The notes below the pieces were generated by a model that worked only from the letters and a program-made list of their open reading frames with translations, did not search any database and was not told where the DNA came from. A stretch of 64,000 nucleotides of DNA, from NCBI RefSeq assembly GCF_030068615.1, contig NZ_JASJOC010000006.1:62001-126000 (forward strand), written 5' to 3'. Numbering within the stretch: the stretch's first letter is position 1; each line of letters begins with the position of its first letter. Position numbers and translations under genes: made by a program. This DNA comes from Halostagnicola sp. A-GB9-2. Lineage in GTDB: Archaea > Halobacteriota > Halobacteria > Halobacteriales > Natrialbaceae. Below, one piece after another: positions 1 through 64,000 of the stretch.

Positions 1-799
1 AGTTCCGACGATGGAGGAGTATCGCACCGAGAATAAAGCCGATAAAAAACCCGAGCGCGTGGCCCTGAATGGCGACGTTCGCCCACGACGGAGCCATCGC
101 AGGGCTCGGTTCCGCGATATACACGCCGACCGGAGTCAATAGCGCCCGATACGTCGTCAACAGGATGGTTTGGCCGCCGAGTATCGCCACAATCGTGTGA
201 ATTGGGTATCGAACGATCGCAAAGCCAGCAAACGCGAAGACGATGCCGGAGAAGCCGATCACCGGACCGAGCGCAAACAGGCTCGTGACGAGTCCGATCG
301 CGACGACTGCCAGCGGAAAGATGACGAACGCCCGAATCCGTGGATTCGTCCACATCGACGCTATCGAGCGCTCTTCACGCCAGTTCGGATGCTTATCTCG
401 CTCGTTTGAGTACTCGTCTCGTCCGTTCGGGTAGTGACCCCACGCGTACTCAGCGATCGGTGCGACGACGAGCGCTCCGAAGAAGTTACTCAGAAGGTGC
501 CCCGAACTCGCGTGGGTAAACGATGCAGAGGCCATTCCGAGCGGGTAGTAGTACGACCACGCTCGATAGGGGATCGACACCGGATCGCTGAAATCGGAGA
601 TTCCGTCCTGTACGAAGAGATACACGGCGAGGACGAACGCGAGAACGATGACGGTTCCCCACGGAACGCCGAGAACGAATCGGGAACGAAGCACATCTCG
701 CCATCGCCGTTCGGGTTCGTGCACCCACCTGATGGCCACAATCGATACGATGATCGTCGCTGCGAGGATGAGTCCCAGCACGACCCCGATCGGATCCAT
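1..799 (-). CDS. Rhomboid family intramembrane serine protease, C-terminus cut by window edge
   Basis: The reverse strand is open from an ATG at 799 to the window edge, giving about 266 residues without a stop. The protein has several hydrophobic segments. Rhomboid signatures are in order: FTHASSGHLLSNF near residues 95-106, a GFSG motif with the presumed catalytic serine near residue 184, and GHALGFFIG with the presumed catalytic histidine near residue 247. By family knowledge it would cleave transmembrane substrates within the membrane. A charged cytoplasmic-type loop of about 35 residues (roughly 121-155) splits the core. The start follows a purine-rich stretch (GGGAGGG), and a TATA-like element lies further upstream near 806-812. 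The last transmembrane helix and tail lie outside the window. Confidence 0.85.
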   Translation of the reverse strand, partial: MDPIGVVLGLILAATIIVSIVAIRWVHEPERRWRDVLRSRFVLGVPWGTVIVLAFVLAVYLFVQDGISDFSDPVSIPYRAWSYYYPLGMASASFTHASSGHLLSNFFGALVVAPIAEYAWGHYPNGRDEYSNERDKHPNWREERSIASMWTNPRIRAFVIFPLAVVAIGLVTSLFALGPVIGFSGIVFAFAGFAIVRYPIHTIVAILGGQTILLTTYRALLTPVGVYIAEPSPAMAPSWANVAIQGHALGFFIGFILGAILLHRRN

Positions 800-925
800 A
801 TCCCTCCCGTTCGAGCGAAGCAGTATAGGGGTTTATCTTCGCGCGCTCGTCGAACAGCAGGTACCCCAAACTGGACGAACGGCGTCTTCGAAAGGTACAA
901 GCACGTGACGCTCGGATGAAATCGT

Positions 926-1210
926 ATGGAATTGCGGGTCACCGAACGCACGGAGACCGAGCTTTCGATCGAGATCGGTGGAGAGGATCACACGTTCATG
1001 AACGTGCTCAAAGGCACACTCCTCGAGCACGAGGATATCGCCGCGGCAACCTACGACGTGAACCCGGAACAGTCGGGTGGACAGACCGAACCTATCCTGA
1101 CGATCAAGACCGAACCGGGCGTCGACCCGATCGACGCGCTCGAGGAGGGTGCAGGAAACATTCGCGATAAAACGACGGCGTTTCGCAACGCGTTCGAAGC
1201 GGCAGTCTAA
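926..1210 (+). CDS. rpoL: DNA-directed RNA polymerase subunit L (Rpo11)
   Basis: This 94-residue protein matches the archaeal RNA polymerase subunit Rpo11, the partner of Rpo3 in the assembly platform of the enzyme. It starts MELRV and carries the typical [15 protein letters not shown] region, where the family forms the alpha-like dimerisation helix, followed by a PEQSGG loop and a C-terminal helical tail. Length is normal for the family. The ATG at 926 fits the conserved N-terminus exactly. It is transcribed away from the rhomboid gene and converges with the next gene. Confidence 0.95.
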
Positions 1211-1337
1211 TTCTGGTTCGATGATGTGCGGTCGATCCCACTATCGTTGAGAGCCATAGTGCTCGAGAATCAAGACGATACAGGTTGGGAGATGACCGTT
1301 GAGTACGACGCATCGTAATCACAACGTGATATCCGTC

Positions 1338-2186
1338 TCAGCACGCGGTGTATAGGACGAGTATCGATCCGTCGGGTCCAACGTGGATATCGATTCCTTC
1401 CGCGTCGAACTCCGGCCGTTCGATGTCCTGTGTCTCCATCCTCTCGAGTAGTTCGTCCGCAACGTCGTCCGCGAGTTCGCTTTCGGTTTCGTACTCCTCA
1501 ATCGAGGAGTCGGCCAGAAGCTGGTAGCCCCGTGGCTCCTGTTCGCAGGTGAGATCGAACTCCGCTGGATTCGCGCGTTCGCCGCCGTCATCGTCAGTGT
1601 ACGCATCGACAACGAGGCGTTGGTTTTCGGCGGTCGCGAACTCCTCGAGACCGTCATTGTACGCGAGCGGTTCGTCAAGTTCATCCCCGCCGTCGGTTTC
1701 CGCTTCGCCGGTCGCCTCCTGTTCGGCAGTGAGTCTTTCGTGGACTACCAGCGCCGTTTCCTCGAGGTTGATTCCCTCCGCTTCGGTATCCTCGCCGGGA
1801 AGGTCAGTCCCGACTCCCGGTAGAACCGATAACGGGACGATGCCGGTCGCGAATAAGGCGACGACGAGCGCGATCACGACAATGACCGGCGAGTACGGTT
1901 TCGCAACTTCGAGCCATCCGGGAACCTCGAGATCGTTGTCGACATCCTCGAAGGTCTGTCTGGTTTTCTCGAGCGTGTGGTTTCCACAGCGGGCACAGGG
2001 TGGCGAGTTCCGCATGTGCTCTCGCCCGCAGTTCGTACAGGCCCAGACGTAGGTCGGTGCCGTCTCGACCGTGCCGTCGTCCGCCTCGGCGTCCTCGACT
2101 CGAACGAACGAGTTGTAGCCGCAGCTATCACACGGGGGATCGTTCGACTCGTGTGGTTCGTCGCACCACGCACACCGCCACGTCAC
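1338..2186 (-). CDS. Membrane-anchored zinc-ribbon protein with divergent CAP-like domain
   Basis: The product has 282 residues. Two zinc-ribbon-like modules occupy the N-terminus, with cysteine pairs at residues 5/8 and 19/22 and again at 50/53 and 64/67. One hydrophobic segment follows at about 101-123. The C-terminal 150 residues (VVHERLTAEQ, then LAYNDGLEEFAT, and a tail ending GPDGSILVLYTAC) look like a divergent CAP (SCP/PR1) domain, probably outside the cell. I chose the GTG at 2186 because it places the first CxxC pair directly at the N-terminus; the reading frame stays open upstream, but that part has no family-like sequence. The CAP assignment is by eye and moderate. Function unknown; a zinc-ribbon sensor linked to an exported domain is one reading. 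Confidence 0.7.
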   Translation of the reverse strand: MTWRCAWCDEPHESNDPPCDSCGYNSFVRVEDAEADDGTVETAPTYVWACTNCGREHMRNSPPCARCGNHTLEKTRQTFEDVDNDLEVPGWLEVAKPYSPVIVVIALVVALFATGIVPLSVLPGVGTDLPGEDTEAEGINLEETALVVHERLTAEQEATGEAETDGGDELDEPLAYNDGLEEFATAENQRLVVDAYTDDDGGERANPAEFDLTCEQEPRGYQLLADSSIEEYETESELADDVADELLERMETQDIERPEFDAEGIDIHVGPDGSILVLYTAC

Positions 2187-2361
2187 TGTTAGTAGCGGTT
2201 GACCGCGCGTGCATAAGGATACTGAATCGCATTCCGTCCTCGAGATTTGACTCGTGTGCGCGGACTCGAGATCGATCCGTAAACGCAGGCTCGAGAAGAG
2301 AGGCCGAACACTGAGAGGGCAAACAGGAGGTGATTGAACGCCGACGGAACGCAGTATTCGC

Positions 2362-3174
2362 TCACTGGCGAACTGGAACGTCTCGCTCTGCCAACTGGTC
2401 TTTAACCTCGGCGACTGAGTACTCGTCGAAGTGAAAGATCGAGGCTGCGAGTCCGGCGTCGGCATCGGCTTCGGTGAATACTTCGTGCATATGTTCGGGG
2501 CCGCCACAACCCGACGAGGCGATAACTGGCGTATCGACCGCCTCACAGACCGCCGTCGTGAGCGGAATATCGTAGCCGTCTTTCGTCCCGTCCCGGTCGA
2601 TCGAGTTGACGAACAGTTCGCCCGCGCCTCGAGACTCGACCTCGCGGGCCCATTCGATCACGTCGACGCCGGTTCCCTCTCGGCCGCCCTTTTTGGTACA
2701 CTCAAACCAGCACGACTCCCCGTCGATTTCGACGTAGTTCTCGCCATCTTCGTCGTAGCGACGGCGTGCGTCGACGCTGATTACGATGCACTGACTACCG
2801 AAGGCGCGGGCTCCCTCGTTGACGAGTTCAGGCCGCTCGAGTGCGCCGGTGGTGATTGAGACCTTGTCGGCTCCCGCGCGCAGTGTCTCCTTGATATCCT
2901 CGGTGGTCCGGATTCCACCGCCGACTGTCAACGGGATGAACACCTCGTCGGCGACGCGAGAGACCACGTCGAGCATGGTCTCTCGCCCCTCTGCGGAGGC
3001 GGTGATGTCGAGAAAGACGAACTCGTCGGCACCGGCCTCGTTGTACGCTTTGGCCATTTCGACCGGGTCACCGGTGTATTTCAGGTCCTCGAAGTGGACG
3101 CCGGTGTAGACGGCGGGATTTCCCTCGTCGTCGAGGTCGACGTCGATACAGGGAATGATTCGTTTCGTGAGCAT
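2362..3174 (-). CDS. hisF: Imidazole glycerol phosphate synthase subunit HisF
   Basis: HisF is the cyclase subunit that, with the HisH glutaminase, converts PRFAR and ammonia to imidazole glycerol phosphate and AICAR in histidine synthesis. The 270-residue product starts [13 protein letters not shown] and has the family's two catalytic aspartates at residue 11 and at about 135 (ISVDARR). The phosphate-binding TVGGGIRT motif and the late ASSGCGG loop are also present, completing the TIM barrel. The ATG at 3174 is chosen because the conserved N-terminal strand begins there; the open frame continues upstream only as non-homologous sequence. No other his gene is in the window, and the aminotransferase at 39859 is not convincingly HisC. 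Confidence 0.96.
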
Positions 3175-3321
3175 ACCGTCGTGTTGGGGCGACCGGCGTT
3201 TGATGGTTTCGACCACGACATGGTCTTGGCCCATTCGAGGCGTCCTCCGAACGGCTCGTCCAACAGCCCGGTTCTCGAGCACGTAGGAGGTCTTAAGTGA
3301 TCGAAACCGAAAGCACTCGGT

Positions 3322-3504
3322 ATGGCAGACGACAGCGAACCCACAGTGGACGATGATTCGGGAGCAGACATCGGTCACGATCTCGAGGCAGACCGAACGA
3401 CCGCGCCGATGAGTGACTTTTCGCTCAAAAACGTCGGCATCGGCGCAATCGTTCTGGCCGTCGGACTGGCGATCAGTTACGCCCTTCCACTCCTAGCCGC
3501 CTGA
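3322..3504 (+). CDS. Small single-pass membrane protein, hypothetical
   Basis: This 60-residue protein has an acidic, His/Asp-rich N-terminal half and one hydrophobic helix at about residues 37-58 ([20 protein letters not shown]). A TTAAG promoter element at about 3293-3297 sits close to 27 bases before the ATG, so the mRNA is probably leaderless. It is divergent from hisF. Haloarchaeal genomes carry many similar short acidic proteins with one helix and no known function; I do not assign one. Confidence 0.7.
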
Positions 3505-3525
3505 AGAGAAGAAATCGAACCGCGA

Positions 3526-3747
3526 TTAGAAGACGTACTCGTCGTCGTGGCCCATCATTCCGTCGTCTTCGAGGCCACCGCCGCCCGTTTCGTCTTCGTC
3601 CATCGGTCCGCTCGTTTTGTAGGCCTTGATACCTGTCGATAGGAGGTCTTCGATCGCTTCCTCACGGTTGACGAACTCACCGCGCTCGACCATTTGCGCG
3701 ATTTGCATCTCGAGGTGTTCTGGGATAGTGATCTCTACTTTCGGCAT
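3526..3747 (-). CDS. Ribbon-helix-helix (CopG/Arc-type) DNA-binding protein
   Basis: The 73-residue product begins MPKVEITIPEHLEMQIAQM, which is a beta strand followed by helix 1 of a ribbon-helix-helix fold. Helix 2 follows in FVNREEAIEDLLSTGI. The rest is a Gly- and Asp-rich acidic tail. Such proteins bind DNA as dimers through the N-terminal strand. No toxin gene sits beside it, so an orphan regulator is more likely than an antitoxin. A CTAAATAC TATA-like element lies about 30 bases upstream of the ATG, which suggests a leaderless transcript. Target genes are unknown. Confidence 0.8.
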   Translation of the reverse strand: MPKVEITIPEHLEMQIAQMVERGEFVNREEAIEDLLSTGIKAYKTSGPMDEDETGGGGLEDDGMMGHDDEYVF

Positions 3748-3955
3748 CTGACTCGCGTTTCGGCAAGGGGGTATTTAGATTTGACGGGGATTGTGCACAC
3801 CTGGGAACGCTGGGGCGAAACGAACGATCGGCAGTAACAGGACGAAATCGACTCAGCTGGCCCGAGCGTCACAGTTCGACGGCAGAAAGATCGAAACGAG
3901 GGGATCGCCCTCGAGCAATCGGTAGCCGTCGTGGATACGAATCGTTGTTCCCGAA

Positions 3956-4255
3956 CTACTTGTTGCCCATCATCGAATCGATGGTGTTCTTGATGGTCGA
4001 ACCGGGCTGGGTGATCATCTCGAGTTGCTGGCGCATTTTTCGCTGGTTGAAGTAGCTCGCGAACGCGAGAATCGTCGGCGGCCAGAGGCCGACGAAGAGA
4101 CCGCGCTGGCGGTCACCGCGGATGAAAAAGTAGTACCACGACAGCCCGACCGACGCGGCCGATGCTAACAGTGCGGGCCCGAGTGCCTGTTCGCCGACTT
4201 CCTGTGCTTGCTCTCCGGAAACGCCTTCCGTTCCCATCTCTTGTTTTGAAGCCAT
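3956..4255 (-). CDS. Small membrane protein, hypothetical
   Basis: The product has 99 residues. Its N-terminus is polar (QEMGTEGVSGEQAQEV), followed by two short hydrophobic stretches at about 27-46 (LGPALLASAASVGLSWYYFF) and 54-68 (GLFVGLWPPTILAFA) with an RGDRQR turn between. The tail is amphipathic and may lie on the membrane. A promoter-like AATTAGTAC element lies about 30 bases upstream. I do not recognise a family with known function. Confidence 0.65.
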   Translation of the reverse strand: MASKQEMGTEGVSGEQAQEVGEQALGPALLASAASVGLSWYYFFIRGDRQRGLFVGLWPPTILAFASYFNQRKMRQQLEMITQPGSTIKNTIDSMMGNK

Positions 4256-4654
4256 GCATCAACACGGTCGACGAGACCGTACTAATTCGTGGCGAGGGTT
4301 CCGAACGGTACCACCAAATTGAACGCCTGAGAGACTGTTTCAGGTGGGTTTCGAGGGATCCGCCGTCCGTTGAATTCGACATTTATTCGCTGTTCGTCGA
4401 CGGGGCCTCTGGTGGGAACGGGCGTTCAAACTAAATCGCGAACGGATCGTCGCCATCTGCCGTCGATTTCGCCCCTCTGATACTGTTGGCTATAAATCCT
4501 TTACAATTCTGTCGCCTCGGGGGCGAGACTATTCACACGGTTACAGCCGCAGCATGACTCCACGCTGTCTCCCCGCCGACCTCGAGATTCCCGAGCGCTG
4601 TGTAACGGCTCGCTCAAGCGGTACATCTACCTGTATAGGCCCCAACGGTCGGAC
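4256..4654. other. Intergenic region, about 400 bases, no gene seen
   Basis: This stretch separates two divergent genes. I find no reading frame with haloarchaeal codon pattern and no recognisable RNA. It holds the promoter of the leftward small membrane gene near 4278-4288. A good TATAAAT element on the forward strand near 4492-4498 lies too far upstream to serve a leaderless start at 4655. A second TATA-like element at about 4633-4638 lies closer to that gene. Confidence 0.5.
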
Positions 4655-5245
4655 ATGAAAGACGTCACCGACTGCTACGAGGAGTTTGGGGACGAACGGC
4701 TTCCGCCGGGACAGCGCGAAACGACCGAGTTTCCGGTCCTTTCCAAGAGCGGAACGCCGCCGTTCGACCCGGAATCCTGGCAGTTTACCGTTACGGGTGC
4801 AGTCGAGGAAGAACGCTCGTTTTCCTGGGCGGAGTTTCGGAACCTACCCGCCGAAACCCAGCGCCAGGATTTTCACTGCGTGACCGGCTGGAGCACGTTC
4901 GATCGCGAGTTCACGGGCGTTTCGTTCCCCGAACTCGCCGATCTGGCGGGCGTTCGGGACGACGCCGTCCACGTCATGTTCTCTGCGATGGACGACTACA
5001 CGACGGACCTGCCTCTCGAGGAGTGCATGCGTGAAGACGTGCTGTTCACGTGGGAACTCGACGGCGAGGAGTTACCCCGAGACCACGGTGGACCACTTCG
5101 CGTCGTGACGCCGCACAAGTACGCCTACAAAGGAGCGAAATGGGTCGACGGCGTCGAGTTTTTAACCGAATCCGAACTCGGCTACTGGGAGCGCCGTGGT
5201 TACTCCGAGACGGCGAATCCGTGGCGTGAGGAACGATATAGTTAG
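4655..5245 (+). CDS. Sulfite-oxidase-like molybdopterin oxidoreductase
   Basis: The 196-residue protein is a compact member of the sulfite oxidase fold family (Moco-binding domain only). Visible landmarks are the GTPPFDPESWQFTVTG start of the domain, DFHCVTGWSTFD with the presumed molybdenum-ligating cysteine at residue 75, GGPLRVVTPHKYAYKGAKW, and a C-terminal GYWERRGYSETANPW. No signal peptide or Tat motif is visible, so it is probably cytoplasmic, unlike periplasmic MsrP. No heme or dimerisation domain is present. The substrate cannot be read from the sequence. The promoter of menF overlaps its 3' end. Confidence 0.88.
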   Translation: MKDVTDCYEEFGDERLPPGQRETTEFPVLSKSGTPPFDPESWQFTVTGAVEEERSFSWAEFRNLPAETQRQDFHCVTGWSTFDREFTGVSFPELADLAGVRDDAVHVMFSAMDDYTTDLPLEECMREDVLFTWELDGEELPRDHGGPLRVVTPHKYAYKGAKWVDGVEFLTESELGYWERRGYSETANPWREERYS

Positions 5246-5277
5246 GCTGAAGGCACGCCGGTCCCGAGGAATGGTCG

Positions 5278-6615
5278 ATGGAGCGACCGTCGGGTGGACG
5301 GGAGGTGGCAGGAACGCTCGCACGAGACGTCCCCGAGTATCACAGTTGCAGTTGCGAACTCGAGGGCGTCTCCTTCGGGGCCGTAGTCGACAGCAACGAC
5401 GAGCCACGCATCCAGTGGGCGACCCCCGACGGACTCGAAATCGCTGGGACCGGCGTTGCGACGCGATTTCGGGCGAACGGACCGGGAAGATTCGACGCGC
5501 TTCGGTCCGAGGCGAGACGAACGTTCGATCGGCTCGAGTATGACGGCCCGGCAGTCGCTCGACCGCGGGCGTTCGGCGGCGTGGCGTTTCACGACGGTCA
5601 CGAGCCGGACGGACCGTGGGACGGATTCGAGGCGGCTTCGTTCGTCCTTCCCACGGTTCAGGCCACGCGAAGGAATGGCGGCGTCTGGCTCACGGCAACC
5701 GCGACGGACGAAGACGAAGCGACAGACCGACTCGAGCGGTGGAGACAGCGCCTCGAAGAGTTGCCTTCGATGCGCCCGAGCGGTAGCGGCCCCGGCGTCG
5801 ACGGGACCAGCAGGTCGACGACGTCGGACGAGTGGACCGAACAGGTCGAAACCGCCCTCGAACGCATCGAACGGGGCGAACTCACCAAAGTCGTCCTCGC
5901 ACAATCGCTGACGGCGACGCTCGACGGGCCCGTCGATGTTCCGGCAACCCTCGAGCGATTGCGCAGGAAGTACCCGAACTGCTATCGGTTTTTGGTCGGC
6001 CACGAAACGGGCGGGACGTTTTTCGGCGCACCGCCCGAGCGACTCGTCTCCAAACGTGGCCGGACGGTCGAAACGGAGGCGCTCGCCGGGTCGGTTCCGC
6101 GGGGGGAGAGCCTCGAATCCGACAGCGAGTTTGCAGCGACACTACGCAACAGCGAGAAGGTACAGCGCGAACACGGTCTCGTCGTCGAGGCGATTCGAGA
6201 TCAGCTCGACCCGCTGGCGGAATCGGTGACCGTTTCCGAGCAGACGATCAGACAGCTGGCGACAATACAACACCTCCAGACGCCGATTTCGGCGACGCTC
6301 AGCGATGATTGTCACGTTCTCGACATCGTGGAAGCGCTTCACCCGACCCCCGCGGTCGGCGGCGTCCCGCCGACGAACGCCTGGGAGACGATTCGATCGA
6401 CCGAGGCGTTCGATCGCGGTTGGTACGCCGCTCCGATCGGCTGGTTCGACGGGAACGGCGACGGCGAGTTCGCCGTCGGCCTTCGATCCGCGGTCGCGAC
6501 CGACAGCTCAGTTACGCTCTTTGCAGGGAACGGAATCGTCGCGGACAGCGACCCAGCCGAGGAGTGGGACGAGGTCCAACTCAAGTTCAGACCGATCCTC
6601 GACGAACTCCAATGA
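5278..6615 (+). CDS. menF: Isochorismate synthase MenF
   Basis: This 445-residue chorismate-binding enzyme converts chorismate to isochorismate, the first committed step of menaquinone synthesis. The C-terminal half carries the family motifs: LTKVVLAQSL at about 203, ALAGSVPRGE, LQTPISATL, LHPTPAVGGVPP and a late GAGN-like FAGNGIV. The first gene of the men cluster, it is followed at once by menD through an ATGA overlap. A GATATAG element about 40 bases upstream, overlapping the end of the preceding gene, may be its promoter. A salicylate or pobA-type role is unlikely given the neighbours. Confidence 0.94.
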   Translation: MERPSGGREVAGTLARDVPEYHSCSCELEGVSFGAVVDSNDEPRIQWATPDGLEIAGTGVATRFRANGPGRFDALRSEARRTFDRLEYDGPAVARPRAFGGVAFHDGHEPDGPWDGFEAASFVLPTVQATRRNGGVWLTATATDEDEATDRLERWRQRLEELPSMRPSGSGPGVDGTSRSTTSDEWTEQVETALERIERGELTKVVLAQSLTATLDGPVDVPATLERLRRKYPNCYRFLVGHETGGTFFGAPPERLVSKRGRTVETEALAGSVPRGESLESDSEFAATLRNSEKVQREHGLVVEAIRDQLDPLAESVTVSEQTIRQLATIQHLQTPISATLSDDCHVLDIVEALHPTPAVGGVPPTNAWETIRSTEAFDRGWYAAPIGWFDGNGDGEFAVGLRSAVATDSSVTLFAGNGIVADSDPAEEWDEVQLKFRPILDELQ

Positions 6616-8420
6616 CGGACGCACCCAACGAGGCGACGTTGTGGGCCCGAATCATCGTCGAGGAGCTCGCAGCGGGCGGACTCGAGGCGGTCTGTATCGC
6701 GCCGGGGAGCCGTTCGACGCCGCTTACGGTCGCGTTCGTCCAGCACGACGAAATCGAGGTGTTTTCACACCTAGACGAACGCTCGGCGGCGTTTTTCGCA
6801 CTCGGACGAGGTCGACGGACGGGCGAGCCGACTGCGCTCGTCTGTACGTCAGGCACGGCGGCCGCGAACTTTCACCCGGCCGTTATCGAAGCGAATCAGG
6901 CTCGAGTACCGTTGCTCGTCCTCACGGCCGACCGTCCCCCGGAACTGCGCGACAGCGGCGCGAACCAGACGGTGGACCAGGTCAAGCTCTACGGCGATTC
7001 GGTTCGATGGTACGCCGAGCTCCCCGAGCCCAGAGCCCAGCGCCGGCGCGTGCGTTCGCTGCGAACGACGGCGGCTCGAGCGCTCGCGGAGACGCGAGGG
7101 ACGCCTGCGGGACCGGTTCACCTCAACTGTCCGTTCCAGAAACCCCTCGAGCCGACGGAGGCGTCGGAGACGGTACCGAACTCGGTCGAGGACACGGTCG
7201 CTGGCGACGGTCGAAACGGAGCCTTCGTCGAAACTGCGCGGGGACGAATGGGGCCGTCGACCGAAGATTGTCGGACTATCGCACGCCAACTCGAGACGGC
7301 CAACAGACCGCTGATCGTCGCCGGCCCGGCGGATCCCGTCGGATACTCGGGTGGTGATTCACCGGGCGTCGACCCGGTACCCGTCCGACGGCTTTCGCGG
7401 GCCGTCGACGCACCGGTGCTCGCGGATCCGCTCTCCGGGTGCCGGTTCGGATCCCAGTTCCGGGCTTCTGATACCAATTCACCCATTTGTGGTGGCTACG
7501 ACACGTACGTCTCAAAACTACCGACGCCCGACACCGTCTTCCGGTTCGGGGCGTCGCCAACGTCAAAGCCGCTCCGCCAGTACCTGGCAGACAGTTCCGC
7601 TCGACAGTTCCTCGTCGATCCGGCCGGCGAGTGGCGCGAAGCCACGTTCACCGCGACCGATCTGATCGCCGCGGAACCGGAAGCGGTCATCGACGCCGTG
7701 CTGGACGAACTCGAGGTGTCTCGGGGGCGGGAAACGACCGCCGAGGACTGGTTGGAAGAGTTCGAGACCGCAGAGCGAACACACTGGCGAGTTCACGAGC
7801 AGACGATAGCAGACGCGAAGTCGGAAGCGGACCACGGCCCACTCGAGGGGTCGATCCTTTCGGCCGTCTTTTCTGAAGCGCCGGATCCAGCGTCGATTTT
7901 CGTCTCGAACAGTATGCCGATCCGGGACGCGGACCGGTTCGGGAAACCGCGGCCGGCGGAGCTGACGGTGCTCGCGAACCGCGGGGCGAGCGGCATAGAC
8001 GGGATCACGAGCACGGCACTCGGCGTCGGCAGCGCGACGGACGACCCGCTCGTGCTCGTCACCGGCGATCTGGCCTTCTACCACGATTCGAACGGGTTGC
8101 TCGCCGTCGACCGCTGCGACGTCGACGCGACCATCGTCGTACTCGACAACGACGGCGGCGGCATCTTCCACATGCTTCCGATCGAGGAGTTCGATCCCCC
8201 GTTTACCGGCCAGTTCAAAACGCCCCACGGCCTCGAGTTCGACTCGCTGGCGGACTTGTACGACCTCGAGTTCGAGACCGTCGACCCCGCGGCGTTTCCC
8301 GAACGGTACCGAGAGTCGGTTCGAAGCGATGGGACGCAAGTGCTCCACGTCGAGTTCGACGCCGAAGCGAGCCACCAGCGCCGAGAAGCGCTCGCAGAGC
8401 GGGTTCGATCTCGGCTGTAG
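6612..8420 (+). CDS. menD: SEPHCHC synthase MenD
   Basis: MenD is a thiamine-diphosphate enzyme that joins 2-oxoglutarate and isochorismate. The 602-residue product starts MTDAPNEATLWARII and has the CIAPGSRSTPLT substrate-loop motif, TSGTAAANFHPAVIEA, ADRPPELRDSGANQT and, late, the ThDP/Mg region from LVTGDLAFYHDSNGLL to DNDGGGIFHMLP. The ATG at 6612 overlaps the menF stop by four bases (ATGA), implying translational coupling. The open frame extends upstream, but that part is the menF shadow. Confidence 0.95.
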   Translation: MTDAPNEATLWARIIVEELAAGGLEAVCIAPGSRSTPLTVAFVQHDEIEVFSHLDERSAAFFALGRGRRTGEPTALVCTSGTAAANFHPAVIEANQARVPLLVLTADRPPELRDSGANQTVDQVKLYGDSVRWYAELPEPRAQRRRVRSLRTTAARALAETRGTPAGPVHLNCPFQKPLEPTEASETVPNSVEDTVAGDGRNGAFVETARGRMGPSTEDCRTIARQLETANRPLIVAGPADPVGYSGGDSPGVDPVPVRRLSRAVDAPVLADPLSGCRFGSQFRASDTNSPICGGYDTYVSKLPTPDTVFRFGASPTSKPLRQYLADSSARQFLVDPAGEWREATFTATDLIAAEPEAVIDAVLDELEVSRGRETTAEDWLEEFETAERTHWRVHEQTIADAKSEADHGPLEGSILSAVFSEAPDPASIFVSNSMPIRDADRFGKPRPAELTVLANRGASGIDGITSTALGVGSATDDPLVLVTGDLAFYHDSNGLLAVDRCDVDATIVVLDNDGGGIFHMLPIEEFDPPFTGQFKTPHGLEFDSLADLYDLEFETVDPAAFPERYRESVRSDGTQVLHVEFDAEASHQRREALAERVRSRL

Positions 8421-8486
8421 CACGGCGGAATACCGCTTGGCCCCGCGAGCCGAACCTATTTCACCGCCAAGTGCCCAGTTTTGGAC

Positions 8487-9425
8487 ATGGTTTCAGAACA
8501 CTTCGACCCGGAGCGGTGGGAACCGATCGAGGAATTCGACTTTCGCGATCTCACCTACCATCGAGCGGTCGACTCGGGAACCGTCCGCATCGCGTTCGAC
8601 CGCCCCGCCGTTCGCAACGCGTTTCGGCCGGGCACCGTCGACGAACTGTACGACGCGCTCGAGCACGCCAAACGCCAGACCGATGTCGGCTGTATTCTGT
8701 TGACGGGGAACGGCCCTTCGCCCGAAGACGGCGGCTGGGCGTTCTGTTCCGGCGGCGATCAGACTGTTCGCGGTGAAGACGGCTACCAGTACGAGGACGA
8801 CGAGGTGAGTGAGGCGCAACACGCCTCTGATAACGCGAGCGGGCAGAGCCCGCGAGCGCGAGCGTCGGAGCAGGGACGGCTTCACATCCTCGAGGTCCAG
8901 CGACTCATCCGCACTATCCCGAAGGTCGTCGTCTGCGTGGTTCCCGGCTGGGCCGTCGGCGGCGGTCACTCGCTCCACGTCGTCTGTGACCTCACGCTCG
9001 CGAGCGAGGAACACGCGAAGTTCCTCCAGACGGATCCCGATGTGGCGAGCTACGACGCCGGCTTCGGTTCCGCGTATCTCGCGAAACAGATCGGCCAGAA
9101 GAAAGCTCGAGAAGTGTTCTTCCTCGGGAAAACCTACTCCGCCGAGGAGGCCGAAGAGATGGGGATGGTCAACGAAGTCGTTCCCCACGAGGACCTCGAG
9201 GAGACGGCCCTCGAGTGGGGCCAACGGATCAATTCGAAGAGCCCGACGGCGATGCGGATGCTCAAGTACGCGTTCAACATGACCGACGACGGCATGGTCG
9301 GCCAGCAGGTCTTCGCCGGCGAAGCGACGCGGCTCGGATACATGACCGACGAGGCAAAGGAGGGGCGGGACGCGTTCGTCGAGGGGCGAGAGCCGGACTT
9401 TTCGGAGTACCCCTGGCAGTACTAG
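8487..9425 (+). CDS. menB: 1,4-dihydroxy-2-naphthoyl-CoA synthase MenB
   Basis: MenB, a crotonase-fold enzyme, closes the second ring from O-succinylbenzoyl-CoA. The 312-residue product has RIAFDRPAVRNAFRPGTVDE, the oxyanion-hole region FCSGGDQ, VVPGWAVGGGHSLHVVCDL and a C-terminal FSEYPWQY, all typical. I take the ATG at 8487; a TTG two codons earlier is possible. Residues about 107-128 (VSEAQHASDNASGQSPRARA) form a low-similarity insert encoded by two short perfect hairpins (8811-8827 and 8839-8853), placed between the conserved GEDGYQYEDD and GRLHILEVQRLIR. The enzyme should tolerate it because this is a flexible loop in the family. Confidence 0.95.
   Translation: MVSEHFDPERWEPIEEFDFRDLTYHRAVDSGTVRIAFDRPAVRNAFRPGTVDELYDALEHAKRQTDVGCILLTGNGPSPEDGGWAFCSGGDQTVRGEDGYQYEDDEVSEAQHASDNASGQSPRARASEQGRLHILEVQRLIRTIPKVVVCVVPGWAVGGGHSLHVVCDLTLASEEHAKFLQTDPDVASYDAGFGSAYLAKQIGQKKAREVFFLGKTYSAEEAEEMGMVNEVVPHEDLEETALEWGQRINSKSPTAMRMLKYAFNMTDDGMVGQQVFAGEATRLGYMTDEAKEGRDAFVEGREPDFSEYPWQY
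8811..8853. repeat. Two short hairpins inserted in frame within menB
   Basis: The first is GAGGCG-caaca-CGCCTC at 8811-8827 and the second GCGGGC-aga-GCCCGC at 8839-8853. Both are perfect and lie within an Ala/Ser/Arg-rich loop of MenB. The surrounding bases are GCGAG-rich, like several intergenic stretches in this window. They look like an inserted palindromic element that kept the reading frame. Confidence 0.6.
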
Positions 9426-9573
9426 GGTTCTCGCGAACCAGTTGTGGGCACGCTTGCACTACTCGAGACGTTCCGAACGATCGGCATCCGCTCGAGCGCC
9501 AGATAATCGAATCGAGCCAACTGTTCAACCGCAATGCCAACGTTGACACTCCCTGAAGTGGGACACTCGAGTA

Positions 9574-10512
9574 ATGAGTACGGCAACGGTTTCGCGGACG
9601 AAAGCCTGGGTGATGGCCGCTCGGCCACAGACGTTGCCGGCGGCCGCGGCACCGGTTATTGTGGGCATCGGACTCGCCGTTTCCGCGGGAGTATTCGCCC
9701 CACTGCCGGCGCTGATGGCGTTCGTGGGGGCGGCGCTGATTCAGGTCGGGACGAACTTCGCGAACGACTACTACGACGCCAAGAAAGGAGCGGACACCGA
9801 TGATCGCGACGGATTCACTCGCGTGACCCAATCCGGGCTCATCGAACCCGGACAGGTCAAACTCGCAACGATCGTTACGTTCGGACTCGCGATCCTCGTC
9901 GGAACGTATCTGGTGTACGTCGGTGGCGTCCCGATTCTCGTGATCGGACTCGTGAGCGTCTTCTGCGGGTGGGCCTACACTGGCGGCCCCTACCCGCTCG
10001 GTTATCACGGACTGGGCGACCTGTTCGTCTTCGTCTTCTTCGGCGTCGTTGCCGTGATGGGGACGTTTTACGTTCAGGCCGCTTCGGTCTACGCAGACCC
10101 GTTGACGACGTCGGTTCCGGACGGAACGGTCACGATGACGGCGTTCGTCGCGAGCTTACCGGTCGCCGCAGTTTCGACTGCGATTCTCGTCGTCAACAAC
10201 GTCCGGGACAGAGAGACCGACCGCGAAACGGGCAAACACACGCTCGCAGTTCGGCTCGGCTACGGGTGGAGTCGCGTCGAGTTCGTCGCGCTGCTCGTCC
10301 TCGCCTACGCGGTCCCGATCTGGTTCTGGCTCGGTGACGGTTTCGGACCTGCCATCCTGTTACCGCTTCTGTCGATTCCCTACGCCGCGATGATCACACA
10401 AACGATGTTGAACCGAACCGACGGAGACGCCCTCAATCCCGCGCTCGAGGACACGGGGAAACTGCTCACGATCGTCTCGATACTCCTTGCCGCGGGGTTG
10501 ATACTCGGATGA
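9574..10512 (+). CDS. menA: 1,4-dihydroxy-2-naphthoate prenyltransferase MenA
   Basis: This UbiA-type membrane enzyme attaches the polyprenyl chain to 1,4-dihydroxy-2-naphthoate. The 312-residue protein starts near ARPQTLPAAAAPVIVGIG. The first Asp-rich site is FANDYYDAKKGADTDD (near residue 62) and the second is NNVRDRETDRETGKHTLAV (near residue 208). About eight or nine hydrophobic helices surround them. It is separated from menB by 148 bases, so it may have its own promoter, and its stop overlaps the menC start by four bases. Confidence 0.95.
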   Translation: MSTATVSRTKAWVMAARPQTLPAAAAPVIVGIGLAVSAGVFAPLPALMAFVGAALIQVGTNFANDYYDAKKGADTDDRDGFTRVTQSGLIEPGQVKLATIVTFGLAILVGTYLVYVGGVPILVIGLVSVFCGWAYTGGPYPLGYHGLGDLFVFVFFGVVAVMGTFYVQAASVYADPLTTSVPDGTVTMTAFVASLPVAAVSTAILVVNNVRDRETDRETGKHTLAVRLGYGWSRVEFVALLVLAYAVPIWFWLGDGFGPAILLPLLSIPYAAMITQTMLNRTDGDALNPALEDTGKLLTIVSILLAAGLILG

Positions 10513-11552
10513 CGCCGACGCTTTCGTTCCGGCGCTTCTCGCTCCCGCTCGAGTCGCCACTCGAGACCGCTCACGGACGAATCGAACAGCGCGAAGGCTT
10601 TCTCGTGAAACTGACCGATGGCGACGCCGTCGGCTACGGGGAGGCGACGCCTCTCCCGGGGTGGACGGAATCGCTCGAGGCGTGCGAACGTGGGCTCGAA
10701 CAGGCGAGAGCGGTGCTTTCTACGGAAGGAACAAGCCGAGCGATCGACACCGTCGACGACCGCGTGGCGGCCCGCCACGGTGTGACGCTTGCGGTCGCCG
10801 ATCTGCGCTCCGCTCGCGACGCGACGCCGCTGTACCAGTACCTCGGCGGGGACGCGCTCGTCGGCCGGGTTCCGGTCAACGCGACGATCAGCGACGGAAC
10901 GCCGGGGGAGACCGCCGAGGCGGTCGAGACGGCCGTTTCGCGAGGATTCGACTGCTGTAAGCTGAAAGTCGGCGTTCGTCCCGTCGAAACGGATATCGAA
11001 CGCGTTCAGCAGGCTCGAGCGGCGGCCGGTCCGGAGGTCGAGCTTCGAGCCGACGCGAACGGGGCGTGGACCATCGAGGAGGCCGAATCCGCGATCGAGG
11101 GGTTCGCCGACTACGGCGTCTCGATCCTTGAACAGCCCCTCCCGGCGGGTGCACTGGAGGGCCACGCGGCGTTGCGCGGCCGAGGCGTCGGCATCGGCCT
11201 GGACGAGGGACTGCTCGAGCACGGCGTCGACGCGATCTGCGAGGCAGGTGCGGCGGATGCGATCGTTCTGAAACCCATGGCGCTCGGTGGGCTGGATATC
11301 GCCCAGCAGATCTCCGCGTGGCTTCGCGAACTCGAGGTCACGCCCATAGTGACCACGACCATCGACGCCGTCGTCGCCCGAACGGGTGCCGTCCATCTCG
11401 CAGCGGCGATCCCTGACCTCCCCGCCAGCGGACTCGCGACGGGTGAGTTGCTCGCCGAGGATCTGGGGCCCGATCCCGTCCTGTTCGAAAGCGGTTCGGC
11501 GGTCGTTCCGCAGGCGAAGGGTCTTGGGGTTTCGGGCCTCTGGTCCGAGTAA
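10509..11552 (+). CDS. menC: o-Succinylbenzoate synthase MenC
   Basis: MenC is an enolase-superfamily dehydratase forming o-succinylbenzoate. The 347-residue product has the superfamily's catalytic set: CCKLKVG (lysine), ELRADANGAW (metal-binding Asp), SILEQPL (Glu), GIGLDEGL (Asp) and AIVLKPMALGG (second lysine). The ATG overlaps the menA stop (ATGA), and the stop is shared with the menE start (TAATG). Some enolase-family members racemise dipeptides or N-acyl amino acids, but the position between menA and menE settles the role. Confidence 0.95.
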   Translation: MTPTLSFRRFSLPLESPLETAHGRIEQREGFLVKLTDGDAVGYGEATPLPGWTESLEACERGLEQARAVLSTEGTSRAIDTVDDRVAARHGVTLAVADLRSARDATPLYQYLGGDALVGRVPVNATISDGTPGETAEAVETAVSRGFDCCKLKVGVRPVETDIERVQQARAAAGPEVELRADANGAWTIEEAESAIEGFADYGVSILEQPLPAGALEGHAALRGRGVGIGLDEGLLEHGVDAICEAGAADAIVLKPMALGGLDIAQQISAWLRELEVTPIVTTTIDAVVARTGAVHLAAAIPDLPASGLATGELLAEDLGPDPVLFESGSAVVPQAKGLGVSGLWSE

Positions 11553-13126
11553 TGCGCGAGTCCGTCGACTGGCCGACTGCGGATCTGCTGACTCATCGGC
11601 GCGAGACGACGCCCGACAAAACTGCGGTAATCGACACCGAGACCGACCGCCGGTGGAGCTACCGCGAGTTCGATTGCCGCGTGGACCGCGTCTCAAATGC
11701 TCTCGAGTCGATTATCAAGGCTCAGGCTACCAGCAATAGTGACGGACCGCCCCGAGTCGGTGTCCTGATGGAGACTCGCCCTGCGTTCGCGAGTCTCGTC
11801 TTCGCCGCGATGCGAACCGGGTGCGTTCTCGTCCCCCTGAACGTCCGCGAGACGGCGACCGAGATAGAATCGAAGATTGAGCGAACAGATCTCGAGGCCG
11901 TCATCTGCGAACGGGAGACAGAACCCCTGGCCGTCTCGAGCACGGCCAGACCGGTTTTCTCCGTCGACGAGCCGTCCGATTCGGGCTCGAAGTCCGTTCG
12001 CGTTCGACCGCTTCCGGCGGACTCGGGCGAGGCCATGACGGCTCCCGAACCGACCGTTCTGGATCGAGACGATCCGTTTCTGATCCTCTTTACCTCCGGA
12101 ACGTCCGGCGAACCGAAGGGAGTTCGACTGACGGTCGGAAACCTCGTCTCGAGCGCGACTGCGTCTGCGTTTCGGCTTGGCGTTCTTCCGACGGATCGCT
12201 GGCTCTGCTGTCTTCCGATGTATCATATGGGCGGACTCGCCCCTGCGGTCCGGTCTGTGCTCTACGGGACGTCGCTCGTCATCCAGCGTGAATTCGAGCC
12301 GGAAGCGACCGCTCGAGTCCTCGCGGAATACGATATCAGCGGCGTCTCGCTCGTTCCGACGATGCTCAAGCGACTGCTCGAGGCAGGCTGGAGCGAGCCC
12401 GATTCGCTTCGATTCGTTCTGCTTGGCGGCGCGCCGGCCTCGAGCGAGCTACTCGAGCGGGCGCGAGAAGCCGACGTGCCCGCCTTTCCGACCTACGGAA
12501 TGACCGAAACGGCTTCACAGATATCGACGGCGACTCCCGAACAATCACGGGCGCACGACGGAACCGTCGGCCAGCCGCTCGCTGTGACCGATGTCACTAT
12601 CGCTGACGAGGACGGCGAGCCAGTATCGCGCGGTGAAACGGGGGAAATCGTCGTTTCGGGACCGACGGTGACGCCGGGCTATCTCGAGGACGAGCATACC
12701 GCAAAGGCGTTCGACGAACACGGACTGCACACAGGAGATATCGGCTACCGCGATCGGGACGGCCGACTGTGGGTGCTGAACCGGCGGAGCGACCGAATCG
12801 TGACGGGCGGCGAGAACGTCGATCCTGGCGAAGTCGCCGACGTCATTCGAGCCCATTCTGCGGTCGAGGAAATCGCAGTCGTCGGCCTGTCGGATCCGGA
12901 GTGGGGCGAGCGCGTCGGGACGCTGGTCGTCCCGTCCGGCTCTGCGAAGAACATGTCCGCAGGCGACCTACTCGGGTTCTGTGATGGCCAACTGGCGGGA
13001 TTCAAGCAGCCGAAAACGATCGGTTTTACCGATTCGCTTCCGCGGACGTCATCGGGTACTGTGGACCGAGACGCTGTCCGGGATCTCCTCCGGGACGGCG
13101 GGATCGATGCGGCGGCGCTCGAGTGA
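11552..13126 (+). CDS. menE: o-Succinylbenzoate-CoA ligase MenE
   Basis: MenE, an acyl-adenylate enzyme, activates o-succinylbenzoate to the CoA thioester. The 524-residue product carries the P-loop LFTSGTSGEPKGVRL, CCLPMYHMGGLAP, PTYGMTETASQ, LHTGDIGYRDRDG and RRSDRIVTGGENV, in the right order. The usual A10 lysine near the C-terminus is replaced: the motif reads LPRTSSGTVDR, with Thr at about residue 503 where most family members have Lys. The start codon overlaps the menC stop by one base. It is the last men gene here; no menH, menI or final methyltransferase gene is present. Confidence 0.94.
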   Translation: MRESVDWPTADLLTHRRETTPDKTAVIDTETDRRWSYREFDCRVDRVSNALESIIKAQATSNSDGPPRVGVLMETRPAFASLVFAAMRTGCVLVPLNVRETATEIESKIERTDLEAVICERETEPLAVSSTARPVFSVDEPSDSGSKSVRVRPLPADSGEAMTAPEPTVLDRDDPFLILFTSGTSGEPKGVRLTVGNLVSSATASAFRLGVLPTDRWLCCLPMYHMGGLAPAVRSVLYGTSLVIQREFEPEATARVLAEYDISGVSLVPTMLKRLLEAGWSEPDSLRFVLLGGAPASSELLERAREADVPAFPTYGMTETASQISTATPEQSRAHDGTVGQPLAVTDVTIADEDGEPVSRGETGEIVVSGPTVTPGYLEDEHTAKAFDEHGLHTGDIGYRDRDGRLWVLNRRSDRIVTGGENVDPGEVADVIRAHSAVEEIAVVGLSDPEWGERVGTLVVPSGSAKNMSAGDLLGFCDGQLAGFKQPKTIGFTDSLPRTSSGTVDRDAVRDLLRDGGIDAAALE

Positions 13127-13150
13127 GGAGCGCGACGATCGGGCGATAGC

Positions 13151-13157
13151 ATATATA
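13151..13157 (+). promoter_or_regulatory. TATA box for the NRDE gene
   Basis: ATATATA is centred about 27 bases before the GTG at 13181. This is the spacing expected between an archaeal TATA box and the transcription start, so transcription should begin at or within a base or two of that GTG. It decides the start codon in favour of 13181. Confidence 0.65.
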
Positions 13158-13180
13158 CGCCAGGGTCCTACGTGTCTCTC

Positions 13181-13936
13181 GTGTGCACTCTGACCCTCGC
13201 CTGGCAGGTTTTCGACGACGCGCCCGTCGCCGTCGCGGCTAACAGGGACGAGGCCCTCGAGCGTCCGTCGACGCTCCCCAATATCTATCACGAGGAGCCG
13301 CTGGTGGTCGCGCCGAGGGATACGGAAGCCGGCGGGACCTGGATCGGGTACAACGAGCACGGCGTTTTCGCCGGAATCACGAACCGCTGGACCGACGCGG
13401 ATCTCGCCGGGAATCGCTCTCGAGGATTGCTGGTCGGCGACGTTCTCGAAGCCGAGTCGGCGGCCGAAGCCGCGCAAACTATCGAAACGGCCACTGACGA
13501 TCACGAATACGACGGATTCAACCTCACCGCCGCCGACGCGGAGCAGGCCTACTGCTACACGTGGGACGGCGAGTTGGAACGCCTCGAGTTCGAGCCGGGC
13601 GTCCACGTCGTGGTCAACGTGGCCGTCGACGACGAAGTCGCGATCCCATCAATTCGCCCGGAACTGGCTCGAGCGCAAGCGAGTAACGCCCGGTCAGTTC
13701 GAGACGAACTCGAGTCGAATTCTGGCGAACTCGCAGGCGAGTGGCTCGAGCGCGCGGGCGACGTTCTGGGCGACCACGAGTACGGCGTCTGTATCCACCG
13801 AGACGGGTTCGGCACGCGGTCGTCCTCGTTGATCGCACTCGGCGACGCGACGACCTACGAGTTCGCGGACGGCCCACCGTGTCGAACCGCCTACGAAGAA
13901 CTGTCCTCGGTCGGCGGCCTCGAAGGCCACATTTAA
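13181..13936 (+). CDS. NRDE (TANGO2-like) family protein
   Basis: The protein has 251 residues if the GTG at 13181 is used. That start gives Met-Cys-Thr-Leu, the family's invariant N-terminus with Cys2, followed by AVAANRDEALERPS, the NRDE motif that names the family, then APRDTEAGGTWIGYNEHGVFAGITNR. An earlier GTG at 13172 would bury Cys2 behind three extra residues and is less likely; the TATA spacing agrees. The fold resembles N-terminal nucleophile hydrolases, and TANGO2 homologues have been linked to heme or lipid handling, but the reaction is not established. It lies just after the men cluster. Confidence 0.85.
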   Translation: MCTLTLAWQVFDDAPVAVAANRDEALERPSTLPNIYHEEPLVVAPRDTEAGGTWIGYNEHGVFAGITNRWTDADLAGNRSRGLLVGDVLEAESAAEAAQTIETATDDHEYDGFNLTAADAEQAYCYTWDGELERLEFEPGVHVVVNVAVDDEVAIPSIRPELARAQASNARSVRDELESNSGELAGEWLERAGDVLGDHEYGVCIHRDGFGTRSSSLIALGDATTYEFADGPPCRTAYEELSSVGGLEGHI

Positions 13937-14011
13937 GCGCCTTGCCCACTGTCTTTGTGATATGCGCGCACATCCGTTCGTAGCCACGAGTACGCTCGCG
14001 AGGTGGGTTCC

Positions 14012-14362
14012 GTGAGTCTCTCGACCGCCGAAGCCGAACTCTCCGCGGATGAACGAGCGGGTCTCGAACTCGTCCGCAACTCCGGGGGCATCCACCAGAG
14101 CGACTTCTGGAAGGAACTCGATGTCTCTTCGCGAAAGGGGAGCCGAATCGTCGAGTCGCTCGTCGAGAAGGAACTCGTCGACCGCGAAGATACGGTGTAC
14201 AACGGACACAACACCTACTACATCACGCCGACCGCTCGAGATCTGGACTTTACGCTCCTGATGGCTGGCGATATGCTCTCGCCGTTCATCGGCGAGGAAG
14301 AGGTCGATCCCAACAGCGACGCGTTCTCGCAGTGGATCATGAACCTCGCGTATCAGGACTGA
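14012..14362 (+). CDS. Winged-helix DNA-binding protein (MarR/HTH-type)
   Basis: This protein of about 116 residues has a helix-turn-helix in GLELVRNSGGIHQSDFWKEL and VSSRKGSRIVESLVEKELV, followed by a wing (REDTVYNGHNTYYITPT). The remainder is a short helical tail. GTG codons at 14003 and 14012 are both possible; I use the second because the conserved region starts later and the extra residues are few. It stands alone between the NRDE gene and the convergent gatCA operon, so its targets are unknown. Confidence 0.75.
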   Translation: MSLSTAEAELSADERAGLELVRNSGGIHQSDFWKELDVSSRKGSRIVESLVEKELVDREDTVYNGHNTYYITPTARDLDFTLLMAGDMLSPFIGEEEVDPNSDAFSQWIMNLAYQD

Positions 14363-14487
14363 GTAACGCTCTTTCGCGATCGCTTCCAGTTGTCGCCGAT
14401 CTCCGAGCACGCCGCCAATTCTTCCGATGCCGTCTCTCGCTGAGGCTCGTTCTTCCCAGTCGTCTCCTAACGTGATCGCTTCCCCGC

Positions 14488-15786
14488 TTACTCGAGTGCG
14501 CTACCGGCCCGAATAATCTCGCGCTCGCCGAAGGCCGGGCCGACGAGTTGGACGCCGACTGGGAGCCCGTCGGTCTCGCCCGCAGGAACCGAAATCGCCG
14601 GCAGGTTAGCGAGGTTTACCGGTACCGTGTTCGCGTCGGCGAGGTACATCGTCAGCGGGTCCTCGAGGCTCTCGCCGAGTTCGAACGGCGGAACCGGCAT
14701 CGTCGGCGAGGCGAGCACGTCGGCTTCCGAAAGCGCCTCGTCGAAGTCCTGTTTGACCCACGCTCTGGCGTCCTGTGCCTTTTTGTAGTACTTGTCGTGG
14801 TAACCGGCCGAGAGCGCGTACGTGCCGAGCAGGATGCGGCGCTTGACCTCGTCGCCGAACCCTTCCTTTCGAGCCTGCGAGAACGCCTCGTTCCAGTTGT
14901 CGTTTTCACCCTTCTCGCCGGCGGCGTGACCGTACCGGACGCCGTCGAACCGCGCGAGGTTCGAGGAGGCTTCCGACATCGCGATCACGTAGTACGCTTC
15001 GACGGCGTGTTCGACTGACGGGAGGCTGACTTCCTCGTAGGTCGCCCCTTGGGCCTCGAGATCCTCGATTGCGTCCCAGAACGTCTCGACGACGCCCTCG
15101 TCCGCGCCCTCGAGCAGCTCCGTTGGAACGCCGATGGTCAGGCCGTCGACATCCCCGTCAGCGGCGGACGCGTACGATTTTCCGTCGGTGTCGTTCTCTG
15201 CCCCACCTGGCGGCTCGCGGGTGGTCGCATCTCGTTCGTCCGGACCCGCGATAACGTCGAGCAGGGAGGCGGCCTCCTCGACGCTCGAGCCGAAGGGGCC
15301 GATCTGTTCTAAGCTGTTCCCGTAGGCGACCAGTCCGTACCGCGAGACCAGTCCGTAGGTTGGCTTGATGCCGACGACGCCACAGAAGGCGGCCGGACAG
15401 CGGATCGAACCGCCGGTGTCGGATCCAAGCGCGAGGTCGGCCTCGTCGGCGGCGACGGCCGCGGCCGAACCGCCCGACGAGCCGCCGGGGACGTGTCCCG
15501 GTGCGGCGGGGTTGTCAGTCGACCCGAAAAAGGAGGTCTCGGTCGTCGTTCCCATCCCAAATTCGTCCATATTCGTCTTCCCGACGATGGTCGCACCGGC
15601 GTCCTTGAGCCGGGAGACGACCGTCGCGTCGTAGGGCGGGACGTACTCCTCGAGCATTTTCGACCCGCAGGTGGTCCGGACGCCTTCGGTCGAAATGTTG
15701 TCCTTGACGGCGACGGTTTTGCCGGCCAGTGGCCCGTCGTCGTCGCCCGCTATCGTCTCGTCGGTGATGAAGATATTCTCGGACAT
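14488..15786 (-). CDS. gatA: Glutamyl-tRNA(Gln) amidotransferase subunit A
   Basis: GatA releases ammonia from glutamine for GatB to amidate Glu-tRNA(Gln), or Asp-tRNA(Asn). The 432-residue product has the amidase-signature catalytic triad: Lys28 (VAVKDN), Ser103 in PGGSSGGSAAAV, and the nucleophile Ser127 in GSDTGGSIRCPA. Length is near the archaeal norm. It follows gatC by two bases, in the same operon. gatB is not in the window. Confidence 0.96.
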   Translation of the reverse strand: MSENIFITDETIAGDDDGPLAGKTVAVKDNISTEGVRTTCGSKMLEEYVPPYDATVVSRLKDAGATIVGKTNMDEFGMGTTTETSFFGSTDNPAAPGHVPGGSSGGSAAAVAADEADLALGSDTGGSIRCPAAFCGVVGIKPTYGLVSRYGLVAYGNSLEQIGPFGSSVEEAASLLDVIAGPDERDATTREPPGGAENDTDGKSYASAADGDVDGLTIGVPTELLEGADEGVVETFWDAIEDLEAQGATYEEVSLPSVEHAVEAYYVIAMSEASSNLARFDGVRYGHAAGEKGENDNWNEAFSQARKEGFGDEVKRRILLGTYALSAGYHDKYYKKAQDARAWVKQDFDEALSEADVLASPTMPVPPFELGESLEDPLTMYLADANTVPVNLANLPAISVPAGETDGLPVGVQLVGPAFGEREIIRAGSALE

Positions 15787-15788
15787 GA

Positions 15789-16067
15789 TCAGGAGACGTT
15801 TGGCCCTTTGAAGTAGCCGTCCTCGGTTTCGGGGGCGTTCTCGAGTGCCGATTCGCTGTCGAGTGAGTCACGAACCTCGTCGGGTTCCATGACGTTCGTG
15901 AGCTCTGCGTCCTGGTCCACCGCTGGAACCTCGTCTAACGTCTCGAAGTACTCGAGGATATCCGCGAACTGGCCGGTGAACTGTTCGATCTCGTCGTCCT
16001 CGAGATCGACCCGGGCCAGCGACGCGACGTGGCGGACGTCCTCCGGAGTAACGGCGTCGTCGCTCAT
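15789..16067 (-). CDS. gatC: Glutamyl-tRNA(Gln) amidotransferase subunit C
   Basis: GatC is the small belt subunit that stabilises the GatA-GatB complex. The 92-residue product shows VTPEDVRHVASLARVDLED, then a helical region FADILEYFETLDEV, and ends with DGYFKGPNVS, all typical. The ATG at 16067 is preferred over an upstream GTG because MSDDAVTPEDV is the usual start of haloarchaeal GatC. It is two bases upstream of gatA. Confidence 0.93.
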   Translation of the reverse strand: MSDDAVTPEDVRHVASLARVDLEDDEIEQFTGQFADILEYFETLDEVPAVDQDAELTNVMEPDEVRDSLDSESALENAPETEDGYFKGPNVS

Positions 16068-16236
16068 ATACAATCGCACCGGCCTGTCGGGAGTAAGCGT
16101 TTCGATACGACCGACAGGTGAGGGTACTGATCCGGGAGACTACGGCCGCGGATACCTCTGTCCATCTTCGGGGCCGATTCGGCTGCTGGTAATTCGATAT
16201 TACCCGCGAACGAGACGTAGAAACCGTCGCATACTC

Positions 16237-16533
16237 ATGAACGTTCATCTCGAGACGACTGGTATGAGTTGCGACAACTGCGGGGCGAACGGCGATATCG
16301 CGTACACACTTCGGACCCATCCCGCGACCGAATCCGATACTGCGAGCGAATCGGATCTCTCGACCGAGTCGGAGACGAACTCCGCAACCGAATCGATCGA
16401 CTTGCGGTTTTGCTCCGCCGACTGCCTTCAGGAGTGGACTACCGTTCCGTCGGCGACTTTCGTCGACGAGCCGTCGATTCGGCGGCGACTCCGCTCGACG
16501 GATCGGTCTCGGATAGTGGACGGATCCAAATAA
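16237..16533 (+). CDS. Small zinc-binding protein, hypothetical
   Basis: The 98-residue protein has a CDNC pair near the N-terminus (TTGMSCDNCGANGDIAY) and a CSADC pair after the middle (LRFCSADCLQEW), consistent with one zinc site. Between them lies a Ser/Glu/Thr-rich linker of about 25 residues built from repeats of the ATESDTASE type. ATG codons at 16237 and 16264 are both possible. A GATATTAC element lies about 35-40 bases upstream. Similar short zinc proteins are common in haloarchaea; function unknown. Confidence 0.7.
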   Translation: MNVHLETTGMSCDNCGANGDIAYTLRTHPATESDTASESDLSTESETNSATESIDLRFCSADCLQEWTTVPSATFVDEPSIRRRLRSTDRSRIVDGSK

Positions 16534-16602
16534 GTTAGGTCGGGGTGTCCCTCGATAGGTCGGTCCGATGTAGACCTTCAATCGGACGGTTCGACGTGGA
16601 CC

Positions 16603-17136
16603 TCAATAGGTCGGACTTTCTTCGGCGACGCCGTCTCGAGCGTTCGCGACGCGGCCGAACACGAATAGGGCGTCGGAGAGCCGATTGAGATAGGTGACTG
16701 CGGTCTCGTTGATCTCCTCTTCGCCGGCCAGTGCGACGGCGCGTCGTTCCGCCCGCCGACAGATCGTCCGCGCGTAGTGAAGCCCGCTTCCGAGATCCCC
16801 CCCGCTCGGAAGGATAAACGACGTCAGGGGCTCGAGTTCCTCGTCGTACTCGTCGATCCACCCCTCGAGGAGGTCGACGTGTTCGGGTTCGATTTGGGGG
16901 TCGTCGTCGTCCGGTTCCGGGTTCGCGAAATCGGCCTGCACGACGTGGAGATGGTTTTGAATTTCCCGAAGTTTCGCCTCGAGGTCGTCGTAATCGGCCG
17001 GCCGAGTCGTTCCGATGACGGCGTTTAGTTCGTCGACCGTGCCGTAGGCTTCGATCCGGTGGCTCGCCTTCGACACCCTTTCCATCGTCCGGAGATCCGT
17101 CTGTCCGTCGTCTCCGCGGCCGGTATAGATGTCCAT
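16603..17136 (-). CDS. Cob(I)alamin adenosyltransferase, PduO type
   Basis: This enzyme transfers the adenosyl group of ATP to corrinoid cobalt, completing adenosylcobalamin. The 177-residue product has the N-terminal ATP-binding TGRGDDGQTDL, RIEAYGTVDELNAVIG, the ARTICRRAERRAVAL helix and a C-terminal YLNRLSDALFVFGRVAN, in the PduO order. The ATG at 17136 matches the family start MDIYTGRGD; the frame extends upstream without similarity. No other cobalamin gene is beside it. A CobA/CobO-type (P-loop) enzyme can be excluded from the motifs. Confidence 0.92.
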   Translation of the reverse strand: MDIYTGRGDDGQTDLRTMERVSKASHRIEAYGTVDELNAVIGTTRPADYDDLEAKLREIQNHLHVVQADFANPEPDDDDPQIEPEHVDLLEGWIDEYDEELEPLTSFILPSGGDLGSGLHYARTICRRAERRAVALAGEEEINETAVTYLNRLSDALFVFGRVANARDGVAEESPTY

Positions 17137-17305
17137 GCCAGAGACGTTCACGACCTGCTCGCATAATGATGGCGGTGGCAAGGAGGGTATTGGGCTCACA
17201 GTCTATGGCTCCTTACAACTCGAGCTTTCGATCATTCCCAGTTGGTTGCAACGGGGCGAACATATTGGTAGTCGGGACAGCAACGTCTCGACGAGAACGG
17301 GTATC

Positions 17306-17980
17306 ATGGCACAGGCAACACTCGCGATAACGATGCCGGAGCAGGTATGGATTCAGCAGGTGTCGACCGCACACCCTGATTCGACGTTTCGCGTCCTCGC
17401 GGCCGTCCCCGATTCCGAATCCGGATTCGCCCTCGTAGAGATCGCCGGACCTGACGTTCCGGGCGTCGTCGAAGCGATGACCGGGCACGAACAGATAACG
17501 GAACTTTCGACGATCCAGCGCGGCGAGGGGAAGGTGACGGTCCACTTCGAAACCACCGATCCGCTGCTCCTCTTTTCCTCGCGGGAGTCGGGCATGCCGA
17601 TCGAGCTTCCGGTCGAAATCCAGAACGGAATGGCGACGATAGACGTGACGGGAACCCGTCAGCGACTCGCGAATCTCGCCAGCCAACTCGAGCGATTCGG
17701 CATTCAGTACCGGATCGAAACCGTTCGTGAGGACCCCCACGAGCGCCAGTTGCTTTCGGAACGGCAACTCGAGGTCGTCGTCGCGGCAGTCGACGAGGGG
17801 TACTATGATACGCCGCGGCGGTGTTCGTTGACCGAACTCGCCGATCATCTCGACATCGCAAAATCAACGTGCAGCGAAACCCTTCATCGAGCGGAGGAAG
17901 CGGTTGTCAAACGGTTCGTCGAGAACGTTTCACACGTCGACGAATTCGCGGATACGAACGAGCCAATTGCCTCGACGTGA
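17306..17980 (+). CDS. HTH_10 (bacterio-opsin-activator-like) transcription regulator
   Basis: The 224-residue protein has an N-terminal domain of about 160 residues, probably a ligand-sensing Bat-type domain (LAITMPEQVWIQQVSTAHP, later VTVHFETTDPLLL). A C-terminal HTH_10 domain starts LSERQLEVVVAAVDEGYYDTP and continues SLTELADHLDIAKSTCSE. No PAS or GAF domain is present. The ATG at 17306 is the first good start in a frame that stays open further upstream. It precedes the Fe-S/NrfD operon by 258 bases on the same strand, so it may regulate it; that is inference from position. Confidence 0.88.
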   Translation: MAQATLAITMPEQVWIQQVSTAHPDSTFRVLAAVPDSESGFALVEIAGPDVPGVVEAMTGHEQITELSTIQRGEGKVTVHFETTDPLLLFSSRESGMPIELPVEIQNGMATIDVTGTRQRLANLASQLERFGIQYRIETVREDPHERQLLSERQLEVVVAAVDEGYYDTPRRCSLTELADHLDIAKSTCSETLHRAEEAVVKRFVENVSHVDEFADTNEPIAST

Positions 17981-18061
17981 TTCCCGGTTGAGCCGGTTCG
18001 GTAACGGTAATCGTTGTTCGGAGTGCAACAATAGTATTCCCGGCAATTTCAACCCATTTAC

Positions 18062-18085
18062 TTATAAACTAGCGAATATATTCGC
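18062..18085 (+). promoter_or_regulatory. TATA box with adjacent 14-base palindrome before Fe-S operon
   Basis: TTATAAA at 18062-18068 is followed at 18072-18085 by the perfect palindrome GCGAATATATTCGC. A second weak inverted repeat (TAGTGG at 18132-18137 with CCACTA at 18157-18162) brackets a GGTATAG element. The palindrome is placed where a repressor could block transcription initiation of the downstream operon. The factor is unknown; the HTH_10 protein just upstream is a candidate. Confidence 0.45.
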
Positions 18086-18221
18086 ATCAATTCTCGAGCG
18101 CTGGAAATCGACTCGACACTTGAAACAGATCTAGTGGTGAAAACGGTATAGAGGTTCCACTAATGAACGAAAATGATTGCGTGCGGACATGTATGATGCA
18201 CGTGTATCCAACAGCCACATC

Positions 18222-18228
18222 GGAGGTG
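18222..18228 (+). promoter_or_regulatory. Strong Shine-Dalgarno sequence for the Fe-S subunit
   Basis: GGAGGTG ends ten bases before the ATG at 18239. This is a near-perfect match to the archaeal 16S 3' end and unusual in a window where most first genes look leaderless. It supports the chosen start and a leadered transcript starting further upstream. Confidence 0.7.
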
Positions 18229-18238
18229 TTCTAACCCG

Positions 18239-19696
18239 ATGAGCGCAGACGACGAGTCGTTCCACCCGCTCGGACAGGAGTGGGAGGACGATCTCGAAGC
18301 TATGCTCGATGATACCGAGTATGATACCGACCTCGGGATGCAGATGGCAGAAGATGCCATGCGCGTCACCAAAGGTGAACTCTCCGAGGCCGAGTTCCAC
18401 GAACAGTATCACGAGGATATGATGGAGGAGTTCGGCCAGGACGACCGGCCGACCGAGCAAGCCTTAGAGGAGATGGAAGCGAACGCTTCCAACGCACTCG
18501 AGGCGTTCGAAGGCGACGAGGATATGGATCGTCGCGAAATGATGAAGAAGATGGGTGCGGGGGCCGCCTTCCTCGGACTCGGTGCTGCGGCGACCTTCGG
18601 CGATGACGAACCAAGCGTCGACGCCGCCGCGCAGGAAGATGACGATGACAACGACGGAACCCAGTGGGGGATGGTCATCGACCTCGAGCAGTGTGACGGC
18701 TGTCTGTCCTGTGTTCAGGCCTGCGCCGAAGAGAACCAGCTCGACGCCGGCGTGAACTGGATGTACGTGCTGGACTACGAGGATCCCGAAGAGGATCTGA
18801 ACTCCGGTCGACAGCGTCTCGTCCGTCCGTGCCAGCACTGTTCGGACGCGCCGTGTGAGAAGGTCTGTCCGACGACGGCCCGACACACGCGTGAATCCGA
18901 CGGACTCGTCCTGACGGACTACGAAGTCTGTATCGGCTGTCGATACTGTCAGGTCGCCTGTCCGTACGGCGTCAACTACTTCCAGTGGGACGAACCTGAC
19001 GTGGCCGCCGAAGCAATCGATAACGACCACGTCTACGATGAGCGCGGACGCCCTGTCGATAGTCGTGCGCCCCGCGGCGTCATGAGCAAGTGTACGATGT
19101 GCCCGTCCCATCAGGACGGTAAGCAGGGCGAAGAAATGATCGGAACGACTGCTTGTGAAACTGCTTGCCCGCCGGACGCGATCCAGTTCGGCGACATGAA
19201 CGATTCCGAAAGCGCTCCCCAGCAGTACCTCGATAACGTCGCACTGACGCGTGCGAAGTCGGAATTAGCGGGTAACAACTTCGCACCCGAGGAGGGCCTC
19301 GATTACGACGAACTCGAGGAAGACGATCTGGACGATGCTGAGGAAGACTTGCTCGAAGCCGTTAGAATCCTCGACGGCGAGGACGAACCCGCCGAAGATG
19401 ATGACGACGACGGAATGACCGAGACCGAAGCGGAACGGATCGTTCAGGGCGAAGAAGGTTCGCACGCTTCGACGTTCAAGCTGCTCGAGGACGTCGGCAC
19501 GAACCCGAACGTCGTCTACGTCGGTAACGAACCAGGTCCGAACGCAGAGCAGACCGAAGGACCGGTCGATTACGAGCAGATGGACTACGAGCGAGCCGAC
19601 AATGGTGAGGATCAGGTCCTCGCCGACGTTCGAAAGGACGTTACCGACGAAGGAACAGTCGACCTCGATTACATCTCCGAGAGGATGCCGATATGA
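18239..19696 (+). CDS. Four-cluster [4Fe-4S] electron-transfer subunit with internal Tat-like signal
   Basis: The 485-residue protein resembles the iron-sulfur subunits of Psr/Dms/Ttr/ACIII-type membrane oxidoreductases. Four cysteine groups fit four [4Fe-4S] clusters: 152/155/158/162, 198/201/206/210, 231/234/237/241 and 285/288/306/310. Before them lies an unusual N-terminal domain of about 95 acidic residues, then DRREMMKKMGAGAAFLGLG at about 97-115, which looks like a Tat signal placed inside the protein. The C-terminal 160 residues are acidic and contain EAERIVQGEEGSHAS. It is followed by an NrfD subunit (ATGA overlap) and a small membrane protein, so it probably hands electrons to or from menaquinone. 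No molybdopterin catalytic subunit is nearby. Confidence 0.88.
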   Translation: MSADDESFHPLGQEWEDDLEAMLDDTEYDTDLGMQMAEDAMRVTKGELSEAEFHEQYHEDMMEEFGQDDRPTEQALEEMEANASNALEAFEGDEDMDRREMMKKMGAGAAFLGLGAAATFGDDEPSVDAAAQEDDDDNDGTQWGMVIDLEQCDGCLSCVQACAEENQLDAGVNWMYVLDYEDPEEDLNSGRQRLVRPCQHCSDAPCEKVCPTTARHTRESDGLVLTDYEVCIGCRYCQVACPYGVNYFQWDEPDVAAEAIDNDHVYDERGRPVDSRAPRGVMSKCTMCPSHQDGKQGEEMIGTTACETACPPDAIQFGDMNDSESAPQQYLDNVALTRAKSELAGNNFAPEEGLDYDELEEDDLDDAEEDLLEAVRILDGEDEPAEDDDDDGMTETEAERIVQGEEGSHASTFKLLEDVGTNPNVVYVGNEPGPNAEQTEGPVDYEQMDYERADNGEDQVLADVRKDVTDEGTVDLDYISERMPI

Positions 19697-21054
19697 GCAC
19701 CAAGACGCCAAACGAGGACGACATCCTCCGACCGATTCGCAACACGTCGAAGAACTACTACATCCTCTTCGGCGCGGCGTTGTTGGCGTTCGCGGCGTTC
19801 CTCGTGGGCTGGGCCTACCAGCTCCAGCAGGGATTGGTCGTCACCAACCTCTCGGACTGGGGTAGCGGTGGCGGCGTCACCTGGGGACTGTACATCGGCG
19901 CGTTCATTTGGTGGGTCGGGATCGCCCACGGCGGCATTATCCTTTCCGCCGCCGTTCGACTGCTCGGCATGGACCGATACATGCCGGTTGCCCGCCTCGC
20001 AGAGATGTTGACGCTCGCCGGTCTCTCGGCCGCAGGGTTCTATATTATCGTTCACATGGGCCGACCGGACCGCATGGTCACGAGCATTATCGGTCACTAC
20101 CACATCACCGTACACAACTCGCCGCTGGTGTGGGACGTGACGGTCATCACGGCCTATTTCGTGCTGACCGCGACCTACCTCGCACTGACGATCCGATACG
20201 ACGTGACCCGACTCCGCGACCAGTTACCGGACCACTTTGATCCGATCTATAACGTGCTGACGCTCGGATACTCCGAGAGCGAGGACAAGATCATCGAGCG
20301 GATGGTCTGGTGGCTCGCACTCGCGATCATCATCATGGCGCCGCTGTTGCTTCACGGCGGCGTTATTCCGTGGCTGTTCGCCGTCCTCCCGGGCATGCCC
20401 GCCTGGTTCAGCGCCGTGCAGGGTCCGCAGTTCCTCACGATCGCGCTGACTTCGGCGATCAGTGGCGTGATCCTCATCTCTGCGGCCTTCCGGTACGCCT
20501 ACGACTGGGATCACATCATCACTGACGACGTCTTCCGCGGCCTCCTGCTGTGGCTCGGTTTCTTCAGCCTGCTGTTCCTCTGGCTTCAGCTCCAGCAGAA
20601 CGTCGTCGGTATGTTCGCCGCGCCGCTGGACACGGCCGTCGCACAGGAAGCGACGCTGTTCCACCCGATCTACCTCCTCTCGATGGGGATGGTCTTCGGG
20701 ACGCTGGTCTACATCTTCGCACAGACCATTCGGCCGTCGCTGTTCACGCGAACTCGTGCGATGGCAGCCGGAGTGACGGTGCTTCTTGCGACCCTAATGG
20801 AGAAGATCCTCTTCGTCGTCGAGGGCTTCCTGCACCCGACGTTCGAAATTTACGCGGCTACTCCTGGGGTGTACTTCCCGAGTTTGATCGAGTGGCTCTC
20901 ACTGGTCGGGACGGTTGGCATGGTAGTGCTGTTCTTCCTCGTCCTGGCCAAGGTCATTCCCGTGGTCGAACTCCACGCGATCGAACACCTTCGCGAAGAT
21001 CACGGTCACGAACCGGTAGACGAAAGTGCGAGTAAACAGGAGGTTGAAGCATGA
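19693..21054 (+). CDS. NrfD/PsrC-family membrane quinone subunit
   Basis: The 453-residue protein has about ten hydrophobic helices and reads as an NrfD (PsrC) membrane anchor. Landmarks are FIWWVGIAHGGIILSAAVRL, TIIVHMGRPDRM-like FYIIVHMGRPDRMVTSI, NSPLVWDVTVI and a late LMEKILFVVEGFLHP. NrfD proteins bind quinone at the outer face and pass electrons to the partner Fe-S subunit, in some complexes with proton movement. It overlaps the Fe-S gene by four bases and the next gene by four bases. Length (450 against about 320 for the shorter PsrC type) matches the longer ActC/HmeB-like members. Confidence 0.9.
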   Translation: MSTKTPNEDDILRPIRNTSKNYYILFGAALLAFAAFLVGWAYQLQQGLVVTNLSDWGSGGGVTWGLYIGAFIWWVGIAHGGIILSAAVRLLGMDRYMPVARLAEMLTLAGLSAAGFYIIVHMGRPDRMVTSIIGHYHITVHNSPLVWDVTVITAYFVLTATYLALTIRYDVTRLRDQLPDHFDPIYNVLTLGYSESEDKIIERMVWWLALAIIIMAPLLLHGGVIPWLFAVLPGMPAWFSAVQGPQFLTIALTSAISGVILISAAFRYAYDWDHIITDDVFRGLLLWLGFFSLLFLWLQLQQNVVGMFAAPLDTAVAQEATLFHPIYLLSMGMVFGTLVYIFAQTIRPSLFTRTRAMAAGVTVLLATLMEKILFVVEGFLHPTFEIYAATPGVYFPSLIEWLSLVGTVGMVVLFFLVLAKVIPVVELHAIEHLREDHGHEPVDESASKQEVEA

Positions 21055-21359
21055 TTGCCGCGCTCTCAAACGGCCTCTCACACGTCCTCTATCACGGCTA
21101 CGAGGGCACCGAAGGGATAACCGGTTTCCCCAACATCGGCACCTTCCTTATCTTCGGCGTGATCCTCGTTCCGGTGTACGTCATGATCGCAGCGTGGTTC
21201 GTCGGCAAGCCTCGAGAAACGAATTCGGGCCTGCTTGGCGTCTCCTATCTCGTTGGCATCACGGCCCAGATGTGGATCGGGATGTTTATCCTCACCCTGA
21301 TCATCAGCGTTGTATTCTACGGAGGGGTGCCGGAGCCGTTCACTTCCGTCGGGCCGTAA
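21051..21359 (+). CDS. Small membrane subunit of the NrfD complex
   Basis: This 102-residue protein has two hydrophobic helices (about 26-46, IGTFLIFGVILVPVYVMIAA, and about 62-90) with a short basic loop (GKPRETNSG). Its start overlaps the NrfD stop (ATGA), and a GGAGG motif lies at about 21039-21044, so it is coupled to the operon. I do not recognise a family; the position suggests an accessory subunit of the complex. A pyrimidine run follows its stop. Confidence 0.75.
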   Translation: MIAALSNGLSHVLYHGYEGTEGITGFPNIGTFLIFGVILVPVYVMIAAWFVGKPRETNSGLLGVSYLVGITAQMWIGMFILTLIISVVFYGGVPEPFTSVGP

Positions 21360-21374
21360 TTCCGCCGAGTACTA

Positions 21375-21387
21375 TTTTTCTCTTTTT
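21375..21387 (+). terminator. Pyrimidine-run terminator of the Fe-S/NrfD operon
   Basis: Two T-runs (ATTTTTC and CTTTTTG) lie within about 30 bases of the last stop codon of the operon. Archaeal RNA polymerase terminates at such T-rich tracts without a hairpin. The next gene begins about 140 bases later with its own promoter region. Confidence 0.55.
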
Positions 21388-21523
21388 GCGCTGATGATAA
21401 CAGATTTGTGCGATTCGTCGCTGTTCGCCGTTGTCCGTACCCGCTAGCTGAATTTTCGAACCCCAAACCATCACACGTATCCCGTTCCACCCCTACCTTT
21501 CGCGTAGAGCATCTCGACGCACC

Positions 21524-22621
21524 ATGAGTATCACAGAACACGAACTCAAAATCGAACTCGAGAGCATCGAGGATCCGATGATCGGCGACGACATCGTCTC
21601 GCTCGGTCTGATTAATAGCCTCTCGATCGAGGACGGAACGGCGAACATCTCGCTCGCGTTCAACGCCCCGTACTCACCAGCCGAAATGGAGATCGGGACG
21701 GAGATTCGCGAAGTACTCGCCGAAAACGGGCTCGAGGCGAGCCTCCAGGCCAACGTCAGTGGCGAGATGGGATTCGACGACGAAGTCCTTCCTCGAGTGC
21801 GAAACGTTATCGCCGTTTCCTCGGGGAAAGGAGGCGTCGGCAAGACGACGGTCGCCGCCAACATCGCCGCCGGTCTCGAGGCGCGCGGAGCGATGGTTGG
21901 CCTTCTCGACGCGGACATTCACGGCCCGAACATTCCGCGAATCCTGCCAGTCGAGAGCGAACCGGGAGTGTCGCCGGACGAAAACCTCGTCCCGCCACGA
22001 TCCGACGGCGTTCGCGTCATGAGTATGGGATTCATGATGGAAGACGACGACGATCCGGCGATTCTCCGGGGACCGATGGTCAACAAGTTCATGATGAAGT
22101 TCCTCGAGGGCGTCGAGTGGGGTCGACTCGACTACCTCATCGTCGATCTGCCGCCGGGAACCGGTGATGCGTCGTTGAACCTCCTGCAATCGATGCCGGT
22201 CGACGGATCGATCATCGTCACGACGCCACAGGAGATGGCGCTCGATGACACGCGAAAGGGAATCAACATGTTCCAGAAACACGACACGCCGATCGTCGGC
22301 GTCGTCGAAAACATGAGCTCGTTTATCTGCCCGAGCTGTGACGACGAACACGAACTGTTCGGCGATCAGGGCGAGGGCGTCGAGAAGATCGTCGACGATT
22401 TCGACATTCCGATCCTCAACAGAATTCCGATGCATCCCGATTTCGGTGCCGATGGCGGCACGGGAACCGTCGCGAAGGATACGGAAAGCGATGTTTACGA
22501 TGCTGTCGACGAACTCGTCGCAAACGCCGCGGACCGAATCGGTGAAATCAACAGACAGCAAGTCGCCGACCACAGAGGCGAGCAGGCCCGAAACGTGGTT
22601 CCAACCGAAACGGATAACTGA
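21524..22621 (+). CDS. mrp: Mrp/NBP35 family Fe-S cluster carrier ATPase
   Basis: The 365-residue protein has an N-terminal MIP18/DUF59 domain (about 1-85) and a ParA-like ATPase starting NVIAVSSGKGGVGKTTV (deviant P-loop, about residue 98). It continues LLDADIHGPNIPRIL, DYLIVDLPPGTGD and FICPSCDDEHELFG, whose CxxC pair holds the transferred cluster in characterised homologues. It probably assembles or delivers [4Fe-4S] clusters to apoproteins, useful beside an operon for a four-cluster protein. It is separately transcribed; gene order alone does not prove a link. Confidence 0.92.
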   Translation: MSITEHELKIELESIEDPMIGDDIVSLGLINSLSIEDGTANISLAFNAPYSPAEMEIGTEIREVLAENGLEASLQANVSGEMGFDDEVLPRVRNVIAVSSGKGGVGKTTVAANIAAGLEARGAMVGLLDADIHGPNIPRILPVESEPGVSPDENLVPPRSDGVRVMSMGFMMEDDDDPAILRGPMVNKFMMKFLEGVEWGRLDYLIVDLPPGTGDASLNLLQSMPVDGSIIVTTPQEMALDDTRKGINMFQKHDTPIVGVVENMSSFICPSCDDEHELFGDQGEGVEKIVDDFDIPILNRIPMHPDFGADGGTGTVAKDTESDVYDAVDELVANAADRIGEINRQQVADHRGEQARNVVPTETDN

Positions 22622-22654
22622 GCCGGACTCACCCGTCGTTTTCAGCTCGCGGTC

Positions 22655-22666
22655 GTTTTGCAAAAC
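22655..22666. repeat. 12-base palindrome in convergent intergenic region
   Basis: GTTTTGCAAAAC is a perfect palindrome between the rightward mrp gene and the leftward asparagine-synthase-like gene. It ends in T and A runs in both directions, so it could serve as a two-way terminator. Evidence is structural only. Confidence 0.4.
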
Positions 22667-22754
22667 AGTTCGTCGGCTCTCATGCAAGACGGAAGAATCG
22701 GCGCGAAAAAATCACGCCGTAGGCTGAATAAAGAAATCGTATTTGCAACAACTG

Positions 22755-23882
22755 TTATTCCTCGAGTAGCGAGTCGATATACTTCGAGACGTGATCGTCG
22801 ATCCGGCGTTTGTACCCGGCTTGCCTCGCGAGCCGATCGAGTTCTCGAGCGATCAGACTGCCGTACTGAACTGCCTTTTTGTCCCGATAGGCGACCTCGC
22901 TGGGAAGGTACTCGGTTGCAACGGATCTGAGCCCCTTCTTCCTCGTGTTTTCGTCGGCGAGCAGGTCGTCCGGAAGTCGAAGCGCCGCGTCGACGACGGC
23001 GTCGTGAAGGAGCGGCGCGACGGGTTCGACGCCCGCCGCCCGGATCGTACAGATATCGCGGGGCAACTGACTCGGAAGCGTCGCGATGCTTTCGCGAACC
23101 GCTCCGCGGACGGTCTCGGCGTCGACACGGTGATCCAGACGAACCACCTTCTCGTAGCCGCCGAACAGTTCGTCGGCACCCTGCCCGACGGCGAGTCGAT
23201 CGAACCCGTCCTTGGCGACCCGTTCGCCGACGAGATACAGCCCCAGCGCGATCTGGACGTCCATCGCGTTCGTTCGGCCGGTCGCTCGCACGACCTCGGG
23301 AACGGCGCGTTCCAGATCGGCCGGCTCGAGTTCGACGACGGTCAGTTCGCGCCCCATCGCGTCCGCCGCCGTCCGTGCGGCTTCGACGTCGTGACTGTCG
23401 GGGAAGCCGACGACGTAAAGCGGTGCGTCGAGTAGCTCCGCGACTAGTGCGGAGTCGACGCCGCCCGAGAACGCGACGGCAGTGTTTTCGGTTTCGATGG
23501 TCGACGAAGCCGTCTCGATCGCGGTCGAAAGGTTCTCGAGAGCGGTATCGTGATCGTCGTACGGAGCCGGATCGGGAAGCGTCCAGACCTGCTCGGGGAG
23601 CCCCGTTTCGTTCAGTGCTATCGCGGAACCGGCGGGGAACAGCTCTGGGGCGTTCAGTTCGGTCGGATCGAACGCCCACGTTTCGAAACGGCCGCTTGTT
23701 CGGTCCGCGTTCCTGGTGCGATCGTTTTCGGGGTCACCTTCGATAAACAGCGGAACGCGCCCGAGAACGTCTCGGACGAGGTGGTCGTCGACTCTCCCGG
23801 CAAAGCCCGCCGTTCCGGGGAGCGGATCACGCTCTTGGAGGGCAGTTCGAACGGGTATCGGATCAGCGCCGCGAAGCGTCAT
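22755..23882 (-). CDS. Asparagine-synthase-like protein with incomplete glutaminase domain
   Basis: The 375-residue protein has a clear asparagine synthase C-terminal domain: the ATP pyrophosphatase loop VAFSGGVDSALVAEL at about residue 140, GQGADELFGGYEK and VEPVAPLLHDAVVDAALRL. The first 125 residues resemble only the end of a class II glutamine amidotransferase domain (VRDVLGRVPLFIEG, then WAFDPTELNAPELFPAG), and the N-terminal Cys2 nucleophile is absent. It could therefore use free ammonia, take ammonia from a partner, or have another adenylating role. It is the second gene after a PHP-domain gene, with an ATGA overlap. Calling it AsnB would overstate the evidence. Confidence 0.85.
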   Translation of the reverse strand: MTLRGADPIPVRTALQERDPLPGTAGFAGRVDDHLVRDVLGRVPLFIEGDPENDRTRNADRTSGRFETWAFDPTELNAPELFPAGSAIALNETGLPEQVWTLPDPAPYDDHDTALENLSTAIETASSTIETENTAVAFSGGVDSALVAELLDAPLYVVGFPDSHDVEAARTAADAMGRELTVVELEPADLERAVPEVVRATGRTNAMDVQIALGLYLVGERVAKDGFDRLAVGQGADELFGGYEKVVRLDHRVDAETVRGAVRESIATLPSQLPRDICTIRAAGVEPVAPLLHDAVVDAALRLPDDLLADENTRKKGLRSVATEYLPSEVAYRDKKAVQYGSLIARELDRLARQAGYKRRIDDHVSKYIDSLLEE

Positions 23883-24565
23883 TGAAACAACGCCCCGACA
23901 CCTTTTCGGACCCGACGCGTCACGCCACCTGCGGCTTGACGGAAACTAATGTGCCAGGGAGTCCGTTTGCCTTCGACGGAGGTCTCTCCCTCGCCAATCG
24001 CGGTTAGAATCGGATCGACTGCCCGTTCGTCAGTGTTCACGCGGGTCACCGCTTGGCCGACCATTTCGCTGATGTGTGCGTCACTCCCGGCGGTCATCGG
24101 CAACCCGTGGGAGTCGGCGAATCGTTCGGCCTGCCGATTGGCACGGCCCGTAAGGAGCCGAGAGTTGTAGATCTCGATCGCGTCGGCTTCGGCGAGTTCT
24201 TCTCGAGTGATACGTGCCATAACCCCGTGGCGGGATTCCTGAAACGGGTGGGGGATCACGGCGAGTCCGCCCTGGGATCGGATCGCCTCGAGGGTCGATT
24301 CGTAAGAGAGTCCCGGTGGCACGGCTTCCTCGATACCGAGCCCGAGGATGTGACCGGCCTTGCTCGAGATTTCGATGCCGGGAATGCCGACTAGGCCGTA
24401 CTCCGAGGCTCGTTCGGCGGCCTCGAGACTCGCGTCGATTTCGTCGTGATCTGTGATCGCGATCGCATCGAGACCGACGGCAGCAGCCTGCTCCAAGATG
24501 AGCTCGACTGGGTCTCGGCCGTCGTACGACAGCGATGAGTGGGTATGAAGTTCGACCGACAGCAC
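23879..24565 (-). CDS. PHP-domain metal-dependent phosphoesterase
   Basis: PHP-domain proteins hydrolyse phosphate esters or phosphodiesters with two or three metal ions. The product from the GTG at 24565 has 228 residues and carries VELHTHSSLSYDG (motif I), IAITDHDEIDASL (motif II), GIPGIEISSK, VIPHPFQ and MTAGSDAHISEMVG in the expected order. I prefer the GTG at 24565 because motif I begins three residues later and a TTTTGA element lies about 27 bases before it; a longer frame runs to 24718 without similarity. Its stop overlaps the asparagine-synthase-like start, so the two are probably functionally linked. Substrate unknown. Confidence 0.88.
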   Translation of the reverse strand: MLSVELHTHSSLSYDGRDPVELILEQAAAVGLDAIAITDHDEIDASLEAAERASEYGLVGIPGIEISSKAGHILGLGIEEAVPPGLSYESTLEAIRSQGGLAVIPHPFQESRHGVMARITREELAEADAIEIYNSRLLTGRANRQAERFADSHGLPMTAGSDAHISEMVGQAVTRVNTDERAVDPILTAIGEGETSVEGKRTPWHISFRQAAGGVTRRVRKGVGALFQ

Positions 24566-24794
24566 GGTTCGATGTTTAGCCCGACTGATCAAAAGCACCT
24601 CGGTACGCGGACGTAGTCGAAGGTGATCGTCGCCACTGCTGATTTTCGCGACGTTCTCACCGCTCGCATTCGTCGCCACTGGGGCTCTCGGTTCGCATTC
24701 TGGGCTCACGTTCGACATCGATGGCTACCGAAACGGTATACACGGACGTGCATATAGAAATCCATTTACCGGCCCGCTTTCAACATGGGGATGA

Positions 24795-27008
24795 ATGAGT
24801 CTTGCCGATTCGGACCGTGAACTCGTCGTCGAGGAACTGGGTCGCGATCCCACCCCGGCCGAGGCGGCGCTGTTCGAGAACCTCTGGAGCGAACACTGCG
24901 CGTACCGCTCCTCGAGACCGCTTCTTTCCGCGTTCGAAAGCGAGGGGGAGCAGGTCGTTATCGGGCCAGGAGACGACGCGGCAGTCGTCGAATTGCCGTC
25001 GAACAGCGACGCTGATGTGAGCGGTGATGATCGTGAGTCGAACCGCGAAGCGAACGCTGGGACCGAAACCGAAGCCGACAAATCGGTCTACATCACGATG
25101 GGTATCGAGAGTCACAACCACCCCTCCTACGTGGACCCGTTCGACGGCGCGGCGACGGGCGTCGGCGGCATCGTCCGCGACACGCTATCGATGGGTGCCT
25201 ATCCAATCGCCCTCGCGGATTCGCTGTACTTCGGCGAATTCGACCGCGAGCACTCCCAGTATCTCTTCGAGGGCGTCGTCGAGGGGATCAGCCACTACGG
25301 CAACTGTATCGGCGTTCCGACCGTCGGCGGCAGCGTCGATTTCCACCCCAATTACGAGGGGAACCCGCTTGTCAACGTCGCCTGTGTCGGCCTGACGAAC
25401 GAAGATCGACTCGTCACCGCCGAGGCACAGGAGCCGGGAAACAAGCTCGTGCTCATCGGCAACGGGACCGGTCGTGACGGCCTCGGTGGCGCGAGTTTCG
25501 CGAGCGAAGACCTCGCGGAGGACGCCGAAACCGAAGACAGGCCCGCCGTTCAGGTTGGCGACCCATACGCGGAAAAGCTCCTCATCGAGGCCAACGAGGT
25601 GCTCGTCGACGAGAACCTGATCGAATCTGCGCGGGATCTGGGAGCCGCCGGACTCGGCGGTGCCTCGAGCGAACTCGTCGCGAAGGGCGGTCTCGGCGCG
25701 ACCATCGAACTCGAGCGCGTCCACCAGCGAGAGCCGAACATGAACGCCCTCGAGATCCTGCTCGCGGAGTCCCAGGAGCGGATGTGTTACGAGGTCGAAC
25801 CCGACAACGTCGACCGCGTTCGCGAAATCGCCGAACGGTTCGACCTGGGGTGTTCGGTGATCGGCGAGGTCACGGACGGAAATTACAGTTGTAGCTTTAA
25901 CGGCGAGACCGTCGTCGATGTCGACGCGTACTTCCTCGGTGAAGGTGCGCCGATGAACGATCTCCCGGTCGAGAAACCGCCGGAACCGACGGTCGACCGA
26001 CCGGAAACCGATATCAAGGAGGCCTTCGAAGCGGTCCTCTCGAGTCCGAGCACGGCCTCGAAACGATGGGTCTACCAGCAGTACGACCACGAGGTCGGCG
26101 CTCGAACGAGCGTGCCGCCGGGAGACGACGCTGCGGTCATGGCCATCAGGGAGTGCGAAACTGGCCTCGCGATCTCCTCGGGTGCCGCGCCGAACTGGAC
26201 CAGTGCAGATCCGCTTGAGGGCGCGAAAGCGATCGCACTCGAAAACGCGACGAATCTCGCGGCCAAAGGGGCAACGCCGCTGGCGGCGGTTGACTGTCTC
26301 AACGGCGGGAACCCCGAAAAACCGGAGGTGTACGGCGGTTTCAAACGGATCGTCGACGGACTCGCGGAGATGTGTTCGACGCTTTCGATTCCCGTCGTCG
26401 GCGGGAACGTCTCGCTGTACAACGACTCGGCCGCCGGCCCGATTCCGCCGACGCCGACGCTCGCAGTGGTCGGAACGAAGGCGGACTACGAGGCCCCGCC
26501 GCTCGCGGCGGAGTCCAACGGCGAACTGATGCTCGTCGGCGACCTCGGGAACGATGCCGACGGCTACCGGCTCGGTGGCTCCGAGTATCTCGCCCAGTTC
26601 TCGGGAAGCGATCGATTCCCGGAACTACCCGACGCGCCGGATTCGTTCGTCGAAGCGCTCGCCGCGGTCGCCGACGACGACGCGACCCGGGCCGTCCACG
26701 ACGTGAGCCACGGTGGACTCGCCGTGTCCCTTGCGGAAATGGTTTCACCGGACGTCGGACTTGAGGTGTCTCTCTCGAGTGACGATCCGGTCGGTGCGCT
26801 GTTCCACGAACAACCGGGACGAGCGCTCGTCCAGACGACCGATCCCGATGCGGTTCGCGATGCGTTCCCCGACGGGACGCCGGTCGTTTCTCTCGGAGCT
26901 CCGACCGAAGACGGGACGCTCACGATCGAAATCAGCGAGAAAACGCTCGAAACCGACGCGGCGGAAATTCGGACTCTTCGACGGACGATCGAACGCGAAC
27001 TCGAGTAG
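24795..27008 (+). CDS. purL: Phosphoribosylformylglycinamidine synthase subunit PurL
   Basis: PurL is the synthetase subunit that converts FGAR to FGAM with ATP and ammonia delivered by PurQ and PurS. The 737-residue product is the small PurL type. It has the [15 protein letters not shown] motif (near 30), [34 protein letters not shown] and, in the second repeat, [17 protein letters not shown] and [16 protein letters not shown] poly-acidic insert rich in Ser/Asp/Glu lies at about residues 70-95. purS and purQ are not in the window. The promoter probably includes a CATTTACC element about 28 bases upstream. A GC hairpin follows the gene. Confidence 0.95.
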
Positions 27009-27071
27009 CGAGAAACGGTCGGAGCGAAACCACGGTGGAAAATGTTGTCTATAATAAAAGCAGGCAGAGTA

Positions 27072-27093
27072 CCTCGGGCCACCGTGCCCGGGG
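27072..27093. repeat. GC hairpin A at the left side of the TnpB relic
   Basis: The sequence is CCTCGGGC, loop CACCGT, then GCCCGGGG, an eight-pair stem with one G-T wobble. The core CGGGCCACCGTGCCCG (27075-27090) recurs with one difference at 27731-27746 on the far side of the relic. It also lies about 65 bases after the purL stop and could serve as its terminator. Confidence 0.6.
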
Positions 27094-27176
27094 GTGAATG
27101 CCGTCGGCGTGATGGACAAACCATGTCAGGCTGGTGTTGGTTTTAAGTAGAACTCTTGTGATGGGTTAGGTGTACG

Positions 27177-27655
27177 ATGGATGAGCTTGTTGAGACGCTA
27201 CGTTTCCGCCTGCACATCGAGAGCGGGGAGCGTTGGCGGCTGAAACAAGCTCGATTCGATGCTCGGCCCATCGCTAATCACGCTTGGGCAATGCGTGAAC
27301 TTGGCTATTCGAAGAACGAGATTTCAAAGCAAGTTACGCCGACTGCGAACGATTTTGTGAAAAATAATGCGCAGGCTGTCGTCTGGAAAGCGTGCGACGC
27401 CTACGACGCCTACGAAAGCGCACTCAACAAGTGGCACAACAGCGCCAATCAAAGCGAGTTACCGAAGCCACAACCGCCTTCAACTGACTCATGGGGTGCA
27501 TTCCCCTCATCATGAATCACGGCGAAGGGTACGAACTCAAAGTCCGAGACGAAGACGATCGTGTTGGCTACCGCATCAGTGCCCAACCATATGAACAGAA
27601 AGTTCGTGGGTTTCTTCGTGGAGCCACAACACCAACTTTGGTAGCGTGGATGTAA
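27177..27655 (+). pseudogene. Frameshifted, truncated TnpB (IS200/IS605 OrfB) relic
   Basis: A 112-residue frame (27177-27515) begins MDELVETLRFRLHIESGE and runs through IANHAWAMRELGYSKNE, typical of the N-terminal region of haloarchaeal TnpB-like proteins. It stops at DSWGAFPSS, while the next frame at 27512 continues with MNHGEGYELKVRDE, VGYRISAQPYEQ and KVRGFLRG. Adding one base in the C-run near 27503-27506 would join them as GAFPLIMNHGEGYEL, which is how intact relatives read (AYPLVMAHTEGY-like). After about 47 further residues the frame ends, with the RuvC nuclease part of the protein missing altogether. The base composition is lower in GC than flanking genes. No transposase TnpA is present. 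Confidence 0.75.
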
Positions 27656-27727
27656 ACCGTCCAACCTCATCCCACGAGATCGCCTCGCAGGGAGTGCTTC
27701 ACAGCTGATTTGGGGGAATTACAAAAG

Positions 27728-27749
27728 CCGCGGGCCACCGCGCCCGCGG
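27728..27749. repeat. GC hairpin B at the right side of the TnpB relic
   Basis: CCGCGGGC, loop CACCGC, then GCCCGCGG form a perfect eight-pair stem. The core CGGGCCACCGCGCCCG differs from hairpin A by one base. It ends eight bases before the stop codon of the convergent sensor gene and could also act as its terminator. Confidence 0.6.
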
Positions 27750-27756
27750 TCGTTTA

Positions 27757-29625
27757 CTATGCTTCTTCGAGGGTCGTAATGTCTCGGAACTCGATTCTGG
27801 TTTCGCCGTTCTCAGTCGTTTCGACGGTGACCGTCCAATCGTGTGCCTCCGCGATCACGCGAGCGAGTACCAGTCCAAGCCCGGTACTGGCCAGTTCTTC
27901 GCCGATGGGCGGATCCAACAATTGACCGTGCCCATCGAATGACTCGTCCGAGGCAGTGTCTGCGACGAAAAACCCGCGAGTTGGTTCGGACGGATCACTG
28001 ACACCGATCGTCCCGAGTGTCACGGTGGTGTCGGTTGCCCGACGGGCGGCAACGTCGTCGAAAACGGTCTCGAGGAGTCGAGTAAACCGATCTTCGTCGA
28101 CTCTGAGCGTCGCACCGTTCTCGAGCCGGATGTCCGATTGCTCGAGCTTCGATTGTGACGCGGCAGTCTCAACGGCGGTTTCGAGGTCGACTCGGGAACG
28201 GGCTCGGACGCTCCGAGAGTTGCGAGCGAACTCGCGAACGTCGTCGACCAACTGTTCGGCTCGTCCGAGCGTCGTCTCGACCGATTCGTCTGAAGCCGGA
28301 AGCGTCATCTCCGAAGCCGAATCGCTCTCGATATCGAGAGCGTTGGAAATCGTCTCGATCTGGTCCTTGAGATCGTTCGAGAGCACGTCGGCGACGGCTT
28401 CCAGCCGTTCGGTTTGTTGCTCGAGTTGATCCGTTCGCTTCCGGAGGAGCCGATCCTGCTCGGCGCGATCGAGTGCAACGTTCGTGTTTTCAACGAGCGT
28501 CGAGACGAGATCTAGGTCGGTTGGGTCGAACTGGTTGGGCTCAAAGGAGCCGGTCATGAGGACGCCGTGCGTGCCGATCGGAGCGATGATCTCCGATCGA
28601 ATCGGTGTCGATGGGTTGTACAGTTCGTCGACCTCGGTTAGATCCTTGTAGTACTCCGTCTCGCCGGATTCATAGACGTCCCAGACGAGTCCCTCGCCCG
28701 GGCGAAAGCGAGGAAGGCCACCGAATTCGTCGTGTGCTTTGGCCGTGCCGGCGACCGGATCGAGATAGCCGTGGGTGTCGTCGAGCAACCAGACGCCACT
28801 GATCGGCAACTCGAGGAGGTCGCTTCCGGCGTGGACCGCGATCGAACAGATTTCGTCGGGGTCGTCGGACTGGAACAACCATCGGGTGAGTTCGTGGAGC
28901 GACTCGATAACCTGCTCGTGAGTTCGCTGTTTGGTCACGTCGCGGATAATCCCCGCAATGTTCGCCCGTTCGTCTTCGATCGGGACCAGTCGAAGTTCAC
29001 AGATCCGATCGTTTCCGTAGCGGTCGGTAAACGGGATCTCGAGTTCCCGAAACTGCGCGGCACCGACGGAGACATCGTCGATCGCCCGCCCGATCTCGAG
29101 AGTGTCTTCGTCCTCGATCGACACTAACTGTGGGAGCGACTCGACGTGTTCGCCGAGGAGCTCCGAGCGTTCGATTCCGAAGTTTCCCTCGATAGCTTTG
29201 TTGACGGAGACGATGTGATTTCCGTTGTCGAGGACAACGACACCGTCTCGAATGGATTCGACGACGGCGGCGTTCTGGGCGAGTTTCGTCTCTCGATCCT
29301 TTCGCTCGGTGATATCCCGCATAAAGACGGAGAGCCCGTCTTCGGAGGGATACGCGCGTGCCTCGAACCAGGTTTCTAGTCGCGTGTGATAGACTTCGAA
29401 CGAGACGGGGATCTGTTCGTCCATCGAGCGGTAGAACCCGTCAGGAAACTGCGTCTCGATCGTCCGAGGGAACTCGTCCCACATCACTCGGCCGATTAGC
29501 TCTCCACGAGAGCGTTTGAGGAGCGCCTGGGCCCGCTCGTTGATGTACGTAAACCGATATCCCGAATCGAGCGCGAAAAACGCGTCCGTCACCCGATCGA
29601 CCAGCGGAATCGACCTACTGGCCAC
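27757..29625 (-). CDS. PAS-PAS-GAF sensor with degenerate histidine kinase core
   Basis: The 622-residue protein has two PAS domains (about 1-108 and 115-235), a GAF domain (about 240-390), a coiled region, then a HisKA/HATPase-like part. The H-box reads VADVLSNDLKDQIETI, with Asn417 where the phosphoacceptor His should be. The N-box region (LLETVFDDVAAR) has Asp for the Mg-binding Asn, and the G1 box (FFVADTASDES) has lost its DxGxG glycines; only STGLGLVLARVIAEAH (G2) is normal. It probably cannot autophosphorylate and may act as a sensor or scaffold. The start is a GTG at 29625. No response regulator is adjacent. Confidence 0.82.
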   Translation of the reverse strand: MASRSIPLVDRVTDAFFALDSGYRFTYINERAQALLKRSRGELIGRVMWDEFPRTIETQFPDGFYRSMDEQIPVSFEVYHTRLETWFEARAYPSEDGLSVFMRDITERKDRETKLAQNAAVVESIRDGVVVLDNGNHIVSVNKAIEGNFGIERSELLGEHVESLPQLVSIEDEDTLEIGRAIDDVSVGAAQFRELEIPFTDRYGNDRICELRLVPIEDERANIAGIIRDVTKQRTHEQVIESLHELTRWLFQSDDPDEICSIAVHAGSDLLELPISGVWLLDDTHGYLDPVAGTAKAHDEFGGLPRFRPGEGLVWDVYESGETEYYKDLTEVDELYNPSTPIRSEIIAPIGTHGVLMTGSFEPNQFDPTDLDLVSTLVENTNVALDRAEQDRLLRKRTDQLEQQTERLEAVADVLSNDLKDQIETISNALDIESDSASEMTLPASDESVETTLGRAEQLVDDVREFARNSRSVRARSRVDLETAVETAASQSKLEQSDIRLENGATLRVDEDRFTRLLETVFDDVAARRATDTTVTLGTIGVSDPSEPTRGFFVADTASDESFDGHGQLLDPPIGEELASTGLGLVLARVIAEAHDWTVTVETTENGETRIEFRDITTLEEA

Positions 29626-29871
29626 GATAGATCACCAACGAGAATTGAGACGACCTGCCGGTCTCTCTCGCTCGAGTGCTCGAGTGCACGCCAGATTGCA
29701 GGTCTGTCATCGGCTGTAAATGTCTATCATTGCTACGTAGAGACGGTATTTGAGTGTCGTGGCCGTCGATGGGATCGCTCGACAGTTCGCGGACACGTGA
29801 GACGATCCTGTCGGTCACCATCGAAACAGCGTTCTCTCGAGTGGCTCCCCGTCGGAGTAACTCGAGGGAGT

Positions 29872-30852
29872 TCACAACGAAACGACCGTCCCGACGTCTT
29901 TATGGACGCCACGTTCGTAGACGTATTCCGCAGTCGCTGCATCCAGGACGGCAGACCCGACACTCGAGAAAACGAGTATTTCGTCGGCCTCCTCGCGGCC
30001 ACTGTCTCCCGCCAGCACGTCGCCGAACTCGATGACTTCGAGTTCCGCGTGGCCCGAGAGATCACCGGTTTCTATGGCCTCTTCGGGAACGTCCGCGAAA
30101 ATTCGATCCGCTCGAGCGATCGTTTCGTCGTCGAGTTCGCGCATTTCCGGCGAGTACGCGCCGACTGCGATGACGAGCGCTCCCGGACTCAGTGTCTCGC
30201 CTGGGAATACGGGCTCCGTGCTCGTCGTTGTCGTGACGACGACGGTCGCCCCGTCGACGGCGTCTCGAGGGTTCGAGACCGGTTCTGCAGGAACGCCGAG
30301 TTCGTCCTCGAGATCGGTTGCACACTGCTTTCTCGAGTCGCTCGGCGAGTAGACGCGGATCGACTCGAGTTCGGTGGCGGCGTCGATTGCACGAGTTTGC
30401 CAGCGAGCCTGGGTGCCGGCCCCGATCACGCCGAGATCGATCGGCTCGTCCGGGGCGAGTTCTCTCGCAGCGAGACCACCGATACAGCCCGTTCGAGCGC
30501 TCGTTATTTTTGTCCCGGCGAGATAGGCGACGGGCTGGCCGGTTTCGACGTCGACGAGCGAAACCTGTGCGTTGACCGTCGGTAGTTCGCGCTCTGCGTT
30601 CTCGGGACAGACGGTGACGAGTTTCGTGGCGGCGTACGGAGAGCCGTGAATATACGCTGGCATGCAGAGGCCGGTTCCAGTCGGCTCGCCGGGTGTGTCG
30701 GTATCGATCCCCGTTCCGATCGGATAGTGGGGACGTTCAGGTCGCTCGACGGCACCCTCGCGCTGGTGCTCGAAAGCGCCAGCGACGACGGACAAAACGT
30801 CCTCGAGTTCGAGGAGGGAGGCGATGTCCGAATCGGATAAAATACGGACCAT
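29872..30852 (-). CDS. Ornithine cyclodeaminase/mu-crystallin family protein
   Basis: The 326-residue product has the family's N-terminal LSDSDIASLLELEDVLSVV, LVTVCPENAERELPTV, KITSARTGCIGGLAARELA and the nucleotide-binding LGVIGAGTQARWQTRAI (near residue 128). Members include ornithine cyclodeaminase, alanine dehydrogenase and ketimine reductases; the motifs do not separate them. The ATG at 30852 matches the family start MVRILSDSDI. It is divergent from an FAD-dependent amine or amino-acid oxidase, which could give or take the same imine-type compounds. A longer upstream frame has no similarity. Confidence 0.88.
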   Translation of the reverse strand: MVRILSDSDIASLLELEDVLSVVAGAFEHQREGAVERPERPHYPIGTGIDTDTPGEPTGTGLCMPAYIHGSPYAATKLVTVCPENAERELPTVNAQVSLVDVETGQPVAYLAGTKITSARTGCIGGLAARELAPDEPIDLGVIGAGTQARWQTRAIDAATELESIRVYSPSDSRKQCATDLEDELGVPAEPVSNPRDAVDGATVVVTTTTSTEPVFPGETLSPGALVIAVGAYSPEMRELDDETIARADRIFADVPEEAIETGDLSGHAELEVIEFGDVLAGDSGREEADEILVFSSVGSAVLDAATAEYVYERGVHKDVGTVVSL

Positions 30853-30997
30853 ACCCGAACCACGGATGGCTACTACTTCAGTGTACGTCAGACAGATGAC
30901 ACACTCGAACCAGTGAAACGACAAGTCGGAATACCGAGGAAATGTTGCCCCTCGGAACCACCGAATCCTTATCGGTATGTATGTCCATTGGTAACGT

Positions 30998-32164
30998 ATG
31001 AAGGTAGTCGTTATCGGGGGCGGTATTGTCGGCCTCTCGAGTGCGCACGCGCTCGCCTCCCGCGGTGGCGACGTCACCGTCTGTGAAAAAAGGTCCCTCG
31101 GGAGCGCAAGCACTGCGCGGAGCGCAGGCGGGATCCGCTCTCAGTTCTCTACGCCCGTCAATATCGACCTCTCGATCGAGAGCGTCGTCGTCTGGGAATC
31201 GTTCGAAGAGCGCTTCGGCGTCGATATCGGCTACCGGCGAGCGGGCTACCTCTTTCTCGCCAGAAGCGAAGCGAGAGCGGAGGCGCTCGAAGACGGGGTT
31301 CGATTGCAAACCGACCGAGGCGTCCCCAGCGAATTTCTCGAGGCGCCGGACATCGCTCGGTACAATTCACACGTCGACGCGGATTCGTTCGTCGGGGGAA
31401 CGTACTCACCGGGAGACGGGTTCGCGGACCCGCACCTCGCGTCGCAGGGGTACGCGACAGCGTGCGCGGATGCAGGTGTAGAGATCCGAACAAACACCGC
31501 TGTCATCGATATTCTCACGGACGCGGACGGAGACAGCGTGGTCGGAGTCGAAACCGAGGACGGACGCCTCGAGGCCGATTTCGTCGTTAATGCCGCCGGT
31601 CCCTGGGCGGGTCGCGTCGCATCGATGGCCGGACTCGAGTTGCCGATTGTGCCGAAGCGACGACAGATCGCCATCGTCTCGCCCGAGAAGGCGGTTCCGG
31701 CGGACGTTCCGTTTACCATCGATCTCGAGTCCGGAACCTACTATCGCCCGGAACGGGACGGCGACGCGCTCATCGGCGGCCACGGAGCCGAGGTCGCTAC
31801 TCGCGACGACGCTCAAGCGAACCCCGATTCGTACTGCAAATCGGCGGATTTCGAGTGGATCGCGAACGCACTCGAGACGATCTCGGGCTGGACGACCTGT
31901 TTCGGTCCGGAGACTCGCGTCAAACGCGGCTGGGCGGGTCTCTATGCTGTCACGCCGGACGATCACGCGATCGTCGAGGAGACGGTCCCCGGCTTCGTCA
32001 CTGCCGGCGGGTTTTCGGGACACGGGTTTCAACACGCGCCGGCGACAGGGAAACTCGTCGCCGAACTGATTTTCGACGGCGAACCGTCGCTCGTGGATCC
32101 CTCGGCGCTCTCGAGTGAGCGGTTCGAGACGGGCGACGGACGAATCGAGCGAAACGTCGTTTGA
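30998..32164 (+). CDS. FAD-dependent amine/amino-acid oxidase (DadA/glycine oxidase type)
   Basis: The 388-residue protein starts with the dinucleotide-binding VVVIGGGIVGLSSAHALA and shows ARSAGGIRSQFSTPVN, GYLFLARSEA, DPHLASQGYATACADAG and a C-terminal GFVTAGGFSGHGFQHAPATG, the FAD-binding end of the DAO fold. Substrates in the family include sarcosine, glycine, D-amino acids and proline. It is soluble, with no signal peptide. The mRNA may be leaderless: TATA-like elements lie in the 145-base space shared with the divergent ornithine-cyclodeaminase-like gene. Substrate unknown. Confidence 0.88.
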   Translation: MKVVVIGGGIVGLSSAHALASRGGDVTVCEKRSLGSASTARSAGGIRSQFSTPVNIDLSIESVVVWESFEERFGVDIGYRRAGYLFLARSEARAEALEDGVRLQTDRGVPSEFLEAPDIARYNSHVDADSFVGGTYSPGDGFADPHLASQGYATACADAGVEIRTNTAVIDILTDADGDSVVGVETEDGRLEADFVVNAAGPWAGRVASMAGLELPIVPKRRQIAIVSPEKAVPADVPFTIDLESGTYYRPERDGDALIGGHGAEVATRDDAQANPDSYCKSADFEWIANALETISGWTTCFGPETRVKRGWAGLYAVTPDDHAIVEETVPGFVTAGGFSGHGFQHAPATGKLVAELIFDGEPSLVDPSALSSERFETGDGRIERNVV

Positions 32165-32228
32165 CTGTGTCGGAAACCGTGTCGAGTATACGGCGTTCAT
32201 CTGTGCGGCTCGGAAAGAAACATTTCTA

Positions 32229-32277
32229 TTTGTACACAAAATCTCACTTTTATCCGAAGAAGGTGACATATTTGTAC
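32229..32277 (+). promoter_or_regulatory. Repeated TTTGTAC elements before the nucleoside hydrolase gene
   Basis: TTTGT-AC-ACAAA at 32229-32240 is a short palindrome. ATTTGTAC occurs again at 32270-32277, where it overlaps the likely TATA element (ATATTTG) about 28 bases before the ATG at 32300. The pair looks like two binding sites for one regulator controlling nucleoside use. Evidence is sequence symmetry only. Confidence 0.4.
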
Positions 32278-32299
32278 TCGCGCTCGCAACTGGTGTCGT

Positions 32300-33280
32300 A
32301 TGAGTACGACGGAAACCCGACGACTGATTCTGGATACGGACACTGCCGGTGACGACACGCAGGCGATTTTGCTCGCGGCGCTCTCTGATCGCGTCTCGCT
32401 AGAGGGCGTTACGATCTGTACGGGAAACGTTCCGTTCGAGTACCAGGTCGAAAACGCAAAATACACGCTCGAGCTTGCCGGGGAGGCCGAGGATACACCC
32501 GTCTACGAAGGCGCGCGTTCGCCGTTGCTCAAGGAGTACGACTTCGCAGAATACGTCCACGGGGAGGGTGGACTCGGCGGCGACCTCTTCCCCGAGACAG
32601 GAGTTCCATCGGCCGACGAGCACGCGGTCGATTACATCGTCCGGATGGCTCGAGAGAACCCCGGCGAGATAACGTTGGCCTGCATCGCTCCGTTGACGAA
32701 CGTCGCACTGGCACTCCAGCGCGAGCCGGATCTTCCCGAACTGCTCGACGGCGTCTGGATCATGGGCGGAGCCGTCAACACGCTGGGGAACATCACCCCG
32801 GCGGCCGAGTACAACTTCTGGGTCGACCCCGATGCGGCTCGGATGGTGATCGAGGCGTTCGAGACGACCCTCGTCGATTGGGGCGTCACGGTGCGTGACT
32901 CGTTGTTCGAACGCGACGTGTTCGAAGAAGTCGAGTCGATAGACACCCAGTTGGCCGACTTTTACGTGACGATCACGGAAGCCGTCCGCGAGTTCAACGC
33001 CCAATCCGACGACGACGCTCTCGGCGCGGACGTCACGACCCAACCGGACTCGATGACTCTCGCGACGCTCCTCGAGCCGGATATCATCGAAGAAGCCAAA
33101 ACATACTACGTCGAAGTCGACGACCGCGAAGGTCCGACGCGGGGATACAGTCTGGTGGACGAACTCGAGGTCACCGACGGAGAGGCCCGAACCCGCGTGA
33201 TTGAGTCGGTCGACGGCGATAGATTCGAGCAGATGATGCTCGATATGTACCGGCACGGGGACCCTCACTACTCCGGGTGA
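32300..33280 (+). CDS. Nucleoside hydrolase
   Basis: This inosine-uridine preferring hydrolase family protein splits the N-glycosidic bond of nucleosides to base and ribose. The 326-residue product has the calcium-binding LILDTDTAGDDTQA (near residue 9) with DTDxxGDD, GARSPLLKE, IAPLTNVALAL and the second metal-site motif MGGAVNTLGNITPAAEYNFW. Its length is normal. The neighbouring BMP-type ABC importer (33537-38415) takes up nucleosides in characterised cases, so the two probably form a salvage pathway although they have separate promoters. Confidence 0.92.
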   Translation: MSTTETRRLILDTDTAGDDTQAILLAALSDRVSLEGVTICTGNVPFEYQVENAKYTLELAGEAEDTPVYEGARSPLLKEYDFAEYVHGEGGLGGDLFPETGVPSADEHAVDYIVRMARENPGEITLACIAPLTNVALALQREPDLPELLDGVWIMGGAVNTLGNITPAAEYNFWVDPDAARMVIEAFETTLVDWGVTVRDSLFERDVFEEVESIDTQLADFYVTITEAVREFNAQSDDDALGADVTTQPDSMTLATLLEPDIIEEAKTYYVEVDDREGPTRGYSLVDELEVTDGEARTRVIESVDGDRFEQMMLDMYRHGDPHYSG

Positions 33281-33440
33281 TCAGTCCGTCGTCCGTCGTA
33301 TCGACCCCCGACTGTTCGGGTGTGCCGGATGCAATTCGTCTCGAGGACCCGACTACTGTATTCGGCCGACGAAACGTGCTTGAAACACACGTACACAAAC
33401 GCGTGTAGGTACCACCGATAACTTTCGGAAATAGGGTTTA

Positions 33441-33479
33441 GGATATAAATATCCCAACTGAATTAGACGATCGGTTGGG
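33441..33479 (+). promoter_or_regulatory. Palindromic region upstream of the BMP lipoprotein gene
   Basis: GGATATAAATATCC at 33441-33454 has perfect six-base arms around AA. CCCAAC at 33453-33458 pairs with GTTGGG at 33474-33479. These lie about 60-95 bases before the ATG at 33537, with a separate AAAATATAAG promoter element at 33501-33510. A regulator of the importer could bind here. Confidence 0.4.
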
Positions 33480-33536
33480 GATAGCTAAAACCTCGTTCAG
33501 AAAATATAAGATGGTTCGGTTTGATTCATAACTGTT

Positions 33537-34592
33537 ATGGAACGACGAACCTTTCTCACGTCGGTTGGGGTGGGAGCAACCGCGGGAATGGCCGGGTGTT
33601 TAGTTGACAACGGAGACGGTGACGACGAAGCGGATGTCACAGTTGGCATCGTCTACTCGACCGGGGGGCTGGGCGACGAATCGTTCAACGACATGGCGTA
33701 CTCTGGCATCGAAGACGCCGAATCAGACTTCGATATCGACTACCAGGATGCCGAGCCGGATACCGTCGCGGATATGAACGACATGCAGCGGCAGTTCGCA
33801 GGGGACGAGGATATCGACCTGGTCTGTTGTATCGGTTTCGACCACGAAACCGATCTGATCGAGAACGCCGATGAATTCGACGACCAGCGGTTCGTCATTA
33901 TCGACGCAGTCGTCGACGCCGATAACGTCGACAGTTACGTCTTCCGCGAACACGAAGGGTCCTTCCAAGTTGGACATCTCGCAGGGCTCCTGACCGAGAC
34001 CGAATACGCACACGCTGGCGGCGAAACGAACCCCGATGACTCCATCGTCGGATTCGTCGGTGGCGAAGAAACGTCCCTTATCGAACGGTTCGAGGCCGGC
34101 TACATCGCTGGTGCAGAGTACGTGGACGACTCTATCGAAACACCGTCCGCGTACGCCGGGAGCTGGGACGATCCGTCGACGGGACAGGAGATCGCAAACG
34201 GGATGTACGAAGACGGCGCGGATGTCGTCTATCACTCCGCGGGCGGTACCGGTGGCGGCGTCTTCGAGTCGGCCCAATCGTACGAACGGTTCGCGATCGG
34301 CGTCGACGATGACCAGTCACTGAGCGCCGAGGAATCAAGCGATGTCATCGTCGCTAGTATGATCAAACGCGTCGATAACGCCGTCTACGACTCGATCGAA
34401 TCCGTGGTTGAGGACGAGTTCGAGGGCGGAGATACCAACGACCTCGGTCTCGAGGAGGACGGCGTCGACGCGGTTATCGGCCAAGACTTCGAGGACGACC
34501 TTCCCGACGATATCGTCAACGCACTCGAGGACTCCCGCCAGCAGATTATTGACGGCGATATCGACGTCCCGGACAACCTCGACGATCTCTAG
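33537..34592 (+). CDS. BMP family nucleoside-binding lipoprotein
   Basis: The 351-residue protein begins MERRTFLTSVGVGATAGMAGC, a Tat-type signal with RR at 3-4 ending at a lipobox cysteine near residue 21, so it is exported folded and lipid-anchored outside. The BMP (PnrA/Med) domain follows, with VGIVYSTGGLGDESFNDMA, CCIGFDHETDLI, FREHEGSFQVGHLAGLLT and VYHSAGGTGGGVFESA. BMP proteins bind nucleosides for ABC import. An AAAATATAAG promoter element is 30 bases upstream. It is the first gene of a four-gene transport operon. Confidence 0.92.
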   Translation: MERRTFLTSVGVGATAGMAGCLVDNGDGDDEADVTVGIVYSTGGLGDESFNDMAYSGIEDAESDFDIDYQDAEPDTVADMNDMQRQFAGDEDIDLVCCIGFDHETDLIENADEFDDQRFVIIDAVVDADNVDSYVFREHEGSFQVGHLAGLLTETEYAHAGGETNPDDSIVGFVGGEETSLIERFEAGYIAGAEYVDDSIETPSAYAGSWDDPSTGQEIANGMYEDGADVVYHSAGGTGGGVFESAQSYERFAIGVDDDQSLSAEESSDVIVASMIKRVDNAVYDSIESVVEDEFEGGDTNDLGLEEDGVDAVIGQDFEDDLPDDIVNALEDSRQQIIDGDIDVPDNLDDL

Positions 34593-34598
34593 ATTCAG

Positions 34599-36200
34599 AT
34601 GAACGTTGACGACGAGTCATCAAACCGCACACGAACTGGAAACCTCGCCGTCCATCTGGACGGAATCACGAAACGGTTTCCGGGAGTCATCGCGAATGAT
34701 GATGTCGATTTCGAAGTCGAGTCGGGGACGATTCACGCGCTCATCGGCGAGAACGGTGCCGGAAAGACCACGTTGATGAACGTTCTGTACGGGCTCTACG
34801 AACCGACTGAGGGGTCCGTGTGGATCCACGGTGAGCGACGCGAATTCGACGGCCCTCGCGACGCGATGGAGGCCGGAATCGGGATGATCCACCAGCACTT
34901 CATGCTCGTGGACACGATGACCGTCGCCGAAAACGTCGTCCTGGGCGACGAGCCAACCAAGTGGGGCGGACTCGCAACCGACCGAAAGAAAGCTATCGAG
35001 GAGACGAAAGCGCTTGCAAAACAGTACGGCTTCGACCTGGATCCGACCAAACGTATTCAGGATATAAGCGTCGGAGAACAACAGCGCGTCGAAATTCTCA
35101 AGACACTTTATCGAGGATCCGACATCTTGATTCTCGACGAACCGACTGCGGTGCTTACGCCCCAAGAGGTCGACGGATTGTTCGGCATTCTCGAGGAGTT
35201 GATCGCCGAGGGGAAGACGATAATTTTCATCACGCACAAACTCAGCGAAGCGTTGCACGCGGCAGACGACATCAGCGTCCTCCGGGACGGCGAACTAGTG
35301 GACACCGTTTCGGCCGAAAACGCATCCCGCGAGGATCTCGCCCGGATGATGGTCGGCAGAGACGTTCTGCTCGAGGTAGATAAACCGGATGTCGAGCGGG
35401 GCAATCCGATCCTGGAGGTCGAGGAAGTGACCGTCGAGGATGAGCGGGGCGTGACGGTGGTCGATGGAGTCGACTTCAGCGTCCACGAAGGTGAAGTGAT
35501 CGGAATTGCCGGAGTCGACGGCAACGGTCAATCCGAACTCGTCGAGACCATTACGGGCCTTCAGACTCCCTCCGATGGATCGATTACGTTCGACGGGACG
35601 GAGATTACCGACGTATCGCGCGCCGACAGGATCGGAATGGGAATGGCATACATCGCCGAGGACCGCCAAAAGCGAAGTCTCGTCATGGAGTATGAGCTCC
35701 GTCGAAACGGAATTCTCGGTTGTCAACGTCTCCCGGAGTTTTCCAACGGGTGGCGGATCGACTGGGAAAGCGCCGAAGATTACGTCGACGACGTGATCGA
35801 CGAGTACGACGTTCGACCGCCCGACCCGTCGGCCGAAGCGCACTCGCTTTCTGGTGGCAACCAACAGAAGTTCATCGTCGGCCGTGAGTTCGAGCGCGAT
35901 CCGTCGCTCGTCATCGCATCGCAACCGACTCGAGGCGTCGACATCGGAAGCATCGAGTTCATCCACGATCGATTGTTGGACCTCCGAGCGGACGGAAAAG
36001 GGGTGTTGCTCGTCTCCTCGAAACTCGAGGAAGTCAGGCGACTCTCGGATCGGATTGCGGTCATGTACGACGGCGACATCGTTGGTATCGTCGATCCGGC
36101 GGACGTTACCGAAGAGGAACTCGGCCTGCTGATGGCCGGTGAACGACCGACGGGTATGGACGTCGACAGTGCTCGAGTTCGGAGGCGAGAATCCGCATGA
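34599..36200 (+). CDS. ABC transporter ATP-binding protein, duplicated NBD, nucleoside type
   Basis: The 533-residue protein carries two ATP-binding domains, as in RbsA/NupA/BmpB-type importers. The first has Walker A GENGAGKTT, signature ISVGEQQRVEI and Walker B LILDEPTAVL. The second has a degenerate Walker A (GVDGNGQSE), signature LSGGNQQKFIVGRE and a Walker B region VIASQPTRGVD, where the catalytic Glu is replaced; this asymmetry is normal for the family. It starts six bases after the BMP gene and its stop overlaps the next start (ATGA). Confidence 0.94.
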   Translation: MNVDDESSNRTRTGNLAVHLDGITKRFPGVIANDDVDFEVESGTIHALIGENGAGKTTLMNVLYGLYEPTEGSVWIHGERREFDGPRDAMEAGIGMIHQHFMLVDTMTVAENVVLGDEPTKWGGLATDRKKAIEETKALAKQYGFDLDPTKRIQDISVGEQQRVEILKTLYRGSDILILDEPTAVLTPQEVDGLFGILEELIAEGKTIIFITHKLSEALHAADDISVLRDGELVDTVSAENASREDLARMMVGRDVLLEVDKPDVERGNPILEVEEVTVEDERGVTVVDGVDFSVHEGEVIGIAGVDGNGQSELVETITGLQTPSDGSITFDGTEITDVSRADRIGMGMAYIAEDRQKRSLVMEYELRRNGILGCQRLPEFSNGWRIDWESAEDYVDDVIDEYDVRPPDPSAEAHSLSGGNQQKFIVGREFERDPSLVIASQPTRGVDIGSIEFIHDRLLDLRADGKGVLLVSSKLEEVRRLSDRIAVMYDGDIVGIVDPADVTEEELGLLMAGERPTGMDVDSARVRRRESA

Positions 36201-37387
36201 GCAGACTACCAACGAGCATCGGCGCGGCGCTCGATCGACTCGTCGACGCCTCGCCGGTCGAACGGATCGTCATCAGTATCGCCTCGCTTCTGTTCGCGGT
36301 GGCCGTCGGAGCGGTTCTCGTACTCGTCTCGGGATTCGTCACCGAGTGCGACGACCCGTTCGTTCTCTTGCCGGGGGTCGGCTACGGCTGTTACAACCCA
36401 CTCGAGGTGTACTGGACGATGCTCGAGGGCGCGTTCGGCTCCTCGAGCGGGCTCGGACGGACCTTACAGGAGACGACACTGTTGCTGTTTACCGGACTCT
36501 CGGTTGCTGTTGCCTTCCGGGCCGGACTGTTCAACATCGGAACGCAAGGTCAGATGGTTCTGGGCGCACTGGCGACTGCACTAGTCGTGCTCGAACTCGG
36601 CCAGCTCGTTCCGCAAAACGTCGTCGGCATGGTCATCGTTATCCCGGTCGGAATCGCCGCCGGGGCGCTTGCCGGCGGGATCTGGGGAATGATCCCGGGG
36701 CTGATGAAAGCCTACGCTGACGCACACGAGGTGATCACGACGATCATGCTCAACTTCATCGCGACCGGAGTCGCGTTATATCTTGTCCAGAACCATGTTG
36801 GTGATCTGACGTCAGACTCGGTTCTGACCGAGACGATCCCCTCGGTTGCTCGATTCCCGACGTCTATCAGCGACTCTCGGTTTTCGATGTACGCGCTGAT
36901 CGGCGCGTTACTCGTCGCGGTCGGGATCTCCCTGTTGTACACGCGGACCATCCTCGGCTACGAACTACGTACGAGTGGCATTCAGGAGACCGCCGCCGAG
37001 TACAGTGGCGTCAACGCCAAACGAAATATCGTGACCAGCATGACCCTTTCGGGCGCACTCGGTGGCGTTGCCGGTGCGATTTACGTCATGATGGTCCAGT
37101 ACCGCTGGCAATCCGGCATCCCAGCGCTCGGGTTCGATGGAATCGCGGTCTCCATTCTCGCTGGAAACAACCCGATCGGCGTTATCCCTGCGTCGCTCCT
37201 TTTCGGCGGCCTTAAAAGCGGGAGCGTCGCGATCGATCTCTCACTCGGCGTGCCGAACGAACTCGTCGACGTGCTTCGCGGACTGATCATCCTCTTCATC
37301 GCGATGCCCGAGTTCTTCCGAATGCTCGGCAAGTGGTCCGGATTCGGGTCCGACCCGGTTGGGGCAAGCGGAGGTGAAGAGGCGTGA
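36197..37387 (+). CDS. ABC transporter permease, nucleoside type
   Basis: The 396-residue membrane protein has about nine or ten hydrophobic helices and the BPD_transp_2 motif FNIGTQGQMVLGAL, then GGIWGMIPGLMKAY, AHEVITTIMLNFIATG and a late AILAGNNPIGVIPAS. Such permeases pair with a second related one. It overlaps the ATPase gene by four bases and ends in a GTGA overlap with the next permease. The first helix begins near residue 22. Confidence 0.93.
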   Translation: MSRLPTSIGAALDRLVDASPVERIVISIASLLFAVAVGAVLVLVSGFVTECDDPFVLLPGVGYGCYNPLEVYWTMLEGAFGSSSGLGRTLQETTLLLFTGLSVAVAFRAGLFNIGTQGQMVLGALATALVVLELGQLVPQNVVGMVIVIPVGIAAGALAGGIWGMIPGLMKAYADAHEVITTIMLNFIATGVALYLVQNHVGDLTSDSVLTETIPSVARFPTSISDSRFSMYALIGALLVAVGISLLYTRTILGYELRTSGIQETAAEYSGVNAKRNIVTSMTLSGALGGVAGAIYVMMVQYRWQSGIPALGFDGIAVSILAGNNPIGVIPASLLFGGLKSGSVAIDLSLGVPNELVDVLRGLIILFIAMPEFFRMLGKWSGFGSDPVGASGGEEA

Positions 37388-38415
37388 AGAAACCGACAAT
37401 CGAAATTTCCAGGCGGGATGCAATGGCTCTCGGAGCCGTTTTCGTCGGACTGTTCATCTTCGCCCTCTGGACCGTCGGCCTCGTGGGTTCGTCGTCCATC
37501 TCTTCGGCGTTGCGACTTACGGTTCCCATCGGGTTCGCCGCGATGGGCGGTATCTTCGCCGAAAAAGCCGGAGTCATCAACATCGGACTCGAAGGCCTGC
37601 TCATCATCGGTGCCTTTGGCGCAATTGCAAGTCTGTACGCGCTTTCAGTTACCCCGATCGGCGCGAGCATTTGGCTCGCGTTCGCGTTCGCGGTCGTCGC
37701 AAGCACGGTGGTCGCACTGCTGTTCGCGATCGTCTGCATCGAATTCAAGGCCGACCAGATCATCGCCGGGCTCGCAGTCTGGTTGATCGCGCTCGGGTTC
37801 GCCCCGTTCGCGAGTTACATCATCTGGGATCAGACGAACAGTCCGAGCGTCGGCTCGTTCTCCGCATGGGCGATTCCCGGTCTCTCCGACCTCCCGGTAA
37901 TCGGCGGTCTGTTCGTCGCGACGCCGCCCGTGATACTGCTCATTATCGCGGTTCCCGTCTCGTGGTACCTCCTCAATCGAACCACGTTCGGGATGTGGAT
38001 CGAGGCGAGCGGTGAGGACCCGAAATCGCTCGATACGGCGGGAGTCGACGTTCGGAAGGTCCGATACGCCGGCGTTCTGCTTTCTGGCGTCTATTGTGGA
38101 ATCGGCGGGGCCGGAATGGCGCTCACGGTCGGCCAGTTCGTCGGGAGCGGCGACACGATGATGGACGGCCGCGGGTTCATCGGACTCACGGCGTACCTGA
38201 TCGGCAACTACAATCCGATCGCGGCGTTCTTCGCGTCGTTCCTCTTCGCCGGTCTCGAGGCCCTCCAGATCCAAGTTCAACAGATCGCCGGATTCGACGT
38301 CTCCTCGAGACTCATCGGGATAATCCCCTACGTCACGGTACTCGTCGTCCTCGCGTTCGTCGGGAAAACTCAGATGCCCTCGTCCGCCGGTGACCACTAC
38401 GAATCCGACGACTGA
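37384..38415 (+). CDS. ABC transporter permease, nucleoside type, second subunit
   Basis: The 343-residue protein is the partner permease. It has about eight to ten hydrophobic helices, the motif EKAGVINIGLEGLLIIGAFG, IKADQIIAG-like EFKADQIIAGLAVWL and a late FIGLTAYLIGNYNPIAAF. It starts with GTG overlapping the upstream stop (GTGA). It is the last gene of the importer; 168 bases to the next, convergent gene contain no obvious gene. Confidence 0.93.
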   Translation: MKKPTIEISRRDAMALGAVFVGLFIFALWTVGLVGSSSISSALRLTVPIGFAAMGGIFAEKAGVINIGLEGLLIIGAFGAIASLYALSVTPIGASIWLAFAFAVVASTVVALLFAIVCIEFKADQIIAGLAVWLIALGFAPFASYIIWDQTNSPSVGSFSAWAIPGLSDLPVIGGLFVATPPVILLIIAVPVSWYLLNRTTFGMWIEASGEDPKSLDTAGVDVRKVRYAGVLLSGVYCGIGGAGMALTVGQFVGSGDTMMDGRGFIGLTAYLIGNYNPIAAFFASFLFAGLEALQIQVQQIAGFDVSSRLIGIIPYVTVLVVLAFVGKTQMPSSAGDHYESDD

Positions 38416-38583
38416 GTGACTCCGCTCTTGTTCTGTCGTTCGCCCCGTTCCGACCCGATTTTCGTTTCGGCCTTCAGTTTCCGTTCGACACTCGAACCCA
38501 CGATCCAGCGATGCCAGTCGACTCGTCGAGCCGACTGACGATACGGACCGAAAATACACCGCTCGAGCGTCTTCGAAGCGTCG

Positions 38584-39807
38584 TCAAAAATGCTCTCGGA
38601 GATAGACCTTGGTTTCCGGAAATAGCGCCTCGAGACGCTCGAGTTCCGCTTCGGATGCGGTTCGAAGCCGTCCGACTCGCTCGAAGTCGCGTGCGGAACG
38701 GGTCCCGACCAACAGCTGTGAGAGCGCGCCGATATCGAGTTCGGCGTCAGCCTGACCACTGGTTCGTTCGCAGGTTGCCTCCCCTTTCGCAGCCTCGAGT
38801 TCGAAGCACCCGTCGTTCCACTCGACCAGCGGATCGGAGACGGAAAGCGTTAGTCGGCGGGTCGTTCCGGACGATTCTGCGACCGGATACGTGATCATCG
38901 AAAGCGCCGATTCGACGTCCACGATGCGGACCATTGGTCCCGTTTCGACGGTACAGTCGACGGCCTCGGGTTTCGGCGTGAGATCGAGAAGCTTCGAATC
39001 CACGGGACCGGGTAGCTCGACCGTCTCGACTTGCGAATCGTGCGTGTGACAGAACGAGAGAAGGGAGAGAAACGCGTCGTGGTCATTGAAGGCCATCTCC
39101 TGGACGGCCATCGTTCGGGACTCCCATTCGCCATCGATCGTGTACACGAGATATCCCGAAATTGACCCATCGCGTTCGAGCGCGTACACGAACGGGTCCG
39201 TGCCGTGATTGGAGAGGATGCGATGTCGCCACCACGCCTCGTCTCGCTCGAGCGTGAGAGCGTACTCGCTCGAGTGTCGTCTATACACGTCGTCAAGCGA
39301 TCCGTACGAATCGGAACCGACGGCGACAAAATCCGGGTCGTCGACCGCCGCAGTCGCGAACGCGAGCGCGGCAGGTTCGCAGTCGTAGCTCATGCGATCG
39401 TTGGCCGTGTCCCAGCCGTACTTCCGGTAGAAGTCGTACTGAAACGGCCAGAGAACGGACACGGCTCGGTTCCGGTCTCGATACTCCTCGAGCGAACACT
39501 CGAGGAGTTTTCGAACCAACCCCTTCCGGCGAGATTCTGGGGGAGAGGCGACTCCCGCGAGTCCGGCGACGGGGTGGGTTTCGCCGCGAATGTTCGCCTC
39601 GAGCCAGTACTGGCGACAGACGACGAGCGGGTCCTCGTCGGATACACCTTCCCTGTAGAGGCCGCGAGGCGATCCCAGATTGAACCGCGGCGTGTCGTGC
39701 TCTTCCGAATCGTACTCTACCGGACCGTTCTGCGGAGAGAACGCGTAGTTTGTGTACTCGAAAAAGACCCGCTTGTGTTCGTCCGGAAGGGGACGATAGT
39801 CGACCAT
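38584..39807 (-). CDS. GNAT N-acetyltransferase with Eis-like architecture
   Basis: The 407-residue product contains an N-terminal GNAT domain (about 1-150) with GLAGVASPPESRRKGLVRKLL as the acetyl-CoA-binding signature and VSVLWPFQYDFYRKYGW after it. A second degenerate GNAT half follows, and the end (FELEAAKGEATCERTSGQAD, then DIGALSQLLVGTRSARDF) resembles the SCP2-like C-terminal domain of Eis-family proteins. Some Eis proteins acetylate aminoglycosides or polyamines, but the substrate here cannot be inferred. The ATG at 39807 matches the family's N-terminus. It is a single gene. Confidence 0.85.
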   Translation of the reverse strand: MVDYRPLPDEHKRVFFEYTNYAFSPQNGPVEYDSEEHDTPRFNLGSPRGLYREGVSDEDPLVVCRQYWLEANIRGETHPVAGLAGVASPPESRRKGLVRKLLECSLEEYRDRNRAVSVLWPFQYDFYRKYGWDTANDRMSYDCEPAALAFATAAVDDPDFVAVGSDSYGSLDDVYRRHSSEYALTLERDEAWWRHRILSNHGTDPFVYALERDGSISGYLVYTIDGEWESRTMAVQEMAFNDHDAFLSLLSFCHTHDSQVETVELPGPVDSKLLDLTPKPEAVDCTVETGPMVRIVDVESALSMITYPVAESSGTTRRLTLSVSDPLVEWNDGCFELEAAKGEATCERTSGQADAELDIGALSQLLVGTRSARDFERVGRLRTASEAELERLEALFPETKVYLREHF

Positions 39808-39858
39808 ACGCTCGCAAACGGGCCGGAAAATCAATAACGTGGCGAATCGTCGAATCGG

Positions 39859-41043
39859 CTACGAGTCATCGATGGGCGCGACCTCGTTGCGTTCCTCGAG
39901 AAACGCCTCGATTCGATTCAGCGCTTCCTTGAGATCCTCGAGACCGGTCGCGTAGGAAACCCGAAGGTGGCCTTCAGCCCCGTCACCGAACACGTCGCCG
40001 GGAACGGCCGCGACGCCCTGTTCGTGCAACAGTTCCTCGGCGAACTCCTCTGCGGTCCATCCCGACGGAACTTCGGGGAAGACGTAAAACGCCCCCTTCG
40101 CCTCGAAACACGCCATGCCGATCTCACGAAACCGTGAGAGGACGAACCGCCGCCGCCGGTCGTACTGATCGACCATCTTTCGGACGTCGTCCTCGCAGCT
40201 ATCGAGCGCCTCGAGGGCCGCGTACTGGGGCGTCGTCGGTGCCGAAAGCATCGTGTACTGGTGGATCCGATTCATCGCGCCGATCGCCTCGGCGGGGCCG
40301 AGCGCGTAGCCCAGTCGGAGCCCCGTCATCGCGTGGGCCTTCGAGAACCCGTTGAAGACGACGGTTCGCTCGCGCATCCCCTTGAGGGAGGCGATGGAGG
40401 TGTGGTCGGTGTCGTCGTAGGTGAGTTCGGCGTAGATTTCGTCGGAAAGTACCGTCAGGTCGTGCTCTCGAGCGAAGGCGGCGATCGGCTCGAGATCCGC
40501 CCGCGTCATGATCGCCCCCGTCGGATTGTTCGGGTAACAGATCACGAGCACGTCCGCGTCTGCCGCGCCGGCACGTTCGAGTTCCTCGACGGTGAGCCGA
40601 AAGTCGTCCGTTTCGCGGGTCGGAACCGAAAGCACTTCGCCACCGGCGAAGATGACGCCGGGTTCGTAGGAGATGTAGGACGGTTGGGCGACCGCAACCG
40701 TATCGCCGGGGTCGACGATGGCCCGAAACGCCAGGTCGACGGCCTCGCTGGCTCCAGCCGTCACGAGTATCTCCTCGTCGGCACCGTACTCGAGGTCGAA
40801 GCGGTCCTCGACGTATCTCGAAATGGCCTCCCGAAGCTCGCGTTTTCCGCGGTTGGCCGTGTAGGACGTCTTGCCCTGCTCGAGGGAGGCGATAGCGGCG
40901 TCGCGGGCGGCCCAGGGGGTCGAAAAGTCCGGTTCGCCGACACCCAGCGAGATGACGTCGTCGCGCTCCTCGGCGATTTCGAAGAACCGGCGGATCCCGG
41001 ACGGTCCAACCGATTCGACGCGGTCAGACAGCTCGATCGTCAT
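39859..41043 (-). CDS. Class I/II pyridoxal-phosphate aminotransferase
   Basis: The 394-residue protein shows the fold type I pattern: ISLGVGEPDFSTPWAARDAA, SYTANRGKRELREAI, VLVICYPNNPTGAIMTRADL, VLSDEIYAELTYDDTDH, and the PLP-lysine motif GFSKAHAMTGLRLGYALG. Aspartate, alanine or aromatic aminotransferases are all possible. It is translated downstream of an Lrp/AsnC regulator with a four-base ATGA overlap, so the regulator probably senses the amino acid made or used. Confidence 0.92.
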   Translation of the reverse strand: MTIELSDRVESVGPSGIRRFFEIAEERDDVISLGVGEPDFSTPWAARDAAIASLEQGKTSYTANRGKRELREAISRYVEDRFDLEYGADEEILVTAGASEAVDLAFRAIVDPGDTVAVAQPSYISYEPGVIFAGGEVLSVPTRETDDFRLTVEELERAGAADADVLVICYPNNPTGAIMTRADLEPIAAFAREHDLTVLSDEIYAELTYDDTDHTSIASLKGMRERTVVFNGFSKAHAMTGLRLGYALGPAEAIGAMNRIHQYTMLSAPTTPQYAALEALDSCEDDVRKMVDQYDRRRRFVLSRFREIGMACFEAKGAFYVFPEVPSGWTAEEFAEELLHEQGVAAVPGDVFGDGAEGHLRVSYATGLEDLKEALNRIEAFLEERNEVAPIDDS

Positions 41044-41525
41044 GGAGATACCGAGAGTCTATCGTCGTCGTCGCCGTCGCCGAGTTCGATCCCGTTTTCC
41101 TTGTAGGAGGTCATCACGTAGTGGGTGACCGTCTGGGTGATCTCGGGGACGGGAGCAACTTTTTCGCTGATAAACTGGGATACTTCACGAATGGAGTCCC
41201 CCTCGACCTCCATATCGAAGTCGTAGTCGCCGCTGACCAGTCGCAAGGCGGTTACTTGCGGAAACCGTGCGAGACGCTCTGCGATGTCTCCGTAGCCGGT
41301 TTCGCGGTCGAGCATAACGTTCAACTCGACTTCCGCGCGGACCCGCTCGTCCTCGAGTTCGTCCCAGTCGACGACCGGCTGATAGCCACAGATTACACCT
41401 GCCTCCTCAAGTGACTCGATCGTCTCTTCGACCGCCGACTCCTCGAGGTCGGTCATTCGCGCGATATCCGCAGTGCTGTATCGCGCGTTCTCACGGAGCA
41501 ACTCGAGAACCTCGCGTTCGCTCAT
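41040..41525 (-). CDS. Lrp/AsnC family transcription regulator
   Basis: The 161-residue protein has an N-terminal HTH (LLRENARYSTADIARMTDLEES) and a C-terminal ligand-binding RAM/AsnC domain with RVRAEVELNVMLDRETGY, QVTALRLVSGDYDFDMEVEG and VTHYVMTSYKENGIEL. It is the first gene of a two-gene unit with the aminotransferase (ATGA overlap), so it probably controls that operon itself. Confidence 0.92.
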   Translation of the reverse strand: MSEREVLELLRENARYSTADIARMTDLEESAVEETIESLEEAGVICGYQPVVDWDELEDERVRAEVELNVMLDRETGYGDIAERLARFPQVTALRLVSGDYDFDMEVEGDSIREVSQFISEKVAPVPEITQTVTHYVMTSYKENGIELGDGDDDDRLSVSP

Positions 41526-41652
41526 ACGGACGGATGCATGAGCGCGAGTAAATTTCTTCCGGACTCGTGTCGGTCACTCCCAAACGCGTCGGCCAAGAGC
41601 CGGCCTCGCAAACTCGTCGGTCAGACGGTCACCAAATCACGAAGACCGGGGA

Positions 41653-42237
41653 CTATCGATACTTCTTGAAAAGAATCGCCCGAACGTCGTCTTTCGTCTG
41701 GACCTCTTCGGTCGATCCGTCCGGGAGTTCGACGCTGTAGCGATGGTCGCCCGACGACGATTCCTCCCACTTGTCGTCGTGGGTCTCGAGCAGACTCATC
41801 ATCTCGTCTAACATATCGTCGTCGTCGGCGGCACCGCCGCTTTCGTCGCTATCGGCGTTTTCGTCGCCGTCGACCTCGCCGGCCCCTTCCGCCTCAGCTA
41901 CGTCTTCAGCTCCGTCGCCTTCACCACCTTCGTCGCTACCGTCGGCTTCCGAACTCTCATCCACTGGCTCTGCGTCCGAACCTCCCTCTTCGGATTCGTC
42001 GTAGGAAACCTCCTCTAGGTCGTCTGACTCCTCACCATCCTCGATCGGTTCCGTCGAAACATCTGCCGCTTCGAACTCGCCGTCCATCTCGAGGTCCCCG
42101 TCGAGATTGTCGATCAGGAACTGCACGGCGTCTTTCTCGCGAACGTGACCGTATTTGCCGACGACCTGTTCTGAAATTTCCTCGCGGAGATGCTGTACGA
42201 ACGCGTACTGCTCGTCCGTGACCTCGAGTGACTTCAT
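41653..42237 (-). CDS. Hypothetical protein with long acidic linker
   Basis: The 194-residue protein has a helical N-terminus (MKSLEVTDEQYAFVQHLREE, then KYGHVREKDAVQFLIDNL), which looks like a small DNA- or protein-binding helical domain. A low-complexity middle of about 85 residues is almost all Asp, Glu, Ser, Ala and Gly. A folded C-terminal 45 residues follow (MMSLLETHDDKWEESSSGD, then YSVELPDGSTEEVQTK). The ATG at 42237 is preferred over upstream starts because the conserved-looking part begins there and a promoter-like CTATTTGTAC element lies about 30 bases before. No function assigned. Confidence 0.7.
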   Translation of the reverse strand: MKSLEVTDEQYAFVQHLREEISEQVVGKYGHVREKDAVQFLIDNLDGDLEMDGEFEAADVSTEPIEDGEESDDLEEVSYDESEEGGSDAEPVDESSEADGSDEGGEGDGAEDVAEAEGAGEVDGDENADSDESGGAADDDDMLDEMMSLLETHDDKWEESSSGDHRYSVELPDGSTEEVQTKDDVRAILFKKYR

Positions 42238-42383
42238 ACGACATGGATGTTGCGGGGGGTACAAATAGGTGAGTCGTCGCGGCCCCCTCGGGACTCGTCT
42301 TGTGTCGGCCCCCTCGATCTCGTCTTGCTTCGAGACGGCGGCGAACCCGATACTTAAGGGTCGACGGATGAAACCCACCGGGT

Positions 42384-42947
42384 ATGGTCCTGAAAGAGTC
42401 CGAGACAGAACTGGACGAAGGTGACGCCGCGCCCCCGTTCGAACTCGAGGGTGCCGACGGAGCCACGCATACGCTCGAGTCGTTCGCGGAACACGAGGCC
42501 CTGCTGGTTGTCTTTACCTGTAACCACTGTCCGTACGCCAAAGCCAAGTTCGATCTGATGAACGAGCTGGCCGCGGAGTACGACGACGTCGCCGTCGTCG
42601 GAATCAACCCCAACGACGCCAAAGAGTATCCCGAAGACTCGCTCGAGAAGATGCGCGAGTACGCCACGGAGGGCCCGATAGACTTCGACGCCTACCTGCG
42701 AGACGAGAGCCAGTCGGTCGCCGCGGAGTACGGCGCGGTCTGTACGCCGGATCCGTTCCTCTTCGAAAGCAGTAACGGGGAGTTCCGACTCGCCTACCAG
42801 GGACGCCTCGACGACGCGATGAACCCCGAGGACGAACCAACCCGGTTCCACATTCGCGAGGCCATCGACGCGATCCTCGCCGGCGAGGATGTCGACCTCG
42901 AGTGGAAGCCCTCGCAGGGCTGTTCGATCAAGTGGGTTGACGAATAG
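42384..42947 (+). CDS. Thioredoxin-fold (AhpC/TSA-like) protein
   Basis: The 187-residue protein belongs to the redoxin/TlpA-like group: ELEGADGATHTLESFAEH, LLVVFTCNHCPYAKAKFD (CxxC at residues 46/49), VVGINPNDAKEYPED and AVCTPDPFLFESS. No signal peptide is visible, so it is probably cytoplasmic. It is divergent from the acidic-linker protein. Several other thioredoxin-fold genes follow on this side of the window, which suggests a local redox cluster. Substrate unknown. Confidence 0.88.
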   Translation: MVLKESETELDEGDAAPPFELEGADGATHTLESFAEHEALLVVFTCNHCPYAKAKFDLMNELAAEYDDVAVVGINPNDAKEYPEDSLEKMREYATEGPIDFDAYLRDESQSVAAEYGAVCTPDPFLFESSNGEFRLAYQGRLDDAMNPEDEPTRFHIREAIDAILAGEDVDLEWKPSQGCSIKWVDE

Positions 42948-43088
42948 CCGGGAGCCGACCCGTTCAATCGTCCGGAACCATTTCGTAGGCTGACTTTCTC
43001 AGGCAGTCACCAGCTCGAGTAGCCAGTCGATCGACACGAAACCCTGAAGATAGTAATGTTCAAGCTCTGGGGGGATCGATCCGTGGCT

Positions 43089-43517
43089 ATGACTAACCAG
43101 GGATGGCGACTCTTCGGAATTCTTGGCGGTGCGCTCGGGCTTCTCTCGCTGGTGTTTCCCTATCTCCGGGTCACCGAATCGGTCGGCGGCTTCGGTACCA
43201 ACCAGACGGAGTACACGCTTCTCGAGGTGCTCTCCGAGGTCGCAGAGTACGGCGATCCGGAGGCGGTCTACGGGGTCGTCCTACTCGTCGTCGGCGGGTC
43301 GTTGCTCGCACTCCTCGGAGCGATCGTCTCGAGCTGGCTCGTTTCGCTGGGCGGCGTTATGCAGGGGTTGGGGGCAGGCTCGATCGGGTACGCGGTCGCG
43401 ACCGAGCGCGTCGTCTTCGCGGCGGGGATCGGCTCGGCGGAGATGGAACCGCGACTCGGCCTCTACGTGATCGGTGCCGCTGCGATCGTATCTGTCCTCG
43501 CGATCGCCGCCGAGTGA
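43089..43517 (+). CDS. Small four-helix membrane protein, hypothetical
   Basis: The 142-residue protein, from the ATG at 43089, has four hydrophobic helices: about 6-24 (WRLFGILGGALGLLSLVFP), 58-76, 80-104 and 120-142. A longer start at 43056 adds 11 residues and is possible. The second and third helices are separated by only a few residues. No charged active-site motif is visible. Function unknown. Confidence 0.65.
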   Translation: MTNQGWRLFGILGGALGLLSLVFPYLRVTESVGGFGTNQTEYTLLEVLSEVAEYGDPEAVYGVVLLVVGGSLLALLGAIVSSWLVSLGGVMQGLGAGSIGYAVATERVVFAAGIGSAEMEPRLGLYVIGAAAIVSVLAIAAE

Positions 43518-43610
43518 CCGCGCCACGTCCCGCCCGCCGGCGTCTCGACAGCGTTCGAAACACCTGCCAGAAGCGCGGTCGTTAAGCCGCCGGGCGCACA
43601 ACTCGAGTCC

Positions 43611-43994
43611 ATGAGTCTCGAGACCATGCAGCCGAATCCGACGTGGGACGCCCCGTCCTACGAGGAGACCGTCGACACGCTCGAAGCGCACAACAACGAA
43701 CTAACCTACAAGGTCTGGGGAGGCGACTGGTGTAAGGACTGCCGAAAGCTTCTCCCCGACTTCGGCGCGGCCCTTGAGGCCGCGGACGTTCCCGAGGATC
43801 GCATCAAGGAAATCGCCGTCGACGAGGACAAACAGGGCCCTGGTGTCGAGGAGTACGACATCGAATACATCCCGACGGTCGTCGTCGAAGACGACAACGG
43901 CGAGGAGGTTACTCGCTTCGTCGAATCCGAGGATCAACCGCCAGCTGTCTGGCTCGCCGATCAGCTCGAGGCGACGCTCGAGACGGCAGAATAA
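43611..43994 (+). CDS. Thioredoxin-like protein (CKDC)
   Basis: The 127-residue protein has a thioredoxin fold with YKVWGGDWCKDCRKLLPDFG, so the active-site pair is Cys41-Cys44. A beta strand IPTVVVEDDNGEEVTRFVES follows, containing the family's cis-proline after an Ile-Pro pair. The CKDC active site differs from the classical CGPC and would change redox potential. A second start at MQPNP is possible. It converges with the DUF255 protein gene. Confidence 0.88.
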   Translation: MSLETMQPNPTWDAPSYEETVDTLEAHNNELTYKVWGGDWCKDCRKLLPDFGAALEAADVPEDRIKEIAVDEDKQGPGVEEYDIEYIPTVVVEDDNGEEVTRFVESEDQPPAVWLADQLEATLETAE

Positions 43995-44113
43995 CGTTCG
44001 GAGAGCGAACAGCGAATATTCTTGTCCGTTCGTGTCCGATCAACATCCACAGCCAGGAGCAGTGCCGTCCGAGGACAGTCAAAGAAATAGATCGACGTTC
44101 TCCGATCCGAGGG

Positions 44114-46312
44114 TTAAAACGGCACGTTCTCGTCGTCGATACCGCCAATTTCTCCCGTCGGTTGTCGATCTTCCAGATACTCGAGGGCCTCGTCGATATC
44201 CGTCGTCGGCGGTGAACACGCCCGGTCTCGACAGACGTACAGCGTCGGTTCGCCGTCTCGGGCCTCCCGACCCGCCCAGATCGCCGGCGGCTCCTCGAGG
44301 TCGAGCCGATCGAGCCACGTTTCGAGTTCCTCGTCGGTCGACGGCCGTCGAGCGAGGAGTCGGTCGGGAAGATACCGTTCGCCGAGTCGGTCCCGCCACG
44401 CCTCGGGCAGCTCCGAGGCGGCAACGGTGAGCTCGAGGAGGCCGCTTTCGAGGCGATCCGCGGCGAGACAAAGCGTCGCGTACTGGAGCGGATTGGACTC
44501 GATCGTCGCCGCGTGAGTCTCGAGCGTGGCCGCCGCGATTTCGCCGAAGCCCGAGTCGGGAGCCGCCACGTCCTCGAGCGCGAGCAGGGTCTCGACGGCG
44601 ACGCCCGTCGAGGAAGGCGTCGAACTGTCGTCGAGTTCCTGGGGCCGGGTCACCAGCGACTCGCCGCTTTCGGGGGTGTAATACAGCGTTTCTTGCTCCG
44701 CGTCCCAGAACTCGTCCTCGATGGTCTCTGCGAGCTCGAGCGCGAACGCGAGGTGCTCGAGATCGCCGGTTGCTTCGTAGCAGTGGAGGGCGCCGCGGGC
44801 GAGGAACGCGTAGTCCTCGAGGTACCCCTCAATGGCGACGTCACCGTCTTTGTACCGGCGGGAAAGCCGCCCCGTTTCCTCGTCCCAGAGGGTTTCGCGG
44901 GCGAACTCGAGGGCGTCAGTCGCCGTCTCCGCGTGGTCGTCCTCGCCGAGCACGAGTGCGGATTCGGCGAACGCCGAGATCATCATCCCGTTCCAGCCCG
45001 CGAGGATCTTCTCGTCGCGGTTGGGTCGAGGCCGTTGCTCACGCGCGTCGTAGAGAGTCTCGAGGGCTTCCTCGAGTCGCCGTTCGACCTCGTCCTCGGA
45101 CAGTTCGAACTGGTCTGTGAGTTCCGCCGCGGTCGCGGTCCGGTTCAACACGTTCGCTCCCTCGAAGTTCCCCGAGGAGGTGACGTCGTATCCGGCACAG
45201 ACGAGTTCCGCGGTATCCTCGTCCTCGAGAACGGCCTCGACCTCTTCGGGCGTCCAGACGTAGAACGTACCCTCTTCCTTCTGACCGTCCTCGTCTCTGC
45301 TCTGGGCGTCGAGCGTGCTGAAGAAGCCGCCATCGTCGTGGGTGAGCTCCCGCTCGACGAACTCGAGGGTTTCCTCGACGATATCGGCGTAGCGCTCCCT
45401 ACCGGTGAGCTGGTAGCCTGCGAGCAACGCCCGCGGAATCTCGGCGTTGTCGTAGAGCATCTTCTCGAAGTGAGGAACCGTCCAATCCCGATCGACGCAG
45501 TAGCGGTGGAAGCCGCCGCCGACGTGGTCGTAGAGGCCGCCCTCGACCATGGCGTCTAGGGTCTCCTCGAGTACCTCGCGGTAGCCGTCGCGATCCGATC
45601 GGTCGGCCGCTCGAGCGAGGATGTGGAGCCGAGCGGGCTGGGGGAATTTCGGCCCGTCGGAGCCGAACCCGCCGTACAGACGATCGGCGCTTCTGAGCGC
45701 GCTCTGGGCCGCGCTCTCGAGGGTATCGCTCGAGGGTGGTGCGGATTCGCCGTCTCCGACGCCTCCACCCGTTCGGTCGGGACCCGCCGTCTCCTCGAGT
45801 TGATCTTTCGCCGCGGCGGTCCACTTCTCGGCACGGTTCTCGACCTCCTCGCGATCCTGATTCCACGAGCCGCTCGTCTTCTCGAGGAGGTCCAGAAAGC
45901 CGGGCATGCCCCGCTTTTCCTCCTTCGGGAAGTAGGTGCCGACGTAGAACGGCTTGCCTTCGGGAGTCAACCACGCCGAGAGCGGCCAGCCGCCCCGGCC
46001 CGTCACGAGCTGGGAAACGGTCATGTAGACGCTGTCGACGTCCGGGCGTTCCTCCCGGTCGACCTTGATCGGGACGAAGTTCTCGTTGAGGACCTCGGCG
46101 ACCTCCTCGTCGGCGAAGCTCTCTTCTTCCATGACGTGACACCAGTGACACGCCGAGTAGCCGACCGAAAGGAAGATGGGTACGTCGTGTTCCCGGGCGG
46201 CCTCGAGGGCCTGCTCGTCCCACGGCTGCCAGTTGACGGGGTTGTCCGCATGCTGGCGCAGGTAGGGGCTCTGTTCCTCGGAGAGCCGGTTACGCTCGGT
46301 TGGTTGGGTCAT
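44114..46312 (-). CDS. DUF255/YyaL-type thioredoxin domain protein
   Basis: The 732-residue protein has an N-terminal thioredoxin-like domain with RLSEEQSPYLRQHADNPVNW (near 9-28), GYSACHWCHVMEEESF (Cys55 and Cys58) and VPIKVDREERPDVDSVYM, followed by an alpha/alpha-toroid like a glycoside hydrolase or N-acylglucosamine epimerase domain (GGFGSDGPKFPQPARLHIL, VWTPEEVEAVLED, GWNGMMISAFAESALVLG). The family includes YyaL and SPATA20; its reaction is unknown. The ATG at 46312 matches the usual start MTQPTERN. A TTTTTAC element lies about 29 bases upstream. Confidence 0.93.
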   Translation of the reverse strand: MTQPTERNRLSEEQSPYLRQHADNPVNWQPWDEQALEAAREHDVPIFLSVGYSACHWCHVMEEESFADEEVAEVLNENFVPIKVDREERPDVDSVYMTVSQLVTGRGGWPLSAWLTPEGKPFYVGTYFPKEEKRGMPGFLDLLEKTSGSWNQDREEVENRAEKWTAAAKDQLEETAGPDRTGGGVGDGESAPPSSDTLESAAQSALRSADRLYGGFGSDGPKFPQPARLHILARAADRSDRDGYREVLEETLDAMVEGGLYDHVGGGFHRYCVDRDWTVPHFEKMLYDNAEIPRALLAGYQLTGRERYADIVEETLEFVERELTHDDGGFFSTLDAQSRDEDGQKEEGTFYVWTPEEVEAVLEDEDTAELVCAGYDVTSSGNFEGANVLNRTATAAELTDQFELSEDEVERRLEEALETLYDAREQRPRPNRDEKILAGWNGMMISAFAESALVLGEDDHAETATDALEFARETLWDEETGRLSRRYKDGDVAIEGYLEDYAFLARGALHCYEATGDLEHLAFALELAETIEDEFWDAEQETLYYTPESGESLVTRPQELDDSSTPSSTGVAVETLLALEDVAAPDSGFGEIAAATLETHAATIESNPLQYATLCLAADRLESGLLELTVAASELPEAWRDRLGERYLPDRLLARRPSTDEELETWLDRLDLEEPPAIWAGREARDGEPTLYVCRDRACSPPTTDIDEALEYLEDRQPTGEIGGIDDENVPF

Positions 46313-46372
46313 GCCCCGACGTAAGCCCGGGAGCTGTAAAAACACGGCGGGCTTGCGGATCTCGCGATGCTC

Positions 46373-46402
46373 AAATCACTCATATCTCGAGATGAGTGAT
46401 TT
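46373..46402. repeat. 30-base near-perfect palindrome
   Basis: AAATCACTCAT (46373-46383) is followed by eight bases ATCTCGAG and the exact reverse complement ATGAGTGATTT (46392-46402). The centre CTCGAG is itself a palindrome. It lies about 60-90 bases upstream of the DUF255 gene start. Confidence 0.7.
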
Positions 46403-46421
46403 CCCGGTTCTGGCGCGCTTT

Positions 46422-46457
46422 CGAGGCGTCCGAGCCGTCAGTGGCGAGGACGCCTCG
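46422..46457. repeat. Ten-pair inverted repeat
   Basis: CGAGGCGTCC at 46422-46431 and GGACGCCTCG at 46448-46457 are perfect reverse complements separated by 16 bases. It lies 20 bases from the previous palindrome, making a double-hairpin segment in the same intergenic region. Confidence 0.7.
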
Positions 46458-46675
46458 TTCCTTCACAAGGGGCGAGTGAGTGAGTCTACGAACGAACGAG
46501 TCGGCTGGGGAGTACGAGGTGCGAACGAAGTGAGTTCCTCGATGATGCGAGCGGGGAACGAAGTGACCCGTGAGGTCGTTGTAGGCGGGATCGAAAGGGG
46601 CCGATCCGGCCGGGGCTTTCTGGACGAAAAATGCGGTTCAGTACGATCCGTTCGGACGAGCTGACTCGAGACCGT

Positions 46676-47176
46676 TCAAACGAGTCCGAGAAGCGAGAGC
46701 CCATACATGGACGCGACGACCAGCGCGACCGTCCAGAGGGCGATGCTGATCGTCATCCAGCCGGCCACGTCTCGAGCGCGACTTCCCGCCGCGAGCGCGA
46801 CGAGCGCGGCGATGTGAACCCCCGTCAGCACGACCCCGCCCAGCGAGAGTCCGGGGAGACCGTACCGCTCCCACACGCGGCGGGCTCGAGCGTACCGGTC
46901 GCTTCGCTCTTTGGGCGGCGCGTCGCGGCGGCTGGCCCACCAGTTTGCGATTCGTTGCTGGAAGAGAATCAAGACGTAGACCGAGGCGACGTTTCCCGCG
47001 AACGCGAAGACACCCGTCAGAACCGGGTTGAGCCCGATCCCGATCGCGACGGGGATCACGAAGAGGATTTCGATCACCGGAATCGCCGCGAACACGAATA
47101 CGAGGAGATACTGCAGCAGGCCGGACGCTTCCTCGAGGTTCGTTCCGACGTCGATCAGCAGTGGAAGGAGGGTCAT
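46676..47176 (-). CDS. Small multidrug-export-like membrane protein
   Basis: The 166-residue protein has four or five hydrophobic segments with the family motif VFVFAAIPVIEILFVIPVAIG and LTGVFAFAGNVASVYVL, resembling the putative small multidrug exporter family (PF06695). A charged loop RDAPPKERSDRYARAR lies mid-protein. The substrate is unproven for the family. It is transcribed toward the DUF255 gene but with 363 bases between, so probably alone. Confidence 0.85.
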   Translation of the reverse strand: MTLLPLLIDVGTNLEEASGLLQYLLVFVFAAIPVIEILFVIPVAIGIGLNPVLTGVFAFAGNVASVYVLILFQQRIANWWASRRDAPPKERSDRYARARRVWERYGLPGLSLGGVVLTGVHIAALVALAAGSRARDVAGWMTISIALWTVALVVASMYGLSLLGLV

Positions 47177-47288
47177 TGTGAGTCTCGGCGGGGAGTTCGA
47201 TTCGACGGTAGGCGGGGGAAGTACTCTATCCGTCTAAAGGACGCACAGAATTCAAATAGCTGACGCAACCGGCACGTTAATAGCCGAG

Positions 47289-47852
47289 TTAGCGTTTCAC
47301 ACGGGAGTACTCGAGAAACGAGAACCCGTCTCGCTCGTCGCGCGCGAGTTCCTCCCACTCGCCGTCGCGATCCCACTCGGGAAAGTGCGTATCGCCGTCC
47401 GGCTCGTCGTGAATCTCGGTAACGACCAGCCGATCGAGTGCGGGGAGGAACTGCTCGTAGACCGTCGCCCCGCCAGCGATGAACGCGCGCTCGGTCCCGC
47501 CGTGGCGCTCCCGATCCGCCGTTTGGGCCGCCTCGAGCGCGTCCTCAAGACTATTGGCCACGACGGCGTTTTCGGGCGTCTCGAGATCCCGACTCGTCAA
47601 TACGATCGTCGTGCGCCCCGGGAGCGGTTCGCCGAGCGCCTCGAGGATCCCTTCGTAGGTCACCCGGCCCATGATGACCGGGTGATCTATCGTCGTCTCC
47701 TTGAAGTGTTTCAGATCCTCGGGAACGTGCCAGGGCATGTCGCCGTCCTTGCCGATGACGCCGTTTTCAGCGACGGCGACGATGCCGACCAGCTCGAGGT
47801 TCGTCTCGAGAGCTGGACTGTCTACTGTTCCGGTCCGTCCGTCCCCGCTCAT
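47289..47852 (-). CDS. folA: Dihydrofolate reductase
   Basis: DHFR regenerates tetrahydrofolate with NADPH. The 187-residue product has LVGIVAVAENGVIGKDGDMP (near 21), WHVPEDLKHFKETT with the substrate-binding acidic residue, VIMGRVTYEGI and the late GGATVYEQFL. Its ATG at 47852 overlaps the thyA stop by four bases, so it is translated with thymidylate synthase, whose reaction produces the dihydrofolate it consumes. A longer frame into thyA is only a shadow. Confidence 0.95.
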   Translation of the reverse strand: MSGDGRTGTVDSPALETNLELVGIVAVAENGVIGKDGDMPWHVPEDLKHFKETTIDHPVIMGRVTYEGILEALGEPLPGRTTIVLTSRDLETPENAVVANSLEDALEAAQTADRERHGGTERAFIAGGATVYEQFLPALDRLVVTEIHDEPDGDTHFPEWDRDGEWEELARDERDGFSFLEYSRVKR

Positions 47853-48865
47853 TCGGCGACCGCGAACTCCAGCCCGTCGTGGGACTCGTAGTCCTCGAGC
47901 GAGACGTCCTCGGCAGTTAGTTCGTCGATCGAGACGTCGGCGACCTCCAGGGTCGGCCGTTCGAGCGGTTCGCGAGCGAGTTGCTCGAGCAGTCCCGGGA
48001 CGTGGTCGAACCGTTCGTCGCCCTCGGCTTCGGCCGGGGCTTCGGACTCGAGCCACGACTTGACCGCTTGGAACTCCTCGCGGTCGTCGACATCGGCGAG
48101 ACGCGACTGAAGTCGCTCGAGGTTGTCCGCGTACCAGTTGCCCCGCTCGCCGCGGCCGCAGTAGACGTGCGAATCGACCACAGTGTGAGCGAAGGTACCC
48201 GGTTCGAAGCCGGTCTGGTTGGCGATCACCTTCGTCAGGAGCGCGTAGGCGGCGATGTTGAACGGAACACCGAGTGCAACGTCGCCCGAGCGCTGTGTGA
48301 GGTGACAGTTGAGCTGGTCTCCTTGTACGTTGAATACGTAGGAGTAGTGACACGGCGGCAGCGTCGACACGGCCGCGTTGGCGGGATGCCAAGCGTTGAC
48401 GACGAGTCGACGCGAATTTGGGCTATCCGAAAGTGTATCGACGACGTACTGAAGCTGATCGAATGTCCGCCGGCCGTCTGCCTCCTCGCTAACCCAGCGG
48501 TGACTTTCCTCGGGCCAGGACTCGCCCTCGAGTTGGCTCTTCTCAGCTGGAATCGGATACCGACGCCAGAACCGGCCGTAGGCGGTGTCGAGTTTGCCTT
48601 CCTCATCGGCCCACGCGTCCCAGATCTTCGTTTCCTCGCGGAGGTTCTTGACGTGTTCTTCGCCGGAGAGATACCAGCAGACCTCGTGAATCATCGAGTT
48701 CCACCGGTAGCCGTCCATCGCCTTGGTCGTCAACAGTGGATACCCTTCCTGTAGATCGACCTCGTAGTGCTCGCTAAACGACGAAATCGTGTCGACGCCG
48801 GTTCTGTTCGGCTTGTGTGTCCCCTCCGAGAGAACCGAATCGACTAGCTCGAGGTACTGACGCAT
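47849..48865 (-). CDS. thyA: Thymidylate synthase ThyA
   Basis: ThyA methylates dUMP with methylenetetrahydrofolate. The 338-residue product has SEGTHKPNRTGVDTISSF, YPLLTTKAMDGYRWNSM, the catalytic-cysteine motif STLPPCHYSYVFNVQG, CHLTQRSGDVALGVPFNIAA and HTVVDSHVYCG. It is longer than the 264-residue bacterial form because of an acidic insert at about 110-135 and a C-terminal extension. It is the first gene of a thyA-folA pair. This organism thus has the classical ThyA rather than only the flavin-dependent ThyX. Confidence 0.95.
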   Translation of the reverse strand: MRQYLELVDSVLSEGTHKPNRTGVDTISSFSEHYEVDLQEGYPLLTTKAMDGYRWNSMIHEVCWYLSGEEHVKNLREETKIWDAWADEEGKLDTAYGRFWRRYPIPAEKSQLEGESWPEESHRWVSEEADGRRTFDQLQYVVDTLSDSPNSRRLVVNAWHPANAAVSTLPPCHYSYVFNVQGDQLNCHLTQRSGDVALGVPFNIAAYALLTKVIANQTGFEPGTFAHTVVDSHVYCGRGERGNWYADNLERLQSRLADVDDREEFQAVKSWLESEAPAEAEGDERFDHVPGLLEQLAREPLERPTLEVADVSIDELTAEDVSLEDYESHDGLEFAVAE

Positions 48866-49009
48866 TATACATTTGTCTCGACTGGGACACCATAAAATCG
48901 CCTCGATTCTGCCGGTCGCTCGCGCCGAGTCGCGACCGCGGACGTTCGGCTCGAATACCCTCCACGGGCGTCCACACCGATTTCCTCGTGAATCGCTTCC
49001 GTTGAGCGG

Positions 49010-49681
49010 TTACTCCATCTCGTCCTCGACGTTGACCGCGTCGTCGATTGCCCCGAGAAGCCGACTCGATCCGCTCTCTCCGGAGTAACTCCAGGAGACT
49101 TCTCCGTCTCCATCGATCACGATCGTCTCGGGCAAGCTCACGGCGTCGTAGTAATCGCTGGCCACACCGCTTTCGTCGATCCCGAGGAGCCACTCGCCGT
49201 CGGTTTCCGTCTCCCACCACTCGGCCAGTTCCTCGTCGGTATCCGCCGGTCCCCTCGTCCAGTCGTTAACCGTGAGAAACTGGACCGAATCCGTCGTCAC
49301 TTCGGCGAACGCCTCGGACATGTCGGAAACTTGCCCCTCGCTGGTCGGACATTGGGTTCTCGAAAAGCTGACGACGAGAATCGTGTCTTCCTCGGGAATC
49401 GTACTCTCCCCGCTCTCGCTCCCGCGGGCGTCGATCGTTCTGATATCGAACGGCGGACTCGGGTCGGAGCCGCTCGTCTCGCTTTCGGATCTGTCGTCGT
49501 CCGGATCCGAGTCCGAATCGTCGTCGAGACACCCGGCGAACGCCGTCAACACTCCTACTCCCACCGCCGTCGAAGCGCGGAGATACTGGCGACGAGCGAC
49601 ACCGGACCACCCACCGTTTCGAGATTGCGGGGATCGAGTGGCTCGCCCGCTCGAGTCTTTCGCCGGCCGATTCGGGTCCAT
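49010..49681 (-). CDS. Tat lipoprotein with redoxin-like domain and single cysteine
   Basis: The 223-residue protein begins with 29 polar residues, then ARRQYLRASTAVGVGVLTAF and a lipobox AGC with Cys51, so it is probably Tat-exported and lipid-anchored. An acidic Ser-rich linker follows. A thioredoxin/TlpA-like domain comes next (TILVVSFSRTQCPTSEGQ, then SLPETIVIDGDGEVSWSY), but the active site reads CPTS instead of CxxC, so it has only one redox cysteine. It might accept thiol adducts or act in copper or heme-related chemistry rather than in disulfide exchange. The ATG at 49681 gives the best signal peptide. It is divergent from the exonuclease gene. Confidence 0.78.
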   Translation of the reverse strand: MDPNRPAKDSSGRATRSPQSRNGGWSGVARRQYLRASTAVGVGVLTAFAGCLDDDSDSDPDDDRSESETSGSDPSPPFDIRTIDARGSESGESTIPEEDTILVVSFSRTQCPTSEGQVSDMSEAFAEVTTDSVQFLTVNDWTRGPADTDEELAEWWETETDGEWLLGIDESGVASDYYDAVSLPETIVIDGDGEVSWSYSGESGSSRLLGAIDDAVNVEDEME

Positions 49682-49863
49682 GTCGAAACATTGGCCCCGG
49701 CTGAAAAAAGCGTGCTGGAGAACGGCCGTTAGTCCAATGCTCAATCGCTCTGTTCGCGACGGCGGGCGCGAGACGGTCCACCCGGACTCGATATATACTG
49801 CCGGCTGTACGTCGTTCACAATTCTCGACGCCTCGGGGGTGCGAGAATCTTTCCATAGTTACA

Positions 49864-49881
49864 GTGAGAGTATACTTTCAC
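49864..49881 (+). promoter_or_regulatory. 18-base near-perfect palindrome over the TATA element of the exonuclease gene
   Basis: GTGAGAGTATACTTTCAC is symmetric except for one pair. Its centre AGTATACT is also TATA-like, 50 bases before the ATG at 49928. A repressor here would block the promoter of the exonuclease-helicase pair. No other copy was seen. Confidence 0.5.
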
Positions 49882-49927
49882 TCCGATCTCCAAACCCTCA
49901 TAGTTGCGGGCGGCCTTCCGACCACCG

Positions 49928-51547
49928 ATGCGTACTCGCGACGGCCCGCGCGTGCTCGTGCTCTCGCCATCCGTTCTCTCGAGTCGGTCGCTCACGGCCT
50001 TTCGAGACGCTCGAGCGTACTTCGAACCGGATTTCGTGTTGGTCCACGGTCCGGAACGCGCGCCGCAAGCGGACGCTCGAGCTCGACACGCGTTCGACGT
50101 TCCGGTCGTCCACCCGCCCCTGATGGACGCCGCTGAACAAGTTCAACGGCATTCGATTCGACAGGGGGAACCGGACCGCTATTCGCTCCTCATCGCTCGC
50201 TCCGCCGACGGGCTTGCGGACGCCGAACCGACCCTCGATCGACAGCTCGAGAACACGGATTCAGTCGCCGCCGTCGTCTGTGACGACGTGACGACGACGG
50301 TTCGGCCGACGGCGCTCGAGACCGACCTCTCCTATCGATCCCAACTGGCCGCGGCGCTTCCCGCCGGCGAGACGATGACCATCATGAGCGGCGGACTCGC
50401 CGCCGGATACGACGAGGTTTGGCGACTCGAGGCAGACACCGGTGCCGTGTTGGGAGTCGGAACCGAAGGGGATGACGCGATAACGACGCCACATCCGTCC
50501 ACCGAAACCGCCGTCGGCGTTCGAATCGTCGGAATCGGCCCTCGAGAGGGGTACGGAACGGCGGGATCGATTTCGGCGGTAACTCTCGGCTCCGCTGACC
50601 GGCCCGAATCCGGGACTGCAGATACTACCGAATCCGGGTTAGCCGACGTGACCGATGTCGAAACGCTCTCCGCGGACGCCTTCGGCCTCGAGGCCGTTTC
50701 CGGAATCGGACCGAAAACCGCCATCCGCCTCGAGAAGCAAGGCGTAACGACCAGAGCCGAACTCCTCGAGACGCCGATCGAGACGCTCTCGTCGATATCG
50801 GGTATTGGCCGCCAAACGGCACTGCGGATGCACCAGCAGGCGCGGGTGCTCGAATCAGGAGAACCGCGCCGCCTCTCGGACGAGCCGCTACCCGGCGGAA
50901 CGCACCCTGGGTCGCCGCTGTGTCTCGACATCGAAACCGACGGACTCTCGCCGACGATCATCTGGCAGATCGGCGTCTACGACCCCAATATCGATGAATA
51001 CCACGCGTTCGTCGAGCGATCGAGTCCGGAGGATCCCGGCCCAGTTCTCGAGCGCTTTTGCGACTGGCTGTTCGGGGTTCATCCCGATCGGGCGCTCCTG
51101 ACCTGGAACGGCTGGCGGTTCGATTACCGACACCTCGAGTCGTTTCTCAACCGATACGTTCCCAGATACGTCGACGCCTGGGACGGCGTGGCGAAGCTGG
51201 ATCTCTACGGCTGGGCCGTCGGCAACGAGAACGCGGTGCTTCCCGGTCGGACGAACACCCTCGAGGACGTCTCGGCGGCGCTCGAGTACGGAGGGTCGGA
51301 TACCGGTCTCGACGGCGCGCAGACGGCGGCGGCCTACCAGCGATTTATTCGAACCGGAACGGAACTCGAGTGGGATCGCCACGAGGCCTACTGCGAGGAC
51401 GATTGCCGGGCGCTGTGGCACGTTTACGAACAGCTTCGAACCGCCCCCAAACCCGCTGTGGACCAAACAACGGCGGCAAATGATGGGACCGCTTCGACAA
51501 ACGAATCGACGACCGCCGGCTCCCAGACCGGACTCGGTGATTTCTGA
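49928..51547 (+). CDS. HhH plus RNase H-like exonuclease (YprB/MrfB-like)
   Basis: The 539-residue protein has an N-terminal region of about 220 residues that I do not recognise, then two helix-hairpin-helix motifs (LEAVSGIGPKTAIRLEKQGV and LSSISGIGRQTALRMHQQA, near 250-300), then a DEDD-type RNase H-like exonuclease. Its acidic positions are CLDIETDGLSPTIIWQIGVY, LTWNGWRFDYRHLESF and AYCEDDCRALWHVYEQL. The downstream neighbour is a DUF1998 helicase, the same pairing as bacterial YprB/MrfB with YprA/MrfA, which repair mitomycin C damage in Bacillus subtilis. The start at 49928 follows the conserved MRTRDGPRVLVLSPS. The role here is inference. Confidence 0.82.
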   Translation: MRTRDGPRVLVLSPSVLSSRSLTAFRDARAYFEPDFVLVHGPERAPQADARARHAFDVPVVHPPLMDAAEQVQRHSIRQGEPDRYSLLIARSADGLADAEPTLDRQLENTDSVAAVVCDDVTTTVRPTALETDLSYRSQLAAALPAGETMTIMSGGLAAGYDEVWRLEADTGAVLGVGTEGDDAITTPHPSTETAVGVRIVGIGPREGYGTAGSISAVTLGSADRPESGTADTTESGLADVTDVETLSADAFGLEAVSGIGPKTAIRLEKQGVTTRAELLETPIETLSSISGIGRQTALRMHQQARVLESGEPRRLSDEPLPGGTHPGSPLCLDIETDGLSPTIIWQIGVYDPNIDEYHAFVERSSPEDPGPVLERFCDWLFGVHPDRALLTWNGWRFDYRHLESFLNRYVPRYVDAWDGVAKLDLYGWAVGNENAVLPGRTNTLEDVSAALEYGGSDTGLDGAQTAAAYQRFIRTGTELEWDRHEAYCEDDCRALWHVYEQLRTAPKPAVDQTTAANDGTASTNESTTAGSQTGLGDF

Positions 51548-51629
51548 TGGCAGGCCCGCGAAGCCGACTAATGCCGAGCGCGAGAGCACCGGATCACGCG
51601 AGTAATCGAACCGACGAGTATGCGAACCC

Positions 51630-54401
51630 ATGACTAACAGCCAACAGGAAACGGACGCGTCGCCCCTCGAGGGTCCGATAACCGGTGACAAGTTGCTCGA
51701 GAGCTTCCCGCGGTATCGCGACCCCGAGGATGTAACCGTCCTCGAGCGGCCGGGACGCGAGGCCGAGACGGTATCGAACGAGGAGCTACTCGAGCCCGAA
51801 CTCGCCGGCCCGCTGGAACACGACTGTTACGTCCATCAGGTTGAAGCCCTCGAGGCGCTCGAGCGCGGCGAAAACGTCTGCGTCGCGACGAGTACGTCCT
51901 CCGGCAAAACGCGGATCTACGCCCTCCAGATCGCCCGGAACTACCTCGAGGCCAGACGTCGGTCAGCGGAGAACGAACGCGGCGACTCGACGGCCTACGT
52001 TCTGTATCCGACGAAAGCCCTCTCGAGGGACCAGGAGCGCGAACTCAACGACTTTTACGACCGACTGGGACTCGACATCACGGTTCGAGTCTACGACGGA
52101 GATACCGAACGCGGAACCGAACGCCGGCAGATCCGCGAGGAGGCGGACGTGATTATCTCGAATTTCGCGGGCGTGAACACGTACCTCCACGACCACGACC
52201 GCTGGGCACGCTTTTTCTCCGCTTGCGACCTCGTCGTAATCGACGAGTCCCACACCTACACCGGCGTCCACGGCATGCACGTCGCTTGGATTCTCCGACG
52301 GCTCAGACGCGTCCTCGAGTACTACGGATCTGAGCCCCAGTTCGTCATGACGAGCGCGACGATCGGAAACCCCGGGGAGCACTCCGAGGGACTGATAGAC
52401 GAGCCGGTGACGGTGGTCGACGAGGACGGCTCCCCCAAGGGACCCCGCGATATCGTCCTCTGGAACCCGCCGCCGAGGGCGCGTGAGGACGGGAACGCCG
52501 GTTCCGAAGACGGCGGCGAACGCGCGGACGCCGTTCCGGATGAGGGCGAGGCTTCCGATGCCGTCGAAGGGGTCATAGAGCGCGTCCCAGCGACCGTCGA
52601 GTCGCCGAAGCTCCTCTCGCACCTCGCGTACCAGAACGCTCAGACGCTTCTGTTTACGCCCTCGAGAAAGCTCGCCGAACTCTCGGTCAAGCGAGCGAGC
52701 CAGCACCGACAGGACCGGCGTCGACACTACACGGACCCCGACAGGGGAAGCGCCATCGAACCGTACCACGCGGGTCACTCGAGACAGAAACGCCACGGAA
52801 CCGAACACCAGCTGAAAAACGGGTTGCTCGACGGCGTTGCGTCGACGAACGCCCTCGAACTCGGGATCAACGTGGGGGAGATGGACGCGACAGTCCAGAT
52901 GGGGTATCCTGGCCAGCGCCAGTCGTTCTGGCAACAGATCGGCCGTGCCGGCCGCGGGACGGATCGCGCGCTGTCGGTGCTCGTCGCCGAACACCGAACC
53001 CTCGATCAGTACGTCGTTTCGAATCCCGAATTCCTGCTCGAATCGGATGTCGAAGATGCCGTCGCGGACGTCGGCAACGACGCGGTCTTCGCCCAGCATT
53101 TGCTCTGTGCGGCCGACGAGCTCGCGATAGACGAACGGGACGCGGGTTCGTTCGCCGACCGCGAGCGACTTGAGCGCGCCCTCGAGATGTGGCGACGAGC
53201 GGGGAAGCTGACGGGGGTTCTCGAAACGGGCGTCTCCTACCGCGGACCGCCGCGTCCACAGTCGACGATTTCGCTGTACGCGACACGCGGCGAGGAGTAC
53301 GAGGTTCGACTCGCCGAAGGTGTCGACGAGAAACACGATCCGGAAATGGAGCCCCTCGCCCGCGAACGAGTGTACAGGGATTTCCACGAGGGAGCCGTCA
53401 GACTGCACGAAGGCCGGCAGTATGAGGTCTGTGAGGTGGTCCATGACGGTCCCCGCCCGCACGTTACGGTGCGGCCGACAGACGTGGACTACTACACGGT
53501 GACCCAGAGCGACGTGACGGTCCTCGATGCGACCTCCGAAGAGAGCCGCGGCATCGGCGACTTTACACTCCACTACGGTCGCGGCCGCGTCCTGGTGTAT
53601 CACGGCACTTACGACGAAGTCGGGGTCCACGGCGGGAAACGACGAGCGCAGGGTGTGCCGACCGACAACCCGCCGCTGTCGATGGACACCCAACTGTGCT
53701 GGCTCGAGGTCCCTCGGGAGGTCGAACGGGAACTCGTCGAGAAGTACCGCAACTTTTCGGTTCCCGATCTCGACTCGGAGCTCGCCGAAACTCCACACCT
53801 CGGCTACGCCGCCGGACTCCACGCCGCCGAGCACGCGACGATCGGCGTCGCGCCACTCGAGCTCATGCTCGATAAACGCGATCTGGGCGGGCTGGCGACC
53901 CTGACGATCGATTCGCATTTGGATCGCGGAGCTGGAGAGGAGTCGGCGGAGAGCGCCGACGGCACCACCCAGTCAGCGGCGCCGGGCGACAACGAGCCGA
54001 AAAACCTCGCCGCCGCCAGGGCGACGGTTCGGGCGACCGCGGCCGAACTCGAGCGGACGCCCTCGAGCGGCTGGTTTATTTACGACGGCATCGAGGGTGG
54101 ACTGGGTTTCTCGAAGGCAATCTACGAGAACTACGAAACCGTCGCACGGCGCGCACGAGAACACATCGCCGACTGCGAGTGCGGACGAGTCGACGGCTGT
54201 CCCGCTTGCGTGATGGACGAACAGTGTGGAAACGACAACCAGCCGCTGCACCGCGGGGCCGCTATCGACGTTCTGGACGCGTTACTCGAAGCCGAAGACA
54301 GCGAGGGGCTCGAGGTGTCGGGTTCGGAGGCTACTGCAGAGCCGGACGAGGAGACGAGTGCACAAAGCGAGGGCAGGCGGCCGCCGCTGTTCTACTCGTA
54401 G
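51630..54401 (+). CDS. DEAD/DEAH helicase with DUF1998 zinc domain (YprA/MrfA-like)
   Basis: The 923-residue helicase has a Q-motif-like YVHQVEALEALERGENV, Walker A CVATSTSSGKTRIYAL (near 85), AYVLYPTKALSRDQ, Walker B VVIDESHTYTGVHG (DESH, near 203), a helicase C-terminal domain (TLLFTPSRKLAELSVKRA, then QSFWQQIGRAGRGTD) and an MrfA-type C-terminus with the zinc cysteines CECGRVDGCPACVMDEQCG (near 849-867). An acidic insert lies in the first domain at about 290-310. It follows the exonuclease gene by 82 bases on the same strand and probably acts with it in DNA repair. Confidence 0.9.
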   Translation: MTNSQQETDASPLEGPITGDKLLESFPRYRDPEDVTVLERPGREAETVSNEELLEPELAGPLEHDCYVHQVEALEALERGENVCVATSTSSGKTRIYALQIARNYLEARRRSAENERGDSTAYVLYPTKALSRDQERELNDFYDRLGLDITVRVYDGDTERGTERRQIREEADVIISNFAGVNTYLHDHDRWARFFSACDLVVIDESHTYTGVHGMHVAWILRRLRRVLEYYGSEPQFVMTSATIGNPGEHSEGLIDEPVTVVDEDGSPKGPRDIVLWNPPPRAREDGNAGSEDGGERADAVPDEGEASDAVEGVIERVPATVESPKLLSHLAYQNAQTLLFTPSRKLAELSVKRASQHRQDRRRHYTDPDRGSAIEPYHAGHSRQKRHGTEHQLKNGLLDGVASTNALELGINVGEMDATVQMGYPGQRQSFWQQIGRAGRGTDRALSVLVAEHRTLDQYVVSNPEFLLESDVEDAVADVGNDAVFAQHLLCAADELAIDERDAGSFADRERLERALEMWRRAGKLTGVLETGVSYRGPPRPQSTISLYATRGEEYEVRLAEGVDEKHDPEMEPLARERVYRDFHEGAVRLHEGRQYEVCEVVHDGPRPHVTVRPTDVDYYTVTQSDVTVLDATSEESRGIGDFTLHYGRGRVLVYHGTYDEVGVHGGKRRAQGVPTDNPPLSMDTQLCWLEVPREVERELVEKYRNFSVPDLDSELAETPHLGYAAGLHAAEHATIGVAPLELMLDKRDLGGLATLTIDSHLDRGAGEESAESADGTTQSAAPGDNEPKNLAAARATVRATAAELERTPSSGWFIYDGIEGGLGFSKAIYENYETVARRAREHIADCECGRVDGCPACVMDEQCGNDNQPLHRGAAIDVLDALLEAEDSEGLEVSGSEATAEPDEETSAQSEGRRPPLFYS

Positions 54402-54562
54402 CGCGGTCGGGTGTCGAATTTTGTTCGTTCCCGACGGACGTGGCCGGTCCGGGTACAATGCCGATCATCGAACATATAGAACCGCAAGAGCGAGGTTACA
54501 GAGCCGCAAGCGGTTACAGAGTCCAATCGAGTCGAACGCCCGCGTGAACGCGGGAAAGCAAG

Positions 54563-55246
54563 TCAATCGTCCTTTCGGTCGATCGACATCTCGTCGATAA
54601 CCGTAATTTCGGTCCCCTTCTCGAGATCCGCCTTGGCTCGATCGGCGTCGCCGAATCCGGCGCTGACGACTCGAGTCAGCGCCTCTTCGACGCTTTCGTC
54701 GATCGTCGTGATGCGCTCGGAATCGACCTCGAGAACGAAGCCGGTGGTAATGTTCGGCGAGGTGGGTAAGAAGAGCAGCACTCGATCGTCTTCGGAGATC
54801 TGTCCCGTCTTGAACGCGGTCATCCGAAACCCCTTCCAGGTCTCGAGCTTGACCGGCGTCTGTAGCGATTCGTTCTCGCCGATGGTCGTTTCGGTCGCCG
54901 TTTTCGAGGCGTTGTAGACCAGTCGGAGTCCGGGAACGCGGTTCGCGCCGTAGTCAATCAGGTCTTCGAACAGCGACCCGAGTTTCGTCCGCAAAAATGG
55001 GCCGAAGGCGATCATCAGGGCGGCGAGAAATGTGAGAAACGTGATTACCCGAAGCAATCTGGCGATCTGTGCTCTGGCAGGCTCGCCGATACCGGGCAGA
55101 AACGGCTCGAGGAGGTCCGCGTTGATCACCATGCCCGGCGTGAGGTTCGCGATGAACGAATAGAGCAGATAACAGATGAACAACGTCGCGATAATCGGGC
55201 CGAGAACGATGAGCCCGCTGGCGAAGTCTCGCTTCCACGTGCTCAT
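54563..55246 (-). CDS. DUF502 membrane protein
   Basis: The 227-residue protein has two hydrophobic helices (about 9-35, FASGLIVLGPIIATLFICYL, and 68-90, LLRVITFLTFLAALMIAFGPF) and a soluble C-terminal half with VPGLRLVYNASKTATETTIG and LFLPTSPNITTGFVLEV, matching the DUF502 family. The function is unknown. The ATG at 55246 is the family start (MSTWKRDFASG). It is divergent from purD, and the promoter lies in the repeat-rich space between. Confidence 0.88.
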   Translation of the reverse strand: MSTWKRDFASGLIVLGPIIATLFICYLLYSFIANLTPGMVINADLLEPFLPGIGEPARAQIARLLRVITFLTFLAALMIAFGPFLRTKLGSLFEDLIDYGANRVPGLRLVYNASKTATETTIGENESLQTPVKLETWKGFRMTAFKTGQISEDDRVLLFLPTSPNITTGFVLEVDSERITTIDESVEEALTRVVSAGFGDADRAKADLEKGTEITVIDEMSIDRKDD

Positions 55247-55291
55247 GGACTCCAGATCACGGGTGCGTGTACGCAACGATGTTGTTAGTAT

Positions 55292-55321
55292 ATTGTGATT
55301 GTTGTTTGTAGATTGTGATTG
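55292..55321. promoter_or_regulatory. Direct repeats of ATTGTGATTG between the DUF502 gene and purD
   Basis: Two identical ten-base copies start at 55292 and 55312, exactly 20 bases apart, about two helical turns, so a protein could bind both on one face. AGTATATT overlaps the first copy. It could serve either gene; a purD-side TATA-like GTATATTC lies further right at about 55389. Confidence 0.5.
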
Positions 55322-55448
55322 GCACCCGGATTGCGAAGCCGGGTCAAAGGGATACGCCGGATCGTGCTCTCCAAATTATCCACGCACGTGTATATTCTGG
55401 GCTCGAGAAAGAGCAACGCTTACAGGTTCGTGCGTCCGGCTATCGAGC

Positions 55449-56798
55449 ATGCGCGAACACGTGCTGTTGATCGGCGGCGGCGGTCGCGAACACGCGATCG
55501 CTCGCGAGCTCGCGGGAAGCGACGTGAAACTGTCGGCCTGCGCGGGAAACAAGAACCCGGGTATCGCTCGGCTCGTATCCGAGTTCGAAACGCTCGAGAC
55601 GACCGATCCCGATACGGTCGCCGACTACGCCGAGGCGGTCGACGCCACCATCGCCGTCGTCGGCCCCGAAGCGCCGCTCGACGCCGGCGTTTCGGACGCG
55701 CTCGAGGACGTCGGTGTCTACGCCTTCGGGCCGAAGCAGGCAGACGCAAAAATCGAGACGGACAAAGCCTTCCAGCGCCGGTTTATGGCGGAAAACGACG
55801 TTCCCGGCTGTCCCGACTTCGAAACGTTCGACGACATGGACGCCGCGTGCGCGTTCATCGACGAGTACGACGGCGACCTCGCGATCAAACCCGCCGGACT
55901 CACCGGTGGAAAGGGTGTGAAAGTCATCGGCGACCAGGTGACTCCCGAGGAGGGCAAGGAGTACATCCAGGAGTCGGAGTACGAACGGATCGTCCTCGAG
56001 GAACGGCTCATCGGCGAGGAGTTTACGGTTCAGGCGTTCGTCGCTAACGGCGGCCTCGAGACCGCTCCGGCGGTGCAAGATCACAAACGCGCCTACGAGG
56101 GCGACGAGGGGCCGAACACCGGCGGAATGGGATCCTACAGCGACGCCACGGTTGACCTGCCGTTCATGACCGAACAGGACTACGACGACGCCGTCGAGAT
56201 CATCGAGGCGACGGTCGACGCCCTCGAGGACTACCGCGGCATCCTCTACGGCCAGTTTATGCTGACCGCCGAGGGTCCGAAGGTTATCGAGTTCAACGCC
56301 CGCTTCGGCGATCCGGAGGCGATGAACACGCTTCCGGTCCTCGAGACCGACTTCCTCGACGTTCTCGTCGCCGCTCGAGACGGGGAGCAGCCGCCGAACC
56401 TCGAGTTCGCCGAGCAGGCGACTGTCTGCAAATACGCGGTTCCCGAGGGCTACCCCACGAACCCGACGGCCGGAGCGAAAGTGCAGGTCGACGAAGAGAG
56501 CGTGGCGCGCGCGGTGGGCGCCACGAAGAACTCGAGCGGTGATGAGCCGCGAGAAAGTGCGGGTGACGCACTGCTGTACTACGCGAGTGTTGACGAACGC
56601 GAGGACGGCATCTACACGACGACTTCCCGATCGTTTGCGCTTGTGGGCGTCGCGGACTCGATCACCGAAGCGGAGGAAATCGCCGAAGACGCCCTCGCTG
56701 TTGCCGGCGAGGAGGGGCTCCACATGCGCCACGATATCGGCAAACCCGAACTCGTCCAACAACGGATCGATCACGTCGAGGAGCTTCGAGGAGAGTAG
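55449..56798 (+). CDS. purD: Phosphoribosylamine-glycine ligase PurD
   Basis: PurD joins phosphoribosylamine and glycine (GAR synthetase) with ATP. The 449-residue product has VLLIGGGGREHAIARELA at its start, VVGPEAPLDAGVSDALEDVG, VFGPKQADA-like YAFGPKQADAKIETDKAF, the ATP-grasp loop DLAIKPAGLTGGKGVKV, GPNTGGMGSYSDA and FNARFGDPEAMNTLPVL. The ATG at 55449 fits the family start MREHVLLIGGGG. It is longer than Escherichia coli PurD by about 20 residues, mostly in a Ser/Glu-rich stretch (about 365-385). Neighbouring purine genes are elsewhere. Confidence 0.96.
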   Translation: MREHVLLIGGGGREHAIARELAGSDVKLSACAGNKNPGIARLVSEFETLETTDPDTVADYAEAVDATIAVVGPEAPLDAGVSDALEDVGVYAFGPKQADAKIETDKAFQRRFMAENDVPGCPDFETFDDMDAACAFIDEYDGDLAIKPAGLTGGKGVKVIGDQVTPEEGKEYIQESEYERIVLEERLIGEEFTVQAFVANGGLETAPAVQDHKRAYEGDEGPNTGGMGSYSDATVDLPFMTEQDYDDAVEIIEATVDALEDYRGILYGQFMLTAEGPKVIEFNARFGDPEAMNTLPVLETDFLDVLVAARDGEQPPNLEFAEQATVCKYAVPEGYPTNPTAGAKVQVDEESVARAVGATKNSSGDEPRESAGDALLYYASVDEREDGIYTTTSRSFALVGVADSITEAEEIAEDALAVAGEEGLHMRHDIGKPELVQQRIDHVEELRGE

Positions 56799-56962
56799 GA
56801 ACCGCGAACCAGATGCGTTGAGGGCCGTCACCGTCGTCGTCGCTATCGGTCTCTTCTCAGGAACTCAACGGAGGACCCACGTTGGGTGAATACTGTTCGA
56901 ATACCCGACACGCATCTCGAGAGTGACAACGACAGCGGAGTCGCCACAACTGATCGGCCGGC

Positions 56963-58432
56963 TTAGAGGACGATGCTCTTCTTGCGCATCATCTCGTGAA
57001 TCGAGGCGTCGAGACCTTCGCGCCCGATTCCCGAGTCCTTGTTGCCGCCGAACGGAACGTCTCCAAGGCCGTGGCTCGGAGCACCGTTGATCCGAACCCC
57101 GCCGGCGTCGACGCGCTCTGCGACGTCCATCGCGCGGTTGTAGTCGCTCGTGAACACGGCGGCGTCAAGTGCGAGGTCGGAGCCGTTGGCGATCTCGAGC
57201 GCCTCTTCACGGTCGTCGAAGGTCGTCACGACGGCGACCGGACCGAACTGCTCTTCCTCGATGAGGCGAGCGTCGTGGGGGACGTTCGCCAGAAGCGTCG
57301 GTTTGAAGAACTGGCTGCCGAGTTCGTCCGGGACGCCGTCTGGGGCGTGTCGACTGCCGCCTCGAACGAGGTCCGCACCTTTTTCGACGGCGTCCTCGAC
57401 GAGCTCTTCGACCCACTCGGCCTGGTCTTCCGAGATGAGCGGACCGAAGGCAGTGTCCTCGTCAAAGAGGTCTCCTGCCTGCCACGTGCTCATATTGTAG
57501 TCGATCTGTTCGACTAGCTCGTCGTGGGCGTCTTCCTGGACGAGAATCCGGGAAATCGCCGAACACCGCTGACCGGCGTACTTGAGTGATCCCGACGTGC
57601 AGGCACCGGCGACCTCCTCGAGTTCGGCGTCGTCGAAGACGATAGCGGGGGCGTTTCCGCCGAGTTCCATATGGAGGTTGACCATTCCGCTTTCGCCCGC
57701 GACGTGTTTGCCGGCTCCCGAGGAACCGGTCATCGCGATCGCGTTGATGCGGTCGTCGCCCGAGAGAACGTCGCCGATGTCGCTGGCTTCGCCGGGGACG
57801 AAGTTGAACGCGCCGTCTGGAATTCCGTCGACGTCCGCGATGACGTTCGCGAGGATCGCCGCCGAAATCGGCGTCTTGCTCGCGGGTTTGAGTAGAACGC
57901 TGTTTCCTGCCGCGAGCGCCGGGGCGACCTGAAGTGCGGTCGTCGCCAGCGGATAGTTGTAGGGCGTGATACAGAGAACGGAGCCGATCGGCTCGTGTTT
58001 GACGATCGCCTGCCAGCCCTCGTGGCCTTCGGTCGATCCTTCGCGGAACTCTCCCTTGCTCACGATATTGCGGGCTTCCTCTGCCGCGCGGTCGAATCGC
58101 TCCGCGGCCGAACCGACTTCGCCGCGCGCCGAGGAAATCGGCTTCCCGGCTTCCCGAACGATAATTTCGGCGAGTTCTTCCTCGCGATTGCGAAGCCCTT
58201 CGGCGATGGCTTCACACCACTTTGCACGCTCGACGACGGTCGTCTGGCGCATTTCGGGCTTGATCTCGTGTGCCGCTGCCAGTGCGGCACGCGCTTGCGT
58301 CGGGCCTGCCGCGGCGACTTTCGCGAACGTTCCGCCGTCTGCGAGGTCGGAGACGGAGAGGGTTTCTCCGGTCTCGAGCCACTCGCCATCGACGTAGATT
58401 CGCTCCGTCCGCTGTGCTGTCCTCGTTGCCAT
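56963..58432 (-). CDS. NAD(P)-dependent aldehyde dehydrogenase
   Basis: The 489-residue protein has the aldehyde dehydrogenase fold: CITPYNYPLATTALQVAPAL, LKPASKTPISAAILANV, the Rossmann IAMTGSSGAGKHVAG, catalytic Glu in HMELGGNAPAIVFDD and catalytic Cys in YAGQRCSAISRI. Groups with similar motifs include nonphosphorylating glyceraldehyde-3-phosphate dehydrogenase (GapN) and succinate-semialdehyde dehydrogenase; the sequence does not choose between them. The ATG at 58432 is preferred over one seven codons earlier because the conserved start MATRTAQRTERIYVDGEW follows. Single gene. Confidence 0.92.
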   Translation of the reverse strand: MATRTAQRTERIYVDGEWLETGETLSVSDLADGGTFAKVAAAGPTQARAALAAAHEIKPEMRQTTVVERAKWCEAIAEGLRNREEELAEIIVREAGKPISSARGEVGSAAERFDRAAEEARNIVSKGEFREGSTEGHEGWQAIVKHEPIGSVLCITPYNYPLATTALQVAPALAAGNSVLLKPASKTPISAAILANVIADVDGIPDGAFNFVPGEASDIGDVLSGDDRINAIAMTGSSGAGKHVAGESGMVNLHMELGGNAPAIVFDDAELEEVAGACTSGSLKYAGQRCSAISRILVQEDAHDELVEQIDYNMSTWQAGDLFDEDTAFGPLISEDQAEWVEELVEDAVEKGADLVRGGSRHAPDGVPDELGSQFFKPTLLANVPHDARLIEEEQFGPVAVVTTFDDREEALEIANGSDLALDAAVFTSDYNRAMDVAERVDAGGVRINGAPSHGLGDVPFGGNKDSGIGREGLDASIHEMMRKKSIVL

Positions 58433-58613
58433 AGCGCCTAGTATGGCCTCCACCTTGAAAATATTTACTCAAGGGTGAAAAAACCGTGATCTGTCCGTTA
58501 CAGTCAGTTCCGACGGGAGCTGTTCCGAACCGAAAGGAGAATTGAACAACTCGTAGTCGGCAATCAATAACATATGTTTCGGGTAACCAAAAAAATATTC
58601 TTTCATGGGTAAG

Positions 58614-58620
58614 CTTTAAG
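58614..58620 (+). promoter_or_regulatory. TATA element of dpsA
   Basis: CTTTAAG is centred about 31 bases before the ATG at 58648, with A/T-rich sequence (AAAAAATATTC) further upstream near 58590-58600. The mRNA is expected to have a very short leader. No TTAGG-N4-CCTAA metal box is seen here. Confidence 0.45.
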
Positions 58621-58647
58621 GTGTAGGATCATGTAGTACGAACCGAG

Positions 58648-59193
58648 ATGAGTACCCAAAAGACCGTCCGACAGCAGGCAGATCACGTCGAGGAGAACGA
58701 GCTTCGCCTTGACCGTGAAAAGGCCGAACAGGTCGTCGACGCGCTGAACACGGAGCTTGCGAACGCGTACGTCCTGTATCATCAACTCAAGAAACACCAC
58801 TGGGTCGTCGAGGGTGCGGAGTTCCTCGAGCTTCACGTCTTCCTCGAGGAAGCCTACGAACACGCCGAAGAAGGAGCGGACCTCATCGCAGAGCGCGCCC
58901 AGGCTCTCGGCGGCGTTCCGGTATCCGGACCGACGAACCTCGAGCAGCGCGCGACCGTCGAGTTCGAAGGCGAGGACGTCTACGACGTCCGGACGATGTT
59001 CCAGAACGACCTCGAGATCTACGGCGATATCATCGAATCGATGCGCGATAGTATCGAACTCGCCGAAAACCTCGGCGATTACGCGTCGGCGGAGATCCTC
59101 CGCGAAATCCTCGTCGAGGTCGAGGACGACGCCCACCACTTCGAACACTACCTCGAGGACGACACGCTGGTCCTCGAAGAAGCGACCCACTAA
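58648..59193 (+). CDS. dpsA: DNA-binding ferritin-like protein DpsA
   Basis: DpsA stores iron as a mineral inside a 12-subunit shell and protects DNA from oxidants. The 181-residue product has the Dps ferroxidase motif region YVLYHQLKKHHWVVEGAEFL and ELHVFLEEAYEHAEEGADLI, ALGGVPVSGPTNL, and C-terminal DDAHHFEHYLEDDTLVLEEATH. It is slightly longer than bacterial Dps because of acidic ends, like haloarchaeal DpsA. It stands alone with its own promoter. Confidence 0.95.
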   Translation: MSTQKTVRQQADHVEENELRLDREKAEQVVDALNTELANAYVLYHQLKKHHWVVEGAEFLELHVFLEEAYEHAEEGADLIAERAQALGGVPVSGPTNLEQRATVEFEGEDVYDVRTMFQNDLEIYGDIIESMRDSIELAENLGDYASAEILREILVEVEDDAHHFEHYLEDDTLVLEEATH

Positions 59194-59243
59194 GGGGTCG
59201 GGATCGGCTGTATAGACCGACGGTCACATCACAATTTTCGCCA

Positions 59244-59298
59244 GCGAACTTTTCCGCGTCGGGTTCGCCGCAGGCGAACCACTCGCGCAAAAACTTCG
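59244..59298. repeat. Nested inverted repeat (cruciform-like) in intergenic DNA
   Basis: The centre is a perfect hairpin GGTTCGCC-gca-GGCGAACC (59262-59280). Around it lies an imperfect outer stem, GCGAACTTTTCCGCG (59244-59258) against CGCGCAAAAACTTCG (59284-59298). The following bases (GATGAAAAAGG, then CGCTCGC runs) also look like dispersed haloarchaeal intergenic repeats. It lies in the 269-base gap after dpsA, which has no gene I recognise. Confidence 0.6.
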
Positions 59299-59462
59299 AT
59301 GAAAAAGGCCGCTCGCTCCCGCTGGTCGCTCGCGGGTGCAAGAGTCGTGTCGCGACCGCAGCGGTAACGCTACCGCCTATTTACAGCTGTTTCTCCTCAG
59401 GACTCTCTGAACTGTATTCAGCAATGCCCGTGCATCCACAACAATGGTCCAGACCTCGAGTC

Positions 59463-59801
59463 CTACTCGAGCAAATCGCCCCGAACCCGACACCCACAGG
59501 GGTAGGCGTTGTGGCGATCCGGAACGAGTTGAACGACGGCGGATATCGGGAGTCCACAGTTCGGACACTCGGGACGGGCCGAGAGTCCCTCGTCGGTCGC
59601 TCGAACGCCCAGATTTGTCACGATGAGCGATACGCCGCAAACCTCGAGGCGAACTTCGACCGAACGTCCGCCGGAGTCGATCAGTCGGGCGAGCGCCTCG
59701 GGGTCAAACTCGCTTGCGAGCTGGTAGGAATCTCGAGGAATCCCCTGTTTTTCGAGGGTTCGGACGATGTCCACGACCAGGTCGTCCGTCGGCGGGTTCA
59801 T
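59463..59801 (-). CDS. HalOD1-like domain with zinc ribbon, hypothetical
   Basis: The 112-residue protein begins PTDDLVVDIVRTLEKQGI and continues EFDPEALARLIDSGGRSVEV, close in pattern to the HalOD1 output domain of haloarchaeal signalling proteins. A C-terminal CPNCGLPISA and YPCGCRVRG (cysteine pair plus CGC) looks like a zinc ribbon. No PAS or kinase part is attached, so it is a free-standing output-like protein. Function is unknown; it could sense metal or redox state. The ATG at 59801 gives a conserved-looking N-terminus. Confidence 0.68.
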   Translation of the reverse strand: MNPPTDDLVVDIVRTLEKQGIPRDSYQLASEFDPEALARLIDSGGRSVEVRLEVCGVSLIVTNLGVRATDEGLSARPECPNCGLPISAVVQLVPDRHNAYPCGCRVRGDLLE

Positions 59802-60101
59802 CGCTCAAATTCACCTCCAGGCGCGTGAGCGAGGGCGGCGATTGTTCGACTTCGATTCGTCTGTCGGACGGGATGTTTAAGCCCGCGGAGAAGCAATCCG
59901 AACATGGTTGACAAACCCACTCGGGTTTGGAAGCCACGTCTCGGGTGTTGCACCACCCGGGGCATTTCAATACGAACGCCCCCTTGCCGCGGAGTGTGTG
60001 GCTTCCATTTGACATCACATCTTGTATTGTCATATAACTACTGTTTTCGGCGAGGAATAATGTCGTCTCGAAGAGGTTGTCTATGTGCGAACTGAACGCA
60101 G
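59802..60101. other. Intergenic region, 300 bases, with structured-RNA candidate
   Basis: No protein gene is convincing here: a leftward frame (to about 60105) has cysteine-rich sequence but continues into the HalOD1-like gene in another frame, and a rightward frame lacks codon bias. The space holds TATA-like elements on both strands and the inverted-repeat RNA candidate at 59912-60007. Confidence 0.5.
59912..60007 (-). ncRNA. Candidate structured RNA, strand inferred
   Basis: A perfect ten-pair outer stem joins TGGAAGCCAC (59928-59937) and GTGGCTTCCA (59998-60007). Inside it, CGGGTG (59942-59947) pairs with CACCCG (59954-59959), and GGGC (59960-59963) with GCCC (59978-59981). A separate seven-pair hairpin CAAACCC-actc-GGGTTTG lies at 59912-59929. 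On the reverse strand AGTTATATG (60031-60039) is about 27 bases before 60007, so transcription would start at the first base of the outer stem, and the small hairpin would lie at the 3' side. On the forward strand a GTTTAAGC element near 59874 would also allow a transcript. I do not recognise an RNA family. Confidence 0.4.
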
Positions 60102-60494
60102 TCATCCCTCAAACGGCTCTGGGACAAATGAGAGTTCTTCGTCTTCGATGACGACGTAGAGGATTCCAGTTCCTTCCGTGACCTCCCATTTGTAGTTAGC
60201 GTCGTGGTCGGCTGTAGTGGCCTCCACGGGATATGTCTCGTTCAGGCTCACTACTCTCGTTTCTCGGGTGTGTGAATTGTCGGATTCCTCGGGAGAGAGT
60301 TCGTACTCTTCGGATAGAACGACAGCACTACGTTCATCTGTAATTTCGACTCCAATAACTTGCTTAGTGTTAGTTTGATTTTGTATCCAGAGAGTCCCTT
60401 TGTCGGGGGTTTCCGGCAACTGCTGGCCCACACATCCTGAAAGCGAGAAAGCACTCCCCACAATTGCTGATACAAGAAGATGACGACGTTCCAT
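60102..60494 (-). CDS. Tat/Sec lipoprotein, hypothetical
   Basis: The 130-residue protein begins MERRHLLVSAIVGSAFSLSG with a lipobox Cys at residue 21 (LSGC). After VGQQLPETPDKGTLW comes a beta-rich domain (WIQNQTNTKQVIGVEITDER, YVVIEDEELSFVPEPF). No family is evident. Its DNA is lower in GC than the neighbours and codons are less biased, a sign of recent transfer or relaxed selection. A TATTTAG promoter element lies about 33 bases upstream. Confidence 0.72.
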   Translation of the reverse strand: MERRHLLVSAIVGSAFSLSGCVGQQLPETPDKGTLWIQNQTNTKQVIGVEITDERSAVVLSEEYELSPEESDNSHTRETRVVSLNETYPVEATTADHDANYKWEVTEGTGILYVVIEDEELSFVPEPFEG

Positions 60495-60742
60495 GTTCTT
60501 AGTATAAATTACTTGACTAAATACTTCGTGGAAGAGCTACTAATCAGCTTCGTGTGATACCCGCACGGTGTGTATTTGATCTGTGCTTGCCGACCACACC
60601 AGACCCTCGAGAATCGAACAGACGCATTCACAGAACGCGGAGGCAAAAGAGACTCGAGACACCCCAAAGGACCTCGAGAAACCATCAAATCATCGCACTC
60701 GCTGTTGATGCGACCGGACACACAACGAACGATGTCCGAGAC

Positions 60743-60910
60743 TCAGGGATCGAGATCGACGGCCGCATCGCAGGCAATCCAGCCGTCGGTGTTGTTTCGC
60801 TCGGTCACGACCAACTTTCCGGGTCGCGGTTCGTGCGCCGAGATGATCGTCGTCGACTCGTCTCGTGGTTCCTCGAGATCAGTATCCTGTTCCGGGACGG
60901 GGGCGTCCAT
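60743..60910 (-). CDS. 55-residue hypothetical protein behind a metal-box-like operator
   Basis: On the reverse strand an ATG at 60910 opens a 55-residue frame starting MDAPVPEQDTDLEEPRDEST and ending NTDGWIACDAAVDLDP. Haloarchaea carry short proteins ending in a similar GWIATD-type motif (I recall such a family but cannot verify it here). Codon use fits the neighbours. The stop is TGA at 60743-60745. The likely promoter (TTTTTAGAT near 60935-60943) overlaps an inverted TTAGG repeat, so it is probably regulated by a DtxR-type or related factor. Confidence 0.68.
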   Translation of the reverse strand: MDAPVPEQDTDLEEPRDESTTIISAHEPRPGKLVVTERNNTDGWIACDAAVDLDP

Positions 60911-60919
60911 TACGTGGAG

Positions 60920-60933
60920 TTAGGTGGGCCTAA
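60920..60933 (-). promoter_or_regulatory. TTAGG-N4-CCTAA operator-like palindrome
   Basis: TTAGGTGGGCCTAA is a perfect inverted repeat with a four-base centre, 10-23 bases before the small-gene start and just downstream of its TATA element. A second imperfect copy (TTTGGTCGGCCTAA) lies at about 60945-60958. The half-sites resemble those of DtxR/IdeR/MntR-type metalloregulators, so iron or manganese control is a reasonable inference. Confidence 0.55.
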
Positions 60934-61030
60934 ATCTAAAAAGGTTTTGGTCGGCCTAAGACCAGTTCTCTGAAACGAAGATGGATTCGCGTGGTTCACT
61001 TTCAAACGACTGGCTTCCGTTTGCGCACGT

Positions 61031-61627
61031 ATGGAGTACGATATCGTTCAGGGAGACATCGCCACACAGTCCGCGGACGCGCTGGTCAACGCCGCGGGGA
61101 CGAGCCTCGAGATGGGATCCGGCGTGGCGGGCGCGTTGCGTCAGGCGGGCGGCGAGGGGCTCAACCAGGAAGCGACAGAAAACGGTCCGGTCGATCTCGG
61201 CGAAGTCGCCGTGACCGACGCGTACGATCTCGACGCCGACTACGTGATCCACGCGGCCGCGATGCCCCACTACGGCGTTCACGAGACTTCAGCGGAGTCT
61301 CGTGAGCCAACCAGAACCTCTGGTTCTGGTGACGACGGACAGGCGACCGAACAGAGCATCGGAGACGCCACGCGAAACGCCCTCGAGACGGCCGACGACC
61401 TCGCGTGTCAGTCGCTCGTGATCCCGGCTCTGGGATGTGGCGTCGCGGGATTCGATCTCGAGGACGGCGCGAGGATCATCGCGGAAGAACTGGCCGAGTA
61501 CGATCCAGAGACCCTCGAGGACGTCCGGTTTGTCGCCTACAGTGACGAGGAGTACGACGCGATTCGGACCGTGGTCGATGACGTTCCGGAGACAGGTTCG
61601 CACGCGGAAAGCGAAACAGATCGATAG
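61031..61627 (+). CDS. Macrodomain (ADP-ribose-binding) protein with in-frame palindromic insert
   Basis: The 198-residue protein has YDIVQGDIATQSADALVNAA, GVAGALRQAGGEGLNQEA and the second ribose-binding-side motif SLVIPALGCGVAGFDLED, typical of macrodomains. These bind ADP-ribose or deacylate O-acetyl-ADP-ribose. Residues about 83-104 (VHETSAESREPTRTSGSGDD) form a low-complexity insert between VIHAAAMPHYG and SIGDATRNALETAD, encoded by two perfect hairpins. The fold should place this in a surface loop. It has its own short upstream region and no partner gene beside it. Confidence 0.88.
   Translation: MEYDIVQGDIATQSADALVNAAGTSLEMGSGVAGALRQAGGEGLNQEATENGPVDLGEVAVTDAYDLDADYVIHAAAMPHYGVHETSAESREPTRTSGSGDDGQATEQSIGDATRNALETADDLACQSLVIPALGCGVAGFDLEDGARIIAEELAEYDPETLEDVRFVAYSDEEYDAIRTVVDDVPETGSHAESETDR
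61279..61330. repeat. Two perfect hairpins inserted in frame in the macrodomain gene
   Basis: The first has arms TCACGAGACT (61279-61288) and AGTCTCGTGA (61296-61305) around a seven-base loop. The second has arms ACCAGAACC (61310-61318) and GGTTCTGGT (61322-61330) around TCT. Together they are about 50 bases in a gene of 597, and they keep the reading frame. Confidence 0.7.
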
Positions 61628-61678
61628 GCGAGCGACGGACAGATGTGAGAGCGAAACGACAGGAAGGGGCGACGCGAC

Positions 61679-62692
61679 TCAGGAGAGCGACAGCCCGCGA
61701 ATTTCGACGCTGTCGCCGTCTTCGACGCGTCCGATGATCTGTCCATCGGTCTCCGCAACCAGCGAATCCGCTTGCTCGGACGGGACGGCGACGACGAATC
61801 CGGTCCCCATGTTGAACGTCCGGTGCATCTCTTCAGCAGTGACGTTTCCTTCCGCCTGGACGAATTCGAAAATCGGCTGTGCAGGAAGCGGTTCGTCGAT
61901 GACGTAGCGATTCTCGCCCATTCGGAGCAGGTTGGTCCAGCCCCCGCCCGTTATGTGAGCCGCCGCTCGCACGCCGTTTTCGACCATCGGCTCGAGTAAG
62001 TCCGTGTAGATCCGCGTCGGTCGCAGGAGTTCCTCGCCGATGGTGACCTCGGGATCGAGCGGGAACGTGTCGGTGTACTCGTGCTCGCGGGTTACGGCCT
62101 CGCGTGCGAGGGTGAGCCCGTTCGAGTGGATCCCGTTCGAGGGAAACCCGACGAGCACGTCGCCGACGGCCGCCTCGCCTTCGAAGATCGCGTCTTTGTC
62201 CGCGAGGCCGACGCAGGTGCCCGCTAGATCGAATCCGGAGACGACCTCGGGCATCACGGCGGTTTCGCCACCTAGAAGGGTGAGATCGGCCTGCTCGAGG
62301 CCGACCGCGAGTCCCTCGCCGATTTCGTTCGTAATTTCGTCGTCCGGTTCGTCGATCGCGAGGTAGTCGACGAACGCCGTTGGCCCGACGCCCGCCGCGA
62401 CGAGGTCGTTGACGTTCATCGCGATACAGTCGATTCCGATCGTCGAGAAGTCTTCGATGGCCTCGGCGACGAGCAACTTCGTTCCGACGCCGTCGGTCGC
62501 CAGCGCGAGATAGCGATCGCCGATGTCGAGCAACCCGGCGTACTCCGTGGTCAGGTCGCTCCCGAAGGCCTCGAGCAACGCCGCCGTGGCGTCTTCGCTG
62601 GCCTCTATATCGACGCCCGTTTCGGCGTAGGTGAGCCCCTCGGATTTCTCGTCCTCCGGGTTGGAGTCGGTTTCGTCCGTCTGGTCGGTCAT
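61679..62692 (-). CDS. purM: Phosphoribosylformylglycinamidine cyclo-ligase PurM
   Basis: PurM closes the imidazole ring (FGAM to AIR) with ATP. The 337-residue product has an acidic extra N-terminus (about 1-20), then GLTYAETGVDIEASEDAT, ALATDGVGTKLLVAEAI, IDCIAMNVNDLVAAGVGP, LLGGETAVMPEVVSGFDLAG and AHITGGGWTNLLRMG. The chain ends with FNMGTGFVVAVPSEQAD. It is a single gene on the reverse strand. PurL and PurD are encoded elsewhere in this window. Confidence 0.95.
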   Translation of the reverse strand: MTDQTDETDSNPEDEKSEGLTYAETGVDIEASEDATAALLEAFGSDLTTEYAGLLDIGDRYLALATDGVGTKLLVAEAIEDFSTIGIDCIAMNVNDLVAAGVGPTAFVDYLAIDEPDDEITNEIGEGLAVGLEQADLTLLGGETAVMPEVVSGFDLAGTCVGLADKDAIFEGEAAVGDVLVGFPSNGIHSNGLTLAREAVTREHEYTDTFPLDPEVTIGEELLRPTRIYTDLLEPMVENGVRAAAHITGGGWTNLLRMGENRYVIDEPLPAQPIFEFVQAEGNVTAEEMHRTFNMGTGFVVAVPSEQADSLVAETDGQIIGRVEDGDSVEIRGLSLS

Positions 62693-62815
62693 ATCTGAAC
62701 GACCTCCCGGATTGTCTAAAAGCCCACCGGTCCGCGCTGTCGGAGTCGAGTTGGGCCAAAAAGCTAGCCAGCCAAACCGCGTGAACCCACGGGGGAGTAC
62801 CCGAAACGGAGTCGC

Positions 62816-63439
62816 TTACCAAAATCCGAGGCCGAATACCATGATAAAACCGGCCAGCAGGGCCGCGCTCGAGAGGAACACGGCGGCGAAAACGGGCTTG
62901 CTCCAGTTCCAGACGGACTTGCCGTCGAGGGGTCCGAACGGGATCATGTTGAACGCGGCCAGAAAGAGGTTAATCAGGACGCCCATGTGACCGACGATGG
63001 AGAGTCCCGGGACGAACAACAACGGGAAGAACAGGAGCGCCAGACCGTGGTTGGTCAGCGGTCCGACGACCGCGATCATCGCGTTCTCGCGTTCGGTGAT
63101 CCGTCCGGCGTGATAGACCGCTCCCGGTGCGGCGAAGAGAAAGCCGATCAGCGCGCTCATGATCGCCAGAAAGAGCATCTGGTAGTCCGCCCGAAACTCG
63201 GCGACCTGACCGTACCGAATCGCGACGACCTTGTGTGCGAGTTCGTGACAGATGAACCCGACACCGACGGTTACGAAACTCAACGCGATCATCATGACGA
63301 ACGTTCCGGTCGTGTCGGTACCCTGAGGAATCGGGCTCAAGATCAGCGCGAATGCGACGCTCAAGACGATCCACGCGATCGCGAGGTCGATCAACTCCTT
63401 GTCGCTGAAGCTCAACTCCGGCTTCGTTTGATAGCTCAC
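62816..63439 (-). CDS. M50-family membrane metalloprotease
   Basis: The 207-residue protein, from a GTG at 63439 (MSYQTKPELSFSDKEL), has about six hydrophobic helices, the zinc motif GVGFICHELAHKVVAIRYG and the second catalytic motif NMIPFGPLDGKSVWNW (N-x2-P-x2-P-x-D-G), as in site-2 proteases. By family knowledge it would cleave membrane-spanning substrates such as anti-sigma-like or signalling proteins. A longer frame starts at 63505 but adds a charged stretch without similarity. It lies 22 bases downstream of a TraB gene on the same strand, so the two may form an operon. Confidence 0.9.
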   Translation of the reverse strand: MSYQTKPELSFSDKELIDLAIAWIVLSVAFALILSPIPQGTDTTGTFVMMIALSFVTVGVGFICHELAHKVVAIRYGQVAEFRADYQMLFLAIMSALIGFLFAAPGAVYHAGRITERENAMIAVVGPLTNHGLALLFFPLLFVPGLSIVGHMGVLINLFLAAFNMIPFGPLDGKSVWNWSKPVFAAVFLSSAALLAGFIMVFGLGFW

Positions 63440-63461
63440 CGTTCGTTCCCTCCGACGAAGA

Positions 63462-64000
63462 TCATGAGAAGATCCCCCACAGTAGCTCGAGCGTGTTTCG
63501 GGCACCGCGGAGCAGTTCGTCGAACAGCGCGTCGACGCCGCCGATTTCGGGGCCAGCTAGCCACGGCAGAACGACCAGCGGGAACAGCAGAGTTGCAATC
63601 AGGCTCCCGATATTCGTCAACGCGACGATCATGATGAGCCGGAACAGCGGCACATCGAACATCTCTTCGACGGCTTCGCCGAGCGGCCGCTCCGTGTCGC
63701 CGACGATCTCGTTGAGCACCTGGATGTCGCGAACGTTGACCGGTCGGTGTTTGAGTTCGACGTAGCCGGCGAACCAGCCCGGTGCGAGTAGTGGATTGAT
63801 GCTGGTAAGCCAGGCGACCGAACCGCCGACGCCGGCGCTGGTCCAGCGCGCCCCGGCGAGTCGAGCGAGCGTAAAGGCGAAAATGCCGTTGAAGAGGAAC
63901 CAGGCGGCAAAGAGCTGGAGCAGGAAGGTATCCTGAACACCGGCCATGATCAACAGGAAGAAAAAGCCGATGAAGACCGTCATTACGAGATAACCAAAGA
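63462..64000 (-). CDS. TraB family protein, N-terminus cut by window edge
   Basis: The frame is open to the right edge, so the protein begins outside. The visible part starts FGYLVMTVFIGFFFLLIMAG and has several helices, with the family motif SVAWLTSINPLLAPGWFAGY, then VELKHRPVNVRDIQVLNEI, and ends near ARNTLELLWGIFS. TraB relatives are membrane-anchored with a presumed N-terminal enzymatic domain of the GumN type; the function in archaea is not settled. It precedes the M50 protease. Confidence 0.85.
   Translation of the reverse strand, partial: FGYLVMTVFIGFFFLLIMAGVQDTFLLQLFAAWFLFNGIFAFTLARLAGARWTSAGVGGSVAWLTSINPLLAPGWFAGYVELKHRPVNVRDIQVLNEIVGDTERPLGEAVEEMFDVPLFRLIMIVALTNIGSLIATLLFPLVVLPWLAGPEIGGVDALFDELLRGARNTLELLWGIFS

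Follow-up and report, generated by a model that had tools for sequence, protein, structure and literature searches.

A conserved exonuclease-helicase gene pair

The window analyzed here, a stretch of 64,000 nucleotides from Halostagnicola sp. A-GB9-2, carries two consecutive genes on the forward strand. The first (49928..51547, +) codes for a predicted exonuclease of 539 residues with the Pfam domains HHH_5 and RNase_H_2, and the second (51630..54401, +, with an ATG start) for a 923-residue SF2 helicase of the MrfA/YprA type with a DUF1998/MZB region. The best start of the exonuclease gene is the ATG at 49928, with a possible TTG at 49904, and its stop at 51547 is separated from the helicase start by 82 bases. 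An earlier sequence-only reading of this DNA had described just such a DEDD exonuclease with two helix-hairpin-helix (HhH) motifs 82 bases before a DUF1998 helicase, and both the Pfam domains and the spacing agree with it. The pair is flanked on one side by an AhpC/TSA redoxin-like lipoprotein gene (49010-49819, -, between thyA and the exonuclease), thyA and DHFR, and on the other by DUF502 and purD (the identities of thyA, DHFR and purD being read from their sequences). In several relatives, unlike in the window, thyA is directly divergent from the exonuclease gene.

Homologs of the exonuclease are present in 112 of 292 haloarchaeal genomes, in a total of 121 copies, and every one of these 121 is directly followed on the same strand by the helicase, at a median distance of 73 nt between the matched regions. 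A search by identity class, which covered the haloarchaea, recovered 122 helicases of the MrfA class, the only one without a partner being a truncated gene with an internal stop. The evolutionary distances of the two proteins are tightly correlated (Mantel r 0.947; permutation maximum 0.12, or 0.124 to three digits). Thus, the two genes co-evolve and their pairing is far beyond chance, which bears out the co-conservation on which the earlier reading had staked its case. As the pair is patchily distributed, it does not constitute an essential repair system. In Halostagnicola sp. A56 (loci L008, L022 and L135) the N- and C-terminal parts of the exonuclease lie in separate open frames, reflecting a frameshift or an assembly error.

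The helicase displays the Pfam domains DEAD, Helicase_C and MZB/DUF1998, the last with 56 bits against a cut-off of 24, and its best match among solved sequences is the B. subtilis YprA/MrfA (6znp; e-value = 2.8e-89). In a comparison of its AF2 model (pLDDT 77) with the MrfA structures, 6znp was again the best match (e-value = 6.4e-59; TM 0.78 on the target; 881 columns). The MZB/DUF1998 zinc region (54057..54227, +; Pfam MZB at aa 810-861) contains Cys849, 851, 857, 860 and 866, which are invariant in our alignment A3 and recur in the same pattern in all 25 homologs checked; the Walker A GKT is likewise found in 25 of 25, and the DE[SA]H motif in 23. By sequence, zinc cysteines and fold, this protein is an MrfA/YprA DUF1998 helicase. 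The DUF1998 zinc fold, the absence of which on modeling had been named as grounds for abandoning the earlier reading, is recovered in a model that matches MrfA over its length.

Architecture of the exonuclease and its C-terminal motif

The exonuclease (AF2 pLDDT 83) can be divided into an N-terminal domain (aa 1-250; 49928..50677, +), a tandem HhH segment (aa 254-306; 50687..50845, +), where the HHH_5 match spans both motifs (e-value = 1.7e-12), and a DEDD domain (aa 331-503; 50918..51436, +) recognized by RNase_H_2 (e-value = 5e-27) and by Foldseek matches to DnaQ-type exonucleases, with a predicted 3'-5' polarity. Residues D334, E336, D399, Y488 and D492 are invariant in alignments A1 and A2. 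The catalytic residues of MrfB include the histidine of the DEDDh type (PMC11194089). At the corresponding place, four residues before the last aspartate, the haloarchaeal proteins have the invariant Y488, which sets them apart from the DEDDh type; this assignment presumes that the last helix aligns without gaps, and hhalign instead places H485 opposite the MrfB histidine at the cost of a 3-residue gap, though H485 varies, two homologs having F or L there.

Searched directly against the solved MrfB (8un9), a profile of the exonuclease domain gave an e-value of only 0.016. The profile of the haloarchaeal exonuclease, on the other hand, matched MrfB homologs from methanogens of the same phylum across both the HhH and the exonuclease regions (hhalign probability 99.1%, e-value = 5.5e-19), and these in turn match 8un9 with an e-value of 1e-38, contain the HNxxD motif, are 331-487 aa long and, in 12 of 14 loci, have a DUF1998-type helicase encoded immediately downstream. 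By this chain of profile matches, firm through the methanogens, we classify the exonuclease as a homolog of MrfB, but not as a plain MrfB. An origin from the TM0106/TIGR03491 family, which shares the combination of HhH and RNase_H_2, was also considered and rejected: the match (e-value = 4e-13) lies under the curated cut-off and none of 148 genomes of the phylum has a member above it, for which reasons homology to MrfB is preferred. The earlier description of the pair as MrfAB-like accordingly stands for the identity of the helicase and for the homology of the exonuclease, and has to be amended for the tyrosine in place of histidine, the extra N-terminal domain and the TPR domain, of which Pfam detects none in the exonuclease, its tail beyond aa 511 being disordered.

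The N-terminal domain is mostly confidently folded in the AF2 model. In the window protein it has no Pfam match, other homologs giving scattered weak ones, and a 32-member profile recovered no significant match among PDB sequences, in keeping with the earlier remark that these N-terminal residues resemble nothing known; it also did not match methanogen MrfB. In alignment A4 only M1, Y161 and G202 are invariant, and there is no conserved catalytic set. Foldseek matches of the whole exonuclease model appear to be dominated by the exonuclease domain, and the hit at rank 17 is a viral protein named metallophosphoesterase. This might weakly hint at a dead metallophosphoesterase-type fold, on which we do not rely.

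The last residues of the protein, QTGLGDF (aa 533-539; 51524..51544, +), form a candidate PIP box, in which Q533 and L536 are invariant in alignment A1. The pattern Q-x-x-[LI]-x-x-[FW] is found in 109 of 110 distinct homologs, compared to a mean of 0.09 in shuffled sequences, and within two residues of the C-terminus in every intact one, the sole exception being an interrupted sequence. The linker before it is unconserved and the tail of the model has low pLDDT. While PIP boxes are short motifs, and the canonical form (QxxhxxFF) has two aromatic residues, the one seen here has a single aromatic, as does NreA of the same genus, which ends in QSSLDAF, and the single-aromatic form is therefore normal in Halostagnicola. 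In Haloferax the PIP motif of NreA binds PCNA and is needed for mitomycin C repair (PMC4929162). Across the genome the ending Q..L.DF recurs in a single other open frame, that of a Hel308-like helicase (L195; identified from its sequence) whose terminal QASLGDF is likely to be a PIP box too. The exonuclease should dock on PCNA via its C-terminus. This predicted docking would explain recruitment better than the N-terminal domain, to which the earlier reading had tentatively assigned that role, although a contact of the latter with the helicase is still possible.

The promoter and a UV-response motif

Upstream of the exonuclease gene lies a 20-bp palindrome, AGTGAGAGTATACTTTCACT, with one mismatched pair (49863..49882, either strand). 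The near-perfect palindrome noted earlier at the promoter is thus present, and the start of 49864 given for the finding marks it rather than the gene, which begins with the ATG at 49928. An alignment of 27 promoters shows a different element to be conserved. Neither the two nearest relatives nor other genera have the left half of the palindrome, which is not conserved even within the genus, and what is retained is the right half together with a putative BRE/TATA-like promoter core, CCAAACCCTCATAGTT (49890..49905, +). The conserved block reads CACTTTCAC-Y-CCGGTGTCCAAACCCTCTTT-TC, followed by the ATG at a leaderless distance: ATAGTT starts 28 nt before the exonuclease ATG, as for a leaderless transcript.

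This block includes the UV-B motif TTTCACTTTCA, an 11-bp element described in the abstract of a study on Halobacterium NRC-1 as occurring about 50 nt before radA1, top6B, vng17 and vng280 (PMC2556686). In the relatives it takes the form TTCACTTTCAC, which is present with at most one mismatch in 17 of 27 thyA-linked promoters, in most of them exactly 57 nt from the ATG, whereas shuffled sequences give 0-1. In the window the same position (49871..49881, +; 57 nt before the ATG) is occupied by TATACTTTCAC, with 2 mismatches out of 11, and the two nearest relatives have 3; clades of the pair that are not linked to thyA mostly do without the motif. In 25 haloarchaeal genomes TTCACTTTCACYNC was recovered 93 times, versus 9 times for the reversed control. 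Among the loci from which the motif gene set was drawn (L197-L199 and L213-L301), the TTCACTTTCAC element is found at a fixed spacing upstream of lhr, radA, uvrA, top6B, orc1/cdc6, mre11 and PCNA (the last in one genome), with a more variable spacing before RPA; in the window genome itself it is found 58 nt before radA and 68 nt before uvrA. It also precedes two small orphan families, of 76 aa (L267) and of 86 aa with CxxC motifs (L230). A composite promoter pattern was tried as a genome-wide signal and discarded, being not enriched over its control, unlike the shorter TTCACTTTCAC core.

The earlier proposal of damage-responsive control is therefore backed by the UV-B motif of the relatives, with the palindrome dropping out as its element. 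As uvrA was not UV-induced in Halobacterium (PMC1224876), presence of the motif need not mean induction, and because the copy in the window species is eroded, its presumed induction there may have been lost or altered. Hence, control by the UV-B motif in this species is uncertain.

Function of the pair and comparison with known systems

Because the two genes are always paired, and because the exonuclease has a predicted clamp tag and most related species a UV-response sequence at the promoter, the pair is probably a DNA-damage repair unit. We consider the sequence evidence for the identities, the pairing, the PIP box and the promoter motif strong, and favor with reasonable though not high confidence the interpretation that this two-gene operon codes for a PCNA-tethered lesion-excision module of the MrfAB type belonging to a haloarchaeal damage regulon. 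By this model, the DUF1998 helicase would unwind DNA at the lesion, the exonuclease would bind DNA through its tandem HhH and be held at the site by its C-terminal PIP box docked on PCNA, presumably in contact with the helicase, and would degrade the exposed strand from the 3' end, after which PCNA could support synthesis across the gap. For Natrialbaceae, the model places the operon in a UV/damage regulon marked by TTTCACTTTCA approximately 57 nt before the start codon.

Alternatively, the pair might remodel stalled forks or trim double-strand ends for RadA while tethered to PCNA, comparable to Hel308 or Hef-HAN. The genome's sole other protein with a Q..L.DF end, the Hel308-like helicase, would fit such a role, as would the recombination and replication genes of the motif set (radA, mre11, RPA, orc1/cdc6 and top6B) and the occurrence of tandem HhH in fork and recombination enzymes; however, mitomycin C lesions are the target of MrfA and MrfB, the closest characterized relatives (PMC11194089), and uvrA has the same UV-B motif. 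We accordingly regard fork or end processing as rather unlikely.

The gene contexts of the homologs raise a further alternative, namely that the pair defends against foreign DNA, like the systems of the second branch of YprA helicases (DISARM, Druantia, ARMADA). Several homologous pairs are borne on plasmids next to defence-like genes. In L144-L147 the gene immediately upstream of the pair codes for a Piwi-domain protein (Argonaute) of 869 aa. In L169, L171, L173, L174 and L179 the exonuclease is directly preceded by a gene for a protein of some 280 aa that looks Cas4/RecB-like by eye and, in the L171 copy, has no Pfam match. In L161 and L337, on plasmid or plasmid-like contigs, the pair is preceded by genes for a ThiF-type protein and a second DEAD-box helicase, the former with a weak JAB match and the latter of the DUF1998 type in L161. 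Other features of these loci include a DUF2797 gene before the Piwi-domain gene (L144), a distant Argonaute-like gene downstream on the opposite strand (L171 and L173) and ParA downstream of the pair (L337), and on plasmid PHS3 of Halobacterium salinarum R1 (L336), a tractable laboratory strain, the homologous pair OE_RS12870 and OE_RS12865 is followed by another ribonuclease H-like gene. For the plasmid-bearing clades with Argonaute, Cas4-like or ThiF-JAB neighbors a defence role is conceivable. One could even imagine, as a speculation to which we give little weight, that the PCNA-tethered DEDDy exonuclease and DUF1998 helicase form a haloarchaeal module deployed both in a chromosomal damage regulon and in such plasmid cassettes, so that the sliding clamp would connect repair with defence. 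The clade of the window pair, on the other hand, is chromosomal, monophyletic (support 100/95), thyA-linked in 26 loci with usable flanks and equipped with a UV-regulon promoter. Moreover, no DISARM, Druantia or BREX partner genes lie beside the pair in the window, the locus does not qualify as a YprA-based defence operon (DISARM, Druantia, ARMADA or BRIGADE), and the exonuclease matches no PADLOC family. A defence function is therefore unlikely for this clade, and as an explanation of the pair it appears distinctly improbable.

Least credible of all is that the palindrome acts as a repressor site specific to the operon, with a LexA-like logic: it is near-perfect, closely precedes the promoter core and, without mismatch, has a single occurrence in the genome, but palindromes this good are expected by chance in DNA of this size (it is one of 11 of the same quality in the window, which is richer in them than first-order Markov copies, with a mean of 5.6 and a range of 3-9), and this chance count together with the non-conservation of the left half speaks against an operator and leaves the palindrome probably incidental save for its right half.

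For the favored excision module, the predicted clamp-docking peptide bears on a question raised in Bacillus, where the way in which MrfAB reaches damage is open and the role of the TPR domain of MrfB is unknown (PMC11194089). A conserved peptide of this kind on the archaeal exonuclease would offer a testable answer to recruitment for one lineage and would tie excision to PCNA. Through the promoter link, in turn, the reach of the haloarchaeal UV motif grows beyond its four published genes to a wider group concerned with repair and replication, and the missing regulator becomes something that can be searched for.

In comparison with known systems, the helicase shares with B. subtilis MrfA (YprA) the fold over its whole length, the helicase motifs, the zinc cysteines and the possession of an exonuclease partner gene, but the haloarchaeal exonuclease gene comes first and the haloarchaeal helicase has long acidic inserts. 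With the DEDDh protein MrfB (YprB) of the same organism the exonuclease shares the DEDD domain and the pairing with a helicase, and differs from it in having Tyr488 for the catalytic histidine, no TPR seen, an N-terminal domain of 250 residues, a double HhH and the C-terminal PIP box. The MrfAB-like pairs of methanogens (L314-L327) have the same gene order, with an HhH-like segment joined to the exonuclease and the helicase downstream in the 12 of 14 loci noted above, but their MrfB-like proteins are of the DEDDh type, 331-393 aa long in most cases, and lack both the N-terminal domain and the PIP box. NreA, the haloarchaeal PCNA-binding protein of mitomycin repair, likewise closes with a PIP box of this form, although it is an unrelated protein that works with UvrABC (PMC4929162). 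Finally, the promoters of the UV-B motif genes of Halobacterium NRC-1 described in the abstract of PMC2556686 carry the motif seen in the relatives' promoters, likewise spaced from the start codon, and to the four genes named there the present analysis adds the exonuclease-helicase pair, uvrA, mre11, lhr, RPA and orc1/cdc6.
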